Origin: a virus
Reading direction: 5' to 3' (one strand)
Virus record (IMG/VR): IMGVR_UViG_3300049489_000593
Span: 1-39,178 of that record
DNA: 39,178 nucleotides
A model generated the notes under the pieces. That model was not told the origin of the DNA. It made no database searches and worked only from the letters and a program-made list of their open reading frames with translations. A program made the position numbers and the translations under genes. Shown piece by piece: positions 1-39,178 of this stretch (the first letter of the stretch is position 1; each line of letters begins with the position of its first letter).

Positions 1-31
1 TCGGGAACCCGGCGGGGGCGCCTGCAGCGAT

Positions 32-53
32 GGGCAACGTCCTCTGGTTGCCC
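32..53. other. Short inverted repeat near the left edge
   Basis: GGGCAAC at 32-38 pairs perfectly with GTTGCCC at 47-53 around an 8-nt loop. It lies about 20 nt beyond the stop of the leftward gene at 71-286, so it could end or pause that transcript, but no T-tract follows in the leftward direction. If the two window edges are joined, it sits between this gene and terminase. Function not established. Confidence 0.4.
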
Positions 54-70
54 TGGGCTGAGCGCCGCTG

Positions 71-286
71 TTACTTGAAGTCTGCGAGACTCTTGTTCTC
101 GTCTGCGAGATGCGCCTCGGTGTAGCGTAGAGCTGCACTGCGTGTTGCTCTTGCTGTACGTCTGCGAGCAGCGCGCGGTATGCCCTGCTCCTTGAGCACC
201 GCGTCTATCGTTACCTGCGCGCTCTGCTCCTTGGTCCTGCGCGTTGCCCTTACTCCTGTGTGTGTAGCGTGCCGCGTGTTGCTCAT
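71..286 (-). CDS. Small basic protein, function unknown (71 aa)
   Basis: An Arg/Lys/Thr/Ala-rich protein with a positively charged N-terminal half and a helix-prone C-terminal half; I do not recognise it. The ATG at 286 is chosen because the leftward strand shows AAGAGGAA four bases upstream. The same frame is open back to a GTG at 451 and would then add a hydrophobic, signal-peptide-like stretch ending in ASA; that GTG has no ribosome binding site and abuts the tRNA-like element, so I treat the long form as unlikely. It is the last gene of the leftward run at this edge. The protein could bind nucleic acid because it is basic, but nothing more specific is visible. Confidence 0.5.
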   Translation of the reverse strand: MSNTRHATHTGVRATRRTKEQSAQVTIDAVLKEQGIPRAARRRTARATRSAALRYTEAHLADENKSLADFK

Positions 287-296
287 CACATTCCTC

Positions 297-310
297 TTAC
301 TACGTAGTAA
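297..310. promoter_or_regulatory. Perfect 14-bp palindrome (possible operator)
   Basis: TTACTACGTAGTAA is a perfect inverted repeat. It lies 11 bases upstream of the ATG at 286 and overlaps the edge of its ribosome binding site. Its AT-richness stands out from the GC-rich surroundings. It could be a dimeric repressor site controlling the small gene at 71-286, or a short RNA hairpin masking its ribosome binding site. No second copy was noticed in the window. Confidence 0.4.
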
Positions 311-326
311 GCAGCGAGTGCTGCGT

Positions 327-347
327 GGTGTGCGGTGTGCGGTGTGC
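327..347. repeat. Three tandem copies of GGTGTGC
   Basis: Three perfect 7-bp head-to-tail copies of GGTGTGC (327-333, 334-340, 341-347) followed by a partial fourth. They lie in the gap between the tRNA-like element and the gene at 71-286, 17 bp from the palindrome at 297-310. Iterated short repeats beside a palindrome may form a binding region for a regulator, but they could also be simple slippage repeats. Confidence 0.5.
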
Positions 348-452
348 GGTACTTCCTGTGCACGCTGGGCGGGCGCCTGGGCGCTGGCCATGCCGGCGAA
401 CGCTGAGCAGGTGAAGAGCAGCAGCAGCGCCGCTCTGTGGCGGTTATTCACG

Positions 453-531
453 TGGAGTGGTGGGGAGTCGAACCCCAGTCTGATGCGGGTCGCTGTAGCG
501 GTCTACCGCACCATCGATACCGTCCCACCCC
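453..531 (-). tRNA. tRNA-like element, anticodon arm not foldable
   Basis: On the leftward strand a 79-nt segment starts GGGGTGG and ends CCACTCC-A, which pair over 7 bp with one G-T wobble. It carries a canonical T arm (TGGGG, loop TTCGACT, CCCCA) directly before the 3' acceptor strand. The middle 45 nt do not form a normal D arm plus a 5-bp/7-nt anticodon arm in any register I tried; instead they fold as GGTGCGG/CCGCATC with an inner CGC-TACA-GCG. No CCA is encoded. The 5' 29 nt overlap the end of the CDS at 503-688. It may be a decayed phage tRNA, a tRNA mimic, or a chance T-arm lookalike. No anticodon is assigned. Confidence 0.3.
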
Positions 532-688
532 GGCGGTTCTGCTGACCAGGCAGCAAAGCCGCGCCGTGCTGTCTCCAGTGGTGCTCACACCAGTAGAGCG
601 GTCCACTGAGGTGTACCGTCCTGACGTGGGCCCGCGCGCCGCAGCGGTCGCACCGATCGGTGACGTCCAGAGGCGCGGGTCCTGGCAT
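503..688 (-). CDS. Small zinc-ribbon protein, DUF7455-like (61 aa)
   Basis: The N-terminal half reads TDRCDRCGARAHVRTV, then a WCEHH motif: a CxxC followed about 17 residues later by C-x-H-H. This is the pattern of the small DUF7455 zinc-binding proteins common in actinobacteria and their phages (recalled family resemblance, not a search). The ATG at 688 follows GAGGT at a 6-nt spacing. The last 10 codons and the stop coincide with the 5' part of the tRNA-like element. It lies in the leftward run with an HNH endonuclease and a membrane protein. Function unknown. Confidence 0.75.
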   Translation of the reverse strand: MPGPAPLDVTDRCDRCGARAHVRTVHLSGPLYWCEHHWRQHGAALLPGQQNRRGGTVSMVR

Positions 689-696
689 GGTCTACC

Positions 697-978
697 TCAC
701 AGGTACGGTGTGGGGTCCTCTGGGCCCTTGAACTTAGGGCGGAGGCGTGTAGCAGGGTCATCGTCATCGGTGGGCTCTACGGGCACCGTGCGGTCCTGGT
801 GGGCGTATCCTGCGTGCTGCTCGTCGCCATAGGCGCCGGCGAAGAGCAGCGGAATGTTGGGCAGCAGGATGCCCTGCGAGATGAGACGCTGCACAGCACG
901 TCGGGTGACAATCCTGCCAACGCGGTAACCCAGCACGAACGCCACGACCAGCGCGGCGACTGTGACGATGATCTGCAT
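697..978 (-). CDS. Small single-pass membrane protein (93 aa)
   Basis: Residues 2-20 form one hydrophobic helix (IIVTVAALVVAFVLGY) followed by an Arg-rich stop-transfer segment (RVGRIVTRR), so the protein is probably N-out/C-in with a hydrophilic C-terminal tail rich in Asp and Pro. The ATG at 978 overlaps the TGA of the HNH gene (TGATG), which indicates translational coupling. The frame is also open upstream to 1113, but that stretch is antisense-like noise over the HNH gene. No family recognised. Confidence 0.65.
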   Translation of the reverse strand: MQIIVTVAALVVAFVLGYRVGRIVTRRAVQRLISQGILLPNIPLLFAGAYGDEQHAGYAHQDRTVPVEPTDDDDPATRLRPKFKGPEDPTPYL

Positions 979-1304
979 CACGCCCACACTTCCCGTGCAG
1001 TCTTGCGCGAGTGGCACGACTTGCACAACGTCTGAAGGTTGTCCTCCGACCAGCGGGCGCCGCCTTGCGCGACTGGGACCACGTGGTCGACCTCGTTGCC
1101 GAAGCGCCGGCACTCTTGGCAGGTGTACCGGTCACGCTTCAGCACTCGCCGGCGCAACGCGCGCCAGCGCTTTGTTCCGTAGAAGTCGCGACCTATGGTC
1201 CGGTCGCGTGCTTCCTTCGCCCTCTCCTTGCTGTGCCGCTCGCACCGACCGCGCTGCTCCGCGAAGTCCGGGCAACCGGGCTCAACGCACGCTGACTTGG
1301 GCAT
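978..1304 (-). CDS. HNH endonuclease (108 aa)
   Basis: The core reads RDRYTCQECRRFGNEVDHVVPVAQGG and later LCKSCHSRKT, the HNH beta-beta-alpha metal fold: CxxC, the DH pair, a conserved Asn in EDNL, and a second CxxC-H structural zinc pair. The N-terminus has a further Cys/His set (CVEPGC...C..H). In many Gram-positive phages with HK97-type terminases a free HNH protein is encoded beside the terminase genes and is needed for cos cleavage and packaging. Here terminase lies at the opposite edge, which fits if the edges are joined. ATG at 1304 has only a weak ribosome binding site. Confidence 0.88.
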   Translation of the reverse strand: MPKSACVEPGCPDFAEQRGRCERHSKERAKEARDRTIGRDFYGTKRWRALRRRVLKRDRYTCQECRRFGNEVDHVVPVAQGGARWSEDNLQTLCKSCHSRKTAREVWA

Positions 1305-1352
1305 GAGAGATGGGGCGCACAGGTGCGTCCGCTTCGCAGCGCGACGACTTCC

Positions 1353-1619
1353 TTACGCCCCAACTCCCAAGCTCGCCCAGATGTGCGCGTCGTCCTCCAA
1401 GACGGTGCGTGCGACCGCCATGTGCTCCGCGATGGTGCGGACCTGATGGTCGCGAAGGATTGCGCGGGACTCGATGGTCAACTCACGCTCGACGAGGTGG
1501 TCGCGCGGGCAGCGCGTCCTGTAGACGCCGGCAGTGTCGTCAATGACGAGCGAGTCCAAGGGCACCGAAACAGTCGCGGCGCAGAAGACGCAGCGGACGG
1601 TGGCGTTCTTCGCCGGCAT
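1353..1619 (-). CDS. Small protein with Cys motif (88 aa)
   Basis: The first gene of the leftward run at this edge. The N-terminal third has CVFC at residues 10-13 and CPRDH at 37-41, a possible four-ligand zinc site, followed by a helical C-terminal half (DHLVERELTIESRAIL, then a second helix). ATG 1619 is preferred over ATG 1667 because GAGGTG lies 6 nt before it. A 5' leader of about 50-150 nt separates it from likely promoter sequences in the divergent region. No known family recognised. Confidence 0.6.
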   Translation of the reverse strand: MPAKNATVRCVFCAATVSVPLDSLVIDDTAGVYRTRCPRDHLVERELTIESRAILRDHQVRTIAEHMAVARTVLEDDAHIWASLGVGA

Positions 1620-1659
1620 GTCCACACCTCGTCTCTTCGCGCGCGGGCGAGTGGTGCCC

Positions 1660-1716
1660 TCTACCATAGGTCAGTTCTGTAGCGGTCCCGAGTGCCGTTC
1701 TGGACCCTAATGTCCG
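1660..1716 (-). promoter_or_regulatory. Leftward promoter/operator candidates
   Basis: Upstream of the leftward genes the minus strand shows TATGGT (plus 1664-1669), a TANNNT-type -10 box, without a clear -35. At 1704-1712 is ACCCTAATG, and the reverse complement of this 9-mer occurs in front of terminase at 39102-39110, within a CATTA-ggg-TAATG inverted repeat. GGAC/GTCC half-sites flank it here. A shared site before two leftward transcripts suggests a common regulator; this is inference. Confidence 0.3.
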
Positions 1717-1759
1717 ATTTGGGTAGGTTCTAGGCCAGAAATGTAGCCCATTTGGCCTA

Positions 1760-1808
1760 TTGTTTCGAGCGCCCCAGAGGACGATAATCATCATGTAAGC
1801 AACAACGA
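1760..1808 (+). promoter_or_regulatory. Rightward early promoter P1
   Basis: GATAAT at 1783-1788 is a good sigma-70/SigA-type -10, with TTGTTT 17 bp upstream (1760-1765) as a partial -35. The 27-mer at 1782-1808 recurs with only two differences at 2882-2908, again just before a gene start. A CTAGGCCAGA decamer lies about 53 bp upstream of the -10 here and about 56 bp upstream in the second copy. This is the best candidate for the start of the whole rightward arm. Confidence 0.6.
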
Positions 1809-1824
1809 GTGAACGGAGCAGGAC

Positions 1825-1959
1825 ATGAAGAACAACGTCGACCAGCACGGTGTCTGGCACTGCCCGCAGTGCGACCACACCGCGAACGTCGGAGTCAACA
1901 ACCTCCCCAACCTCCTGACTGCAGTCGGACACCTTGCAGTCCACGTGAAGGGTGCATGA
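1825..1959 (+). CDS. Tiny zinc-finger protein (44 aa)
   Basis: A 44-residue protein with CPQC at residues 13-16 and GHLAVHV near the C-terminus, a C-x2-C ... H-x3-H arrangement expected to hold one zinc. The ATG at 1825 follows GGAGCAGGAC. It is the first gene after promoter P1, so it should be expressed earliest, which would suit a host-takeover or DNA/RNA-binding role, but no function is shown. The next gene starts one base after its stop. Confidence 0.65.
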   Translation: MKNNVDQHGVWHCPQCDHTANVGVNNLPNLLTAVGHLAVHVKGA

Positions 1960-1960
1960 G

Positions 1961-2164
1961 ATGACACGCAACGACCAGAACGAGAACCTGACGCAGATCA
2001 CGATCAACGTGCAGTACCTTGCAGACAGTGGGTTTGACCTCGACGAACTGATGAACGCATTGTACGCACAGATCGAAGACGCGCACGGAGTCAAGACCTT
2101 CCGTGCGGAGACGTACACAGAGACTGACATCTGGGGCACCACTAACACGAACGAGGAGAACTAA
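1961..2164 (+). CDS. Small acidic early protein (67 aa)
   Basis: An acidic, Thr/Asn/Asp-rich protein with a predicted strand (QITINVQYL) followed by a helix (DLDELMNALYAQIEDA). The ATG at 1961 is used, with AGGGTG upstream inside the previous gene; a GTG three codons earlier is possible. It belongs to the early cluster with 1825-1959 and 2168-2383. It is the kind of small protein often found in the early region of actinobacterial phages, and I do not recognise a family. Confidence 0.6.
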   Translation: MTRNDQNENLTQITINVQYLADSGFDLDELMNALYAQIEDAHGVKTFRAETYTETDIWGTTNTNEEN

Positions 2165-2167
2165 CCC

Positions 2168-2383
2168 ATGAACATTGTTGGAATGCACGCAGGGTCTGTT
2201 GAGTACGACATCAACGACGCGGCAGTAGACATTGACGAGTTGATCCGCGTTCTTGAAGACGCAAAACAAGACGGTGCGACACGCATCGTTGGGTTCAGTG
2301 GCAACTACAGAGGTGCGCAGTACGTGCGACTCAGCACTGACATTACGTTCCTAGACGACAGTGATGCGTGGGACGCAATGTGA
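2168..2383 (+). CDS. Small acidic early protein (71 aa)
   Basis: Begins at ATG 2168 after GAGGAGA at a good distance. The protein has a short strand, an amphipathic helix (DIDELIRVLEDAKQDGA), then two strands (TRIVGFSGNY, AQYVRLSTDITFL) and an acidic end, so an alpha/beta microdomain is likely. The DIDELIRVLEDA segment resembles DLDELMNALYAQ in the preceding gene, so the two could be diverged relatives. Function unknown. Confidence 0.6.
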   Translation: MNIVGMHAGSVEYDINDAAVDIDELIRVLEDAKQDGATRIVGFSGNYRGAQYVRLSTDITFLDDSDAWDAM

Positions 2384-2391
2384 CTCTCCAC

Positions 2392-2416
2392 CCGCAACGA
2401 CTCTGACTAAGAGTAG
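2392..2416 (+). promoter_or_regulatory. Start-associated 25-bp motif, copy A
   Basis: CCGCAAC, five variable bases, then TGACTAAGAGTAG. One of five copies of CCGCAAC-N5-YGACYAAGRGTAG, each just before the ribosome binding site of a rightward gene. This copy deviates at one position of the GACCAAG part and stands 10 bp farther from its AGGAGGT (2427-2433) than copies C, D and E. Confidence 0.7.
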
Positions 2417-2438
2417 ATGACACCTCAGGAGGTAAGTG

Positions 2439-3836
2439 ATGCCCAGACTCGCGTTGCAATGCCGTGCAACAGTGCGACGTGTACGCGCGACGTCGAGTGT
2501 CTCGTTCGAGGAGTTGTACCTTGACGCCACAAACACCTGTGTGCCCATGACCTTCGAGACTGAGGACGTCGAGTGCATTCTCTACGAAGGGCATCGCGGA
2601 CCGCACCACACAAGTCAAGGCATGACCTTCTCAAACGACGCGCGATCTGACGTCCAATGCTCGTCTACGTTCTACGAGTCGCTGTCTGACTGGGTTCATG
2701 CCTGCGACCTCGCTGAGGGGCACCCTGGGGTCCACAGGTCACGTAGTAGCACTGACGTCTTCCGTTCCTACCAGTGGACCGAATGGGACGCACGGGTGTC
2801 ACCAGACCGTCCCGGGGCGCGGTCCGCTAGGCCAGATGGGCTAACTTCGTCCGAAAGACTAAGCTTTGACCTGCCAGAAACCGATAATGATCCTGTAAGC
2901 AACAACGACCCACGATCAGGAGAGACGATCATGATTCGCTGCACCCGCTGCAACACAAGCAAGTCAGCAGACGAGTTCCGCTGGATGCCGTCGCGTGGTT
3001 CCTACCACTCATGGTGCCGAGAGTGCGAACGCGCGCACCGTCGCTCTGCCCCGCGTCGTTCAACCTCACGTCGTGGACGTGGCCGCGCGTTTGGCATCGA
3101 GATCGAACTGACTGGTCCTGGACGCGACATCATCCTCGGTGCCCTTCGCGGCATCGGCATTGACGCCAACTCCACGGGGTACCGCGCGACGAACGGGTCG
3201 CGCTGGGAACTCAAGTCTGACTGCAGCGTGGGTGGTCACGGTCTCGAACTCGTCTCCCCCAAGTTGTACGGGACTGCGGGCATCGCGGAACTTGAGCGCG
3301 TCCTTGCCGCGATCAACTCCGTCGGTGCAACTGTCAATCGCACCTGCGGCGTCCACGTCCACATCGACTTCCGCAACCGCACAGTGCGTCAGATCAAGGA
3401 CGCCATCCGCCCCATCCTTCGCTCGCAGGACGCGTTCTACCAGATGGTCGCGCCGTCGCGTCGCACCAACCACTACTCCGCCCCCTGGACGCAGCGCTCC
3501 ATTGACCAGTTCGACAACACCAACTCTCTGCAGTACCTCCTCTCGACTGGGCCGCGCGGGTTCGTCAACCTCGGGTCCTACACGCGCCACGGCAGCATCG
3601 AGTTCCGCTCGCACGGTGCCTCGACCAACTTCACGAAGCTTTCCGCATGGGTCGCGCTGCTCTTCGCCGCAGTCGAGTACGGCGAGCGCCACGGCGAATC
3701 CGCGAACCTTGGTGCCACCGCGCAGGACGTCGTTGACACTCTGGGCCTCGCAGTCGAGCACAAGACCGCGCTCCTCCGCTTCGTCCGCGCCGCTGAGGCC
3801 CTCGAGGACGCTGAGTGCGCGACGGTGGGTGCGTGA
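2439..3836 (+). CDS. Long form: GHxGxH zinc-motif protein reading through into the amidoligase (465 aa)
   Basis: ATG 2439 follows a perfect AGGAGGT and start-associated motif copy A. The first ~110 residues hold two units with C...GHRGPH and C...GHPGVH (C46/H52/H56 and C89/H95/H99), a pattern of small zinc-binding actinophage proteins. The frame then has no stop and enters the amidoligase at residue 165. Between lies 2882-2908, a near copy of promoter P1 and its leader, plus a ribosome binding site and ATG at 2931. So either the upstream gene has lost its stop and makes a fusion, or two products are made from one frame. I cannot choose from sequence alone. A 35-codon ORF at 2417-2524 in another frame also has a CxxxxC-DVEC pattern. 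Confidence 0.5.
   Translation: MPRLALQCRATVRRVRATSSVSFEELYLDATNTCVPMTFETEDVECILYEGHRGPHHTSQGMTFSNDARSDVQCSSTFYESLSDWVHACDLAEGHPGVHRSRSSTDVFRSYQWTEWDARVSPDRPGARSARPDGLTSSERLSFDLPETDNDPVSNNDPRSGETIMIRCTRCNTSKSADEFRWMPSRGSYHSWCRECERAHRRSAPRRSTSRRGRGRAFGIEIELTGPGRDIILGALRGIGIDANSTGYRATNGSRWELKSDCSVGGHGLELVSPKLYGTAGIAELERVLAAINSVGATVNRTCGVHVHIDFRNRTVRQIKDAIRPILRSQDAFYQMVAPSRRTNHYSAPWTQRSIDQFDNTNSLQYLLSTGPRGFVNLGSYTRHGSIEFRSHGASTNFTKLSAWVALLFAAVEYGERHGESANLGATAQDVVDTLGLAVEHKTALLRFVRAAEALEDAECATVGA
2827..2908 (+). promoter_or_regulatory. Rightward promoter P2, copy of P1
   Basis: The 27 bp at 2882-2908 match 1782-1808 at 25 positions, including the GATAAT -10 (2883-2888) and the leader TGTAAGCAACAACGA. 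A CTAGGCCAGA decamer (2827-2836) lies upstream as at P1. There is no -35 at 17 bp; a TTGACC at 2866-2871 is only 11 bp from the -10. The duplication of box plus leader upstream of a second gene start argues for a real regulatory unit. Confidence 0.6.
2931..3836 (+). CDS. Amidoligase-family (COOH-NH2 ligase) enzyme with N-terminal zinc ribbon (301 aa)
   Basis: Start ATG 2931 has AGGAGA 7 nt upstream and follows promoter P2. Residues 4-32 form a zinc ribbon (C4, C7, C29, C32). Then come the hallmarks of the Amidoligase_2 family, a glutamine synthetase-like COOH-NH2 ligase fold: FGIEIE (54-59), WELKSD (92-97), GLELVSP (104-110), CGVHVHID (139-146) and IEFRSHG (223-229). Such enzymes use ATP to join a carboxylate to an amine and, in the family survey by Iyer and Aravind, often neighbour class I glutamine-amidotransferase-like enzymes, as here at 4151. 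The substrate (a peptide, cell-wall component or base) is unknown. The zinc ribbon suggests nucleic-acid or protein targeting. Confidence 0.8.
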   Translation: MIRCTRCNTSKSADEFRWMPSRGSYHSWCRECERAHRRSAPRRSTSRRGRGRAFGIEIELTGPGRDIILGALRGIGIDANSTGYRATNGSRWELKSDCSVGGHGLELVSPKLYGTAGIAELERVLAAINSVGATVNRTCGVHVHIDFRNRTVRQIKDAIRPILRSQDAFYQMVAPSRRTNHYSAPWTQRSIDQFDNTNSLQYLLSTGPRGFVNLGSYTRHGSIEFRSHGASTNFTKLSAWVALLFAAVEYGERHGESANLGATAQDVVDTLGLAVEHKTALLRFVRAAEALEDAECATVGA

Positions 3837-3838
3837 CC

Positions 3839-3913
3839 ATGGGGGTCAAGTGGACAGAGACCAAGCAGACCAAGACAGACTGGACCAAGTACGAAGGAGG
3901 TGGAACGTCATGA
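3839..3913 (+). CDS. Possible 24-residue leader peptide
   Basis: ATG 3839 to TGA 3913 encodes a Thr/Lys/Trp-rich 24-mer whose stop overlaps the ATG of the next gene (ATGA). It has no convincing ribosome binding site and its composition follows from three GACCAAG repeats (3859-3865, 3868-3874, 3883-3889), so it may be a chance ORF over a regulatory segment. Confidence 0.25.
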   Translation: MGVKWTETKQTKTDWTKYEGGGTS

Positions 3914-4149
3914 GAGTGATCGCGATCTTCCCTGATGGGGCAATGTACTCAGCGCCCACTCACGTGGCGTTGGAAGACTGCCTGATGGCAGACGTGTGGA
4001 ACCCGTCGGACCCCAAGGCGTTCCGTCGGGAGATGGCCAGGCGTGCAGACGTCTGGTCGGGTTGGTACCTCAACCCAGAGTCGCGCAGCGAAGCGTTCCT
4101 GCGTGGCATGGAGAAGGCGGGCATGCTCCGCCTGGAAGTGGAGAAGTGA
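3910..4149 (+). CDS. Small protein between amidoligase and amidotransferase (79 aa)
   Basis: ATG 3910 follows AAGGAGGT by 8 nt. The protein opens with a strand (RVIAIFPDGAMYS), then helices rich in Arg, Met and Trp (FRREMARRADVWSGWYL) and ends with an acidic tail. It ends two bases before the start of the amidotransferase-like gene, so the three genes are likely one unit. I do not recognise a family; it could be an accessory or substrate-handling subunit of the amidoligase system, which is only inferred from position. Confidence 0.65.
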   Translation: MRVIAIFPDGAMYSAPTHVALEDCLMADVWNPSDPKAFRREMARRADVWSGWYLNPESRSEAFLRGMEKAGMLRLEVEK

Positions 4150-4150
4150 C

Positions 4151-5041
4151 ATGAAGAAAGCCACCATCGCAGTCATGGGAGGCGGCGCGTCAGAGCGTCT
4201 CCGCTGCGCCGGTGTCGACGTCGTGAACCTTGGTTCGACGGACGGCAACGCGTGGAACCGAGTCGCAAAGGCAGACGTCCATGGACTCCTGCTCTTGGGC
4301 GGCGGCGACGTCAACCCACGGACATACGGCGAGACGCCGCATCGCTCCGTGTACGGAATCAACGACAAGAGAGACATCGCTGAGCTTCGCGCCTTGGAGG
4401 AGGCGCGCATCCGCAGCATTCCCGTCATGGGCATCTGCCGCGGCGCGCAGATCATGAACGTCCACGCCGGAGGGACGCTCGACCAGAACATCACGGACAA
4501 CCCAGAAGTGCACAAGAGGCACCGCGGCCACACCGCGCTGGTCCACGCCGTGAAGCGCTCCATCCTGTCTCGCGCCTGGCAGTCAGGCACGCAGTACGCA
4601 GAGCACATTCACCACCAGGCAGTGGGACGTCTCGCCGCGGGTTACCGCGTCATCGCGCGTGCTGAGGACGGCGTCATCGAGGCGTTCGAGGCGTTGCGCG
4701 GGTGGGAGTTGGGCGTCCAGTTCCACCCGGAGATGGACGAGAAGGCGAGCATGCAGCGTGTCTTCGAGGCGTTCGCCAGGGCGGCGGCGGACTACGCCGG
4801 CGTCGCAGAACCCGTGTCGCGTCCGTACGTCGACGAGTGGGTCATGCCCTCAGTCTTCAGAGCGCCCAAGCCCGTCAGTCGTCCTGCGACCGCCGTGCGC
4901 GTCCTGGGAGGCGCCTGGACCTGTGGGCAGCATGGCATCCGCTTCGACAGGCGCGACGACTGGGTCGATCACATGGCGTTCCTGCACGGGCAGGACGTCG
5001 AGGTGCTGGACCTAGAGACCACCACGGCGCGCACCAAGTGA
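4151..5041 (+). CDS. Class I glutamine amidotransferase-like / peptidase C26 enzyme (296 aa)
   Basis: Residues 1-215 are a class I GATase fold: the nucleophile elbow GICRGAQ with C96, the oxyanion-region GGGDVNP (50-56), and the distal GVQFHPE giving H192 and E194. Together Cys-His-Glu match gamma-glutamyl-GABA hydrolase (PuuD)-type peptidase C26 enzymes that cleave or transfer gamma-glutamyl amide bonds. A C-terminal extension carries CGQH ... WVDHMAFLH, a likely C2H2-type zinc knuckle not found in PuuD. Start ATG 4151 sits right behind 3910-4149. With the amidoligase it forms a make-and-break pair for an amide or isopeptide bond. The substrate is not evident. Confidence 0.82.
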   Translation: MKKATIAVMGGGASERLRCAGVDVVNLGSTDGNAWNRVAKADVHGLLLLGGGDVNPRTYGETPHRSVYGINDKRDIAELRALEEARIRSIPVMGICRGAQIMNVHAGGTLDQNITDNPEVHKRHRGHTALVHAVKRSILSRAWQSGTQYAEHIHHQAVGRLAAGYRVIARAEDGVIEAFEALRGWELGVQFHPEMDEKASMQRVFEAFARAAADYAGVAEPVSRPYVDEWVMPSVFRAPKPVSRPATAVRVLGGAWTCGQHGIRFDRRDDWVDHMAFLHGQDVEVLDLETTTARTK

Positions 5042-5044
5042 TCG

Positions 5045-5069
5045 CCGCAACAGAACCGACCAAGGGTAG
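5045..5069 (+). promoter_or_regulatory. Start-associated 25-bp motif, copy B
   Basis: CCGCAAC, AGAAC, then CGACCAAGGGTAG, directly after the amidotransferase stop. It precedes the sigma-like gene at 5092 by 22 bp. The gap holds GAGACCAAC repeated (once as AAGGAGACCAAC, which supplies the ribosome binding site). Confidence 0.75.
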
Positions 5070-5091
5070 AGAGACCAACAAGGAGACCAAC

Positions 5092-5529
5092 ATGCCAACC
5101 TACGACGCCGCGTTCCTCGAGACGCTGGACCCAGAGACCCGCGCCCTCGTGGCGCAGCAGCAGCGGGACGACACCGACCAGGTGGACACTGAGCGGTTTG
5201 CCGGCGAGCGCACCGTCTCGCTGGACGCGCTCAACCTCGACGAGACGGTCGGTGCAGTGCCTGACATCGCAGACGAGGTAGTGGACCGCCTGTCTGGCGA
5301 GTTCGCTACCCCTGCGCCGCAGGCACCCGCAGTCGGCGTCGTGCAGGACGTTCTCGCGTCGCTGCCCGAGCACCTCGCCGAGACGTACCGCCTGGTCTAC
5401 ATGGACCAGAAGACGCTGCGCGAGGCAGGCGACGAGCTTGGCATCGCGTTCACGTCGGTGCGGTCGCGACTGCAGACCATTTACGGACTCGTCGGGAAGG
5501 CGGTGATCGCAGCAGGTGAACTCGACTGA
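5092..5529 (+). CDS. Sigma-70 region 4-like HTH protein (145 aa)
   Basis: The first ~85 residues are acidic and probably disordered. The C-terminal 55 residues read like sigma region 4 or a LuxR/sigma HTH: SLPEHLAETYRLVYMDQKTL, then AGDELGIAFTSVRSRLQTIY, that is helix-turn-helix with an Arg-rich recognition helix. Such phage proteins act as transcription regulators or alternative sigma-like factors. ATG 5092 follows AAGGAGACCAAC. It is not a full sigma factor because no region 2 is visible. It is a candidate to read the repeated start-associated motif, which is inference. Confidence 0.7.
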   Translation: MPTYDAAFLETLDPETRALVAQQQRDDTDQVDTERFAGERTVSLDALNLDETVGAVPDIADEVVDRLSGEFATPAPQAPAVGVVQDVLASLPEHLAETYRLVYMDQKTLREAGDELGIAFTSVRSRLQTIYGLVGKAVIAAGELD

Positions 5530-5719
5530 CAGCACCTGCGCTCGCGGGCACGTCAACCCGGTCTGGGAACAGACTGCGACGTCCCGCGAGTGCAGGGACT
5601 GCCGACGACTGCGGCAGACAAGCCCGCGTGCGCTCTTCAACAAGCGCCGCAGATGCAGGGACGCGGCGAACGACCGCGACCTCACGACACTGAAGGAGAT
5701 TCTCCGTGCCCAAGCGTGA
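5516..5719 (+). CDS. Small zinc-ribbon protein (67 aa)
   Basis: GTG 5516 overlaps the end of the sigma-like gene. C8, H11, then CRDC about 15 residues later and a strongly basic tail (RALFNKRRRCRD) make a zinc-ribbon-like CxxH ... CxxC microprotein that may bind nucleic acid. The ribosome binding site is weak, so coupling to the upstream gene is likely. Not assigned to a family. Confidence 0.6.
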   Translation: MNSTDSTCARGHVNPVWEQTATSRECRDCRRLRQTSPRALFNKRRRCRDAANDRDLTTLKEILRAQA

Positions 5720-5915
5720 CGAGACACAACTCGCTCGACAGGACCTGATCGACACCATCCGGACGGTGACAGGTCTCGAGGCGCGCATTGCCCTACGGCG
5801 CCGGCGCAACGAACTTGAGAGCGAGGCCATCGAGGAGTTCGACCGCCGCGTCGCGCGCGGCGAAGCTTTCCAGGTCGCCGCACGTGACACCGCGCTGAAG
5901 GCGTTGGAAGCATGA
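5706..5915 (+). CDS. Small charged helical protein (69 aa)
   Basis: GTG 5706 has AAGGAGAT 6 nt upstream, the best ribosome binding site of this segment. The product is almost entirely helical and charged (ARQDLIDTIRTVTGLEARIA, then RRRRNELESEAIEEFDRRV), so a coiled-coil or small dimeric protein is expected. Its last codons overlap the ATG of the next gene (ATGA). Function unknown. Confidence 0.65.
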   Translation: MPKRDETQLARQDLIDTIRTVTGLEARIALRRRRNELESEAIEEFDRRVARGEAFQVAARDTALKALEA

Positions 5916-6094
5916 AGCGCGCGTTCCACATCTCACTCGGCTTCAGTGTAGTGGCACTAGTCATCGGCATTGCCGCTGCCTGGGCGCCCAACCGGGAACT
6001 GGAGAGCAACCTGATGGCGACCGCGTTCATCGTTGGGTTCCCCGCCTTCATTGCCGCGCTGCTTTGCGGCCTTCTGTCAACGGAGGACTTCTGA
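5912..6094 (+). CDS. Two-helix membrane protein (60 aa)
   Basis: Two hydrophobic helices, roughly residues 7-25 (ISLGFSVVALVIGIAAAW) and 36-55 (TAFIVGFPAFIAALLCGLL), joined by a short charged loop, with a basic N-terminus and an acidic C-terminus. Small early membrane proteins of phages often affect superinfection or membrane state, but nothing specific is visible. It is coupled by overlaps on both sides (ATGA and TGATG). Confidence 0.65.
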   Translation: MKRAFHISLGFSVVALVIGIAAAWAPNRELESNLMATAFIVGFPAFIAALLCGLLSTEDF

Positions 6095-6717
6095 TGAGCG
6101 CGATTGTCTTCACTGGCGAACCACTCAAGGTGCTAGACTTCGACATCGAGTGCCGCCCTGTGACGTACGGTGGCGGCGACTTCACGTTCGGCGAAGTCAC
6201 CGCGATCGCGTCGGCGTGGGTAGTCGATGGCAAGCCCAAGCACTTGGAAGTCGTGCAACTGACCCAGGACCACCGCTCGCTGCGCCAGATGCTGCGTGCC
6301 TTCCTGCGCCGGTACAACGAGGCGGACATGGTGACAGGCCACTTCATCCGCGGGTTCGACCTACCGGTGCTCAACGGCGCGCTGCTGCGGCAGGGTCTGC
6401 ACCCGCTCAGCGACAAGCTGACGCATGACACCAAGAACGACCTGCTGCGTCGCAAGCACATCAGCGCGTCGCAGGAGTCGCTCGGCGCGACGCTCGGCCT
6501 CGAGCATCCCAAGGTCGTGATGACGCAGCACGACTGGTACCTCGCGAACACGTTGCAGAAGAAGGGCCTCGCCAAGACGCGGAAGCGCGTTGCCGGCGAC
6601 GTCAAGCAGCACGTGGAACTGCGCGAGGAGCTGCTCAAGCGCGGATGGCTTGGCCGCCCGAAAGTGTGGCAGTCGTCCAGCGTCAACAGCGGGTTCAGCA
6701 CGGCGTACGTGCCATGA
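6094..6717 (+). CDS. DnaQ-like 3'-5' exonuclease (207 aa)
   Basis: An RNase H-fold DEDD exonuclease: LDFDIECR gives the Asp/Glu pair of motif I (near residues 16-18), GHFIRGFDLPVLN supplies the motif II Asp, and GDVKQHV the motif III Asp. The middle part resembles the exonuclease domains of phage proofreading proteins. It is separate from the polymerase at 10073, whose own N-terminal exonuclease motifs also look intact, so the phage would have two such activities. ATG 6094 overlaps the preceding stop. Confidence 0.8.
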   Translation: MSAIVFTGEPLKVLDFDIECRPVTYGGGDFTFGEVTAIASAWVVDGKPKHLEVVQLTQDHRSLRQMLRAFLRRYNEADMVTGHFIRGFDLPVLNGALLRQGLHPLSDKLTHDTKNDLLRRKHISASQESLGATLGLEHPKVVMTQHDWYLANTLQKKGLAKTRKRVAGDVKQHVELREELLKRGWLGRPKVWQSSSVNSGFSTAYVP

Positions 6718-6884
6718 GCGGGCCGAGGTCGCACTTCGTTGGTGACGGGTGCGAACCGCCTCACGTGCTCACCATCCTTGTCCCTGAGGACCCGGAGACA
6801 GTTCGCGAGCGCGATGGCGCGCACTGGAACGACATCACCGAAGACGACTACTACGGAATCGACGAAGAGCAGGAGGAGGTGTAA
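6714..6884 (+). CDS. Small acidic protein (56 aa)
   Basis: ATGA overlap with the exonuclease gene. The protein has one short hydrophobic strand (HVLTILVPEDPE) and an acidic C-terminal tail (DITEDDYYGIDEEQEEV), resembling a DNA-mimic or adaptor tail. Its stop is two bases before the next start, and its last codons (GAGGAGGTG) supply that gene's ribosome binding site. Unknown function. Confidence 0.6.
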   Translation: MSGPRSHFVGDGCEPPHVLTILVPEDPETVRERDGAHWNDITEDDYYGIDEEQEEV

Positions 6885-6886
6885 GC

Positions 6887-7648
6887 ATGGGCAGAGCAGC
6901 AGGTGACGAGCGGGGCTACCGCATCGGCGTCCTCAACATGCGCGGCAAGGTCGTCGAGGAGCTTCCCAAGTTCCCGTCGGTCACGACCATCATCGGCGAC
7001 ACCGACGGCACGAAGACTGACATCTTACTTCGCTGGGCGTTGAACGTGAACGCGCAGGGCGTTGCCGACCTGCTGGAGCGCGGCAGCATCAAGCAGGGCT
7101 CAACCGCGCGGACCATCAAGCACTACCTCAAGCGCTTCAAGGTGGACAACTTCGCGAACCGCGACGAGTCCGCCGAACGTGGGACGCACATTCACAACTG
7201 GGCAGAGAAGCTTCTGCTCGGCACTGCAACCTACGACGACGTGCTGGAAGACACGCCAGCGAAGTGGCGAGGGTACGCCGACGCGCTCATCAAGTGGCAC
7301 CAGCAGTACGCCAACGAGGTGGTCGCGGTCGAGCGTGTCATGGTCTCGCTGACCCACGGTTACGCAGGCACGGTCGACCTCATCGATCAGACGCCCGACG
7401 GTCGCATCCGCGTGTGCGACTTCAAGACTTCATCGCGAATCTACGACACACACTTCATCCAGGGCGACGCATACGCGCTCGCCTGGGTCGAGATGTGCGA
7501 GCGGCGTGGCAACCCCATGCCGGTCAACGAGGTGGTCGTCATCCGCTTCGCTTCGGATGGTTCGTATGAAGAGCAGAGCGCGTCGCCAGAAGGCGGTCGC
7601 GTGTTCCTCAAGATGCTGGCGCTGTTCAACGCCAGGAACGGAGTATGA
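6887..7648 (+). CDS. RecB/Cas4-like PD-(D/E)XK exonuclease (253 aa)
   Basis: The nuclease core is visible in order: RGTHIHNWAE (conserved His, about residue 101), VERVMVS (motif I Glu), AGTVDLI (Asp), VCDFKTS (D-x-K) and QGDAYALAW (Q-x3-Y). This is the RecB-family nuclease set found in phage recombination exonucleases. It would process DNA ends for recombination or replication restart. The adjacent gene at 7650 may be its binding partner. Start ATG 6887 follows GGAGGTG. No Cas4 iron-sulphur cysteines are seen. Confidence 0.82.
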   Translation: MGRAAGDERGYRIGVLNMRGKVVEELPKFPSVTTIIGDTDGTKTDILLRWALNVNAQGVADLLERGSIKQGSTARTIKHYLKRFKVDNFANRDESAERGTHIHNWAEKLLLGTATYDDVLEDTPAKWRGYADALIKWHQQYANEVVAVERVMVSLTHGYAGTVDLIDQTPDGRIRVCDFKTSSRIYDTHFIQGDAYALAWVEMCERRGNPMPVNEVVVIRFASDGSYEEQSASPEGGRVFLKMLALFNARNGV

Positions 7649-7649
7649 C

Positions 7650-7988
7650 ATGGGGTTCTTCGACGAGTTCCAGGACACCGCGAGCGGCGCCTGGGTCGGC
7701 AAGGACGAGAAGCAGGAACTGATGGAGAACGGCGTCGCCTTCCCCATCACTGAGGTGACGGTCGAAGACTCGCCGCAGTATGGCGAGCGCTACGTGACGA
7801 AGGTCATCCTTCCGAACGAAGACGGCGTCGACGAAGAGCGACTCATCAGCTTCCCCAAGGGCAGCGTCGAGTCGCGCGATCGCATGCTCGACGCAATGGC
7901 CAAGTACCTCGAGGCAGACGGCGCTGAGAAGCCCGTCGTCACCCTGGAGAAGGTCGGCCGCAGCATCATCATCCGCGCTGCTGCCTGA
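7650..7988 (+). CDS. Putative DNA-binding partner of the nuclease (112 aa)
   Basis: The small acidic-to-neutral protein starts MGFFDEF, has several predicted beta strands (FPITEVTVEDS, RYVTKVILPN, PVVTLEKVGRSIIIRA) and sits directly between the RecB-like nuclease and the prim-pol/helicase gene. That place is often taken by single-strand binding or annealing proteins in phages; the strand-rich profile would fit an OB-like fold, but no diagnostic motif is visible. ATG 7650 follows its upstream gene's stop by one base. Confidence 0.6.
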   Translation: MGFFDEFQDTASGAWVGKDEKQELMENGVAFPITEVTVEDSPQYGERYVTKVILPNEDGVDEERLISFPKGSVESRDRMLDAMAKYLEADGAEKPVVTLEKVGRSIIIRAAA

Positions 7989-7999
7989 CCCCCTGAGCA

Positions 8000-8042
8000 G
8001 GCGGGGCGTCGCACGCGACGATGAGTCCGTGGGCGCCCCGCC
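8000..8042. other. GC-rich hairpin between 7988 and 8077
   Basis: GGCGGGGCG (8000-8008) pairs perfectly with CGCCCCGCC (8034-8042); the 25-nt loop contains a further TCGC-ac-GCGA pairing. No T-run follows, so it is not a classical rho-independent terminator. It may be an attenuator or an mRNA-processing/stability stem before the helicase gene. Confidence 0.5.
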
Positions 8043-8076
8043 CTCAACCTCCGCATTGCAACTGGGAAGGAACGAG

Positions 8077-9690
8077 ATGGGTCTGCAAGACGAGGCCATT
8101 GCTTACGCACGAGGCGGCATTGCAGTCTTCCCGTGCCTCCCAAGCAAGGCACCAGCGACGGACAACGGGTTCAAGGACGCGACCCGAGACGTCGGGACCA
8201 TCACCGACTGGTGGCGCCGGCGCGAGGACGCGCTCATCGGCGCGGTCGTGCCTGACGGCATCGTCATCATCGACATCGACCCGCGCAACGGCGGGGACGT
8301 CGCGTTCAAGCAACTCCAGGACGACGGTGTGCGCTTCCCGCGGACCAAGACGGCGCGGACCGGGAGTGGCGGCACACATCGCTGGTACACCATCCCGCTC
8401 GGGTACGAAGGCGAGCACGAGAGCGGCGCAGTCCGACTGCGCAGCACCGCGGCGGACGGCGTCGACGTCAAGCGCCCTGGCAAGGGCTACGTCATCCTCC
8501 CGCCTAGCGTCAGCGATGCTGGCGCGTACGTGTGGACCGACCGCCGCGACGTCGTGCCCTTGCCGCCTGAAACGCTTGAGTTCCTCACCGTGCGGGCGAA
8601 GAAGCGCGATGCCGACTTCACGCCGACGCACCTCGCGCCTTGGGAGCAAGCGACCGCGTACGCCGAGGTCGCAATGAAGCACGAACTCGCTGAGCTTGCC
8701 CAGGCGAAGCCCGGCGAGCGGAACGACGCGCTCAACCGCGCCGCCTTCAACCTGTACCAACTGGTCCACGGCGGTGAGGTGCGCGAGGAGGTCGTGACCG
8801 AGGCCCTCGAGGCGGTTGCGGTTGTTGATCTTGGCCTCACGCCGACCGAGGTCGAGCGGACGCTTGGAAGCGCCCTGGAGGGTTCTGTGGCCTCACCGAG
8901 GTCCGCACCCTTGGAAACACCCACGCCGGCAGCGAAAGTGGCCCAGATCGGCCCAGATCGTCACGAAGAGGCGTTCTGGACCCGCTGGGACGTCGACGAA
9001 CCTGACGCCCCGCCGTACTACCTCGAACCGATCTTGCCCCAGAACGCCTACGTCCTGGTCTACGGCGCGACCGAGGCGGCGAAGTCGATGACCTGGAACG
9101 CGCTGCTCGCCCAGGGGTCACACCACGGCGTCAAGTCGTCGGTCTACTCGCTGGAGAACCCGCCGCATGTCGACCGCTCGCGTCTGCGCCGCCTGGCGCC
9201 GGACCCCGAGTGCTTCCGCATCACGCACCAACCGCTCGACGTCAGCGACTACGCCCAGGTCGAGACAATGATTGAGCGCGAGCGGGCGTGGGGCACGGAC
9301 GTCATCCTGCTCGACACGTACTCGCACGCCTTCAGTTCGCGCAGTGACGACGGCAACGCCAAGGCAATCGAGTTCGCGCGGCGAGTGCGGCACATCATGG
9401 AGCAGGTCAAGTGCAGCGTCGTCGTCATCGACCACACGGGCTACACCCAGCGCGAGGAGCCACGCGACGCGTCAGCAAAGCGGCAGCAGGTCGACGTCGC
9501 CATCCTCATGGAGCGCGACGGTTCGTGGGTGCGAGGTCAGCCCGCGCGCTTCAAGATGACCAACTTCAAGGCAGCACGCTTCGGCAACCCGTTCGAGGAC
9601 GTGCGCGGCAGCATCTGGGACACGGACGAGGGAGGGCTTGAGTTGCGCTGGTTCGATGCAGACTTCGCGAGCAGGTGGCAGGCACGATGA
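8077..9690 (+). CDS. Prim-pol primase fused to RepA-like helicase/ATPase (537 aa)
   Basis: Residues 5-165 are a bifunctional primase/polymerase domain: IDIDPRNGG (metal Asp pair at 66 and 68), SGGTHRW (97-103) and VDVKRPGKGYVILPPS (129-144). After a linker, residues ~310-530 are a RecA-fold ATPase of the RepA/AAA_25 type: VYGATEAAKSM at about 328-338 as the P-loop, VILLDTYSH as Walker B, and CSVVVIDHTGY as sensor. The P-loop has Ala instead of the usual Gly before Lys. It should synthesise primers and unwind the fork. ATG 8077 is preferred over GTG 8029 because AAGGAA precedes it and the hairpin at 8000-8042 would otherwise be partly coding. Confidence 0.88.
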   Translation: MGLQDEAIAYARGGIAVFPCLPSKAPATDNGFKDATRDVGTITDWWRRREDALIGAVVPDGIVIIDIDPRNGGDVAFKQLQDDGVRFPRTKTARTGSGGTHRWYTIPLGYEGEHESGAVRLRSTAADGVDVKRPGKGYVILPPSVSDAGAYVWTDRRDVVPLPPETLEFLTVRAKKRDADFTPTHLAPWEQATAYAEVAMKHELAELAQAKPGERNDALNRAAFNLYQLVHGGEVREEVVTEALEAVAVVDLGLTPTEVERTLGSALEGSVASPRSAPLETPTPAAKVAQIGPDRHEEAFWTRWDVDEPDAPPYYLEPILPQNAYVLVYGATEAAKSMTWNALLAQGSHHGVKSSVYSLENPPHVDRSRLRRLAPDPECFRITHQPLDVSDYAQVETMIERERAWGTDVILLDTYSHAFSSRSDDGNAKAIEFARRVRHIMEQVKCSVVVIDHTGYTQREEPRDASAKRQQVDVAILMERDGSWVRGQPARFKMTNFKAARFGNPFEDVRGSIWDTDEGGLELRWFDADFASRWQAR

Positions 9691-10070
9691 AGACGCTCAG
9701 CGCGCTGAAGCACGAGGCCGCACTGCAGGAGCCACCCATCGTCCTGCCGTCGCCGGTGACCATTGCGAAGTACGGATGGACGCTGCGCGAGTGGCTGCAC
9801 ACGCTCGAGCAGAACGGGTGGCGCTGCCCGATCTGTCTGCGTAAGACCGGGACAGGGAAGTATGTTACCGACCACGAGCACGTGCGCGGGTGGAAGACGA
9901 TGCCGGACGAGCAGCGGAAGCTGTACGTGCGCGGCATCACTTGCTGGACGTGCAACCGCTACCTGCTGGCGCGCGACATCAGCGTCGAGACGGCGAAGAA
10001 CGTCGTCGGGTACCTCGAGCGCTACCACGAGCGTCGACCCGCAACAGCGTCGACCAAGAGTAGGAGGTAA
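9687..10070 (+). CDS. Recombination endonuclease VII-like Holliday junction resolvase (127 aa)
   Basis: ATGA overlap with the helicase gene. The motif set is CPIC (C47, C50), TDHEHVRG (D62, H63, E64, H65, R67), and TCWTCN (C86, C89, N90), the His-Me finger core with structural zinc of T4 endonuclease VII. It would resolve branched replication and recombination intermediates before packaging. The basic C-terminus overlaps start-associated motif copy C. Confidence 0.88.
   Translation: MKTLSALKHEAALQEPPIVLPSPVTIAKYGWTLREWLHTLEQNGWRCPICLRKTGTGKYVTDHEHVRGWKTMPDEQRKLYVRGITCWTCNRYLLARDISVETAKNVVGYLERYHERRPATASTKSRR
10039..10063 (+). promoter_or_regulatory. Start-associated 25-bp motif, copy C
   Basis: CCGCAAC, AGCGT, then CGACCAAGAGTAG, ending one base before the AGGAGGT-like site of the DNA polymerase gene. 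It lies inside the 3' end of the endonuclease VII gene. Confidence 0.75.
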
Positions 10071-10072
10071 GC

Positions 10073-11971
10073 ATGAAGACCGCGAAAGTGCTTGACATCG
10101 AGAACGTGGGCGAACCGTGGAACGGGCGCCTGCTGTGCGTCGGATGGGGCGACGAGGCGTACGCCGAACCACTGCCGCAGCACGTGCTCGACGAACTGGC
10201 GGACCCAGACATCGGCAAGATCGTGCACACGTCGCACGACCACCGCTGGTTGCGCCTCGCCGGGTACACCGTTCGCGGTCCAGTCATTGATACTCGCGTC
10301 ATGGCGTGGGTCGTCAACGAGCGCACCGACCTCGACCTCGCGACGCTGACGCAGATGTACGTCCCGCACGTTGTCAAGCGGTCGCGCATCTCCACACGAG
10401 CGGGCGCGCCGGTGTTCGAGTGCGACGACGGTAGCGTCGTCCCGCTGGAGGATGCGCCGATCGAACAGGTCATGGAGTACAACCGCGGCGACCTGGCGAG
10501 CACACACGCGCTCTTCCTTGAGCTGAAGCGCCTCATCGCTTACGAGGGCCTGAGCGAGTACTACGAGCGCGACTGCCTGCCGTTCACCGAGACGCTCGTT
10601 GACATGGAATGCCGTGGCGTGCCAGTCGACGTCGCAGCGTCTGCCGAACTGCGTGAGCGACTCGAAGACGAGATTGCTGCCTACGAGCACCGCCTGCGCA
10701 CCGACCTCTGCTTGCCAGCGGACTTCAACCTTGGGTCGTCGCAGCAACTCGGCAACCTGCTCTTCAAGCGGTCGTTCGACCTGCCGGCGAAGGTGCGCAT
10801 TGAGCGCGACCAGGCGAAGGCGCTGAAGTCCGGCAACCTGAGCGCGGTGACGCTGCCCGACAACTTCGTGCCTGAGCGCATCGGCAGCACGCTCATCCAC
10901 GGGCACTACACGCTCGAGGGCCTTGGCCTGCGCAGCACCGAGACGACTGACACAGGCAAGCCCAGCACGTCGGCGAAGACGCTGAAGGTGGAGCACGGCG
11001 ACAACCCGCACGTGCAGACGTTGCTGGAGGCGTCGTCGCGCCGCACGGTGACGAACACCTTCCTGAAGAACTTCGTCGACCTGGAGCACGGCGGTCGCCT
11101 CTATGGGCGGTTCAACCAGACAGGCACCAAGACGGGGCGACTGTCGTCGTCGCGCCCCAACCTGCAGAACATTCCGTCGCGTGGTCCGATGGGCCGCGCC
11201 GTGCGCTCGCTGTTCCGCCCCGAACCTGGCTTCGAGTTCGTGCACGGTGACTACGGCCAACTGGAGCCTCGCCTCATGGCGCACTTCAGCGGTGACCCCG
11301 TGCTGACTGACATCTATCAGAACGGCAAGGACATCTATCTGGAGACGGCGCGCCTCGTGTTCGGCCGCGACTTCACGCCTGACTCGCCAGAGCGTCGCGT
11401 GATGAAGACGTACGTGCTCGCGCTCGGGTACGGCAGCGGGCCAACCACCCTGCGCCGCTCGCTTGCTGAGGCGGGCTTCTTCTTCCCGCAGCACGAAGTC
11501 GACGACACCTACGAGCGACTGACAAAAGTCTACGCCGTGCTCTTCGCGTGGAAAGACGACGTCATCGCCGACGCGGAGAATGAGGGCTACGTTGAGACGC
11601 TGAGCGGGCATCGCCGGCACTTCGGCGGCATGTCTCGCAACGTCTCACGGCGTGGTCGAGTCGCAACACCTGCGCCTGGCGGTTACTCCCGCACCTGGCG
11701 CGAGCAGGGCCAAGACGAGCGGCAAGCGGTCAACGCCGTCATTCAAGGCAGCGCCGCTGACATTGTCGCACGGTCCATGATGCGCGTCCCGCTGCCACTG
11801 CTCGTGCAGGTGCACGACGAGCTTCTCTGGGAGGTGCCGGCGGGTTCGGTGACGCACGAGCACCTCAGCGAAGTGCGCAGCATCTGCGAGCGCGGCCACG
11901 GGTTTGACCTGCGCGTGCCACTCGAGTTCGTGCCGAAGGTCATTCCGACTTGGGCTGAGGGCAAGGACTGA
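10073..11971 (+). CDS. Family A DNA polymerase with 3'-5' exonuclease domain (632 aa)
   Basis: Replicative polymerase. The N-terminus has exonuclease motifs: VLDIEN (D and E), SHDHRW, and YNRGD (the Y-x3-D of Exo III). Polymerase motif A is HGDYGQLEPRLM (around 389-400), motif B is RRVMKTYVLALGYG (441-454), and motif C is VQVHDELLWE (around 578-588). In motif B, K445 is followed at +4 by Leu449, aligned with Phe762 of E. coli Pol I. Leucine there is a known subclass of viral Pol A linked with altered speed and fidelity. No 5'-3' exonuclease domain. AGGAGGTAAGC precedes ATG 10073. Confidence 0.95.
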   Translation: MKTAKVLDIENVGEPWNGRLLCVGWGDEAYAEPLPQHVLDELADPDIGKIVHTSHDHRWLRLAGYTVRGPVIDTRVMAWVVNERTDLDLATLTQMYVPHVVKRSRISTRAGAPVFECDDGSVVPLEDAPIEQVMEYNRGDLASTHALFLELKRLIAYEGLSEYYERDCLPFTETLVDMECRGVPVDVAASAELRERLEDEIAAYEHRLRTDLCLPADFNLGSSQQLGNLLFKRSFDLPAKVRIERDQAKALKSGNLSAVTLPDNFVPERIGSTLIHGHYTLEGLGLRSTETTDTGKPSTSAKTLKVEHGDNPHVQTLLEASSRRTVTNTFLKNFVDLEHGGRLYGRFNQTGTKTGRLSSSRPNLQNIPSRGPMGRAVRSLFRPEPGFEFVHGDYGQLEPRLMAHFSGDPVLTDIYQNGKDIYLETARLVFGRDFTPDSPERRVMKTYVLALGYGSGPTTLRRSLAEAGFFFPQHEVDDTYERLTKVYAVLFAWKDDVIADAENEGYVETLSGHRRHFGGMSRNVSRRGRVATPAPGGYSRTWREQGQDERQAVNAVIQGSAADIVARSMMRVPLPLLVQVHDELLWEVPAGSVTHEHLSEVRSICERGHGFDLRVPLEFVPKVIPTWAEGKD

Positions 11972-12126
11972 TGGCCGCGCAGTGCGGCTTCTGCAACACG
12001 GGCCAGTGCGACCAGTGCGCGCACGGCCTCGTTGTGGTCTGGCACCCGCCGGACAGCAAGACCGAACTGCGCACCACGTTGACCTGCGACCACGCCGCAA
12101 CGCATCCGACCAAGGGTAGGAGGTAG
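11971..12126 (+). CDS. Tiny zinc-ribbon protein (51 aa)
   Basis: TGATG overlap with the polymerase stop. Residues 5-16 read CGFCNTGQCDQC, followed by C39-D-H41, giving several possible zinc ligand sets. Its last codons contain start-associated motif copy D and its stop is made by the AGGAGGTAG ribosome binding site of the next gene, an economical overlap. Unknown function. Confidence 0.6.
   Translation: MAAQCGFCNTGQCDQCAHGLVVVWHPPDSKTELRTTLTCDHAATHPTKGRR
12095..12119 (+). promoter_or_regulatory. Start-associated 25-bp motif, copy D
   Basis: CCGCAAC, GCATC, then CGACCAAGGGTAG, immediately before GAGGTAGAC and the ATG of the MazG-like gene at 12129. Confidence 0.75.
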
Positions 12127-12128
12127 AC

Positions 12129-12434
12129 ATGAACCTGAACGAACTGCAGGCGCACCACGACGTGTGGCTGCGCAAGAACTTCCCGGACCAGCAGTCGCAC
12201 CAACCGCTGCTCGGCTTGACCGAAGAGGTCGGCGAGTTGGCGCACGCTCATCTCAAGTCAGAGCAGGGCATCCGCGGGTTCGACAACGACGACAAGGCGC
12301 GCGACGCCATCGCAGACGCGATCGGTGACATCGTCATCTTTCTCGCGTCCTACTGCAACACCAACGGGTTCAACCTGGCGCGGTGCGTCGAGTTGGCATG
12401 GGAAGAGGTGAGTGTCCGTGACTGGACCAAGTGA
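12129..12434 (+). CDS. MazG-like NTP pyrophosphohydrolase (101 aa)
   Basis: All-alpha NTP pyrophosphatase: LTEEVGELAHA gives the E-E-x-x-E metal site, and DAIADAIGDIVIFLA the second D-x-x-D helix. These enzymes hydrolyse (d)NTP to (d)NMP plus pyrophosphate. T4 gp56 dCTPase belongs to this superfamily, which matters here because a dCMP-enzyme-like gene lies at 14858. A substrate cannot be read from the sequence. It overlaps the next gene by 17 nt and ends in GACTGGACCAAG, another GACCAAG occurrence. Confidence 0.85.
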   Translation: MNLNELQAHHDVWLRKNFPDQQSHQPLLGLTEEVGELAHAHLKSEQGIRGFDNDDKARDAIADAIGDIVIFLASYCNTNGFNLARCVELAWEEVSVRDWTK

Positions 12435-12942
12435 ACTGCCGGCAATGAAGTTCGACGGCGAGAAAGCGCGGATGGACCTTGTGCCGTGGGACGTCGTTGA
12501 GAAGGCGGCGCGTGTCTTCACGTACGGCGCCGCGAAGTACGACGACCGAAACTACTACGGCCTGTCGCAGTCGCGCCTGTTCGGCGCGGTGCAGCGACAC
12601 CTGACCGCTTGGTACACGGGCAAAGACACCGACCCCGAGACCGGCGAGTCGCACCTGTCGCACGCCCTGTGCGGCGTGATGATGCTGCTCGAGAAGGAGA
12701 TTCATGAACTGGGTCCAGACGATCGCCCATGGTCTGCTCGCGATCGCGAGTCCGACGCTGACAGCGAAGCTGACTGCGCGTGCGTTGACGAAGAGCGCGG
12801 GCTCATCCACGTCGGACCGCCGCACGAGTCCGCCGGCATAGGCGGCAAGTGGTCGCGGCACGGACTTCGCCTCGGCGGCGGTGGCGACCGCGTTGAGCCC
12901 GAGCAGGAGTGCGTTGACGTCGCGGCAGCGAGGCGTAAGTGA
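12418..12942 (+). CDS. dATP/dGTP diphosphohydrolase-like protein, DUF5664-type, with odd C-terminal extension (174 aa)
   Basis: The first ~100 residues show the family pattern: KFDGEKARMDLVPWD, FTYGAAKYDDRNYY, AVQRHLTAWYTGKDTDPETG and SHLSHALCGVMML. The fold is alpha-helical and relatives act on dNTPs. GTG 12418 is chosen because GAGGTG lies 7 nt upstream; GTG 12412 is too close to it. The domain ends near nt 12712, yet the frame continues 75 codons with poorer third-position GC and a Gly/Glu/Asp-rich, unfamiliar sequence, while another frame there looks more coding-like (see 12704-12841). The stop overlaps the next start (GTGA). Confidence 0.75.
   Translation: MTGPSELPAMKFDGEKARMDLVPWDVVEKAARVFTYGAAKYDDRNYYGLSQSRLFGAVQRHLTAWYTGKDTDPETGESHLSHALCGVMMLLEKEIHELGPDDRPWSARDRESDADSEADCACVDEERGLIHVGPPHESAGIGGKWSRHGLRLGGGGDRVEPEQECVDVAAARRK
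12704..12841 (+). CDS. Possible overlapping ORF with membrane helix (45 aa)
   Basis: ATG 12704 has AAGGAG five bases upstream. The product starts with an amphipathic/hydrophobic helix (VQTIAHGLLAIAS), then Thr/Ala/Ser-rich basic residues. Codon third positions are mostly G or C (about 36 of 44), better than the overlapping frame of 12418-12942. After the TAG at 12839-12841 the same frame stays open and equally GC3-rich for 30 codons, so it may be a gene interrupted by an amber codon. It competes with the longer ORF and needs protein evidence. Confidence 0.35.
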   Translation: MNWVQTIAHGLLAIASPTLTAKLTARALTKSAGSSTSDRRTSPPA

Positions 12943-13568
12943 GCGCCACGTACCGCCCGCGCATCATGCTCGACCTCGACGGGACGGTCTACCACTGGGA
13001 GCGGACGGCGCGCTACTTGCTGCGCCGCTGGTACCGCGACCATGGATACCCGCACCCGGATGGCCTCGACCAGGTGTCGACGTACTACGACCACATCAGG
13101 GACGTGCTGACGCCTGACCCGTACGGCACCACCGCGTGGCGCTGGTTGTGGGACGTCGACGGCGGCATCAAGGAAGGACTCTTCCGCGGCGGGCACATCT
13201 ACACCGGCGCGGCGGAGGCGGTGCACACGCTCGCAAAGTGGGGTGACGTAATCGTCATCACCAAGCGACCGCCTGCTGCCGTGCCAGACACCATCGCGTG
13301 GCTCGCGTTCCAGCGCTGGGCCATCTCCGGCGTCATCACACTGACTGGGCGCGATGACCTCAAGTCCAGCGTGCGGCCGCACTGCGACGTCTACATCGAC
13401 GACGCTCTTGACGTGCTGCGTGACCTGAGCGAGAACACCGGCGGACACGTGATCGCAATGGACCGTCCGTGGAACCGCGCTATCGCGCCTGGCGTGCAGC
13501 GTGCATACGACTGGGACGATGCGCTCAAGTTCACGAAGCGAGCACTGGAGGAACGCTGTGGCCGATGA
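12939..13568 (+). CDS. HAD-superfamily 5'-nucleotidase-like phosphatase (209 aa)
   Basis: RIMLDLDGTVYHW at residues 8-20 is HAD motif I (D-x-D-G-T), VIVITKRPP is motif II, a Lys follows in DDLKSSV (motif III candidate), and DVYIDDAL is motif IV. Length and layout fit the 5'(3')-deoxyribonucleotidase (NT5C) type that dephosphorylates dNMPs. Beside MazG-like and dNTP hydrolase genes it points to control of the deoxynucleotide pool. GTG 12939 overlaps the preceding stop. Confidence 0.82.
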   Translation: MSATYRPRIMLDLDGTVYHWERTARYLLRRWYRDHGYPHPDGLDQVSTYYDHIRDVLTPDPYGTTAWRWLWDVDGGIKEGLFRGGHIYTGAAEAVHTLAKWGDVIVITKRPPAAVPDTIAWLAFQRWAISGVITLTGRDDLKSSVRPHCDVYIDDALDVLRDLSENTGGHVIAMDRPWNRAIAPGVQRAYDWDDALKFTKRALEERCGR

Positions 13569-13887
13569 CTTCAGCTTCTACGTCGAAGACGACCGCATCC
13601 GCGTCAAGTTTGTCGGCGCTCGCGCGCTCGGGAACCTGGGCAGCGGTCACAACGTTGGCGGCGACTACGCCGACAAGGTCATCCGCCTGAAGCGCCGCGA
13701 GTACAGGCGCAGTCAGCGGTCCACGCTGCTGCACGAACTTGGCCACTATCTGGTCGAGCGGCAAGAACTCAACCCGCGCGCCACCAACGAGGAGGAGGTC
13801 TGCGACGTGCTGACTTGGTTGCCCACCATCTTCAACGACCAGCGCAACACGGCGCTGCTTGCGTTCCTTGGACTGCGCCATGGGTGA
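13558..13887 (+). CDS. Small zinc metallopeptidase-like protein, HELGH motif (109 aa)
   Basis: GTG 13558 follows GGAGGAACGCT. Residues 57-64 read LLHELGHY, the H-E-x-x-H zinc-protease motif, followed by an acidic helix EEEVCDVLTW that could provide the third ligand as in ImmA/IrrE-type gluzincins. The N-terminal part is a short beta segment with GNLGSGHNVGG. In phages such proteins may cleave a repressor or host protein or process a structural protein; no substrate is evident. No adjacent HTH repressor is seen. Confidence 0.72.
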   Translation: MADDFSFYVEDDRIRVKFVGARALGNLGSGHNVGGDYADKVIRLKRREYRRSQRSTLLHELGHYLVERQELNPRATNEEEVCDVLTWLPTIFNDQRNTALLAFLGLRHG

Positions 13888-14092
13888 GGCCATCCGTCAA
13901 GAGAACCGTGTGTACGGCATGGGCGAAACGGCGAACGTGCTGGTCGAGACGTTGTTCGACGCGCACGGTGCGATCGTTGAGCAGCGGGTGAAGATCAAGG
14001 AAGGTTACGGCGCACGCTGGTCTGGCGCGCTGCCCCGCTCCGGAAGTGTCGAGCGGTTCGTCTTTGACCGTCGAGGGGGCGCGGACCTGTGA
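13880..14092 (+). CDS. Small protein, function unknown (70 aa)
   Basis: ATG 13880 overlaps the metallopeptidase stop by 8 nt. The predicted secondary structure is mostly beta (RVYGMGETANVLVETLF, AIVEQRVKIKEGYGARWSG, SVERFVFD). No cysteine motif, no membrane segment. It is locked into a run of overlapping small genes, so co-translation is expected. Not recognised. Confidence 0.6.
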   Translation: MGEAIRQENRVYGMGETANVLVETLFDAHGAIVEQRVKIKEGYGARWSGALPRSGSVERFVFDRRGGADL

Positions 14093-14370
14093 AGCGGATG
14101 AGCTTCTACGTCGGCAACATGCTCGGCGACGGTGACTGCTTTGTGCTGGACTGGAGCGGCATTCCGTGCGGGCAGGCGACCGTCGCGTGGGACCCGGTGC
14201 CGCTTTGCCACAAGCACCTTGCCGACCTGTACTGGCGCGCCCACATGCGACTGCACGCGCTGCCGCCGCTAGACTTGCCAGCGTCACACCGCGGCACCGA
14301 CCCGGACTGCCTCGCCGGCAAGCACCGCTCGTGCCTCGGCGCGCCGTGCGTCTGCGAGTGCCACCGATGA
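14089..14370 (+). CDS. Cys/His-rich small protein (93 aa)
   Basis: GTGA overlap. The second half is rich in metal-ligand residues: LCHKHLADLYWRAH, then DCLAGKHRSCLGAPCVCECH, which can hold at least one zinc. The N-terminal part has GDGDCFVLDWSGIPCG. Such small phage proteins with a terminal CxCxCH cluster are frequent in actinophages and are of unknown role. Confidence 0.6.
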   Translation: MKRMSFYVGNMLGDGDCFVLDWSGIPCGQATVAWDPVPLCHKHLADLYWRAHMRLHALPPLDLPASHRGTDPDCLAGKHRSCLGAPCVCECHR

Positions 14371-14492
14371 CCGCGCAAGACCGCCCGTTCGCTGGGCTGA
14401 ACTCGATCGAAGGACTGTGCAAGCGCGACTCGAAGTGCCTGCGCAAGGACGGACACGCCGGCAAGTGCTGGCCCACCGCTGAGGAGAACTGA
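14367..14492 (+). CDS. Tiny Cys-motif protein (41 aa)
   Basis: ATGA overlap with the preceding gene. Residues 18-34 carry C-x5-C-x5-GHAGKC (four candidate ligands), similar to the GHxGxH units in the 2439 product. The stop overlaps the next ATG. Function unknown; it may be a zinc microdomain. Confidence 0.5.
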   Translation: MTAQDRPFAGLNSIEGLCKRDSKCLRKDGHAGKCWPTAEEN

Positions 14493-14644
14493 TGTCTGCC
14501 GGATTCGTCATCCACCTGGACCTGCTCGCGCTCGCCGTTGTGCTCGCAGTCGTTGGGCTTCCGTGGGTTGCTGGCGCGATCATTGCGCTCGCCATCTTCC
14601 AGACGCTTGCCGCCGCGTGGGAGCAGGCGTCGCGCCGTGGCTGA
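14492..14644 (+). CDS. Tiny membrane protein (50 aa)
   Basis: TGATG overlap. Residues 5-40 are almost wholly hydrophobic with a central Pro-Trp break (VVGLPWVAGAI), so either one long or two short membrane helices; the C-terminus ends SRRG on the likely cytoplasmic side. It could be an additional holin-like or superinfection-related protein, but this is not supported beyond the hydrophobicity. Confidence 0.55.
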   Translation: MSAGFVIHLDLLALAVVLAVVGLPWVAGAIIALAIFQTLAAAWEQASRRG

Positions 14645-14834
14645 GGTTGACTGCGGGCGCTGTAAGGGCGTCGGTCTACTGACCGTTGAGGACATTGCCA
14701 TTCCATGCGTTGAGTGCGCAGGCAGTGGCAAGGTTGCCGCGCGCGAGGTCGTCGCCTCAGTGCGGTGCAAGGAAGACTTCACGCGCGAGTGCGCAATCGA
14801 CGGTTACTGCGGGACCTGCCCGCAACGGATCTGA
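14637..14834 (+). CDS. DnaJ-type zinc-knuckle small protein (65 aa)
   Basis: GTG 14637 overlaps the previous gene. CGRCKGVG (residues 6-13) and CVECAGSG (25-32) are two CxxCxGxG units as in the DnaJ zinc-binding domain, followed by a second Cys cluster (RCKEDF, ECAIDGYCGTC) that resembles the WhiB/ferredoxin-like spacing of small actinobacterial cysteine proteins, without the WhiB signature. Probably zinc-binding. Its 3' end holds start-associated motif copy E. Confidence 0.6.
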   Translation: MAEVDCGRCKGVGLLTVEDIAIPCVECAGSGKVAAREVVASVRCKEDFTRECAIDGYCGTCPQRI

Positions 14835-14844
14835 CCAAGAGTAG
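14820..14844 (+). promoter_or_regulatory. Start-associated 25-bp motif, copy E
   Basis: CCGCAAC, GGATC, then TGACCAAGAGTAG, followed at once by GAGGTACTGAGAC and the ATG of the thymidylate synthase-fold gene at 14858. Confidence 0.75.
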
Positions 14845-14857
14845 GAGGTACTGAGAC

Positions 14858-15712
14858 ATGGAAACCAAGCTTCACACACACGGCGGGGTCGTGCTGCATC
14901 TGCCCGACCTCGTGAACGGGTTCGTCGACGTCGTTGACACCATCATGGCCAACGGCGACGACGTTGCACCCGACGGCAAGATGACCCGCGAACTACTGGC
15001 GATGACGCTCGTCATCCCTGGCGATGCGCCGATGCTGCCCTTCGGTACTGGGCGCAAGGTAAACCGCAGACTCGCAGCGGAAGACGCGCTGCAGGTCATC
15101 GGTGGCTTCTCGTCGCTGGAGCGGTTCGAGCGCATCAACCCGAACATGCGGAACTACACCAACCAAGGTGCGTTCCACGGTGGGTACGGCCCGCGCATCC
15201 GCCCGCAACTCGGCAACGTGCTGCGGCGCCTGACAGCCGACCCATCGTCGCGCCGCGCCGTCATCACGATCTGGGACCCGCTGCGTGACGGCAACATCGA
15301 GGGCATGAGCAACTACCCGTGCACGACCGAGTTGCAGTTCATGATCCGCGGCGAGAAGCTCGACCTGCACACGACGATGCGGGCTAACGACGTCTGGCAC
15401 GGTCTGACGTACGACGCGTTCGTCTTCAACCAGTTGCAGCGCACCGTCGCTCGCATGCTGATGGTCGACGTCGGCACGTACTACCACCATGCCACCTCGC
15501 TGCACGTCTACGAGAAGCAATGGGAACTCGTGCCCGACCTGCACATCTTGGCCGAGTACACCGACGCGCACTTCACGCCCAACGGACTGCCGTCAGACGC
15601 CGTCGCCCGCTACATCGCCGACAAGGACTACGACTCCCTGGCGCCGTACGCCTTCGACGAGGCAGTCGGTTGGTACGACTACTTCACCAACACCGCCGAG
15701 AGGGGCGAGTGA
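14858..15712 (+). CDS. Thymidylate synthase-fold enzyme, predicted dCMP hydroxymethylase or dCMP methylase (284 aa)
   Basis: ThyA-family core: the nucleophile is in SNYPCTTELQF (C155), then MRANDVWHGLTYDAF and YYHHATSLHVYEK, matching the R-x-x-D, substrate-base and H-x-Y regions. Spacing fits E. coli ThyA: Cys146-Asp169 is 23, C155-D178 is 23; Asp169-Asn177 is 8, D178-D186 is 8. So D186 stands where ThyA has Asn177, which reads the uracil base; T4 dCMP hydroxymethylase has Asp there (Asp179). dCMP specificity is therefore predicted, implying 5-hydroxymethyl- or 5-methylcytosine in the phage DNA. No glucosyltransferase is seen. A dUMP activity cannot be excluded. Confidence 0.85.
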   Translation: METKLHTHGGVVLHLPDLVNGFVDVVDTIMANGDDVAPDGKMTRELLAMTLVIPGDAPMLPFGTGRKVNRRLAAEDALQVIGGFSSLERFERINPNMRNYTNQGAFHGGYGPRIRPQLGNVLRRLTADPSSRRAVITIWDPLRDGNIEGMSNYPCTTELQFMIRGEKLDLHTTMRANDVWHGLTYDAFVFNQLQRTVARMLMVDVGTYYHHATSLHVYEKQWELVPDLHILAEYTDAHFTPNGLPSDAVARYIADKDYDSLAPYAFDEAVGWYDYFTNTAERGE

Positions 15713-15713
15713 G

Positions 15714-15947
15714 ATGAACGTCGAGATGGATGGCGCGGTTCGCGTCACGCTCAGCGAGCGCAACCTGCGCGACCTGATGCAGCAGGCGTCAGACGGGACC
15801 AACCCGTTTGTCGACAACGTGAACGTCAAGGCGCAGCTCATCAGGCGATGCGCGACGCCAAACGGCGATGTTGTCCTGCTTGTGCAGGTCGAAGACGATG
15901 CGATGCACTACGGCGACCGCACGCCAGGACCGGGAGGTCTCGCATGA
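15714..15947 (+). CDS. Small protein, function unknown (77 aa)
   Basis: ATG 15714 starts one base after the TGA of the previous gene. Sequence alternates strands and a helix (AVRVTLSERNLRDLMQQA, KAQLIRRCATPNGDVVLLVQ) and ends Gly-rich. It is followed by an ATGA overlap with the LPXTG gene. No motif recognised. Confidence 0.6.
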   Translation: MNVEMDGAVRVTLSERNLRDLMQQASDGTNPFVDNVNVKAQLIRRCATPNGDVVLLVQVEDDAMHYGDRTPGPGGLA

Positions 15948-16591
15948 ACCGCATCCGCAAGTATGCACCCGAGGTCGCGCTGCTGGTCTTCGCGCTCCTC
16001 ATCGCCGCGGTAATGACGTGGCTTGCACCCAGCGCGTGGGCAACGCCGCCTGCGGGCCAGATCTGCGAAGGCCTGACGACTGGCAAGATCGACGTGCAGG
16101 ACGGCACTGCAAGCGTAGACTTCCAGGCACCGCCCGGGTCAGTCATCACCGGGTACTGCGTCAAGGCAGGCAGCGCGAAGCAGGGGCTTGGAGCCGAGTA
16201 CGTGACAGTCGACCCGCCGGCAAAGCACGTGACAATCACGCACTCGAGCGGCAAGGACGTCTCGCACTTCAGCGTCTCGCTCGAGGGCGACGTGGAACCA
16301 ACACCCACGCCGACACCGACACCGACGCCCACGCCCACGGACCCGGAACCGACGCCCACACCGACGCCGACCGAGACTGACACGCCGAAGCCAACGCCGT
16401 CTGAGACGCCGACGACAGACAAGCCCGACAAGCCAACACCCGACAAGCCCGACAAGCCAGACGAGGATCGCCCGAGCAAGACACCTGACACCCTTCCCAA
16501 GACAGGTGGCACGCTCGAGTTGCTGGCATGGGCCGCAGGTAGCATCGCCGCTGGGAGCGCTCTCTACCTCCTCGCTCGCCGGCACGCGTAG
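15944..16591 (+). CDS. Secreted LPXTG cell-wall-anchored protein (215 aa)
   Basis: Complete sortase-substrate layout: basic N-terminus and hydrophobic helix (VALLVFALLIAAVMTWLA) with probable cleavage after AWA (residue 33); a ~80-residue extracellular domain with one Cys pair (C41, C72); a Thr-Pro/Lys-Pro-Asp stalk (119-182) suited to spanning the wall; LPKTG at 184-188; a membrane helix (191-211) and the Arg tail ARRHA. Host sortase should link it to peptidoglycan. It is the last gene before the convergent terminator. Likely roles are changing the infected cell surface, for example blocking superinfecting phages, or adhesion; this is inference. The gene could come from a host. Confidence 0.88.
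   Translation: MNRIRKYAPEVALLVFALLIAAVMTWLAPSAWATPPAGQICEGLTTGKIDVQDGTASVDFQAPPGSVITGYCVKAGSAKQGLGAEYVTVDPPAKHVTITHSSGKDVSHFSVSLEGDVEPTPTPTPTPTPTPTDPEPTPTPTPTETDTPKPTPSETPTTDKPDKPTPDKPDKPDEDRPSKTPDTLPKTGGTLELLAWAAGSIAAGSALYLLARRHA
16300..16480 (+). repeat. Thr-Pro / Lys-Pro-Asp coding repeat
   Basis: Short in-frame repeats of ACA-CCG/ACG-CCC followed by GACAAGCC units encode the proline-rich stalk of the LPXTG protein. They are prone to length variation by slippage, so this part of the gene may differ in length between isolates. Confidence 0.7.
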
Positions 16592-16600
16592 CACCTGAAA

Positions 16601-16642
16601 GCAGAAAGCCCCGCTCCCTTGGTGGAAGGCGGGGCTTTCTGC
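16601..16642. terminator. Bidirectional rho-independent terminator between the arms
   Basis: GCAGAAAGCCCCGC (16601-16614) pairs perfectly over 14 bp with GCGGGGCTTTCTGC (16629-16642) around a 14-nt loop with its own TCC/GGA pairing. Base AAAG/CTTT steps supply an A-run before and a T-run within the stem in both directions. It separates the last rightward gene (stop 16591) from the last leftward gene (stop 16679), so it ends both arms. Confidence 0.88.
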
Positions 16643-16678
16643 GTTGTGCCATCTAACGCATTGCGGCAATACGTTAGG

Positions 16679-16870
16679 TCAGTCGCGTGACCAGTCGAGC
16701 AGCACGTTCCAGACTACGGTCACAGCAGCAGACGCGGCGGCGACTGCGGCAACGACCTCGGCGTCGAGGGACCCGTTGAGCAACTCGCTCGCGGGGACCA
16801 GCGGGATGAACGTGGCGACGGCGGTCTTGGCCGCGCGTGCAGCGACGTCCTTCCAGTTGATGTTCTGCAT
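16679..16870 (-). CDS. Holin (63 aa)
   Basis: A short protein with an amphipathic N-terminus (NWKDVAARAAKTAVATFIP) and two hydrophobic, Ala/Val-rich stretches (TAVATFIPLVPAS and VVAAVAAASAAVTVVWNVLL) ending in a charged tail, the profile of small phage holins of Gram-positive hosts. GAGGAGGACACC precedes ATG 16870. It lies next to the endolysin and a second membrane protein, forming a lysis cassette. It would form the pore that releases or activates the endolysin. Confidence 0.8.
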   Translation of the reverse strand: MQNINWKDVAARAAKTAVATFIPLVPASELLNGSLDAEVVAAVAAASAAVTVVWNVLLDWSRD

Positions 16871-16882
16871 GGTGTCCTCCTC

Positions 16883-17200
16883 TCAGTGCGTGATGAACCA
16901 GGCGAGCGTCGCGTTGCTGATGACCACGACAGTCGCGAGGGTCCCGGTTGCGTAGGCCAACTTGCGCTGTATCGCGCCGAGTTGGTCGTCTTGCTTGTCG
17001 ACACGCCCGCGCATCTCGTTCGAGCGTGCGTCTCCGCCGATCTCGATCAGGCGCACGCGCTGCTCGAGGGCGGCGACGTAGGCGACGTCGGCCTTGCCGT
17101 CAAGCTTGCCGTCCATGACGCGCAGCAAACCCTCAATGTTGGCGAGGCGTTCGCGCGGCGAGATGCCGGCGTTGAGTAGATCGTCACGCTCGTTGCTCAT
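16883..17200 (-). CDS. Coiled-coil membrane protein of the lysis cassette (105 aa)
   Basis: The N-terminal 75 residues are helical and charged with heptad character (RERLANIEGLLRVMDGKLDG, LEQRVRLIEIGGDARSNEM), and one C-terminal membrane helix follows (YATGTLATVVVISNATLAWF). This tail-anchored layout resembles XhlA-type or other accessory holin proteins. The ATG overlaps the endolysin stop (ATGA), so the three lysis genes are co-translated. Confidence 0.75.
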   Translation of the reverse strand: MSNERDDLLNAGISPRERLANIEGLLRVMDGKLDGKADVAYVAALEQRVRLIEIGGDARSNEMRGRVDKQDDQLGAIQRKLAYATGTLATVVVISNATLAWFITH

Positions 17201-17931
17201 GGAGTCGGCACCGCCGGTCCAGCAACGCTGATCTTTGGGTGCGAGTGCGACGCTCCTGGAGGACCTGCAACACCGGGCTCACCCTTGTCACCCTTCGCGC
17301 CGTCGCGCCCCTTCAGGTTGTTGACCTGCCAGCGCACGTCGTTCCACCCGGCGCGGAAGAACTTGCCCTTGCCGCTGGGCGGATCACCGACCTTGCCATC
17401 TTTCAGGAACGCCGCCTGCGCAGCGTTCGTGCCTTCGATGAACTCGTCCATGTCTTGCTCCTCGTTGCTTGCGCCCAAGATGGGCAGGTTGAACGGTGCG
17501 CCGTCGCGGTCGCCCGCGCTGGTGAAGCTGATGTGCAGGTGGTTCTGGTGTGACGCGCCTGTGTACGCACGCCAGTTGCCTAGCGGTTGGTACGCCGGGT
17601 TCATAGACGCGATGTAGTCCGCGCCATCTTCAGGGTCCCACGCGATGATGTACGAGATGCGCCGTTCGCCGTCGATCATTGCCTGGCGAAGTTGGTTCGC
17701 AAGCGTCCACGCGTCTTTGACCGTGTCCCAGGTGTCACGACCGGTCAGTGACCCGTCGACGTCGATGGCGCGGACCACGCCGCCTGCGCTGTAGTCCGGG
17801 TTGTGGTCGGACGCCGCCGCCTGGTGCGACGTGTCACCCAACCAACCGTCGGACGCCTTGCCGCGGTCAGGCCATCGCGCGTCGATCTGAGCGCGCAGCG
17901 TCTCGCCTGCTTTGCTCAGGTAGTACGTCAT
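17197..17931 (-). CDS. Endolysin, M15 D,D/L,D-peptidase type, with collagen-like stretch (244 aa)
   Basis: The N-terminal ~140 residues show M15-family features: SDHNPDYSAGGVVRAIDVDG, giving the His and Asp zinc ligands, and SHQNHLHISF with the final H-x-H. Such enzymes cut peptidoglycan cross-link peptides. The C-terminal region lacks a common repeat-type wall-binding domain but has RDGAKGDKGEPGVAGPPG, a collagen-like Gly-X-Y run unusual for an endolysin. ATG 17931 is chosen since GGAGG precedes it; the GTG at 17943 lies on that ribosome binding site. Confidence 0.85.
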   Translation of the reverse strand: MTYYLSKAGETLRAQIDARWPDRGKASDGWLGDTSHQAAASDHNPDYSAGGVVRAIDVDGSLTGRDTWDTVKDAWTLANQLRQAMIDGERRISYIIAWDPEDGADYIASMNPAYQPLGNWRAYTGASHQNHLHISFTSAGDRDGAPFNLPILGASNEEQDMDEFIEGTNAAQAAFLKDGKVGDPPSGKGKFFRAGWNDVRWQVNNLKGRDGAKGDKGEPGVAGPPGASHSHPKISVAGPAVPTP

Positions 17932-18098
17932 CCGTTCCTCCACTCATTGATCGCGCGCCTGAACCGGCGTCGCTCGCCCCACCACGTAACCCAACCGACT
18001 GGCACGCGCTCGAGCAGTCGGTGACCGCAGACCTTGCATACCCACCCAAAAGACGCCTCAACCGGCGCGTGAGGGCACTGCTTTGGCGCTGTTGTCAT
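17928..18098 (-). CDS. Small Cys/His protein upstream of the endolysin (56 aa)
   Basis: ATG 18098 follows GGAGG by 8 nt. CPHAPVEASFGWVCKVCGH holds C-x-H ... CxxCxH ligands, a compact zinc-ribbon, followed by Trp/Arg-rich residues (GWVTWWGERRRFRRAI). Small zinc ribbons of this CPH-CKVCGH type are common in actinophages. The stop overlaps the endolysin ATG. Confidence 0.6.
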   Translation of the reverse strand: MTTAPKQCPHAPVEASFGWVCKVCGHRLLERVPVGWVTWWGERRRFRRAINEWRNG

Positions 18099-18119
18099 TC
18101 TGTTGCCTCCATCTGACAC

Positions 18120-18196
18120 GGGGTCCACAGGACGATTGGGCCCTGCTGCCCTACTAAACACCTAGGCCCTACACCGTTCGGCGTCCTACGGGCCCC
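18120..18196. other. Structured intergenic element 1 (long hairpin)
   Basis: 18120-18134 pairs with 18182-18196 over 15 positions with a single mismatch (two G-T pairs in the leftward RNA). The apex holds, in leftward sense, GGGCCTAGGTGTTTAGTAGGG. The element at 26515-26592 in the opposite orientation shares the flanking CGTGGGGCCCGT and the apex GGGGCCTAGGTGTTAGGCAGGG. No T-run follows, so simple termination is doubtful; an attenuator, processing site or operator is possible. Confidence 0.6.
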
Positions 18197-18267
18197 ACGT
18201 GTGCCGCAACGGGCGTCCAGTTCGCAGTTCCTAGTTGCCACGACTAGGTTCTACGCACTCAAGTTGA

Positions 18268-18330
18268 CCTGACACCGGCGAGGAGCGCATCCGGGAGGAC
18301 GGTCGGGCGCTACGACCCGCCGGTGTCAGG
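18268..18330. other. Hairpin after the receptor-binding protein gene
   Basis: CCTGACACCGGCG (18268-18280) pairs perfectly with CGCCGGTGTCAGG (18318-18330); the loop holds a nested GGTCG/CGACC stem (18301-18317). It begins three bases after the leftward stop of the 18334-20961 gene, as expected of an intrinsic terminator or RNA end-stabilising stem, but only TCAACTTG follows and not a T-run. A further CCTAGT/ACTAGG hairpin lies at 18230-18248. Confidence 0.55.
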
Positions 18331-18333
18331 AGT

Positions 18334-20961
18334 CTACCGGCAGATCACCACGACAATGCCGTCTGCCCCGTCGCCACCGGCGCCAGAGTCTTGAGTCTGA
18401 CCACCGCCGCCGCCTCCACCGCCTCCGCCGTACAGCCCGCCGTTCCCGCCCGCCTTGGCAGCGCCGCCCGACGCGCGACCACCAGCACCCCCGCCGCCTG
18501 ACCCGGCGAACGCGGCAACAAGGCCCTTGCTGTTGCCGTTGTCCGGGGAGATGGACGTCGCGCCACCGACCGCTTGACCTAGGTCGTAGCACGCGCCTCC
18601 GTTGCCGCCGGCGCCTACAGTTCCTGCCGCGTTGACACCGCCACCGCCGCCGCCACCTGACGCGCCGCGCCGGTCGTAGACGGTGATGACCTGCGGCGAG
18701 CGGTCGGCGGTAGACCCGCCAGCGTTCGTTGCGCCGTCAGCGCCAGGCGTACCACCAAACCCGCCCATCGAGTTCTCTGTGGTGTTGCTTGCCTGCCCCC
18801 CATTTGCGGTAGCAGACGTGCTGCCGCCTGAACCTCCGTCGCCGCCTCCGCAGACAATGACGTCCGCGACACCGTTGACAGTCATCTTGGACTGCGTGCC
18901 GTCGGACCCTGCGCCGCCGTCGATGTTCGTTGTTCGGCCCGCGCCGCCGGACCCACCTTGCCCGACAGTCACAGTCTCAGTGGCGGCAAACAAGGAGATG
19001 GGCAGCACAAAGTGCAAGAACGACGCGCCTGCGCCGCCGCCTCCACCGCACGCTGCGTTGCCGCCGGAGTTGCGGCGTCCGCCGCCGCCTCCGCCTCCGC
19101 CGCCGATCATGAAGACTTCGACCGTGCTCAGCCCACCGATCTTGGGCTTGGTCCACGTGCCATCAGCGGTGAACGTCTGAATGTCGGTGAACCCCTCAGT
19201 CGTCTCGTCGCCCTTGAGCGACCACCCGTCTTCGGTGGCGGGCTCGATCACGGCGGGGTCAGACCCCGGGAAGGTGTTGGTGGTTGGAGCGAAGGTGCCG
19301 CTAAACGCGGTTCCTTCAAGGTACATTGACGTCTCGCCAACTGCGCTCTCCCCTTGGAGGAACATGTTGGCGTCGGTGGGCTCAGTTGCACCGCGCCCAA
19401 TGTAGACCTGGATCTTCTCAGGCGGGGCAGCACCACCAGTAGGCAGCAGCGCGCCAGCATCAACAAGCAGTCGCTTGCGCTTCTTCATCGTCAGCAACTT
19501 CTTTGGCCCGATGAGTGTTTCGTACCCATTGGTCAGGTTGTACCAGGTGTGCGAAACCCACCACTTGTTAGATTCGCTTGCCCACATGTTCTCGGTCAAC
19601 TTGAACCGCTTGACAAACGAGTTAGACCCAGACGTACCGCCAGAACCGTACGCCCAGAAGTTGGTGCCGTCCCACGCCATGCCCGCGCCGTTTGCGTCTT
19701 CACCGGCAACTAGCGGCGTCGGGAACTCGCGTGCTGACACGCGCGCGCCAGTGGAGTCAGCAACCGACGCGGTGTCTGGGTCGTTATCCCATGTGAAGAC
19801 GTGGCTCTCCGCGCCGTAGTCGAAGTTGCCAACGTGGTAGGAGATTGCGTTGCCGGACGCAGACCAGTAGGAGTCGCCAGTCAACGTCTCTTGCACGGTG
19901 CCCGCCGTGTTGATGCGGCGGAAGCGTAGCAACCCGGTGCTGTCGTTGCGATCGAGGAACCACAGGTCGGTGCCATCGTCGGCGATGACGGGAATGGTCG
20001 AGTAGACAGATGGCCGCGCGTAGTCCCAGGTAGATTGGAAGACCCACGACGAGTTGTACTTGCGCACCTTCCAGTCGCCGCTGGGCGCGTGCCACACCAG
20101 CGCGTACCAGTCCGTGCCGATGCGCGCGAGCGATCCGTAGAAGTAGTCGGTCTGGTGCGACAAGACCTCGCTGCTGGTGCCGGTGTCAAGGTCGTACTTG
20201 CGCACGCCAAAGTTGCCGGACGACGGTGAGTTGGACACGTAGTAGACGTCGTTGTCTGCAGCAACGTGGTACCACGACCGGCGCCTGTACTCTGGCGAAG
20301 TTGACGTCGCCACCAGGTCCCACTGTGACTCGGTGTCCCAGTCCTGCGTGACAGTCGGCGCCAGCGACGGTTCTGCTTGCTGCCCGTTCAGGTGCACGTG
20401 CACGCCTGCCTCGATGTTGGCAGACGCGCCGTCGACCAGCGTCAGCACGCCCTCAACCGTCAGGTCGTCAAGCACCTCGACCGTGTTCAAGATTGCGGTG
20501 GGCACGGTGCCGAGCACGTCGTTCACAACGTACTCGCCTGCGGCCATCTCAACAAGGACGCGCAGCGACTCGTCTTCGGTGTCGGCAACAAACCCGGCGG
20601 TCAGCTTGTCGAACATGGAGTAAGGAAGACGTGCGCGCACCGTGTCCTGCTGCCCGTCAAGACGCACCTCGACGATGCGGACGGTCGCTGTCGGGTAGAC
20701 ATTGACGCGCGTGTCGTCTGCGTCGTAGGAGTTGACAATGGTCGCCACGCCCAGCAGCGCTTGCGACGCCTCGTCCACGCCGGTGTACGTCAGCGCGTCT
20801 TCGGTGTTGGCGCCGTCACTGATGCTGAGCGTGCCGCCGCCCGGCGAGAAGTGCGCGACGCTGGCGACGTAGACAGTCTCGTCAGCAGCGACAACGTCAG
20901 TCACCAGTACGCTGCCCAGCGTCTCATCGTAGACCGCCTGCACGGTACCGCTCTCGATCAT
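18334..20961 (-). CDS. Tail-tip / receptor-binding protein with polyglycine C-terminal domain (875 aa)
   Basis: The ~200-residue N-terminus is beta-rich and acidic, as in tail-attachment domains. The middle (about 215-490) has repeated WD/YY/WY strands of 45-60 residues (DNDVYYVSNSPSS, GTDWYALVWHAP, GTDLWFLDRND, DGTNFWAYGSGG), suggesting a beta-propeller. After about residue 620, GTWTKPKIGGLSTVEVFMIG leads into a Gly-rich domain with runs of 8-9 glycines, a fold used at phage adhesin tips to bind receptors. It is the last and most variable-looking of the tail-tip genes. GGAGG precedes ATG 20961. Confidence 0.8.
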   Translation of the reverse strand: MIESGTVQAVYDETLGSVLVTDVVAADETVYVASVAHFSPGGGTLSISDGANTEDALTYTGVDEASQALLGVATIVNSYDADDTRVNVYPTATVRIVEVRLDGQQDTVRARLPYSMFDKLTAGFVADTEDESLRVLVEMAAGEYVVNDVLGTVPTAILNTVEVLDDLTVEGVLTLVDGASANIEAGVHVHLNGQQAEPSLAPTVTQDWDTESQWDLVATSTSPEYRRRSWYHVAADNDVYYVSNSPSSGNFGVRKYDLDTGTSSEVLSHQTDYFYGSLARIGTDWYALVWHAPSGDWKVRKYNSSWVFQSTWDYARPSVYSTIPVIADDGTDLWFLDRNDSTGLLRFRRINTAGTVQETLTGDSYWSASGNAISYHVGNFDYGAESHVFTWDNDPDTASVADSTGARVSAREFPTPLVAGEDANGAGMAWDGTNFWAYGSGGTSGSNSFVKRFKLTENMWASESNKWWVSHTWYNLTNGYETLIGPKKLLTMKKRKRLLVDAGALLPTGGAAPPEKIQVYIGRGATEPTDANMFLQGESAVGETSMYLEGTAFSGTFAPTTNTFPGSDPAVIEPATEDGWSLKGDETTEGFTDIQTFTADGTWTKPKIGGLSTVEVFMIGGGGGGGGGRRNSGGNAACGGGGGAGASFLHFVLPISLFAATETVTVGQGGSGGAGRTTNIDGGAGSDGTQSKMTVNGVADVIVCGGGDGGSGGSTSATANGGQASNTTENSMGGFGGTPGADGATNAGGSTADRSPQVITVYDRRGASGGGGGGGVNAAGTVGAGGNGGACYDLGQAVGGATSISPDNGNSKGLVAAFAGSGGGGAGGRASGGAAKAGGNGGLYGGGGGGGGGGQTQDSGAGGDGADGIVVVICR

Positions 20962-22151
20962 CGTGTCCTCCGGTTGTAGCCAAGCGGCATGCTCGCCGGC
21001 GTGAGCGGCAAGCTGAACTTGCGCGCCACGAACTCACGCCGCGGCAGACCCTTCACGTCAAGCGCAAGAAGGTCGCCAGGCTCAAGGAACGGCATGGGCA
21101 GCGCGTCAAACTGCACGTCAATCGCGTTGTAGGCGGCGCGGTCTAGCATCGTCTTGGCGTCCTTGGTCGCATCACGCGCGTTGGCGTAGACGTTCTCTGT
21201 CTCGACCACGAGCAAGAGTTCCTGCGGTTCGCCGTTGCGCGACAGTGACTGCGCCGACAGCGGGTGCCCACGCTCGAGGTGCGCAACGACGCGAAGACGT
21301 GGGTTCTCCTTCTCCTTGCCGCGCTTCTTCTGGAACGCCTTCAGTTCGATGCTGTTGCGGAATAGCGTGCGGTCGAACTCGATGGTCGGCACGCTCAGCA
21401 CCTCGCCGTTCTCGCCGTCGTTGAAGACGTAGACCGGCGAGCGGCGACGCTGCGAACGCATCACGAGGTGGCCGCTCGCGTCGTAGAACAGTTGCTGCGC
21501 ACCAGCGAGCGACTGCATGAGCGGCCACGCGCCAGTCTCTTGTGTCGCCTTGTCAAACATCTTGTGGTCCTCGGGCAACTTCCGGTCGGTGCGCGGGACG
21601 CGAAGCCACCGCTCACCATGCCTGCGCGCAATGCTCTTGATAAGATCGCCGGCGTAGTAGGACGTGATCTTGTGGTCGTCCTCGCCCTCTTCGTTCGGAA
21701 TGCTCGAGCGGTTGAGGCGCGACGGCGGAAGGAGGAACGCCTCCTTGCTCTGCGCTTCGACAGACACCGTCGCGTCGTTGCGCTTGACCCGCGTAATCGG
21801 GCCGTGGAAGACGGGCACGTACACCCACGACGACTCGCTGCCGTCGGTCCAGTCGGTGAACACGCCGTACTCGACGCGCAGCATCTTGTCCGCGGACAGC
21901 GCGCTCTTCGGGTCGGTGGGCTCGGTGCCGGTCTCAGGCGTGCGCGCGAACTCAATGTTCAACTGGCGCTGGATCGCCTGGTCAAGGTCAACGTCAACCT
22001 GCCCACCAACGATCGGCAACTCGGTTGAGTCGAACCGCTTGACCAGGTTGTCGTCGTAGTCCCAGACTTCGCAGCGCACGCGGATCTCGTGGGAGTTGCG
22101 CAGCGCGTCGAAGTAGTCGTCAAGACGACGCCCACTCAGTCGGGGCAGCAT
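20958..22151 (-). CDS. Minor tail protein, tail-tip hub-like (397 aa)
   Basis: Starts at ATG 22151 in a TGATG overlap; a longer frame to 22373 is only antisense-style noise. The N-terminus (LDDYFDALRNSHEIRVRCEV, then LPIVGGQVDVDLDQAIQRQL) resembles minor tail proteins that form the baseplate hub in actinophages, followed by a domain of strands with YAGDLIKSIARRHGERWL and a C-terminal VQFDALPMPFLEPGDLLAL similar to hub/Tal proteins. It lies between the FN3-containing protein and the receptor-binding protein, as expected for the tail tip. Confidence 0.75.
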   Translation of the reverse strand: MLPRLSGRRLDDYFDALRNSHEIRVRCEVWDYDDNLVKRFDSTELPIVGGQVDVDLDQAIQRQLNIEFARTPETGTEPTDPKSALSADKMLRVEYGVFTDWTDGSESSWVYVPVFHGPITRVKRNDATVSVEAQSKEAFLLPPSRLNRSSIPNEEGEDDHKITSYYAGDLIKSIARRHGERWLRVPRTDRKLPEDHKMFDKATQETGAWPLMQSLAGAQQLFYDASGHLVMRSQRRRSPVYVFNDGENGEVLSVPTIEFDRTLFRNSIELKAFQKKRGKEKENPRLRVVAHLERGHPLSAQSLSRNGEPQELLLVVETENVYANARDATKDAKTMLDRAAYNAIDVQFDALPMPFLEPGDLLALDVKGLPRREFVARKFSLPLTPASMPLGYNRRTR

Positions 22152-24079
22152 CAGTTCACGCTCACGCTGAACGAACCTACCTGCCACCAGTTGAACGACA
22201 CACGGAACTGCGCAGCGATGCCGCGCTGCGTCGGGTCCTGCGACACGCTCAGACCTCCGATGTTGACTGCGATGTTGCGTACGCCAAAGACGAGGCGCAG
22301 CTTCTTCGTGCTCAACTCGCCGGCGAAGTACTCGAGGTTGCTCAGATGGTCTGCCGCCTCGGTGCCGTTCCACTGAATGAGCGTGCCCGACGCGCTGCCT
22401 TCGTACGAACCGATCCGCGAGACAATGCGCACTGGGTCTTGCCGCCCTGTTGGCGCGAGCGAGATGCTCGTCTCTGCCAGCACCTGTGCAATCTCCTGAT
22501 CGCCCATGAACGGGATCAGTGTGGCTTCGTCCGGGTACATGAGCCAGAACCCAACGGGGTCAACAGTCACGGTGCTGCTGGACGCGCTGAGCCCAATCTC
22601 CACGCCGTCGTTCTTGGCAGCGACGTCGTAGGAGTACTCGATGCCGGGCTTCGCGGTGTAGTCGGTCCACGCGTAGTCGTTGCCGCCTGCGCTGACTTCG
22701 TCGGCGTCAAGTTCGGCGATGCCGTTGCCGTTGCGGTAGACAACGAACTTGTCCGCGCCAGAGTGCGTCCACGTGAGGTCGACGGTTGGCACGCCGCCTA
22801 CGCTCGCGACGGTCAGCCCGGTTGGGGCAGCAATGCCGTTGCCAAGCGTGTAGACAAAGTCGCGCGTGTCTGACACGTAGTCGTCGTCTCGCCGGTTGTA
22901 CTCGTCGCGGACCGCGACCTCGACGCGGTACGTCGCGCCTGGCGTGGCAATGATCGGGTCGCCGTCGCCGCGGAACGAGGGCAGCGTGCTGGGGATAGTG
23001 AACGTGTCGTAACCCACGTCCTCGCCGTCGTCGTTGAGGTCCTGCTCCTGCTTTGCCCAGTCGCGCGTGTAGAGCAGCGTCGTGTCGCCGGTGATCGCGG
23101 ACACGCGCCAGACCTTGATACGCACGCTGCGCTGGTCAAGCCCGTTCGTGTACCACGTGATAGTTGGCGTGTTGTCGTAGACCGCGTCGTCTTCGCCGGC
23201 AGGGTCGACGATCTGCACGTCGCCGGCGTCGCGCCAGATGAACGTCGCTTCGTCGCTCCAGTCGGACTCAAGCCCGTTCTGGTCGCGCACAGAGACGCGC
23301 CAGTAGTAGGTTGTCGCCTCCTCGAGTTCAGGCACGGCGGCAATGGTCCCATCGCTTGGGTCCCACGACGTCTGGTCGTTTGACTCCCAGTCGCTGTCGT
23401 AGAGTGGCGTTGAGTAGTCGCCCTCGGTCGTGCTGATCTGCAAGCGCGACTGCGTCTGGTAGGCCACCGCGTCAGACGAGTTGAACTGCCAGTAGAACAC
23501 GGGCGGCGCTTCACTGTCAGCGCGGTTCGTGCCGTTGGGCTTGAGCCCGTCTGGCGCGTCAGGCGCGGTGCTCATGTCGACAAGCAGCGTCGGACGGTAG
23601 CGCGGCGTGGCACTGTCGGGCGAGTGCACGCGCAGCGGACCGGCAGCGTCTACCTCGATGCGCAGTCCGTACCATGCGCCGCCGGCAGCAACGTCGCTCA
23701 GAATGGCGGTCACGTCGATCGGCACCGCGTCGCCCGCAACACCGCTGGTCACAGTTGCCGTTGCCTCGTTCGAGGTGGTGACCGCTGGGTTGGACCCGCT
23801 TGAACCCCACTTGACGCTGTCCTGCCGCCATGACGCGGTCACGCGCTTGACCGTGATGGTCGTCGTGCCGCTCCACGTGTTGGACAGGTACAGCGTAAGC
23901 GTCGCGCTTAGGACGCTGTCGCCCAGTCGACCAACCGGGTTGGGGAACCAGATGAACGCGCGCTTCTCGTCCGCGCCCGTGCCGTCGAGCGCAAGCGTCG
24001 GGCGGTCGTTGTAGGTCGTGCCGCTCGCGGCCTCGCTGACCCACGCCGCCTTGCCGGCGTTGAGGAGATGCGTGCTCAT
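22151..24079 (-). CDS. Distal tail-type protein with N-terminal carbohydrate-binding-like and FN3 domains (642 aa)
   Basis: Three parts. Residues 1-170 look like a DNRLRE/CBM96-type beta-sandwich (SVLSATLTLYLSNTWSG, VTASWRQDSVKWGS, RYRPTLLVDM), a sugar-binding-type fold. Residues ~175-500 contain about three fibronectin III-like repeats (TTYYWRVSVRDQNGLESDWS, TYRVEVAVRDEYNR, VDLTWTHSGADKFVVYRNGN). The last ~145 residues (DPVRIVSRIGSYEGSASGTL, KLRLVFGVRNIAVNIGG, RVSFNWWQVG) resemble the Dit/tail-tube-end domain. It follows tape measure directly (ATGA overlap), where Dit normally lies. It may bind cell-surface sugar. Confidence 0.75.
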   Translation of the reverse strand: MSTHLLNAGKAAWVSEAASGTTYNDRPTLALDGTGADEKRAFIWFPNPVGRLGDSVLSATLTLYLSNTWSGTTTITVKRVTASWRQDSVKWGSSGSNPAVTTSNEATATVTSGVAGDAVPIDVTAILSDVAAGGAWYGLRIEVDAAGPLRVHSPDSATPRYRPTLLVDMSTAPDAPDGLKPNGTNRADSEAPPVFYWQFNSSDAVAYQTQSRLQISTTEGDYSTPLYDSDWESNDQTSWDPSDGTIAAVPELEEATTYYWRVSVRDQNGLESDWSDEATFIWRDAGDVQIVDPAGEDDAVYDNTPTITWYTNGLDQRSVRIKVWRVSAITGDTTLLYTRDWAKQEQDLNDDGEDVGYDTFTIPSTLPSFRGDGDPIIATPGATYRVEVAVRDEYNRRDDDYVSDTRDFVYTLGNGIAAPTGLTVASVGGVPTVDLTWTHSGADKFVVYRNGNGIAELDADEVSAGGNDYAWTDYTAKPGIEYSYDVAAKNDGVEIGLSASSSTVTVDPVGFWLMYPDEATLIPFMGDQEIAQVLAETSISLAPTGRQDPVRIVSRIGSYEGSASGTLIQWNGTEAADHLSNLEYFAGELSTKKLRLVFGVRNIAVNIGGLSVSQDPTQRGIAAQFRVSFNWWQVGSFSVSVN

Positions 24080-25698
24080 CGTGCCATCCGTCCGTGTCCT
24101 GCGCGGTAGTCAGTCTCGCGCTCGAGTCGCCCGTCCATAACCAGGCCTAGGTTGCTGTCGACGATGCGCACCGTCATACCCGCGCCTGCGCCGCCGCCGC
24201 TTAGCGGGATCACCGCCTCAGGCCCGGCCTCACCGACAACGGCGAGCGTGGGCTTGGTGACGATGCCGCCATCCGCGAGCATGGGAATGTCTGGCACGTC
24301 CCACCCGTTGCCGCCGATCTTCGGCACCCAGTCAGGGACTGAGAAGCTGAGCTTGCCGACGGTGTTGTTCCAGAGTGACGCAATGCCGTTGAACACCGTG
24401 CGGAAGTACTCGAACCACGCGTCGGCCACCGCCTTGACGACTGCCTTCGTGCCGTTCCACACTGTCTTGATCTTGTCCCACGCGCCGCGCACGACGGCAA
24501 GCACCTTGTCGAAGACCCAGCGCGCAATCTCCCATGCCTTGCTGAAGACCGCCTTGTAGAAGTTGATGTACCCGGTAACAATCGTCTTCAGGAAGTTGAA
24601 GACCTTGATCGCCGCTGCCTTGATTGCGTTCCAGACAACGAGCACTGCCGTCTTGACCGCGTTCCACGCGGCAATGACGATGCGGCGGAAGGTTTCGTTC
24701 TTCTTCCACAGGATGACGACCAGCGCGATGAGCGCGATGACCGCGGCGACGATGAGCCCGATCGGGTTCGCCGTCATGGCCGCGTTCCACGCCCACTGCG
24801 CAGCGGTCCACACCTTGCTCGCCGCGCTTGCCGCCTTGGACGCCGCGGTCCAGAGCGTAGTCGCGACGGTGCTGGCGACGGTGTACGCCTTCGCAGCAAG
24901 CATGGCGCCGGCGATGCCGAGCACGCTGTACATGAAGACCTTGGCAGACGTGCTGCCACCGGTCAGCCACGAGATCATCTTGGTGGCGCGCTCTGCCAAG
25001 TCGTTCAGCACTGGCAGAAGCTTGGTGCCGACGACTTCCTGCAGTTCCGACCACATGATGCTCAGCTTCTCGGTCGCGGTCGTCTGCTTCGCCGCCGCGC
25101 CCGCGCTTGCCTTCGTGGCGGACTCGACCAGGTACGCCTGCGCTTCTTGCACCTTCCCGTGCTTGATAAGCTTCTCCGCCTGCAGCGCCTGCTCGTCGGT
25201 GATGCCACCCAACTTGCGGAGCGCGGTGATGGCCGACTCAGGCGCAGTGCCAATCGTCTTGATGGTCTTTGCCACCATGCTCGTGCTCTTGCCCGACTGC
25301 GCGGCAAGGTTCGGGATGAGCTTGGTCATGTCGACCATCATCTTCTCCGAGTTCTTGCCGAACTGGTTGAAGTCGATGGCGTTGTTGAGTTGCGCCGACC
25401 ACTGTTGCAGTTCCTCGTCGCTCGTGCCCAGCGCGTTGTTGATCTTGTCGAACTGCGCGCTGAGCTTGTCGGCGTTGAAGTTCTCGGTGCCGCGCGACAT
25501 GGAGTCGGCGAACATGAGCCCGACCTTCTCCGCCTCCTTCGCCTCCTCGAGCCCGCCCTTGACGAACGACACGGCAAACGCGCCAGCAGCAAGGAACCCT
25601 GCGGTCTTCATGGCAGAGCTGAGCCCACCGGACTTGCTTGTCATCTGCGTGGTGTCGGGCTTGACGTCCACGTAGACGGTGCCTGCGCTGAGCGGCAT
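24076..25698 (-). CDS. Tape measure protein (540 aa)
   Basis: Helical protein with the usual order: TAGTVYVDVKPDTTQMTSK-like N-terminus, long helices, a central hydrophobic block (VFMYSVLGIAGAMLAAKAYT, NPIGLIVAAVIALIALVVIL) and Trp-punctuated helical repeats (AWNAVKTAVLVVWNAIKAAA, AWDKIKTVWNGTKAVVKAVA), ending in ADGGIVTKPTLAVVGEAGPE, a conserved tape-measure C-terminus. At about 0.15 nm per residue the tail would be near 80 nm (rule of thumb). It is short for a siphovirus. GGAGTAAGCC precedes ATG 25698. Confidence 0.92.
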   Translation of the reverse strand: MPLSAGTVYVDVKPDTTQMTSKSGGLSSAMKTAGFLAAGAFAVSFVKGGLEEAKEAEKVGLMFADSMSRGTENFNADKLSAQFDKINNALGTSDEELQQWSAQLNNAIDFNQFGKNSEKMMVDMTKLIPNLAAQSGKSTSMVAKTIKTIGTAPESAITALRKLGGITDEQALQAEKLIKHGKVQEAQAYLVESATKASAGAAAKQTTATEKLSIMWSELQEVVGTKLLPVLNDLAERATKMISWLTGGSTSAKVFMYSVLGIAGAMLAAKAYTVASTVATTLWTAASKAASAASKVWTAAQWAWNAAMTANPIGLIVAAVIALIALVVILWKKNETFRRIVIAAWNAVKTAVLVVWNAIKAAAIKVFNFLKTIVTGYINFYKAVFSKAWEIARWVFDKVLAVVRGAWDKIKTVWNGTKAVVKAVADAWFEYFRTVFNGIASLWNNTVGKLSFSVPDWVPKIGGNGWDVPDIPMLADGGIVTKPTLAVVGEAGPEAVIPLSGGGAGAGMTVRIVDSNLGLVMDGRLERETDYRAGHGRMAR

Positions 25699-25701
25699 GG
25701 C

Positions 25702-26100
25702 TTACTCCCTGGGCTTGAGCGGGAACATCTGCTGGAGTTCCTGCATCGATGTCCCGCGTCGGTCTTCCTTGGCGCGGTGCGGGCGCGTGATCTTGAGTGG
25801 CTTAGGTTGTGGGTCGCTCTTGTCAGAGTGCGCACGGATGAAGGTGCGCGTGTTGGCGTCGATCAGTTCCGCGATCGAGGCGAGGAGCTCGTCCTTCTGG
25901 TCCCACATTGCGAGCGCCGGGTTGACGGACCGGAACAGCGCGCTCTCCTTGCTGAGACCGCGGAGCAGCACGTTCAGGCGCCGCGCACTCAACCGCTCGA
26001 CCCAGACTGCGCGCGGCAGGTCGATGCCGTAGTCGCGCTGGAAGTCTGCCTCGACGGCGTCCCAGTGATCTAGGACTGCGAGGGCGGCGCCGATGATTCC
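25702..26100 (-). CDS. Tail assembly chaperone, frameshift extension (132 codons)
   Basis: This frame has no ATG or GTG start with a ribosome binding site; it is open from about 26100 leftward in the -1 frame relative to 26070-26429. It encodes GIIGAALAVLDHWDAVEADF ... YGIDLPRAVWVERLSARRL, then a basic, Pro-rich tail, matching the second half (T part) of chaperone GT proteins. Fusion at the near-slippery CCCGGAA (26097-26103, reading CCG to CCC) gives a ~242-residue protein. It should bring tape measure and tail tube subunits together. Confidence 0.78.
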   Translation of the reverse strand, partial: GIIGAALAVLDHWDAVEADFQRDYGIDLPRAVWVERLSARRLNVLLRGLSKESALFRSVNPALAMWDQKDELLASIAELIDANTRTFIRAHSDKSDPQPKPLKITRPHRAKEDRRGTSMQELQQMFPLKPRE

Positions 26101-26429
26101 GGGAGGTCCAGTTCGTACGAGTCCATCAGCGCCTCAATCAGCGCCATCAGGTCGTCGATGCTGGGACCGCAGTCGAGGAACGCGTCGGTCTGGTCGGCGA
26201 AGATCATGGTCACGATGCTGCGCACCGTGTCAAGCATCTGGATGCCGCGCTCTTCGGAGACATTCTCCTCGTCCTTCGCGCGGCGCAGTTCTGCCAAACG
26301 CAAGAAGACCGCGAAGGGGAGCTCGTGCGGCAAGTCGAAGGTCTTGCCGCCGAACACCACTTGCGGTCTCGGTCGGTCGGTCATTGCCTCGTTGCGGGCC
26401 GCGCGTGCGGCGTCAAGGTCAATGGGCAT
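26070..26429 (-). CDS. Tail assembly chaperone, short form (119 aa)
   Basis: Starts at ATG 26429 after GAGG. Helical, with the family-like opening IDLDAARAARNEAMTDRP and VVFGGKTFDLPHELPFAVFL, and an acidic C-terminus ending SSAPPSQS. Placed between major tail protein and tape measure with a -1 frameshift extension (25702-26100), as for lambda G/GT-type chaperones. The short form is made by ordinary termination at 26070. Confidence 0.85.
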   Translation of the reverse strand: MPIDLDAARAARNEAMTDRPRPQVVFGGKTFDLPHELPFAVFLRLAELRRAKDEENVSEERGIQMLDTVRSIVTMIFADQTDAFLDCGPSIDDLMALIEALMDSYELDLPESSAPPSQS

Positions 26430-26514
26430 GGCTGTCCTCACTTCTCTCCGTTGCGGTGAACGGGTTGACACACCCACAGGTCGGGTTCCTGCAGGTCAGA
26501 TGTTGCGGTACACG

Positions 26515-26592
26515 TGGGGCCCGTGGACGACCCAGAACCGCGGGGCCTAGGTGTTAGGCAGGGTGCGGAACTGGGTCGTCCTACGGGCGCCG
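26515..26592. other. Structured intergenic element 2 (long hairpin)
   Basis: Between major tail protein and tail chaperone. GGACGACCCAG and CTGGGTCGTCC form an 11-bp stem, extended outward by GCCCGT/ACGGGC (one bulged T) and inward, past an AA/AA internal loop, by CCGC/GCGG; the apex contains GCCTA-ggtgt-TAGGC. On the plus strand it resembles element 1 read on the minus strand. Likely an RNA structure that sets the ratio of tail tube to chaperone transcripts (inference). Confidence 0.65.
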
Positions 26593-26629
26593 TGCGGGCT
26601 TTGCGGATTGGACCGCTACGCCGCTACGA

Positions 26630-27211
26630 TCAGGCCACCTCGAACGCAGCGTCGTCGGTGAAGATCGTGAACGCTGGGTTGGTGCCGTCGAAGATGGCGC
26701 CGAACGTGATGGGGAACATGGCACCCTCGTCACGCTTGACGTTCACCTCGACCGCGGTGGTGACGATGCCCTTGGGAATCCAGAGGCGGTAGTCACGCGT
26801 GCCGTCGACCCAGTCGATGACCAGCGCACGCTCGTCAAGCTCGTCCGCGTCCGGCGGCACGTACTTGTAGTTGCCGGGCGTGGGCTCGGTCAGCGTGCCG
26901 CCGCCGAAGGCGAACGGCAGCGTGTGCCAGTTCCACTGCTCCATCGAGAACTCGACCTCGAAGTTGCGGCCAGTCACGAAGCGGCGGACGTCGTAAGGCG
27001 TCTGCCACGCACGCAGCGCGCCGACGTCCTTCGAGTCGCGGAACTTCACGCCGTCCTCGGAGATGAAGCCCACCTCCACCAGGTCGGTGTCGACGGCCGC
27101 GCCCTGCACAGTCGGGGCAGTGATGGTAGCACCGGGCGTACCGACGTACACGGTGCCGCTGGCGCCGATGAGCGTCTGACCAGACGCGTTGGCGGTTGAT
27201 GCGGGGGGCAT
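26630..27211 (-). CDS. Major tail (tube) protein (193 aa)
   Basis: A beta-rich protein of typical size for a tail tube subunit: SGTVYVGTPGATITAPTVQG, DLVEVGFISEDGVKFRDSKD, NFEVEFSMEQWNWHTLPFAF and a C-terminal IFDGTNPAFTIFTDD. The order tail terminator, tube, chaperones, tape measure fixes the assignment. AAGGAGAAGCT precedes ATG 27211. The long gap with element 2 after it is consistent with the need for many copies. Confidence 0.87.
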   Translation of the reverse strand: MPPASTANASGQTLIGASGTVYVGTPGATITAPTVQGAAVDTDLVEVGFISEDGVKFRDSKDVGALRAWQTPYDVRRFVTGRNFEVEFSMEQWNWHTLPFAFGGGTLTEPTPGNYKYVPPDADELDERALVIDWVDGTRDYRLWIPKGIVTTAVEVNVKRDEGAMFPITFGAIFDGTNPAFTIFTDDAAFEVA

Positions 27212-27250
27212 AGCTTCTCCTTCTGACGGTGCGTGCGGGCACGCTTCCGG

Positions 27251-27661
27251 TTACGCCGCGTGGAGGAACACGCGGACACTGAACACGTACCGGTTGGTCG
27301 GCACGTTGCTGGGGTCCGGCATCCACGTCAGACCCATGATCTGCGTGATGCCGGTGACGTACGCGTTGCCGCTTGAGACGGTGACGCTTGCGCCGGTCTC
27401 GCCCTGCTCGAGCAAGGCGGCGCGAACCTGCGATGCGAGCAGACGTGCCTCGCTCTTGCTGGTGCCGTAGACGTCGATCTGAATGTCCGCGGCGTCGAGA
27501 CGCATGCGCGTCACGGGGACGCCGCCGTACCGGCGCACCAGCACGAGCGGGTACTCCGGTCGCTTGGGAATGCTGCTGTACACGCGCGACCCAGAGACGT
27601 TGTCACGGATCAACTTGCCCGTGACCGCCTCCGCGTCGGGCATCACGTCGAACGCCGTCAC
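27251..27661 (-). CDS. Tail terminator-like protein (136 aa)
   Basis: GTG 27661 overlaps the preceding stop. The alternation of strands (RPEYPLVLVRRYGG, ADIQIDVYGTSKSEARLLAS, VTGITQIMGLTWMPDP, RYVFSVRVFL) with one helix is typical of tail terminator / HK97 gp10-neighbour neck proteins. Its place just before the tube gene supports a role in closing the tube at the head end. Confidence 0.78.
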   Translation of the reverse strand: MTAFDVMPDAEAVTGKLIRDNVSGSRVYSSIPKRPEYPLVLVRRYGGVPVTRMRLDAADIQIDVYGTSKSEARLLASQVRAALLEQGETGASVTVSSGNAYVTGITQIMGLTWMPDPSNVPTNRYVFSVRVFLHAA

Positions 27662-28008
27662 GCTGAACCTCCGCTGTCCTCAAGCTTGAAGCCCGCCCGC
27701 TCAAGGCCGCGCCGCATGGGCGCACCGAACGGGTACTCGCTGGTGCCGAACTCGATGAAGTTCGCGCGCTTGTCCTCGGTGTAGACGCGGCCTGTCGCCT
27801 TGCCGTCCGGACCGATGCCCGCTTCCGACTGCCACGAGTCACGGTACGCGCCGGTGTCGACTGGCGCAGTCGAGCGCACGCCCTCAAGCGCCTTCTCCGC
27901 CATGTCGCCCATGTCGTCAATGAGGAAGGTGGCGCGCTGGAGCTGCTCCTCAAACATCGGGTTGGGGACAAAGTGCGACCCGGTGCCCGTCGTCTTCTTT
28001 GCTACCAT
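27658..28008 (-). CDS. HK97 gp10-like neck/tail protein (116 aa)
   Basis: The signature APVDTGAYRDSW followed by NFIEFGTSEYPFGAPMRRGL is that of the HK97-gp10-like family. These proteins sit at the head-tail junction and help tail completion. ATG 28008 overlaps the stop of the next upstream gene (TGATG) and has GGAGGGCTG before it. Confidence 0.87.
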   Translation of the reverse strand: MVAKKTTGTGSHFVPNPMFEEQLQRATFLIDDMGDMAEKALEGVRSTAPVDTGAYRDSWQSEAGIGPDGKATGRVYTEDKRANFIEFGTSEYPFGAPMRRGLERAGFKLEDSGGSA

Positions 28009-28367
28009 CAGCCCTCCACCGCCTCAAGCGTCGCTGAGATGTGGGACGCGCCGCCGCCTGCGCGCACCCACAGTCGCGGGGCGCCAATCACGCGGCACGT
28101 CAGTTCGCTGTCGTCAGGCAGCGGCACAATCACGCGGCAGCGGTTGTCGATGCTCGCCTCAGGCGGGAGCAGCAACTCGAAGACGCGCATGACCGTCTCG
28201 CGGTCCACCTCATCCTCGCCGCTGCCGGTCTCGTTGACCAGCGCAGCAGACTCGACGCCCACCCAGGCGGTGTCGACTGTGTCGTCTTCGTCGCCGTACT
28301 CGTTGGTGTCGAGCGTGTCAGCGGGAGTCTGGATGACGACGGTCTGCTTGAACCGGCGCCTGCTCAC
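28008..28367 (-). CDS. Head closure (stopper) protein (119 aa)
   Basis: Mostly beta protein beginning RRRFKQTVVIQTPADTLDTN, with AWVGVESAALVNE and CRVIGAPRLWVRAGG, as in SPP1 gp16-type head-tail joining proteins. It lies between adaptor and gp10-like genes, the usual place. GTG start overlaps the preceding stop (GTGA). Confidence 0.75.
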   Translation of the reverse strand: MSRRRFKQTVVIQTPADTLDTNEYGDEDDTVDTAWVGVESAALVNETGSGEDEVDRETVMRVFELLLPPEASIDNRCRVIVPLPDDSELTCRVIGAPRLWVRAGGGASHISATLEAVEG

Positions 28368-28927
28368 GACGACCGCCGCAGGTGATGCAGCGCGTGCTTC
28401 TCGTCAGGTGTCAGCTGACCTGCACCCTTGACCCACGTGGTTGACACGCCGCCAAGCGACTCGTTCTCCACCATGCCGACCTCGTAGACGCGGGCCGCAA
28501 CCTGCAGCGCGACGAGGCGTGCGCTTGCGTCGACGGTCGCGCTGCCGTGCGTGTAGGTGATCTTGATGTTCTGCGCGCTGGCAGGGAACACGTACCCGTC
28601 GATGCGCGTGACGATGCCGGTCTCGCCGTCCCACACGTAGTCAGTGTTCTCGACCAGCGTCTCAGGCGCGGTATCGGTGCGGTCGGTGTAGACCACGAGC
28701 GATGCGATGTCAGAGACGGGGAAGCGCGGCAGGCGGATGCGCGCGGCGCCATTGCCGTCGAGCCAGACGTCGGTGTCGGTCGCCTGGTCAAGTGGCTGCG
28801 CGCAGAAGTTGCGAACTGCCTGGCACCCTGAGTCCAGCGCGATGAGCGCCAAGTCAGAGTCAAGCGACGCCTCGCCGATCTTGGTGTAAGCGGCAAGGTC
28901 TGCGCTGCTGATGAAGGGTACGCTCAT
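28364..28927 (-). CDS. Head-tail connector (adaptor) protein (187 aa)
   Basis: SADLAAYTKIGEASLDSDLALI and CQAVRNFCAQPLDQ resemble the helical core of HK97 gp6 / SPP1 gp15-like adaptors that bind under the portal; a beta domain follows (AARIRLPRFPVSDIASLVVY, NIKITYTHG). ATG 28927 is chosen since it makes an ATGA overlap with the Trp-rich gene; ATG 28933 is an alternative. Confidence 0.82.
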   Translation of the reverse strand: MSVPFISSADLAAYTKIGEASLDSDLALIALDSGCQAVRNFCAQPLDQATDTDVWLDGNGAARIRLPRFPVSDIASLVVYTDRTDTAPETLVENTDYVWDGETGIVTRIDGYVFPASAQNIKITYTHGSATVDASARLVALQVAARVYEVGMVENESLGGVSTTWVKGAGQLTPDEKHALHHLRRSS

Positions 28928-29238
28928 GTCCATCCGTTCCCGGAGCTTTGGCCCCACGCGTTGCCGTCTTGGCCTTGCCAGTTGTCTTGGTGCTGGGACG
29001 CCCAGTCTTCAGCGCGAGTCAGCACCCACGTGCCGTCAGGGTCTTGCGTCCAGCAATCGCCGCTTGAGTTGACCCAAGCGCCGTCTTCACGCTGCAGCCA
29101 CGTCTGATCTACGCCGCTTGCCCATGGCGTGTCGCTTGTCTGCGGCCACTCGGTAGGCGGCGCAACGTCGGTCGTCCCAGGTCGCGGGAAGAACCGATCG
29201 GCCCAGTACTTCGGGCTGAAGTACTTGGAGACGAACAC
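28924..29238 (-). CDS. Trp-rich small virion-region protein (104 aa)
   Basis: The N-terminus FVSKYFSPKYWADRFFP is shared in style with small actinophage proteins encoded beside connectors. The rest is a Trp-rich repeat with about ten tryptophans spaced 8-12 residues apart (EWPQTSD, TPWAS, TWLQREDGAWVN, CWTQDPDGTWVL, NWQGQDGNAWGQ). GTG start with GAGGT before it. A beta-repeat sticky protein or surface decoration is possible. No firm function. Confidence 0.65.
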   Translation of the reverse strand: MFVSKYFSPKYWADRFFPRPGTTDVAPPTEWPQTSDTPWASGVDQTWLQREDGAWVNSSGDCWTQDPDGTWVLTRAEDWASQHQDNWQGQDGNAWGQSSGNGWT

Positions 29239-29246
29239 GCGCGACC

Positions 29247-30050
29247 TCAGTCCATGTCGAGGACGATGTTCGTCCGGTTACCGTCTTCGTCCACAGTTGC
29301 AATGATCCGGTCAGCGTCGTCCGCGTGCGCGCTGCGGAATGTGATGGTCGTCGTCTCGGCGCCCGACACCTTGCCGGCGGTAGCAGCGGCAATGATGCGC
29401 AGCGCCTGGCGCAGCGTCATTCCCGACTCGATCGACTCGTCCATCACCTCAGCAGCGACCTCGCTCGCAGTCGGGAAGTCTTGCTGCTCGGCCACAGTCA
29501 GCGTCGCCGCAAGCGTACCCGTTGCGCGCATGGTCGCCGTTGCAGCGCCGTCGCCTTCAAGCTCAGCGGCCACGTTGGCAAGCGCGCCAAGCGCACCACT
29601 CAGGTTGCCGCTTGCGGTCAGGTTGGCGGCAAGCGCCAGTTGCGCCGACGCAGAAGCGGACAGCGCGCTTGACCCAGAAAGCGTAGCGATGATCGACGCG
29701 ATGACCGACGCGTCTACCGTGACGGTTGCGCCCGCTGTCAGTGCAGCGACAATCGCCTTACCGCCCGCCATCGAACCCGACACTGTTGCCGTGCCTGTGA
29801 TTGTGCGCGATCCGATGCCGCCTGAGCGTATCGGTCGGTACAGCGACGCCGGCGTTCCGTCGTAACCGTAAGGCACCCCGCTCTTGCCGTCGTTCCAGCC
29901 CGCTTCGCCAAAGAACCTATTCTGCCAGCGGGCACCGTACCACCACTTGCACGACTGTTCCATGTTGCCGTTTGTCGTGGAGTAACGACCGGATGCGCTG
30001 ACAGTTCCGCGAAAAGCCGCGGCTTCAACAAAGTGGCCATACAGCAGCAT
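29247..30050 (-). CDS. Ala-rich virion protein (267 aa)
   Basis: ATG 30050 follows GGAGCTGAGC. N-terminal ~80 residues are aromatic and Gly-rich (CKWWYGARWQNRFFGEAGW), the centre is a long Ala/Ser/Thr/Val low-complexity segment of likely beta or helix repeats (about 100-220), and the C-terminus (ASEVAAEVMDESIESGMTLR, RIIATVDEDGNRTNIVLD) matches a conserved C-terminal block I recall from siphophage structural proteins next to the capsid. Probably a fibre-like or decoration protein on head or neck. Confidence 0.65.
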   Translation of the reverse strand: MLLYGHFVEAAAFRGTVSASGRYSTTNGNMEQSCKWWYGARWQNRFFGEAGWNDGKSGVPYGYDGTPASLYRPIRSGGIGSRTITGTATVSGSMAGGKAIVAALTAGATVTVDASVIASIIATLSGSSALSASASAQLALAANLTASGNLSGALGALANVAAELEGDGAATATMRATGTLAATLTVAEQQDFPTASEVAAEVMDESIESGMTLRQALRIIAAATAGKVSGAETTTITFRSAHADDADRIIATVDEDGNRTNIVLDMD

Positions 30051-30052
30051 GC

Positions 30053-30943
30053 TCAGCTCCACGCAGCTTCGAGCGAACCCCAGAAGTTGGAGGACGCCGC
30101 AACTGCTGCCCCAGCGTAGAGCAGCGGAACAATGCACGCGCCGTCCTGCACGCGAGGTAGCGACGGCAACTGGTTCATCAAGTCGCGTTCGCTCATCACG
30201 TTGTTGGCAAACAGTGGCACGGTTGCAAGCGGGCGGCAGATCACAAGGCGCGCGGTTGACGCGGACCCGGACGCGGCGCTCAGCTTGAAGTAGTTGTAGC
30301 GTCGGACGCCGTAGTCACCGGCGGCAAGCGGGAGGAACGGGCCAAAGTTGTTGGCCGAAGTTCCTGAGTGAGAGATGTGCGGCGTGATTGCCGACGCGGT
30401 AAACGAGACGGTACCGGGGTGGACAGCGGTGTTGTTGTCCTGGTCCACGTACTCGGTGCCCGTGCCTGCGCCGCTGTCCAGGTTGTGCGCTGTGCTGCCT
30501 ACGGTTGACGCCACAGTGACAAACGATCGCAAGCCCGCACCAGTTGTGTAGCGCGTTAGCGTGTTGGTATTGGTCAGTGTCTGCCGCGTCGAGACGTTCA
30601 TGTCGATGCCCGGGTAGTACAGGCACATGTCCACGAACATCAGGATGGCGGGCACACCAGTACCCGCCGACGTGATCGCCGCCGCGTTGATGAGGTGCTT
30701 GGTGTCAGGTGTCACGTTTCCGCCGTGGTACATGCCGAACCCTGACGACTCGTCTGGCACCTGCGCGGCGAGCGCGGTTCCTGAGTACGTGTTGGCAGGC
30801 GGGTTGCCAGCAAGCGTGCTCAAGTCGTACCAACGACCTGCGGTGTATGCCGCCGCACCGGTGATCTTGTTCCAGTCGTACCGGTTGATCTTGCCGTTGG
30901 TGGACACTTCGTTGATGAAGTCGTCCATCGAAGTGAAGCCCAT
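30053..30943 (-). CDS. Virion protein, paralog of the next upstream gene (296 aa)
   Basis: ATG 30943 has AGGAGTT upstream; the frame is open farther but uninformative. It opens MGFTSMDDFINEVSTNGKIN, contains LMFVDMCLYYPG and LTRYTTGAGLRSFVTV, and ends with RLVICRPLATVP ... LPSLPRVQDGACIVPLLYAG. The neighbouring product (30946-31785) has matching blocks in the same order, so the two arose by tandem duplication. Such proteins are encoded between capsid and connectors in several siphophages and are probably structural. Function not known. Confidence 0.72.
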   Translation of the reverse strand: MGFTSMDDFINEVSTNGKINRYDWNKITGAAAYTAGRWYDLSTLAGNPPANTYSGTALAAQVPDESSGFGMYHGGNVTPDTKHLINAAAITSAGTGVPAILMFVDMCLYYPGIDMNVSTRQTLTNTNTLTRYTTGAGLRSFVTVASTVGSTAHNLDSGAGTGTEYVDQDNNTAVHPGTVSFTASAITPHISHSGTSANNFGPFLPLAAGDYGVRRYNYFKLSAASGSASTARLVICRPLATVPLFANNVMSERDLMNQLPSLPRVQDGACIVPLLYAGAAVAASSNFWGSLEAAWS

Positions 30944-30945
30944 TG

Positions 30946-31785
30946 TCAACTCCTGATTGTGGTGATGTAGCCCGACGAGATGCGGCCTGCAGTTACAGAA
31001 CCGTTCGGCAGGCGAAGCAACGACAAGTACGCGCCTTGCTCTATCTTTGGTAGACGAGGATAGTGCGGCGTTTCTGACCCGACGCCGCTCTGCGCTTGCA
31101 GCCAGGATGCGATGGGTCGAACCAGAACAATCGCCGCAAGCCCGTCTGCCACAGACGAAACAGTAACAGACTCGATTGAGCGAATGCCACTGTCTCCGGA
31201 CTGAAGCGGAATCCAAGGCGTGAAGCGCGTTGCGGTACCGTCAGTAGACGTCATCACTTGGCCCGACGCTGTAGGCGTTGTGGTTCGGTGAGGTTGAGAC
31301 GTCCTGCCGGACACACCGTCTTGATTTGTGTACGACATGGTGAACAAGCAAGTAGTCGACGCCACAGACTGCGCAACCATGTACGCGCGAAGTCCCGCGC
31401 CAGTTTGGTAGCGCGGCAGCGTGATGTCGTTGACCATCTCCTGCACGTCAGTAGTGCCGGTCTCGATGAACGGGTAGTACATCACAACGTCATTCAAGAA
31501 CATTGTGATTGGTCCTTCACCTGTTCCTGAAGCTGTGAAGTGGCCAGTCTCAAGCAAGTGCTCGCTGAAGTTTCCACCGTCCGCGCCCCAGTGCCTGATG
31601 CCTCGGTTGGCGTCAAGCGTTGCCGCCTCAAGCGGCGCAGACGCGTAGTAGTTCGGCGGCGGGAACCCTGGTAGCATGCTGTCGTCGTACATCTGACTGG
31701 CAACACCGGCAGTCATGGTCTTGCGCCACGTTGACCAGTGCAGCTTTGCAGGGTCGATGTCACCGTGACTGGTGAACCCGGCCAT
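30946..31785 (-). CDS. Virion protein, paralog of 30053-30943 (279 aa)
   Basis: Opens MAGFTSHGDIDPAKLHWSTW; has FLNDVVMYYPFIETG, LPRYQTGAGLRAYMVAQS and, near the end, IVLVRPIASW ... YPRLPKIEQGAYLSLLRLPNG, aligned one-to-one with blocks of the downstream paralog. The divergence is moderate, with conserved Gly/Tyr/Pro and variable loops between, as for surface-exposed capsid-associated proteins. GAGGAGTAAGC precedes ATG 31785. Two bases separate the genes. Confidence 0.72.
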   Translation of the reverse strand: MAGFTSHGDIDPAKLHWSTWRKTMTAGVASQMYDDSMLPGFPPPNYYASAPLEAATLDANRGIRHWGADGGNFSEHLLETGHFTASGTGEGPITMFLNDVVMYYPFIETGTTDVQEMVNDITLPRYQTGAGLRAYMVAQSVASTTCLFTMSYTNQDGVSGRTSQPHRTTTPTASGQVMTSTDGTATRFTPWIPLQSGDSGIRSIESVTVSSVADGLAAIVLVRPIASWLQAQSGVGSETPHYPRLPKIEQGAYLSLLRLPNGSVTAGRISSGYITTIRS

Positions 31786-31787
31786 GC

Positions 31788-32198
31788 TTACTCCTCAGTG
31801 ACGGTCAACTGGTTCGGCGCGATCTGCGGCTGAATGCCGGATGACACGTTGAGCGTGGCGGACAGCGCGCCCTTGTAGAGGATCTGCCCGGCGCCTGACG
31901 CTGCAGTGCCGATGCTGATGTGCGTGATGGCCTCACTACCTGACGTGCACTGCGGGAACTGGATCAAGTCATCGTTGCTTGCCGTGCTACCGCTGACGTC
32001 CCAACCGGCAGAAGAACGCGCAACTGCCTGCCGAGAGTAGCTTCCGTAGGCACATTCGCTTGTGGTCTGCAATCCGCCTTCGCCTGGGTCCGCGGTGTGC
32101 AGCGCCAAGTACAGGTCGGTGTTGGCATCCCACGAGTACTCGGTTGCCTGGAACGTCTTGAGAATGACGTCGTTCTCGAACGTGTTGCCCTTGCTCAT
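31788..32198 (-). CDS. Phage structural protein of the short tail-fibre-like type (136 aa)
   Basis: The sequence pattern TDLYLALHTADPGEGGLQT ... CAYGSYSRQAVARSSAGWDV ... IQFPQCTSGSEAITHISIGT ... GQILYKGALSATLNVSSGI is a widely shared small phage protein family that I recall from head-proximal regions of siphophages. It is predicted to be all-beta and to assemble on the virion. The exact position (head fibre or neck) is not resolved. Ribosome binding site weak; the start is probably coupled to the gene upstream. Confidence 0.72.
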   Translation of the reverse strand: MSKGNTFENDVILKTFQATEYSWDANTDLYLALHTADPGEGGLQTTSECAYGSYSRQAVARSSAGWDVSGSTASNDDLIQFPQCTSGSEAITHISIGTAASGAGQILYKGALSATLNVSSGIQPQIAPNQLTVTEE

Positions 32199-32199
32199 G

Positions 32200-32469
32200 T
32201 CACGCCACCGCCGATACTGTCACGACCGGCGTGCCCGCCGAGATGCACTTGACGACGCCGCCGTGCGGCATCCTGAACCGCTTGAACCCAGGTCCAACGA
32301 CCGGGTAGTTCTCGTCTGCCGCCGCAACCGGGTCCACGCCGTCGAGTCGCACGTAGACGACCGCGCTCGTGTGGACAGTGACGTCGACATGTGACGCTGA
32401 CACGTCGGTCAGCGTGAACGTCGACACCGTGCTGGCGACCAGCGTGTTGGTGTCTGCCTTCGCAGCCAT
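32200..32469 (-). CDS. Small beta protein, head-region (89 aa)
   Basis: AAGGAGCAAGC precedes ATG 32469. Strand-rich, Val/Thr-rich sequence (TFTLTDVSASHVDVTVHTSA, YVRLDGVDPV, VVKCISAGTPVVTVSAVA) with VVGPGFKRFRMPHGG. Placed behind the capsid with other small beta proteins, so a decoration or cement role is plausible but unproven. Confidence 0.62.
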   Translation of the reverse strand: MAAKADTNTLVASTVSTFTLTDVSASHVDVTVHTSAVVYVRLDGVDPVAAADENYPVVGPGFKRFRMPHGGVVKCISAGTPVVTVSAVA

Positions 32470-32559
32470 GCTTGCTCCTTGGAAGTTGGGGAGAGGTCAA
32501 GCGACCTGCCCCGCGCACAACGACTTGGAATCGCTGTGCGCGAGACGGAACGCTTGGGC

Positions 32560-32940
32560 TCAGGTCTCGATCCAGACGTCGACGACAGCAGCGCCGGTCA
32601 AGGCATCGGACTGCGCGACAGAGAGGTAGAGACCAGTGCCGAACGGCCATCCACCCGAAGACGAGTCGGTTGCGGCGAGGGCAGCGTTGGCCTCGTCCAC
32701 ACCCGGCATACCAACGGGCTTGGCCGCGATGTCGGTGACACTGTTCGAGTTGGTGAACAGCGTGTTGCCCGACGCCGAGTCGGCCTTGATCGTCAGGTCA
32801 GTCGTGACCGGCGCCGATGCGTGGTAGTCCACGGCGATGGCGCGGACGAAGCCCGGGCGACCGAGGGTCAGGGTTGCGGTGGCGGTGGCCGAACCGGCGG
32901 AACCGGTCGTGGTCAGCGTCACGCGGTGCTTGCGGATCAT
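32560..32940 (-). CDS. Small beta protein after capsid, possible decoration protein (126 aa)
   Basis: ATG 32940 follows AGGAGACACGC; the longer frame to 32982 is not needed. It begins MIRKHRVTLTTTGSAGSATA and shows repeated Ser/Thr/Ala-rich strands (ATATATLTLGRPGFVRAIAV, VTTDLTIKADSASGNTLF) ending VDVWIET. This pattern is seen in small virion-surface proteins encoded directly after the major capsid gene. Possible capsid decoration protein. Confidence 0.65.
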   Translation of the reverse strand: MIRKHRVTLTTTGSAGSATATATLTLGRPGFVRAIAVDYHASAPVTTDLTIKADSASGNTLFTNSNSVTDIAAKPVGMPGVDEANAALAATDSSSGGWPFGTGLYLSVAQSDALTGAAVVDVWIET

Positions 32941-33007
32941 GCGTGTCTCCTGTTCGTGGTGACGAGCGCGAAGCTCGCGCACACGTCGGTGGGAAGGTAG
33001 GTGGTAC

Positions 33008-33055
33008 GGCGGGGCGTGTGACCCGTGCGGGTAAGCCAGTCACGCCCGCCCCGCC
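33008..33055. other. GC-rich hairpin after the major capsid gene
   Basis: GGCGGGGCG (33008-33016) pairs with CGCCCCGCC (33047-33055), and an inner GTGAC/GTCAC stem forms across an internal loop. It begins 10 bases past the capsid stop in the leftward direction. No T-run follows. It may stabilise the capsid mRNA 3' end or reduce read-through. The outer stem has the same bases as the hairpin at 8000-8042. Confidence 0.5.
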
Positions 33056-33064
33056 GCATCACGC

Positions 33065-34210
33065 TTATGACAGCGTCAACTCGCAGAAGGCAAGCGGCGC
33101 AGGCACACCGAGAGCGAGACGCTCTTCGATGAGCACGGCGATCTTGTTCTTCTTGAAGTAGTCGCTGTGGCTGTCGCTCGTGCGGACGACGGTGCCGCCG
33201 TTGCGCGCGATGAACGCGCCCTGGCGGAACGCGCCGACGAGGACGGTGCCAGCGGTGATCTGCGTGCTGAGCACGACAGGGCGACCCCACAGGGTCGGGC
33301 CAACCGCAGCAGCGAACGGGCCAGCACCGATGTACCGGTCGTTCTGGTCCTTGCTCAGGGCGAGGGGCTGCCAGTCGGTCGGGTTCATCACGAAGGCGTC
33401 AGCCTGGTACCCGCCGGCGGTGAAGCACTTGTCCATCGCCTTGTAGGCAGCGTCTGCCAGCGTGTCGGTGCCCTGCGCCTGGGTGCTCGTGGTGCGAGCG
33501 AGGAAGCCGAGCAGCGACGGGTTCGTGCCCGTGCCGTCGATCAACTCGTTCTCCACGACCTGGCGCAGACGGTACCGCATGCGCTGGTCGACAAAGCCCG
33601 CCATGAACGGCGCGTCTTCCAGCGTCTGACGGGTGATGGCCGCCATACCGGCGATGACCTCGACCTCGTCCGTGACCTGCGCGCCGGCAAGGGTGAAGTT
33701 CCCCTTCTCAGCGCCCTCGAGCGCACCAGCGATGGTGTCGGTCTCGGAGGTCTCGGTGTAGTAGGTCACGGCGGTGGCGCCGGTCGCGATGCTCGGGATC
33801 AGGTCCTCGACGCCCAGCGGGTACTGGGAGAGGGGCTCGATCTGGTTGACGCGCTGCGGCACAACCAGGTTCGGGAGCGCCGTGGTCAGGTCGACCGCGG
33901 TTGGCTCAGCCTTGAACTCGAACGACTCCGACGTGCCACGGAACCCGTTCTTCTGCGCGGCCTTGAACTGCTCGGACTCGGCGAAGGCCTGTCCCAGCGT
34001 CTTGCCGGCGTACCCCTGCGAGGAGGGCGTCAGGTCGTCTCCAAGGGCGGCGCGCAGTTCGCGCTCTTCCTTGATGGACTTCCGCATGCCCTCGATCGCC
34101 TCGACGCGACCGGCCAAGTCTGCCCGCTCTTCGTCGCTGAGGTTCTTGCGGCGCGAGATGTCCCGCGCTTCCTTCAGTGCAGCCTCAAGCTGCAGTTCCT
34201 TCGGGGTCAC
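33065..34210 (-). CDS. Major capsid protein, HK97 fold (381 aa)
   Basis: The first ~100 residues are a charged helical delta/scaffold-like domain (LEAALKEARDISRRKNLSDE ... RKSIKEERELRAALGDDL), removed by protease in HK97 relatives. The mature part has LPNLVVPQRVNQIEPLSQYP, GAEKGNFTLAGAQVTDEVEV, the E-loop/backbone helix RMRYRLRQVVENELIDGTGT, and WGRPVVLSTQITAGTVLVGA with a C-terminal AVLIEERLALGVP, all typical of HK97-type capsids. GTG 34210 is the start, with AAAGGAG upstream. This forms the icosahedral shell. Confidence 0.95.
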   Translation of the reverse strand: MTPKELQLEAALKEARDISRRKNLSDEERADLAGRVEAIEGMRKSIKEERELRAALGDDLTPSSQGYAGKTLGQAFAESEQFKAAQKNGFRGTSESFEFKAEPTAVDLTTALPNLVVPQRVNQIEPLSQYPLGVEDLIPSIATGATAVTYYTETSETDTIAGALEGAEKGNFTLAGAQVTDEVEVIAGMAAITRQTLEDAPFMAGFVDQRMRYRLRQVVENELIDGTGTNPSLLGFLARTTSTQAQGTDTLADAAYKAMDKCFTAGGYQADAFVMNPTDWQPLALSKDQNDRYIGAGPFAAAVGPTLWGRPVVLSTQITAGTVLVGAFRQGAFIARNGGTVVRTSDSHSDYFKKNKIAVLIEERLALGVPAPLAFCELTLS

Positions 34211-34272
34211 GAGTGTGACTCCTTTCCTTGTTGCTGACTTCGTCGTCTGAACACCAAGCGGGCTTGGTCCGG

Positions 34273-35154
34273 TCAGCCTTCGTCGTCAGAGTCTTCGGCG
34301 AGGACGGCGTCGATGCGCAGCTCATCCTCAATGGCGGCAAGGCGCGCGTCAAGCGCCTCGAGTGTGATGGGGTCAGGCTCGTCGGTCTCGTCCTTCTCGT
34401 CGACCTCGTCAACCTCGCTGGTGCCGTCTGGCTCCTGCTCGAGTTCGGCGTCGGACTCGTCAGTCACCTCGACCTCGGCGTCAGCGTCGACCGCAACGTC
34501 CTTGGTGTCGGCGTCGGCGTCCTTCTCCTCGGGGGCGTCGAGCGCGCTGAGCACGTTCTGGATCGCCTTGCGCCCGAGGTCTAGCGCGTCCAGTGCCTCG
34601 CGCAGCCCGGTCTCGTTCTTGGCGCTGAGCACGCGGCCCGCCTTGAGCGCCGACTCCATCGCCTTCGCGGCGACCAGACGCGTCTCGCTGTTCGCGCCCT
34701 TGAGCGTCGGCCCCGCTTCGATGAGCGTCAGGTCCAGCAGTTCGTTCGCGCCGTCCGCTGCCTTCTGCTCGTCGAGCACGTCATAGGCAAACGAGAACTC
34801 GCGCACCAGTCGCTTCTCCATGAGGCGGAACGCCTGGTCCGCAACTGGGTTGCCCTCGTTGATGTGAACCTTGCCAGTCAGTTCAAGGCCCTCGTCGGTC
34901 TCGACCGCCTTGCTCGCGTCCCACTCGCCGATGTGCGACATGGGGTTGGACCAGTCGTGCGACCAGATCATGGGGATAGGGTCGCCGCTGTCCTTGTAGT
35001 CCTGCAGCGCCTTGGAGAACGCACCCTTGACGACGCGGTCACCGACCAGGTCAACGTTGCCGAAGACGCTCACGATCGCTGTGACCTCACCGGTTGGTGC
35101 GCCGTCGGCGTCCTTGAGCATCTTGACTCGGGTCTTGAACTGCTTGGTGTGCAT
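34273..35154 (-). CDS. Prohead maturation protease with acidic C-terminal domain (293 aa)
   Basis: HK97 gp4-type serine protease: VKGAFSKALQDYKDSGDPIP, MIWSHDWSNPMSHIG (catalytic His), and VREFSFAYDV (catalytic Ser). About residues 1-190 are the protease. Then follows a helical part and a strongly acidic segment (AVDADAEVEVTDESDAELEQ ... DEVDEKDETDEPDP), which could act as a scaffold during prohead assembly and be autocleaved. ATG 35154 overlaps the portal stop (TGATG); GGGAGAGCGTG precedes it. Confidence 0.92.
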   Translation of the reverse strand: MHTKQFKTRVKMLKDADGAPTGEVTAIVSVFGNVDLVGDRVVKGAFSKALQDYKDSGDPIPMIWSHDWSNPMSHIGEWDASKAVETDEGLELTGKVHINEGNPVADQAFRLMEKRLVREFSFAYDVLDEQKAADGANELLDLTLIEAGPTLKGANSETRLVAAKAMESALKAGRVLSAKNETGLREALDALDLGRKAIQNVLSALDAPEEKDADADTKDVAVDADAEVEVTDESDAELEQEPDGTSEVDEVDEKDETDEPDPITLEALDARLAAIEDELRIDAVLAEDSDDEG

Positions 35155-37202
35155 CACGCTCTCCCTACGTCGAGGACGCACTGACATTGCGCGGTCTCTT
35201 CTTGGTCACCGGACGGGTCGCCGGGGTACATCAGTCCGTTGCTGAATGGCTCGCTGAGCTTGACGGTCTCGCCGTCCAACTCGGGGTGCCGCGAGTTGTC
35301 GGTCGTCACGACCCACGTCTTGGTCGCCGTGCCGGTCTGCTTCGCTGCCGACTCGCGCGCGAACGAGACCAGGTTGGTGGCCATGCCCTTTGCGGTCTTC
35401 AGCGCGATGCCGCTCAGCGCGGTGTTGAGCGCGGCCTCGTCAACCTTGCCCTCATCGTTGGTGTGGCGCTTGACCGCGTCCTCAGCGAAGGCGGTGACGT
35501 TGCGCGCGGTGTTCTCCGCGGCGGCGTCGAGGTAGTGCTCGGTGTAGTCCTTGTCGAACTCGCCGCCGAGTTGCGTCGCCTTGCGCGTTCCCTCGGCGAT
35601 GACAATGCGCTCAAGCACGGGGCGCAGGTCCTGCTTGATCTCCCGCTCCCAGCGCGCGTCCGCCTTGAAGCCTCGCGACTTTGCCGAGCGCAGCACGCGG
35701 TCGAACGTCTTCATCAGTTCGGACTCGATGTCCTCGACGTACGTGTCGCGGCGGCGCACGACAGCGCGGTCGGGTGCGGCCTTGCGGCCACGCGCCTTGG
35801 GCTCGTCTTCGCTTGGCGCCGGTTGGTCCGTCGCGCCAGCGCCCGTGTTCGGCGCGCCGGGTTCGCCGGGCTGTTCGCTCTCGGGCACAGCAGGCGCGTC
35901 GACAGGCGGTGGGATGACCTCGTCCGAGACACCCTCGGTCGGTGCGCCGACTTGCTCTGCGGCCCATGCCGGCGAGACGATGCCCGCCTGCACCAGCGCC
36001 GGCAGACCGACTGCAGCAAAGTTCGCCGCTTCCTCGTCGTCCAGCGGAGGCAGGTCCATGATGGCGCGCCACTCGTTGACTGTCATCCATGGTTCGCCAA
36101 CCGCAAGCGCGGCGATCTGCGCCTGCTCCATGAAGGAACCGCGCAGCTTCGCGTCGAGGTTGAACTCGAAGTACAGGGGCTGAGCGGCGTTGCGCTCGTC
36201 CGGGCTGAGAAGCTGACGCTCAAGCGACTGCATGATGAACGTCATGCGCGGCGCGAGCGTGTTCCGGTACAACTGCCGGTTGTACTCGGTGATGGAAGCG
36301 TAGGGCGCGTCGGTGATGCCGAGCATTGCGGGCGACACGCGGTAGGTGTTGGCGACGATGCGCGTTGTCAGTTCGCGCGTGGCAACGTACTCCTCGCTGC
36401 GCATGCTGATCTGGTCGGACTTCCAGGTCATGCCCTCTTCAAGGAGGAGCGGGCGACCAGACGACGCGCCGCCGGTGTGCCTGTCCTCGAGTTGCGAGAG
36501 GAAGCGGTCACGCGCGAGCGGCGACCAGTCAGGCGCCTCAAGCGGGCGCTCAATGACACCGGCGTTGCGCATACCGTTCTTGTAGAGACCCTCGCGGTAC
36601 TCGCTGCCGGCGACGTCCTCAGCAATGATCTGCTTCAGCGCCTCCATCGCGGACATGCCGCGCGCGCTGCCGTACCCGTGTAGGTAGAGCACCTCGCTGC
36701 GCGGCAGGTCGATGAAGCCACCGTCAGTCTTGCGGACGCGGAACACTGTCGGGCCAAGGTTGTCCTCGGCGATGATCTCAACGCTGTCCGGGAACAGGCG
36801 CGTGATGTACCATCCGCCGTTGACGACCTGCTTGCGGTAGAACGCGACGTCGAAGATCTCCAGGTCGGTGACCAGGTCACGCATGAACTCGAACTGCGAG
36901 TACTCCGGGTTCGGGTTCTCCAGCGCCTTTGCGGCAGGGTGGTCGGTGACGCGCTCGCGCTGCTCTTCGGCCACGCGCTGGTACACGTTGATCGGCACCT
37001 GCGCCATGTTCTCCGCGATGAACGCAATGACCTGGCGGACGGCGGGCTGCGACCGGTAGATGTTGAGGTAGGAGACGAACTGTCCACTGTACGTCTGGAC
37101 GCCGCCCGAACTGCCACGCCACTGCTCTTCCTGAATCAGCGCCTTCTGCTCGCGCTTGGACGCGCCGAGGTTGAAGAACGCACGGATGCGGCGCTCAGCC
37201 AT
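35154..37202 (-). CDS. Portal protein fused to a MuF-like C-terminal domain (682 aa)
   Basis: Residues ~1-440 are an HK97-type portal: VSYLNIYRSQPAVRQVIAFI, LYLHGYGSARGMSAMEALKQ, ITEYNRQLYRNTLAPRMTFI and the clip/stem region (QAQIAALAVGEPWMTVNEWR). After a Pro/Ala/Glu-rich linker (~455-510), residues 515-682 are helical and end KTWVVTTDNSRHPELDGETV ... YPGDPSGDQEETAQCQCVLDV, the C-terminal motif of Mu gpF-like head morphogenesis proteins. Portal and MuF are usually separate genes, so this is a fusion. It forms the DNA-entry ring and likely carries the MuF part into the head. Confidence 0.92.
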   Translation of the reverse strand: MAERRIRAFFNLGASKREQKALIQEEQWRGSSGGVQTYSGQFVSYLNIYRSQPAVRQVIAFIAENMAQVPINVYQRVAEEQRERVTDHPAAKALENPNPEYSQFEFMRDLVTDLEIFDVAFYRKQVVNGGWYITRLFPDSVEIIAEDNLGPTVFRVRKTDGGFIDLPRSEVLYLHGYGSARGMSAMEALKQIIAEDVAGSEYREGLYKNGMRNAGVIERPLEAPDWSPLARDRFLSQLEDRHTGGASSGRPLLLEEGMTWKSDQISMRSEEYVATRELTTRIVANTYRVSPAMLGITDAPYASITEYNRQLYRNTLAPRMTFIMQSLERQLLSPDERNAAQPLYFEFNLDAKLRGSFMEQAQIAALAVGEPWMTVNEWRAIMDLPPLDDEEAANFAAVGLPALVQAGIVSPAWAAEQVGAPTEGVSDEVIPPPVDAPAVPESEQPGEPGAPNTGAGATDQPAPSEDEPKARGRKAAPDRAVVRRRDTYVEDIESELMKTFDRVLRSAKSRGFKADARWEREIKQDLRPVLERIVIAEGTRKATQLGGEFDKDYTEHYLDAAAENTARNVTAFAEDAVKRHTNDEGKVDEAALNTALSGIALKTAKGMATNLVSFARESAAKQTGTATKTWVVTTDNSRHPELDGETVKLSEPFSNGLMYPGDPSGDQEETAQCQCVLDVGRA

Positions 37203-39048
37203 CGTTGCTCCACATGTCTTCGGGACCCCGCTCTTCGTAGATGCTTACGCGCTTGCGACCGCGTCGCATCGCTCCGTCCAGTGCCATCACGCCGGCAACG
37301 AGTCCGTCAATGCGACTCGCGCTCCGTGTCTTGCTGAACTTCAGGTTCTCTGCGCTGTCCGTCTCACCGCCCGCGTTGTCCGCCATCCAGGTCAGGACGG
37401 CGTTGTCGCTCGGGATCAGTTGGTGCGCGACGATCAGGCGCACGAGTTCCTTCGTTGGCGGGCTCATGGTCGCGAACCCCTGACCGACCTTCACCATCGT
37501 GAATCCGTCGTCTTCGAGTTCGCTCGCCAACTGGGTCGCGCCCCACCGGTCGTAGGACACGTCGACCAAGTCGTACATCTCCGCGTACTCGCGCAGCGCG
37601 GGCTTGACTGTCTGGTCGTAGTCGATGACGGTGCCGGGCGACAGGTGCAGGTGACCTTGCTCGACCCACGTCTCGTAGGGCGCGTGGTCTCGCAGACCGC
37701 GATCGCGCAGCGAGTCTTCCGGCACCCAGATCTTCGGGACCCATGCGTGCCTGCCGTTCGGCAGCACGAAGTCCAGCACCAGCGCGGTCATGTCCGTCGT
37801 CTTGCTGAGGTCGAGACCGCCGAAGCAGCGCATGCCCTGCAGTTCCGGCACGGGCTGCTCGGCGCACCAGTCCCAGTCTGGCATCGGAATGATGCGCTTG
37901 GACTGGCCCACCCACTGGCAGAGCATCAGCGTGCGGAACGAGTTCTGCGCGGACGGTTGCCCGATCGCCTCGTTGCACTTGCGCTCGTAGTAGGTCAGGT
38001 CGACTGTCTCGCCCATCGAAGGCGCTGCGCGCTTCCATGTGTCGGGCGACGTCCAGTCGTCCTTCTCGTCGACGGTGTAGCAGACACCGAGGAAGGTCGG
38101 ATCAGCCAGCGCGCCAGACGCTATCTGCCTTGCGTACTCGCGCTGCTCGAATGCAACAGACGTCCTGTCCCAACCTGCGGTGGTGATTGCAATGATGAGC
38201 GGTTGCAGTCGCGAACCTTGCGCCGTCGTCAGCGCGTCCCACAGCACGCGGTTCGGTTGGGCCATGAGCTCATCGAACACGAGGCCGTGCAGGTTCAGAC
38301 CGTAGAGCTTCTTCGTCTCGGAACTCAACGCGCGCAGTTCGCCGCGGTCTTCCGGGATCAGAATCTTCTTGGTGCTGTTGTAAATGACGCTGCGCTCGGC
38401 GAGTTCCTCGTCGGTCTCGACCAGCGCGCGGGCCATGCCGTACGCGATGCTCGCCTGGTCCTTGTCTGCCGCGGCGAAGAAGACCTGGGGCGCAGCTTCG
38501 TTGTCAGCGTACGCCAGCAGCAGCGCGAGCGCCGCGCTGAACGTTGACTTGCCGTTCTTGCGCGGGACCTCGAGGTAGACCTGGCGGATGAGGCGCACCC
38601 AGACCTGCTCGCCGTCCGGCGTGAGCATCGCGTCGCCGTCACCGTCTACGAACGGGATCACCCATCCGAAGACGTAGCGCACCAACCTCTCCTGCCAGTG
38701 GCACAGTCTGAAGTGGTTCCCCGCCCAGCGACCCTCGAAGTAGTACAGGCGCTGGATGAAGTCGACCGCGTGCTGCGCTCGCTCGGCGTCGAAGCGGGCG
38801 CCTATCGGCGCGCCGCGAGGCGGGACGAGCAGGTCAGTCGCGAGCGCGTCTTGACCGTTGAATGCGCCGTAGGTGTGGATGAACGGTTCTACCTCGGGCA
38901 CGCGCGGCTTCAGCGCGAAGAGCGCCGGCGGCGGTGGCGAGTAGTTGTCCGCGCGCCTCGCGTCAACGTGCTTGCCGGCGCGTGCTCCGCTCTTCTGACC
39001 AGCGCGCTCGGCACGACCTGCACGGGTCGTCGGCGCGGCAGTGGCCAT
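37195..39048 (-). CDS. Terminase large subunit (617 aa)
   Basis: HK97-type TerL: Walker A PRKNGKSTF (162-170), Walker B LHGLVFDE (253-260), followed by ITTAG coupling motif, and the RNase H-like nuclease with GGLDLSKTTDMTALVLDF near residue 405 and later acidic residues. The ATPase drives DNA packaging and the nuclease cuts the genome ends. A 50-residue basic N-terminus precedes the domain. It overlaps portal by 8 nt. No small terminase is identifiable in the window. Confidence 0.95.
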   Translation of the reverse strand: MATAAPTTRAGRAERAGQKSGARAGKHVDARRADNYSPPPPALFALKPRVPEVEPFIHTYGAFNGQDALATDLLVPPRGAPIGARFDAERAQHAVDFIQRLYYFEGRWAGNHFRLCHWQERLVRYVFGWVIPFVDGDGDAMLTPDGEQVWVRLIRQVYLEVPRKNGKSTFSAALALLLAYADNEAAPQVFFAAADKDQASIAYGMARALVETDEELAERSVIYNSTKKILIPEDRGELRALSSETKKLYGLNLHGLVFDELMAQPNRVLWDALTTAQGSRLQPLIIAITTAGWDRTSVAFEQREYARQIASGALADPTFLGVCYTVDEKDDWTSPDTWKRAAPSMGETVDLTYYERKCNEAIGQPSAQNSFRTLMLCQWVGQSKRIIPMPDWDWCAEQPVPELQGMRCFGGLDLSKTTDMTALVLDFVLPNGRHAWVPKIWVPEDSLRDRGLRDHAPYETWVEQGHLHLSPGTVIDYDQTVKPALREYAEMYDLVDVSYDRWGATQLASELEDDGFTMVKVGQGFATMSPPTKELVRLIVAHQLIPSDNAVLTWMADNAGGETDSAENLKFSKTRSASRIDGLVAGVMALDGAMRRGRKRVSIYEERGPEDMWSNDG

Positions 39049-39178
39049 GGGTCAGTGTCCTCGTCCTCGGTTGCTGTGGGCGGCGTCGGCGCACGCTAGG
39101 CCATTAGGGTAATGTGACCCTCCAGCCCACCCTCCGCTACCGGGTCCGGTTGCGCTGCGCGCTCGATCGGTGCGCACG
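39049..39178. promoter_or_regulatory. Upstream region of terminase, right edge
   Basis: 130 nt without a supported gene. It holds CATTA-ggg-TAATG (39102-39114, inverted repeat), the octamer CTAGGCCA (39096-39103) that also lies upstream of P1 and P2, and GTGCGCAC palindrome (39170-39177) at the very edge. On the leftward strand TACCCT could be a -10. A small terminase or cos site might lie beyond or across the edge. Confidence 0.3.

Follow-up and report, generated by a model that had tools for sequence, protein, structure and literature searches.

Organization of the locus

The window, by which we mean the whole stretch of DNA analysed (39,178 bases), is a virus contig with the gene content of a tailed phage, where replication genes share an arm with the module described here and the packaging and structural genes lie on the opposite strand. 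The module is made of a carboxylate-amine ligase, a small protein and an enzyme of the peptidase C26 type, and shows the following features:

2439-2930, plus strand: possible N-terminal extension, in frame with the ligase, that would add two CxxxxGHxGxH-type motifs (Shine-Dalgarno AGGAGGT; phrog_20343, 2.2e-4)
2931-3836, plus strand: GS-fold carboxylate-amine ligase (PF12224), core at 3081-3662; putative metal/ATP ligands E57, E59, H142, H144, E224 and R226
2940-3026, plus strand: N-terminal four-Cys ribbon of the ligase (C4-x2-C7 ... C29-x2-C32), resembling ribbons of the phage endonuclease VII/HNH family (phrog_1035)
3910-4149, plus strand: small partner protein of 79 aa, predicted fold beta-beta-alpha-alpha-alpha-beta, pLDDT 94
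4151-5041, plus strand: class I amidotransferase-fold/peptidase C26 enzyme, a PuuD-like putative gamma-glutamyl hydrolase (C96, H155, H192, E194)
4922-4987, plus strand: C-terminal C2H2-type zinc finger of the C26 enzyme (C258-x2-H261-x12-H274-x4-H279), CxxC in relatives

The coordinates and identities that a first-pass annotation had given to the three genes were borne out by the profile searches it proposed, which placed both enzymes above the gathering cut-offs. The product of 2931-3836 matches PF12224 (Amidoligase_2) at 1.6e-24 (87.6 bits against a cut-off of 22), and that of 4151-5041 matches PF07722 (Peptidase_C26) at 2.4e-42 (145.6 bits against 20.5) as well as the class I amidotransferase family GATase, the PHROGs assignments agreeing with Pfam in both cases. 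The 79-aa protein has no family match in Pfam. No sigma-70-type promoter was found near the module, where shuffled sequences lead one to expect just 0.5, and no anti-phage defence model was matched with PADLOC.

The carboxylate-amine ligase

Besides the PF12224 match, the putative ligands on which the amidoligase annotation hangs are present: the motifs ExE (57/59), HxH (142/144) and E224-x-R226 are invariant in an alignment of 11 related sequences, their correspondence to the GS ligands being drawn by motif alone. The predicted structure (pLDDT 85) is closest to YbdK (Z 13.6), glutamine synthetases (13.5), the gamma-glutamyl-methylamide synthetase GmaS (12.9) and plant glutamate-cysteine ligase (12.8), with a fit to the GS/GCL fold of Z up to 13.6 over 222 residues (rmsd 3.9) and a Foldseek E of 5e-6. 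The protein thus models as a ligase of the glutamine synthetase/gamma-glutamyl ligase type, with a putative capacity for ATP-dependent formation of amide bonds.

The 5′ limit of the gene may lie further upstream. Because the reading frame stays open as far as 2436 and the ATG at 2439 is preceded by an excellent Shine-Dalgarno sequence (AGGAGGT), the ligase may comprise 465 aa and carry two further Cys/His motifs, although the ATG at 2931 also has a good one (AGGAGAG). Codon usage lends weak support to coding at 2439-2798 and none at 2799-2930.

The C26 enzyme

The catalytic triad C96, H192 and E194 is invariant in 10 sequences, and the HHQ motif is intact. Among curated families the best match is the gamma-Glu-GABA hydrolase PuuD (NF008471; 5.7e-16), whose 58.7 bits lie well under the cut-off of 266, and PuuD is also among the PDB matches. 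Gamma-glutamyl-CDP-amidate hydrolase and glutamine amidotransferases are likewise among the nearest curated families, below their cut-offs. A PuuD-like function may be considered, but the equivalog assignment is withheld because the score falls below the PuuD cut-off.

Zinc modules of the two enzymes

The ribbon and the C-terminal finger pointed out by the first-pass annotation prove to be real features, conserved in the clade of the window. In the ligase, the CxxC...CxxC arrangement is intact in the window, L002 and L004-L009 (the L numbers denote relatives), altered in L003, and lost with the N-terminus at the contig end of L010. This type of four-Cys ribbon is common among phage endonuclease VII/HNH proteins. 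The finger follows the pattern C-x2-[CH]-x3-FD-x3-D-x2-DH-x4-H and is intact in 9 of 10 C26 partners, the window included, and degenerate in L007. Eight relatives keep the exact C2H2 spacing C-x2-C-x12-H-x3-5-H with its hydrophobic core, whereas the window has a His in place of the second Cys (CxxH instead of CxxC), and a profile of the finger matches classical C2H2 chains of solved structures (2i13, 5.8e-5; 9sra, 0.0023). In the comparison of L005 with L006, dN reaches 0.57 in the linker and 0.38 in the catalytic domain but 0.07 in the finger, which is only 24 codons long; L008 and L010, which are closer to each other, show no such slowing of the finger relative to the remainder. Both modules would be expected to bind zinc.

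Judged by their distribution, ribbon and finger are features of one clade, because the more distant C26-linked ligase of L015 has neither; outside the clade of the window there is a single ribbon, in L202. In ligases of other clades, HTH-like N-termini occupy the position of the ribbon, with weak Pfam matches (E 0.009-0.17). Ten of these N-termini, once aligned, match BurrH DNA-binding repeats at 5e-10, although no single stretch passes alone, and marine relatives have a ligase devoid of any N-terminal module.

A small protein that travels with the ligase

The model of the 79-aa protein is a confident, compact alpha/beta domain (pLDDT 94), for which comparison with the PDB gave a best Foldseek E of 0.24 and a best Z of 4.7, to the C-terminal domain of AcrIIA15. 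Acr-like proteins were set aside as relatives, their matches being too weak for use, with none above Z 4.7. Across 11 members of the family only G10 and R45 are invariant, and the C-terminus is variable, no conserved C-terminal Glu/Gln being found.

A profile started from four members and then iterated located the small protein next to 53 of the 74 distinct PF12224 ligases collected from phages; for 2 of these 53 the neighbourhood spans the record ends, in Arthrobacter phages whose records are circularly permuted. The gene lies directly 3′ of the ligase or directly 3′ of an interposed class II amidotransferase, and 0.83 Mb of bacterial control loci searched with this profile contained no match below E 0.01. 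Among cultured phages, the window sequence as query retrieved ten Arthrobacter phage records and the L002 sequence none; beyond Arthrobacter, a Porphyromonas phage gives a clear match, Bacillus phage 035JT001 a weak one and Geobacillus phage GR1 a marginal one. LUZ24 gp20, UFV-P2 ORF26 and the small ORFs of phiEco32 were also considered, but their membership was unsupported by the profile. The family phrog_16392, which has no assigned function, does match the small protein (3.3e-35 for the best of the members), but it is a 44-position profile that covers only three of the eleven members.

By these counts the 79-aa protein is the most constant partner of phage PF12224 ligases, widespread and dedicated to them; it is most likely a subunit or adaptor of the ligase. 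The first-pass annotation had called it a small unknown protein; the absence of a Pfam family stands, but the impression of an incidental gene does not. No description of this widespread partner was found in the literature searched.

An exchangeable third enzyme

Patterns back-translated for searching viral contigs revealed no close homologues of the window ligase, whose relatives were reached only through the C26 enzyme and later with the alignment. Nine relatives found through this enzyme (L002-L010) have the same enzyme pair, and the order ligase, small protein, C26 recurs in L002-L006, L009 and L015, as well as in L007 with a cyclotransferase inserted. Judged by gene order, the association exceeds chance, because this arrangement recurs in relatives, in agreement with the initial proposal that ligase and C26 enzyme form one unit.

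Around the 74 ligases, which were gathered by similarity to the clade of the window and come in many cases from related phages, so that the counts are not independent events, we find a gamma-glutamyl cyclotransferase (GGCT) in 46 cases, a class II amidotransferase in 19 and a C26 enzyme in 11, at least one of them being present in 65. The other nine have none of the three, and three of these nine are cut by contig ends. Partner type tracks the ligase tree, with 12 changes versus a mean of 34.6 after shuffling. As far as gene neighbourhoods indicate, the third enzyme is exchangeable, and its place can be taken by a C26 enzyme, a class II amidotransferase or a GGCT.

Comparison with known systems

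Cassettes of amidoligase and amidotransferase have been published for the phages phiEco32, LUZ24, RIO-1 and Marvin, with a cell-wall or secondary-metabolite reading. Those of phiEco32, LUZ24 and RIO-1 resemble the window in having a PF12224 amidoligase and an amidotransferase with replication genes close by. However, they combine a class II amidotransferase, a COOH-NH2 ligase, an ATP-grasp protein and a GGCT, and no small partner was detected in them by profile, whereas the window has a small partner, zinc modules, an amidotransferase of class I/C26 and no GGCT, and therefore falls outside the phiEco32/LUZ24 type. Neither an ATP-grasp protein nor a second COOH-NH2 ligase was seen in the gene list of the window. 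The cassettes of the Arthrobacter phages Laroye and Ottawa have a ligase, an amidotransferase and the same small protein family, but differ in their class II amidotransferase, their GGCT and an HTH-like ligase N-terminus in place of the ribbon. The small protein is unnamed in both records.

The putrescine pathway offers a parallel in PuuA and PuuD, a GS-fold gamma-glutamyl ligase and a C26 gamma-glutamyl hydrolase, the latter activity being putative in the window. The differences are a score far below the PuuD equivalog cut-off, the extra zinc finger and the absence of other Puu genes from those seen in the window. In the pairs BtrJ/BtrG and EgtA/EgtC the ligase adds a gamma-glutamyl group that is removed by a GGCT or a class II amidotransferase, but ligase families or substrates are others and zinc modules are missing.

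A candidate gamma-glutamyl on/off module

Altogether, we tentatively read the locus, at somewhat less than even probability, as a phage module that puts gamma-glutamyl groups on and takes them off, with zinc modules recruiting both enzymes. The main argument comes from two sides. The enzymes GS, GmaS, PuuA, EgtA and GCL share the activation of glutamate at its gamma-carboxyl, and each of the three partner classes has members known to remove gamma-glutamyl groups, namely PuuD (C26), EgtC (class II amidotransferase) and BtrG (GGCT), known on/off pairs being PuuA/PuuD, EgtA/EgtC and BtrJ/BtrG. Ligase fold and partner classes therefore suggest on/off chemistry. The first-pass annotation had cited a prediction that such pairs make modified peptides or small molecules; the pair of ligase and C26 enzyme on which it built is there, but the three exchangeable partners point away from a general isopeptide maker.

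In the proposed scheme, the ligase would use ATP to activate a carboxyl group, which to judge by its fold relatives is most likely the gamma-carboxyl of glutamate, and would then join it to an amine, presumably one on a nucleic-acid-linked substrate, which is favoured because unrelated nucleic-acid-binding-type domains appear repeatedly on the enzymes. The C26 enzyme would take the gamma-glutamyl group off by means of its Cys-His-Glu triad, the 79-aa protein would serve the ligase as its dedicated partner, most likely as one of its subunits or as an adaptor, and ribbon and finger would direct ligase and hydrolase to a common site, which is most likely nucleic acid itself or a substrate bound to it. 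The earlier suggestion of recruitment to nucleic acid or to a shared partner gains indirect support from the HTH-like domains that replace the ribbon in other clades. Nucleic acid is a plausible but unproven target of this recruitment: the Pfam HTH assignments are weak, the marine relatives do without the N-terminal module, and zinc fingers can also bind proteins. A more specific version, in which the zinc modules (HTH-like domains in sister clades) bring ligase and hydrolase to DNA or RNA, a gamma-glutamyl amide is written and erased on a modified base or a nucleic-acid-bound protein, and the small protein serves the ligase as a dedicated subunit with a fold lacking any clear relative among known ones, is in our estimate unlikely.

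Alternative explanations

C26 and class II enzymes can also be ammonia-feeding glutaminases, and lineage, not equivalence of function, may explain why there are three partner types, which argues against the on/off reading. In classical glutamine-dependent amidation, a rather unlikely alternative, the C26 enzyme would be a glutaminase giving ammonia to the ligase, which would amidate a carboxylate on a small molecule, a protein or a base. Glutaminase chemistry is common to both amidotransferase classes, the class II enzyme of Laroye resembles the glutaminase domain of GlmS more than it does EgtC, and amidation of 5-carboxymethylcytosine has been proposed for a cluster of phage ligases fused to a glutaminase domain (PMC12783734). 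However, gamma-glutamyl-amide hydrolases are among the closest curated relatives of the C26 enzyme. Moreover, 35 of the 74 ligases have a GGCT and neither amidotransferase, and ammonia supply is not, to our knowledge, a role of GGCT. A tagging system, with the GS-fold ligase conjugating the small protein as PafA does Pup and the C26 enzyme taking the tag off, would account for the presence of a cleaving enzyme and a small dedicated partner next to a ligase of the GS fold. It is nevertheless very improbable: whereas Pup-type proteins are disordered and conserve a C-terminal Glu/Gln, the small protein is predicted compact, with a variable C-terminus and its two invariant residues elsewhere, and the partner enzymes belong to gamma-glutamyl-cleaving classes.

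Distinctly unlikely, in our view, is hypermodification of DNA, with ligase and hydrolase acting on a carboxyl- or amine-bearing base of the phage and the zinc modules as guides, even though the ribbon and finger here, the HTH-like domains elsewhere and the replication genes on the arm of the module, found also beside the cassettes of LUZ24, phiEco32, Laroye and Ottawa, are in line with it. A precedent exists in CmoX/CmoY, where CmoY, a phage ATP-dependent amide ligase working on DNA, joins glycine to 5-carboxymethylcytosine (PMC12783734), but CmoY is an AMP-forming, asparagine-synthetase-like enzyme whereas the ligase of the window has the GS fold, and a CmoX-type route was discarded for lack of a C5 MTase in the window. 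The window phage does encode a TS-family protein nearest to CMP 5-hydroxymethylase, with homologues in three relatives, and a TET/JBP gene adjoins the module in L003. However, no single base-modifying gene tracks the module consistently: PF00145 is matched in 1 of 12 records and, out of 14 records, Tet_JBP passes the cut-off in 1 and a TS-like protein occurs in 4. The single Tet_JBP case led us to reject TET-made 5-carboxycytosine as a general carboxyl handle, and GGCT acts, as far as known, on small gamma-glutamyl amines. Quite improbable for the window is a modification of peptidoglycan or the cell surface that blocks superinfection, the interpretation given to the phiEco32/LUZ24/RIO-1 cassettes with their amidoligase, class II amidotransferase and GGCT in PMC5498523, PMC10580990 and PMC11945000, where it is computational and taken from Iyer 2009 and Hardies 2013. 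It leaves the nucleic-acid-binding-type modules on the enzymes unexplained, and no cell-wall gene adjoins the module in the window.

Significance

Amidoligase cassettes of phages have been on record since 2009, and the usual interpretation makes them modifiers of the cell wall; the module of the window is a variant of this known kind, with a C26 enzyme, zinc modules on both enzymes and a widespread small partner. The survey sharpens the question of what such cassettes do, by adding a small companion of the ligase, three exchangeable enzymes of putatively the same chemistry, and modules of nucleic-acid-binding type. Since the cultured phages Laroye and Ottawa hold most parts of the module, its substrate and role are directly testable.

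Reading frames and genes adjoining the module

Directly ahead of the ligase gene, the frame at window 2439-2930 is open and in phase with the ligase, and the stretch, which encodes two CxxxxGHxGxH motifs, is possibly an N-terminal extension of that enzyme. A 24-codon ORF (window 3839-3913) lies between the ligase gene and the small gene, the start of which is overlapped by the end of the ORF as ATGA; the codon score of this ORF is high, but the Shine-Dalgarno of the small gene sits inside it. The next gene downstream of the module occupies window 5092-5529; on visual inspection, the C-terminus of its product resembles a sigma-70 region 4 HTH.

Variant modules and DNA-modification-type genes in relatives

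Among the relatives carrying the same enzyme pair, the ligases of L008 and L009 are preceded at the N-terminus by in-frame repeats that look like left-handed beta-helix hexapeptides. In L007, a GGCT gene (4511-4915) is inserted, with the ligase on one side and the small gene on the other. DNA-modification-type genes are also found upstream of the module, namely a TET/JBP dioxygenase immediately adjoining it in L003 (2868-3773; PF12851, 1.4e-19) and a C5 cytosine DNA methyltransferase in L002 (1514-2752; PF00145, 6.4e-13).

A thymidylate-synthase-family protein

The window itself encodes a thymidylate-synthase-family protein at 14858-15712, whose closest solved relative is the CMP 5-hydroxymethylase MilA (7e-20) and in which Asp replaces the Asn of thymidylate synthase, the position being judged by motif. 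Further relatives (L141-L143) encode such a protein with the same features. The phage possibly produces a modified form of cytidylate.
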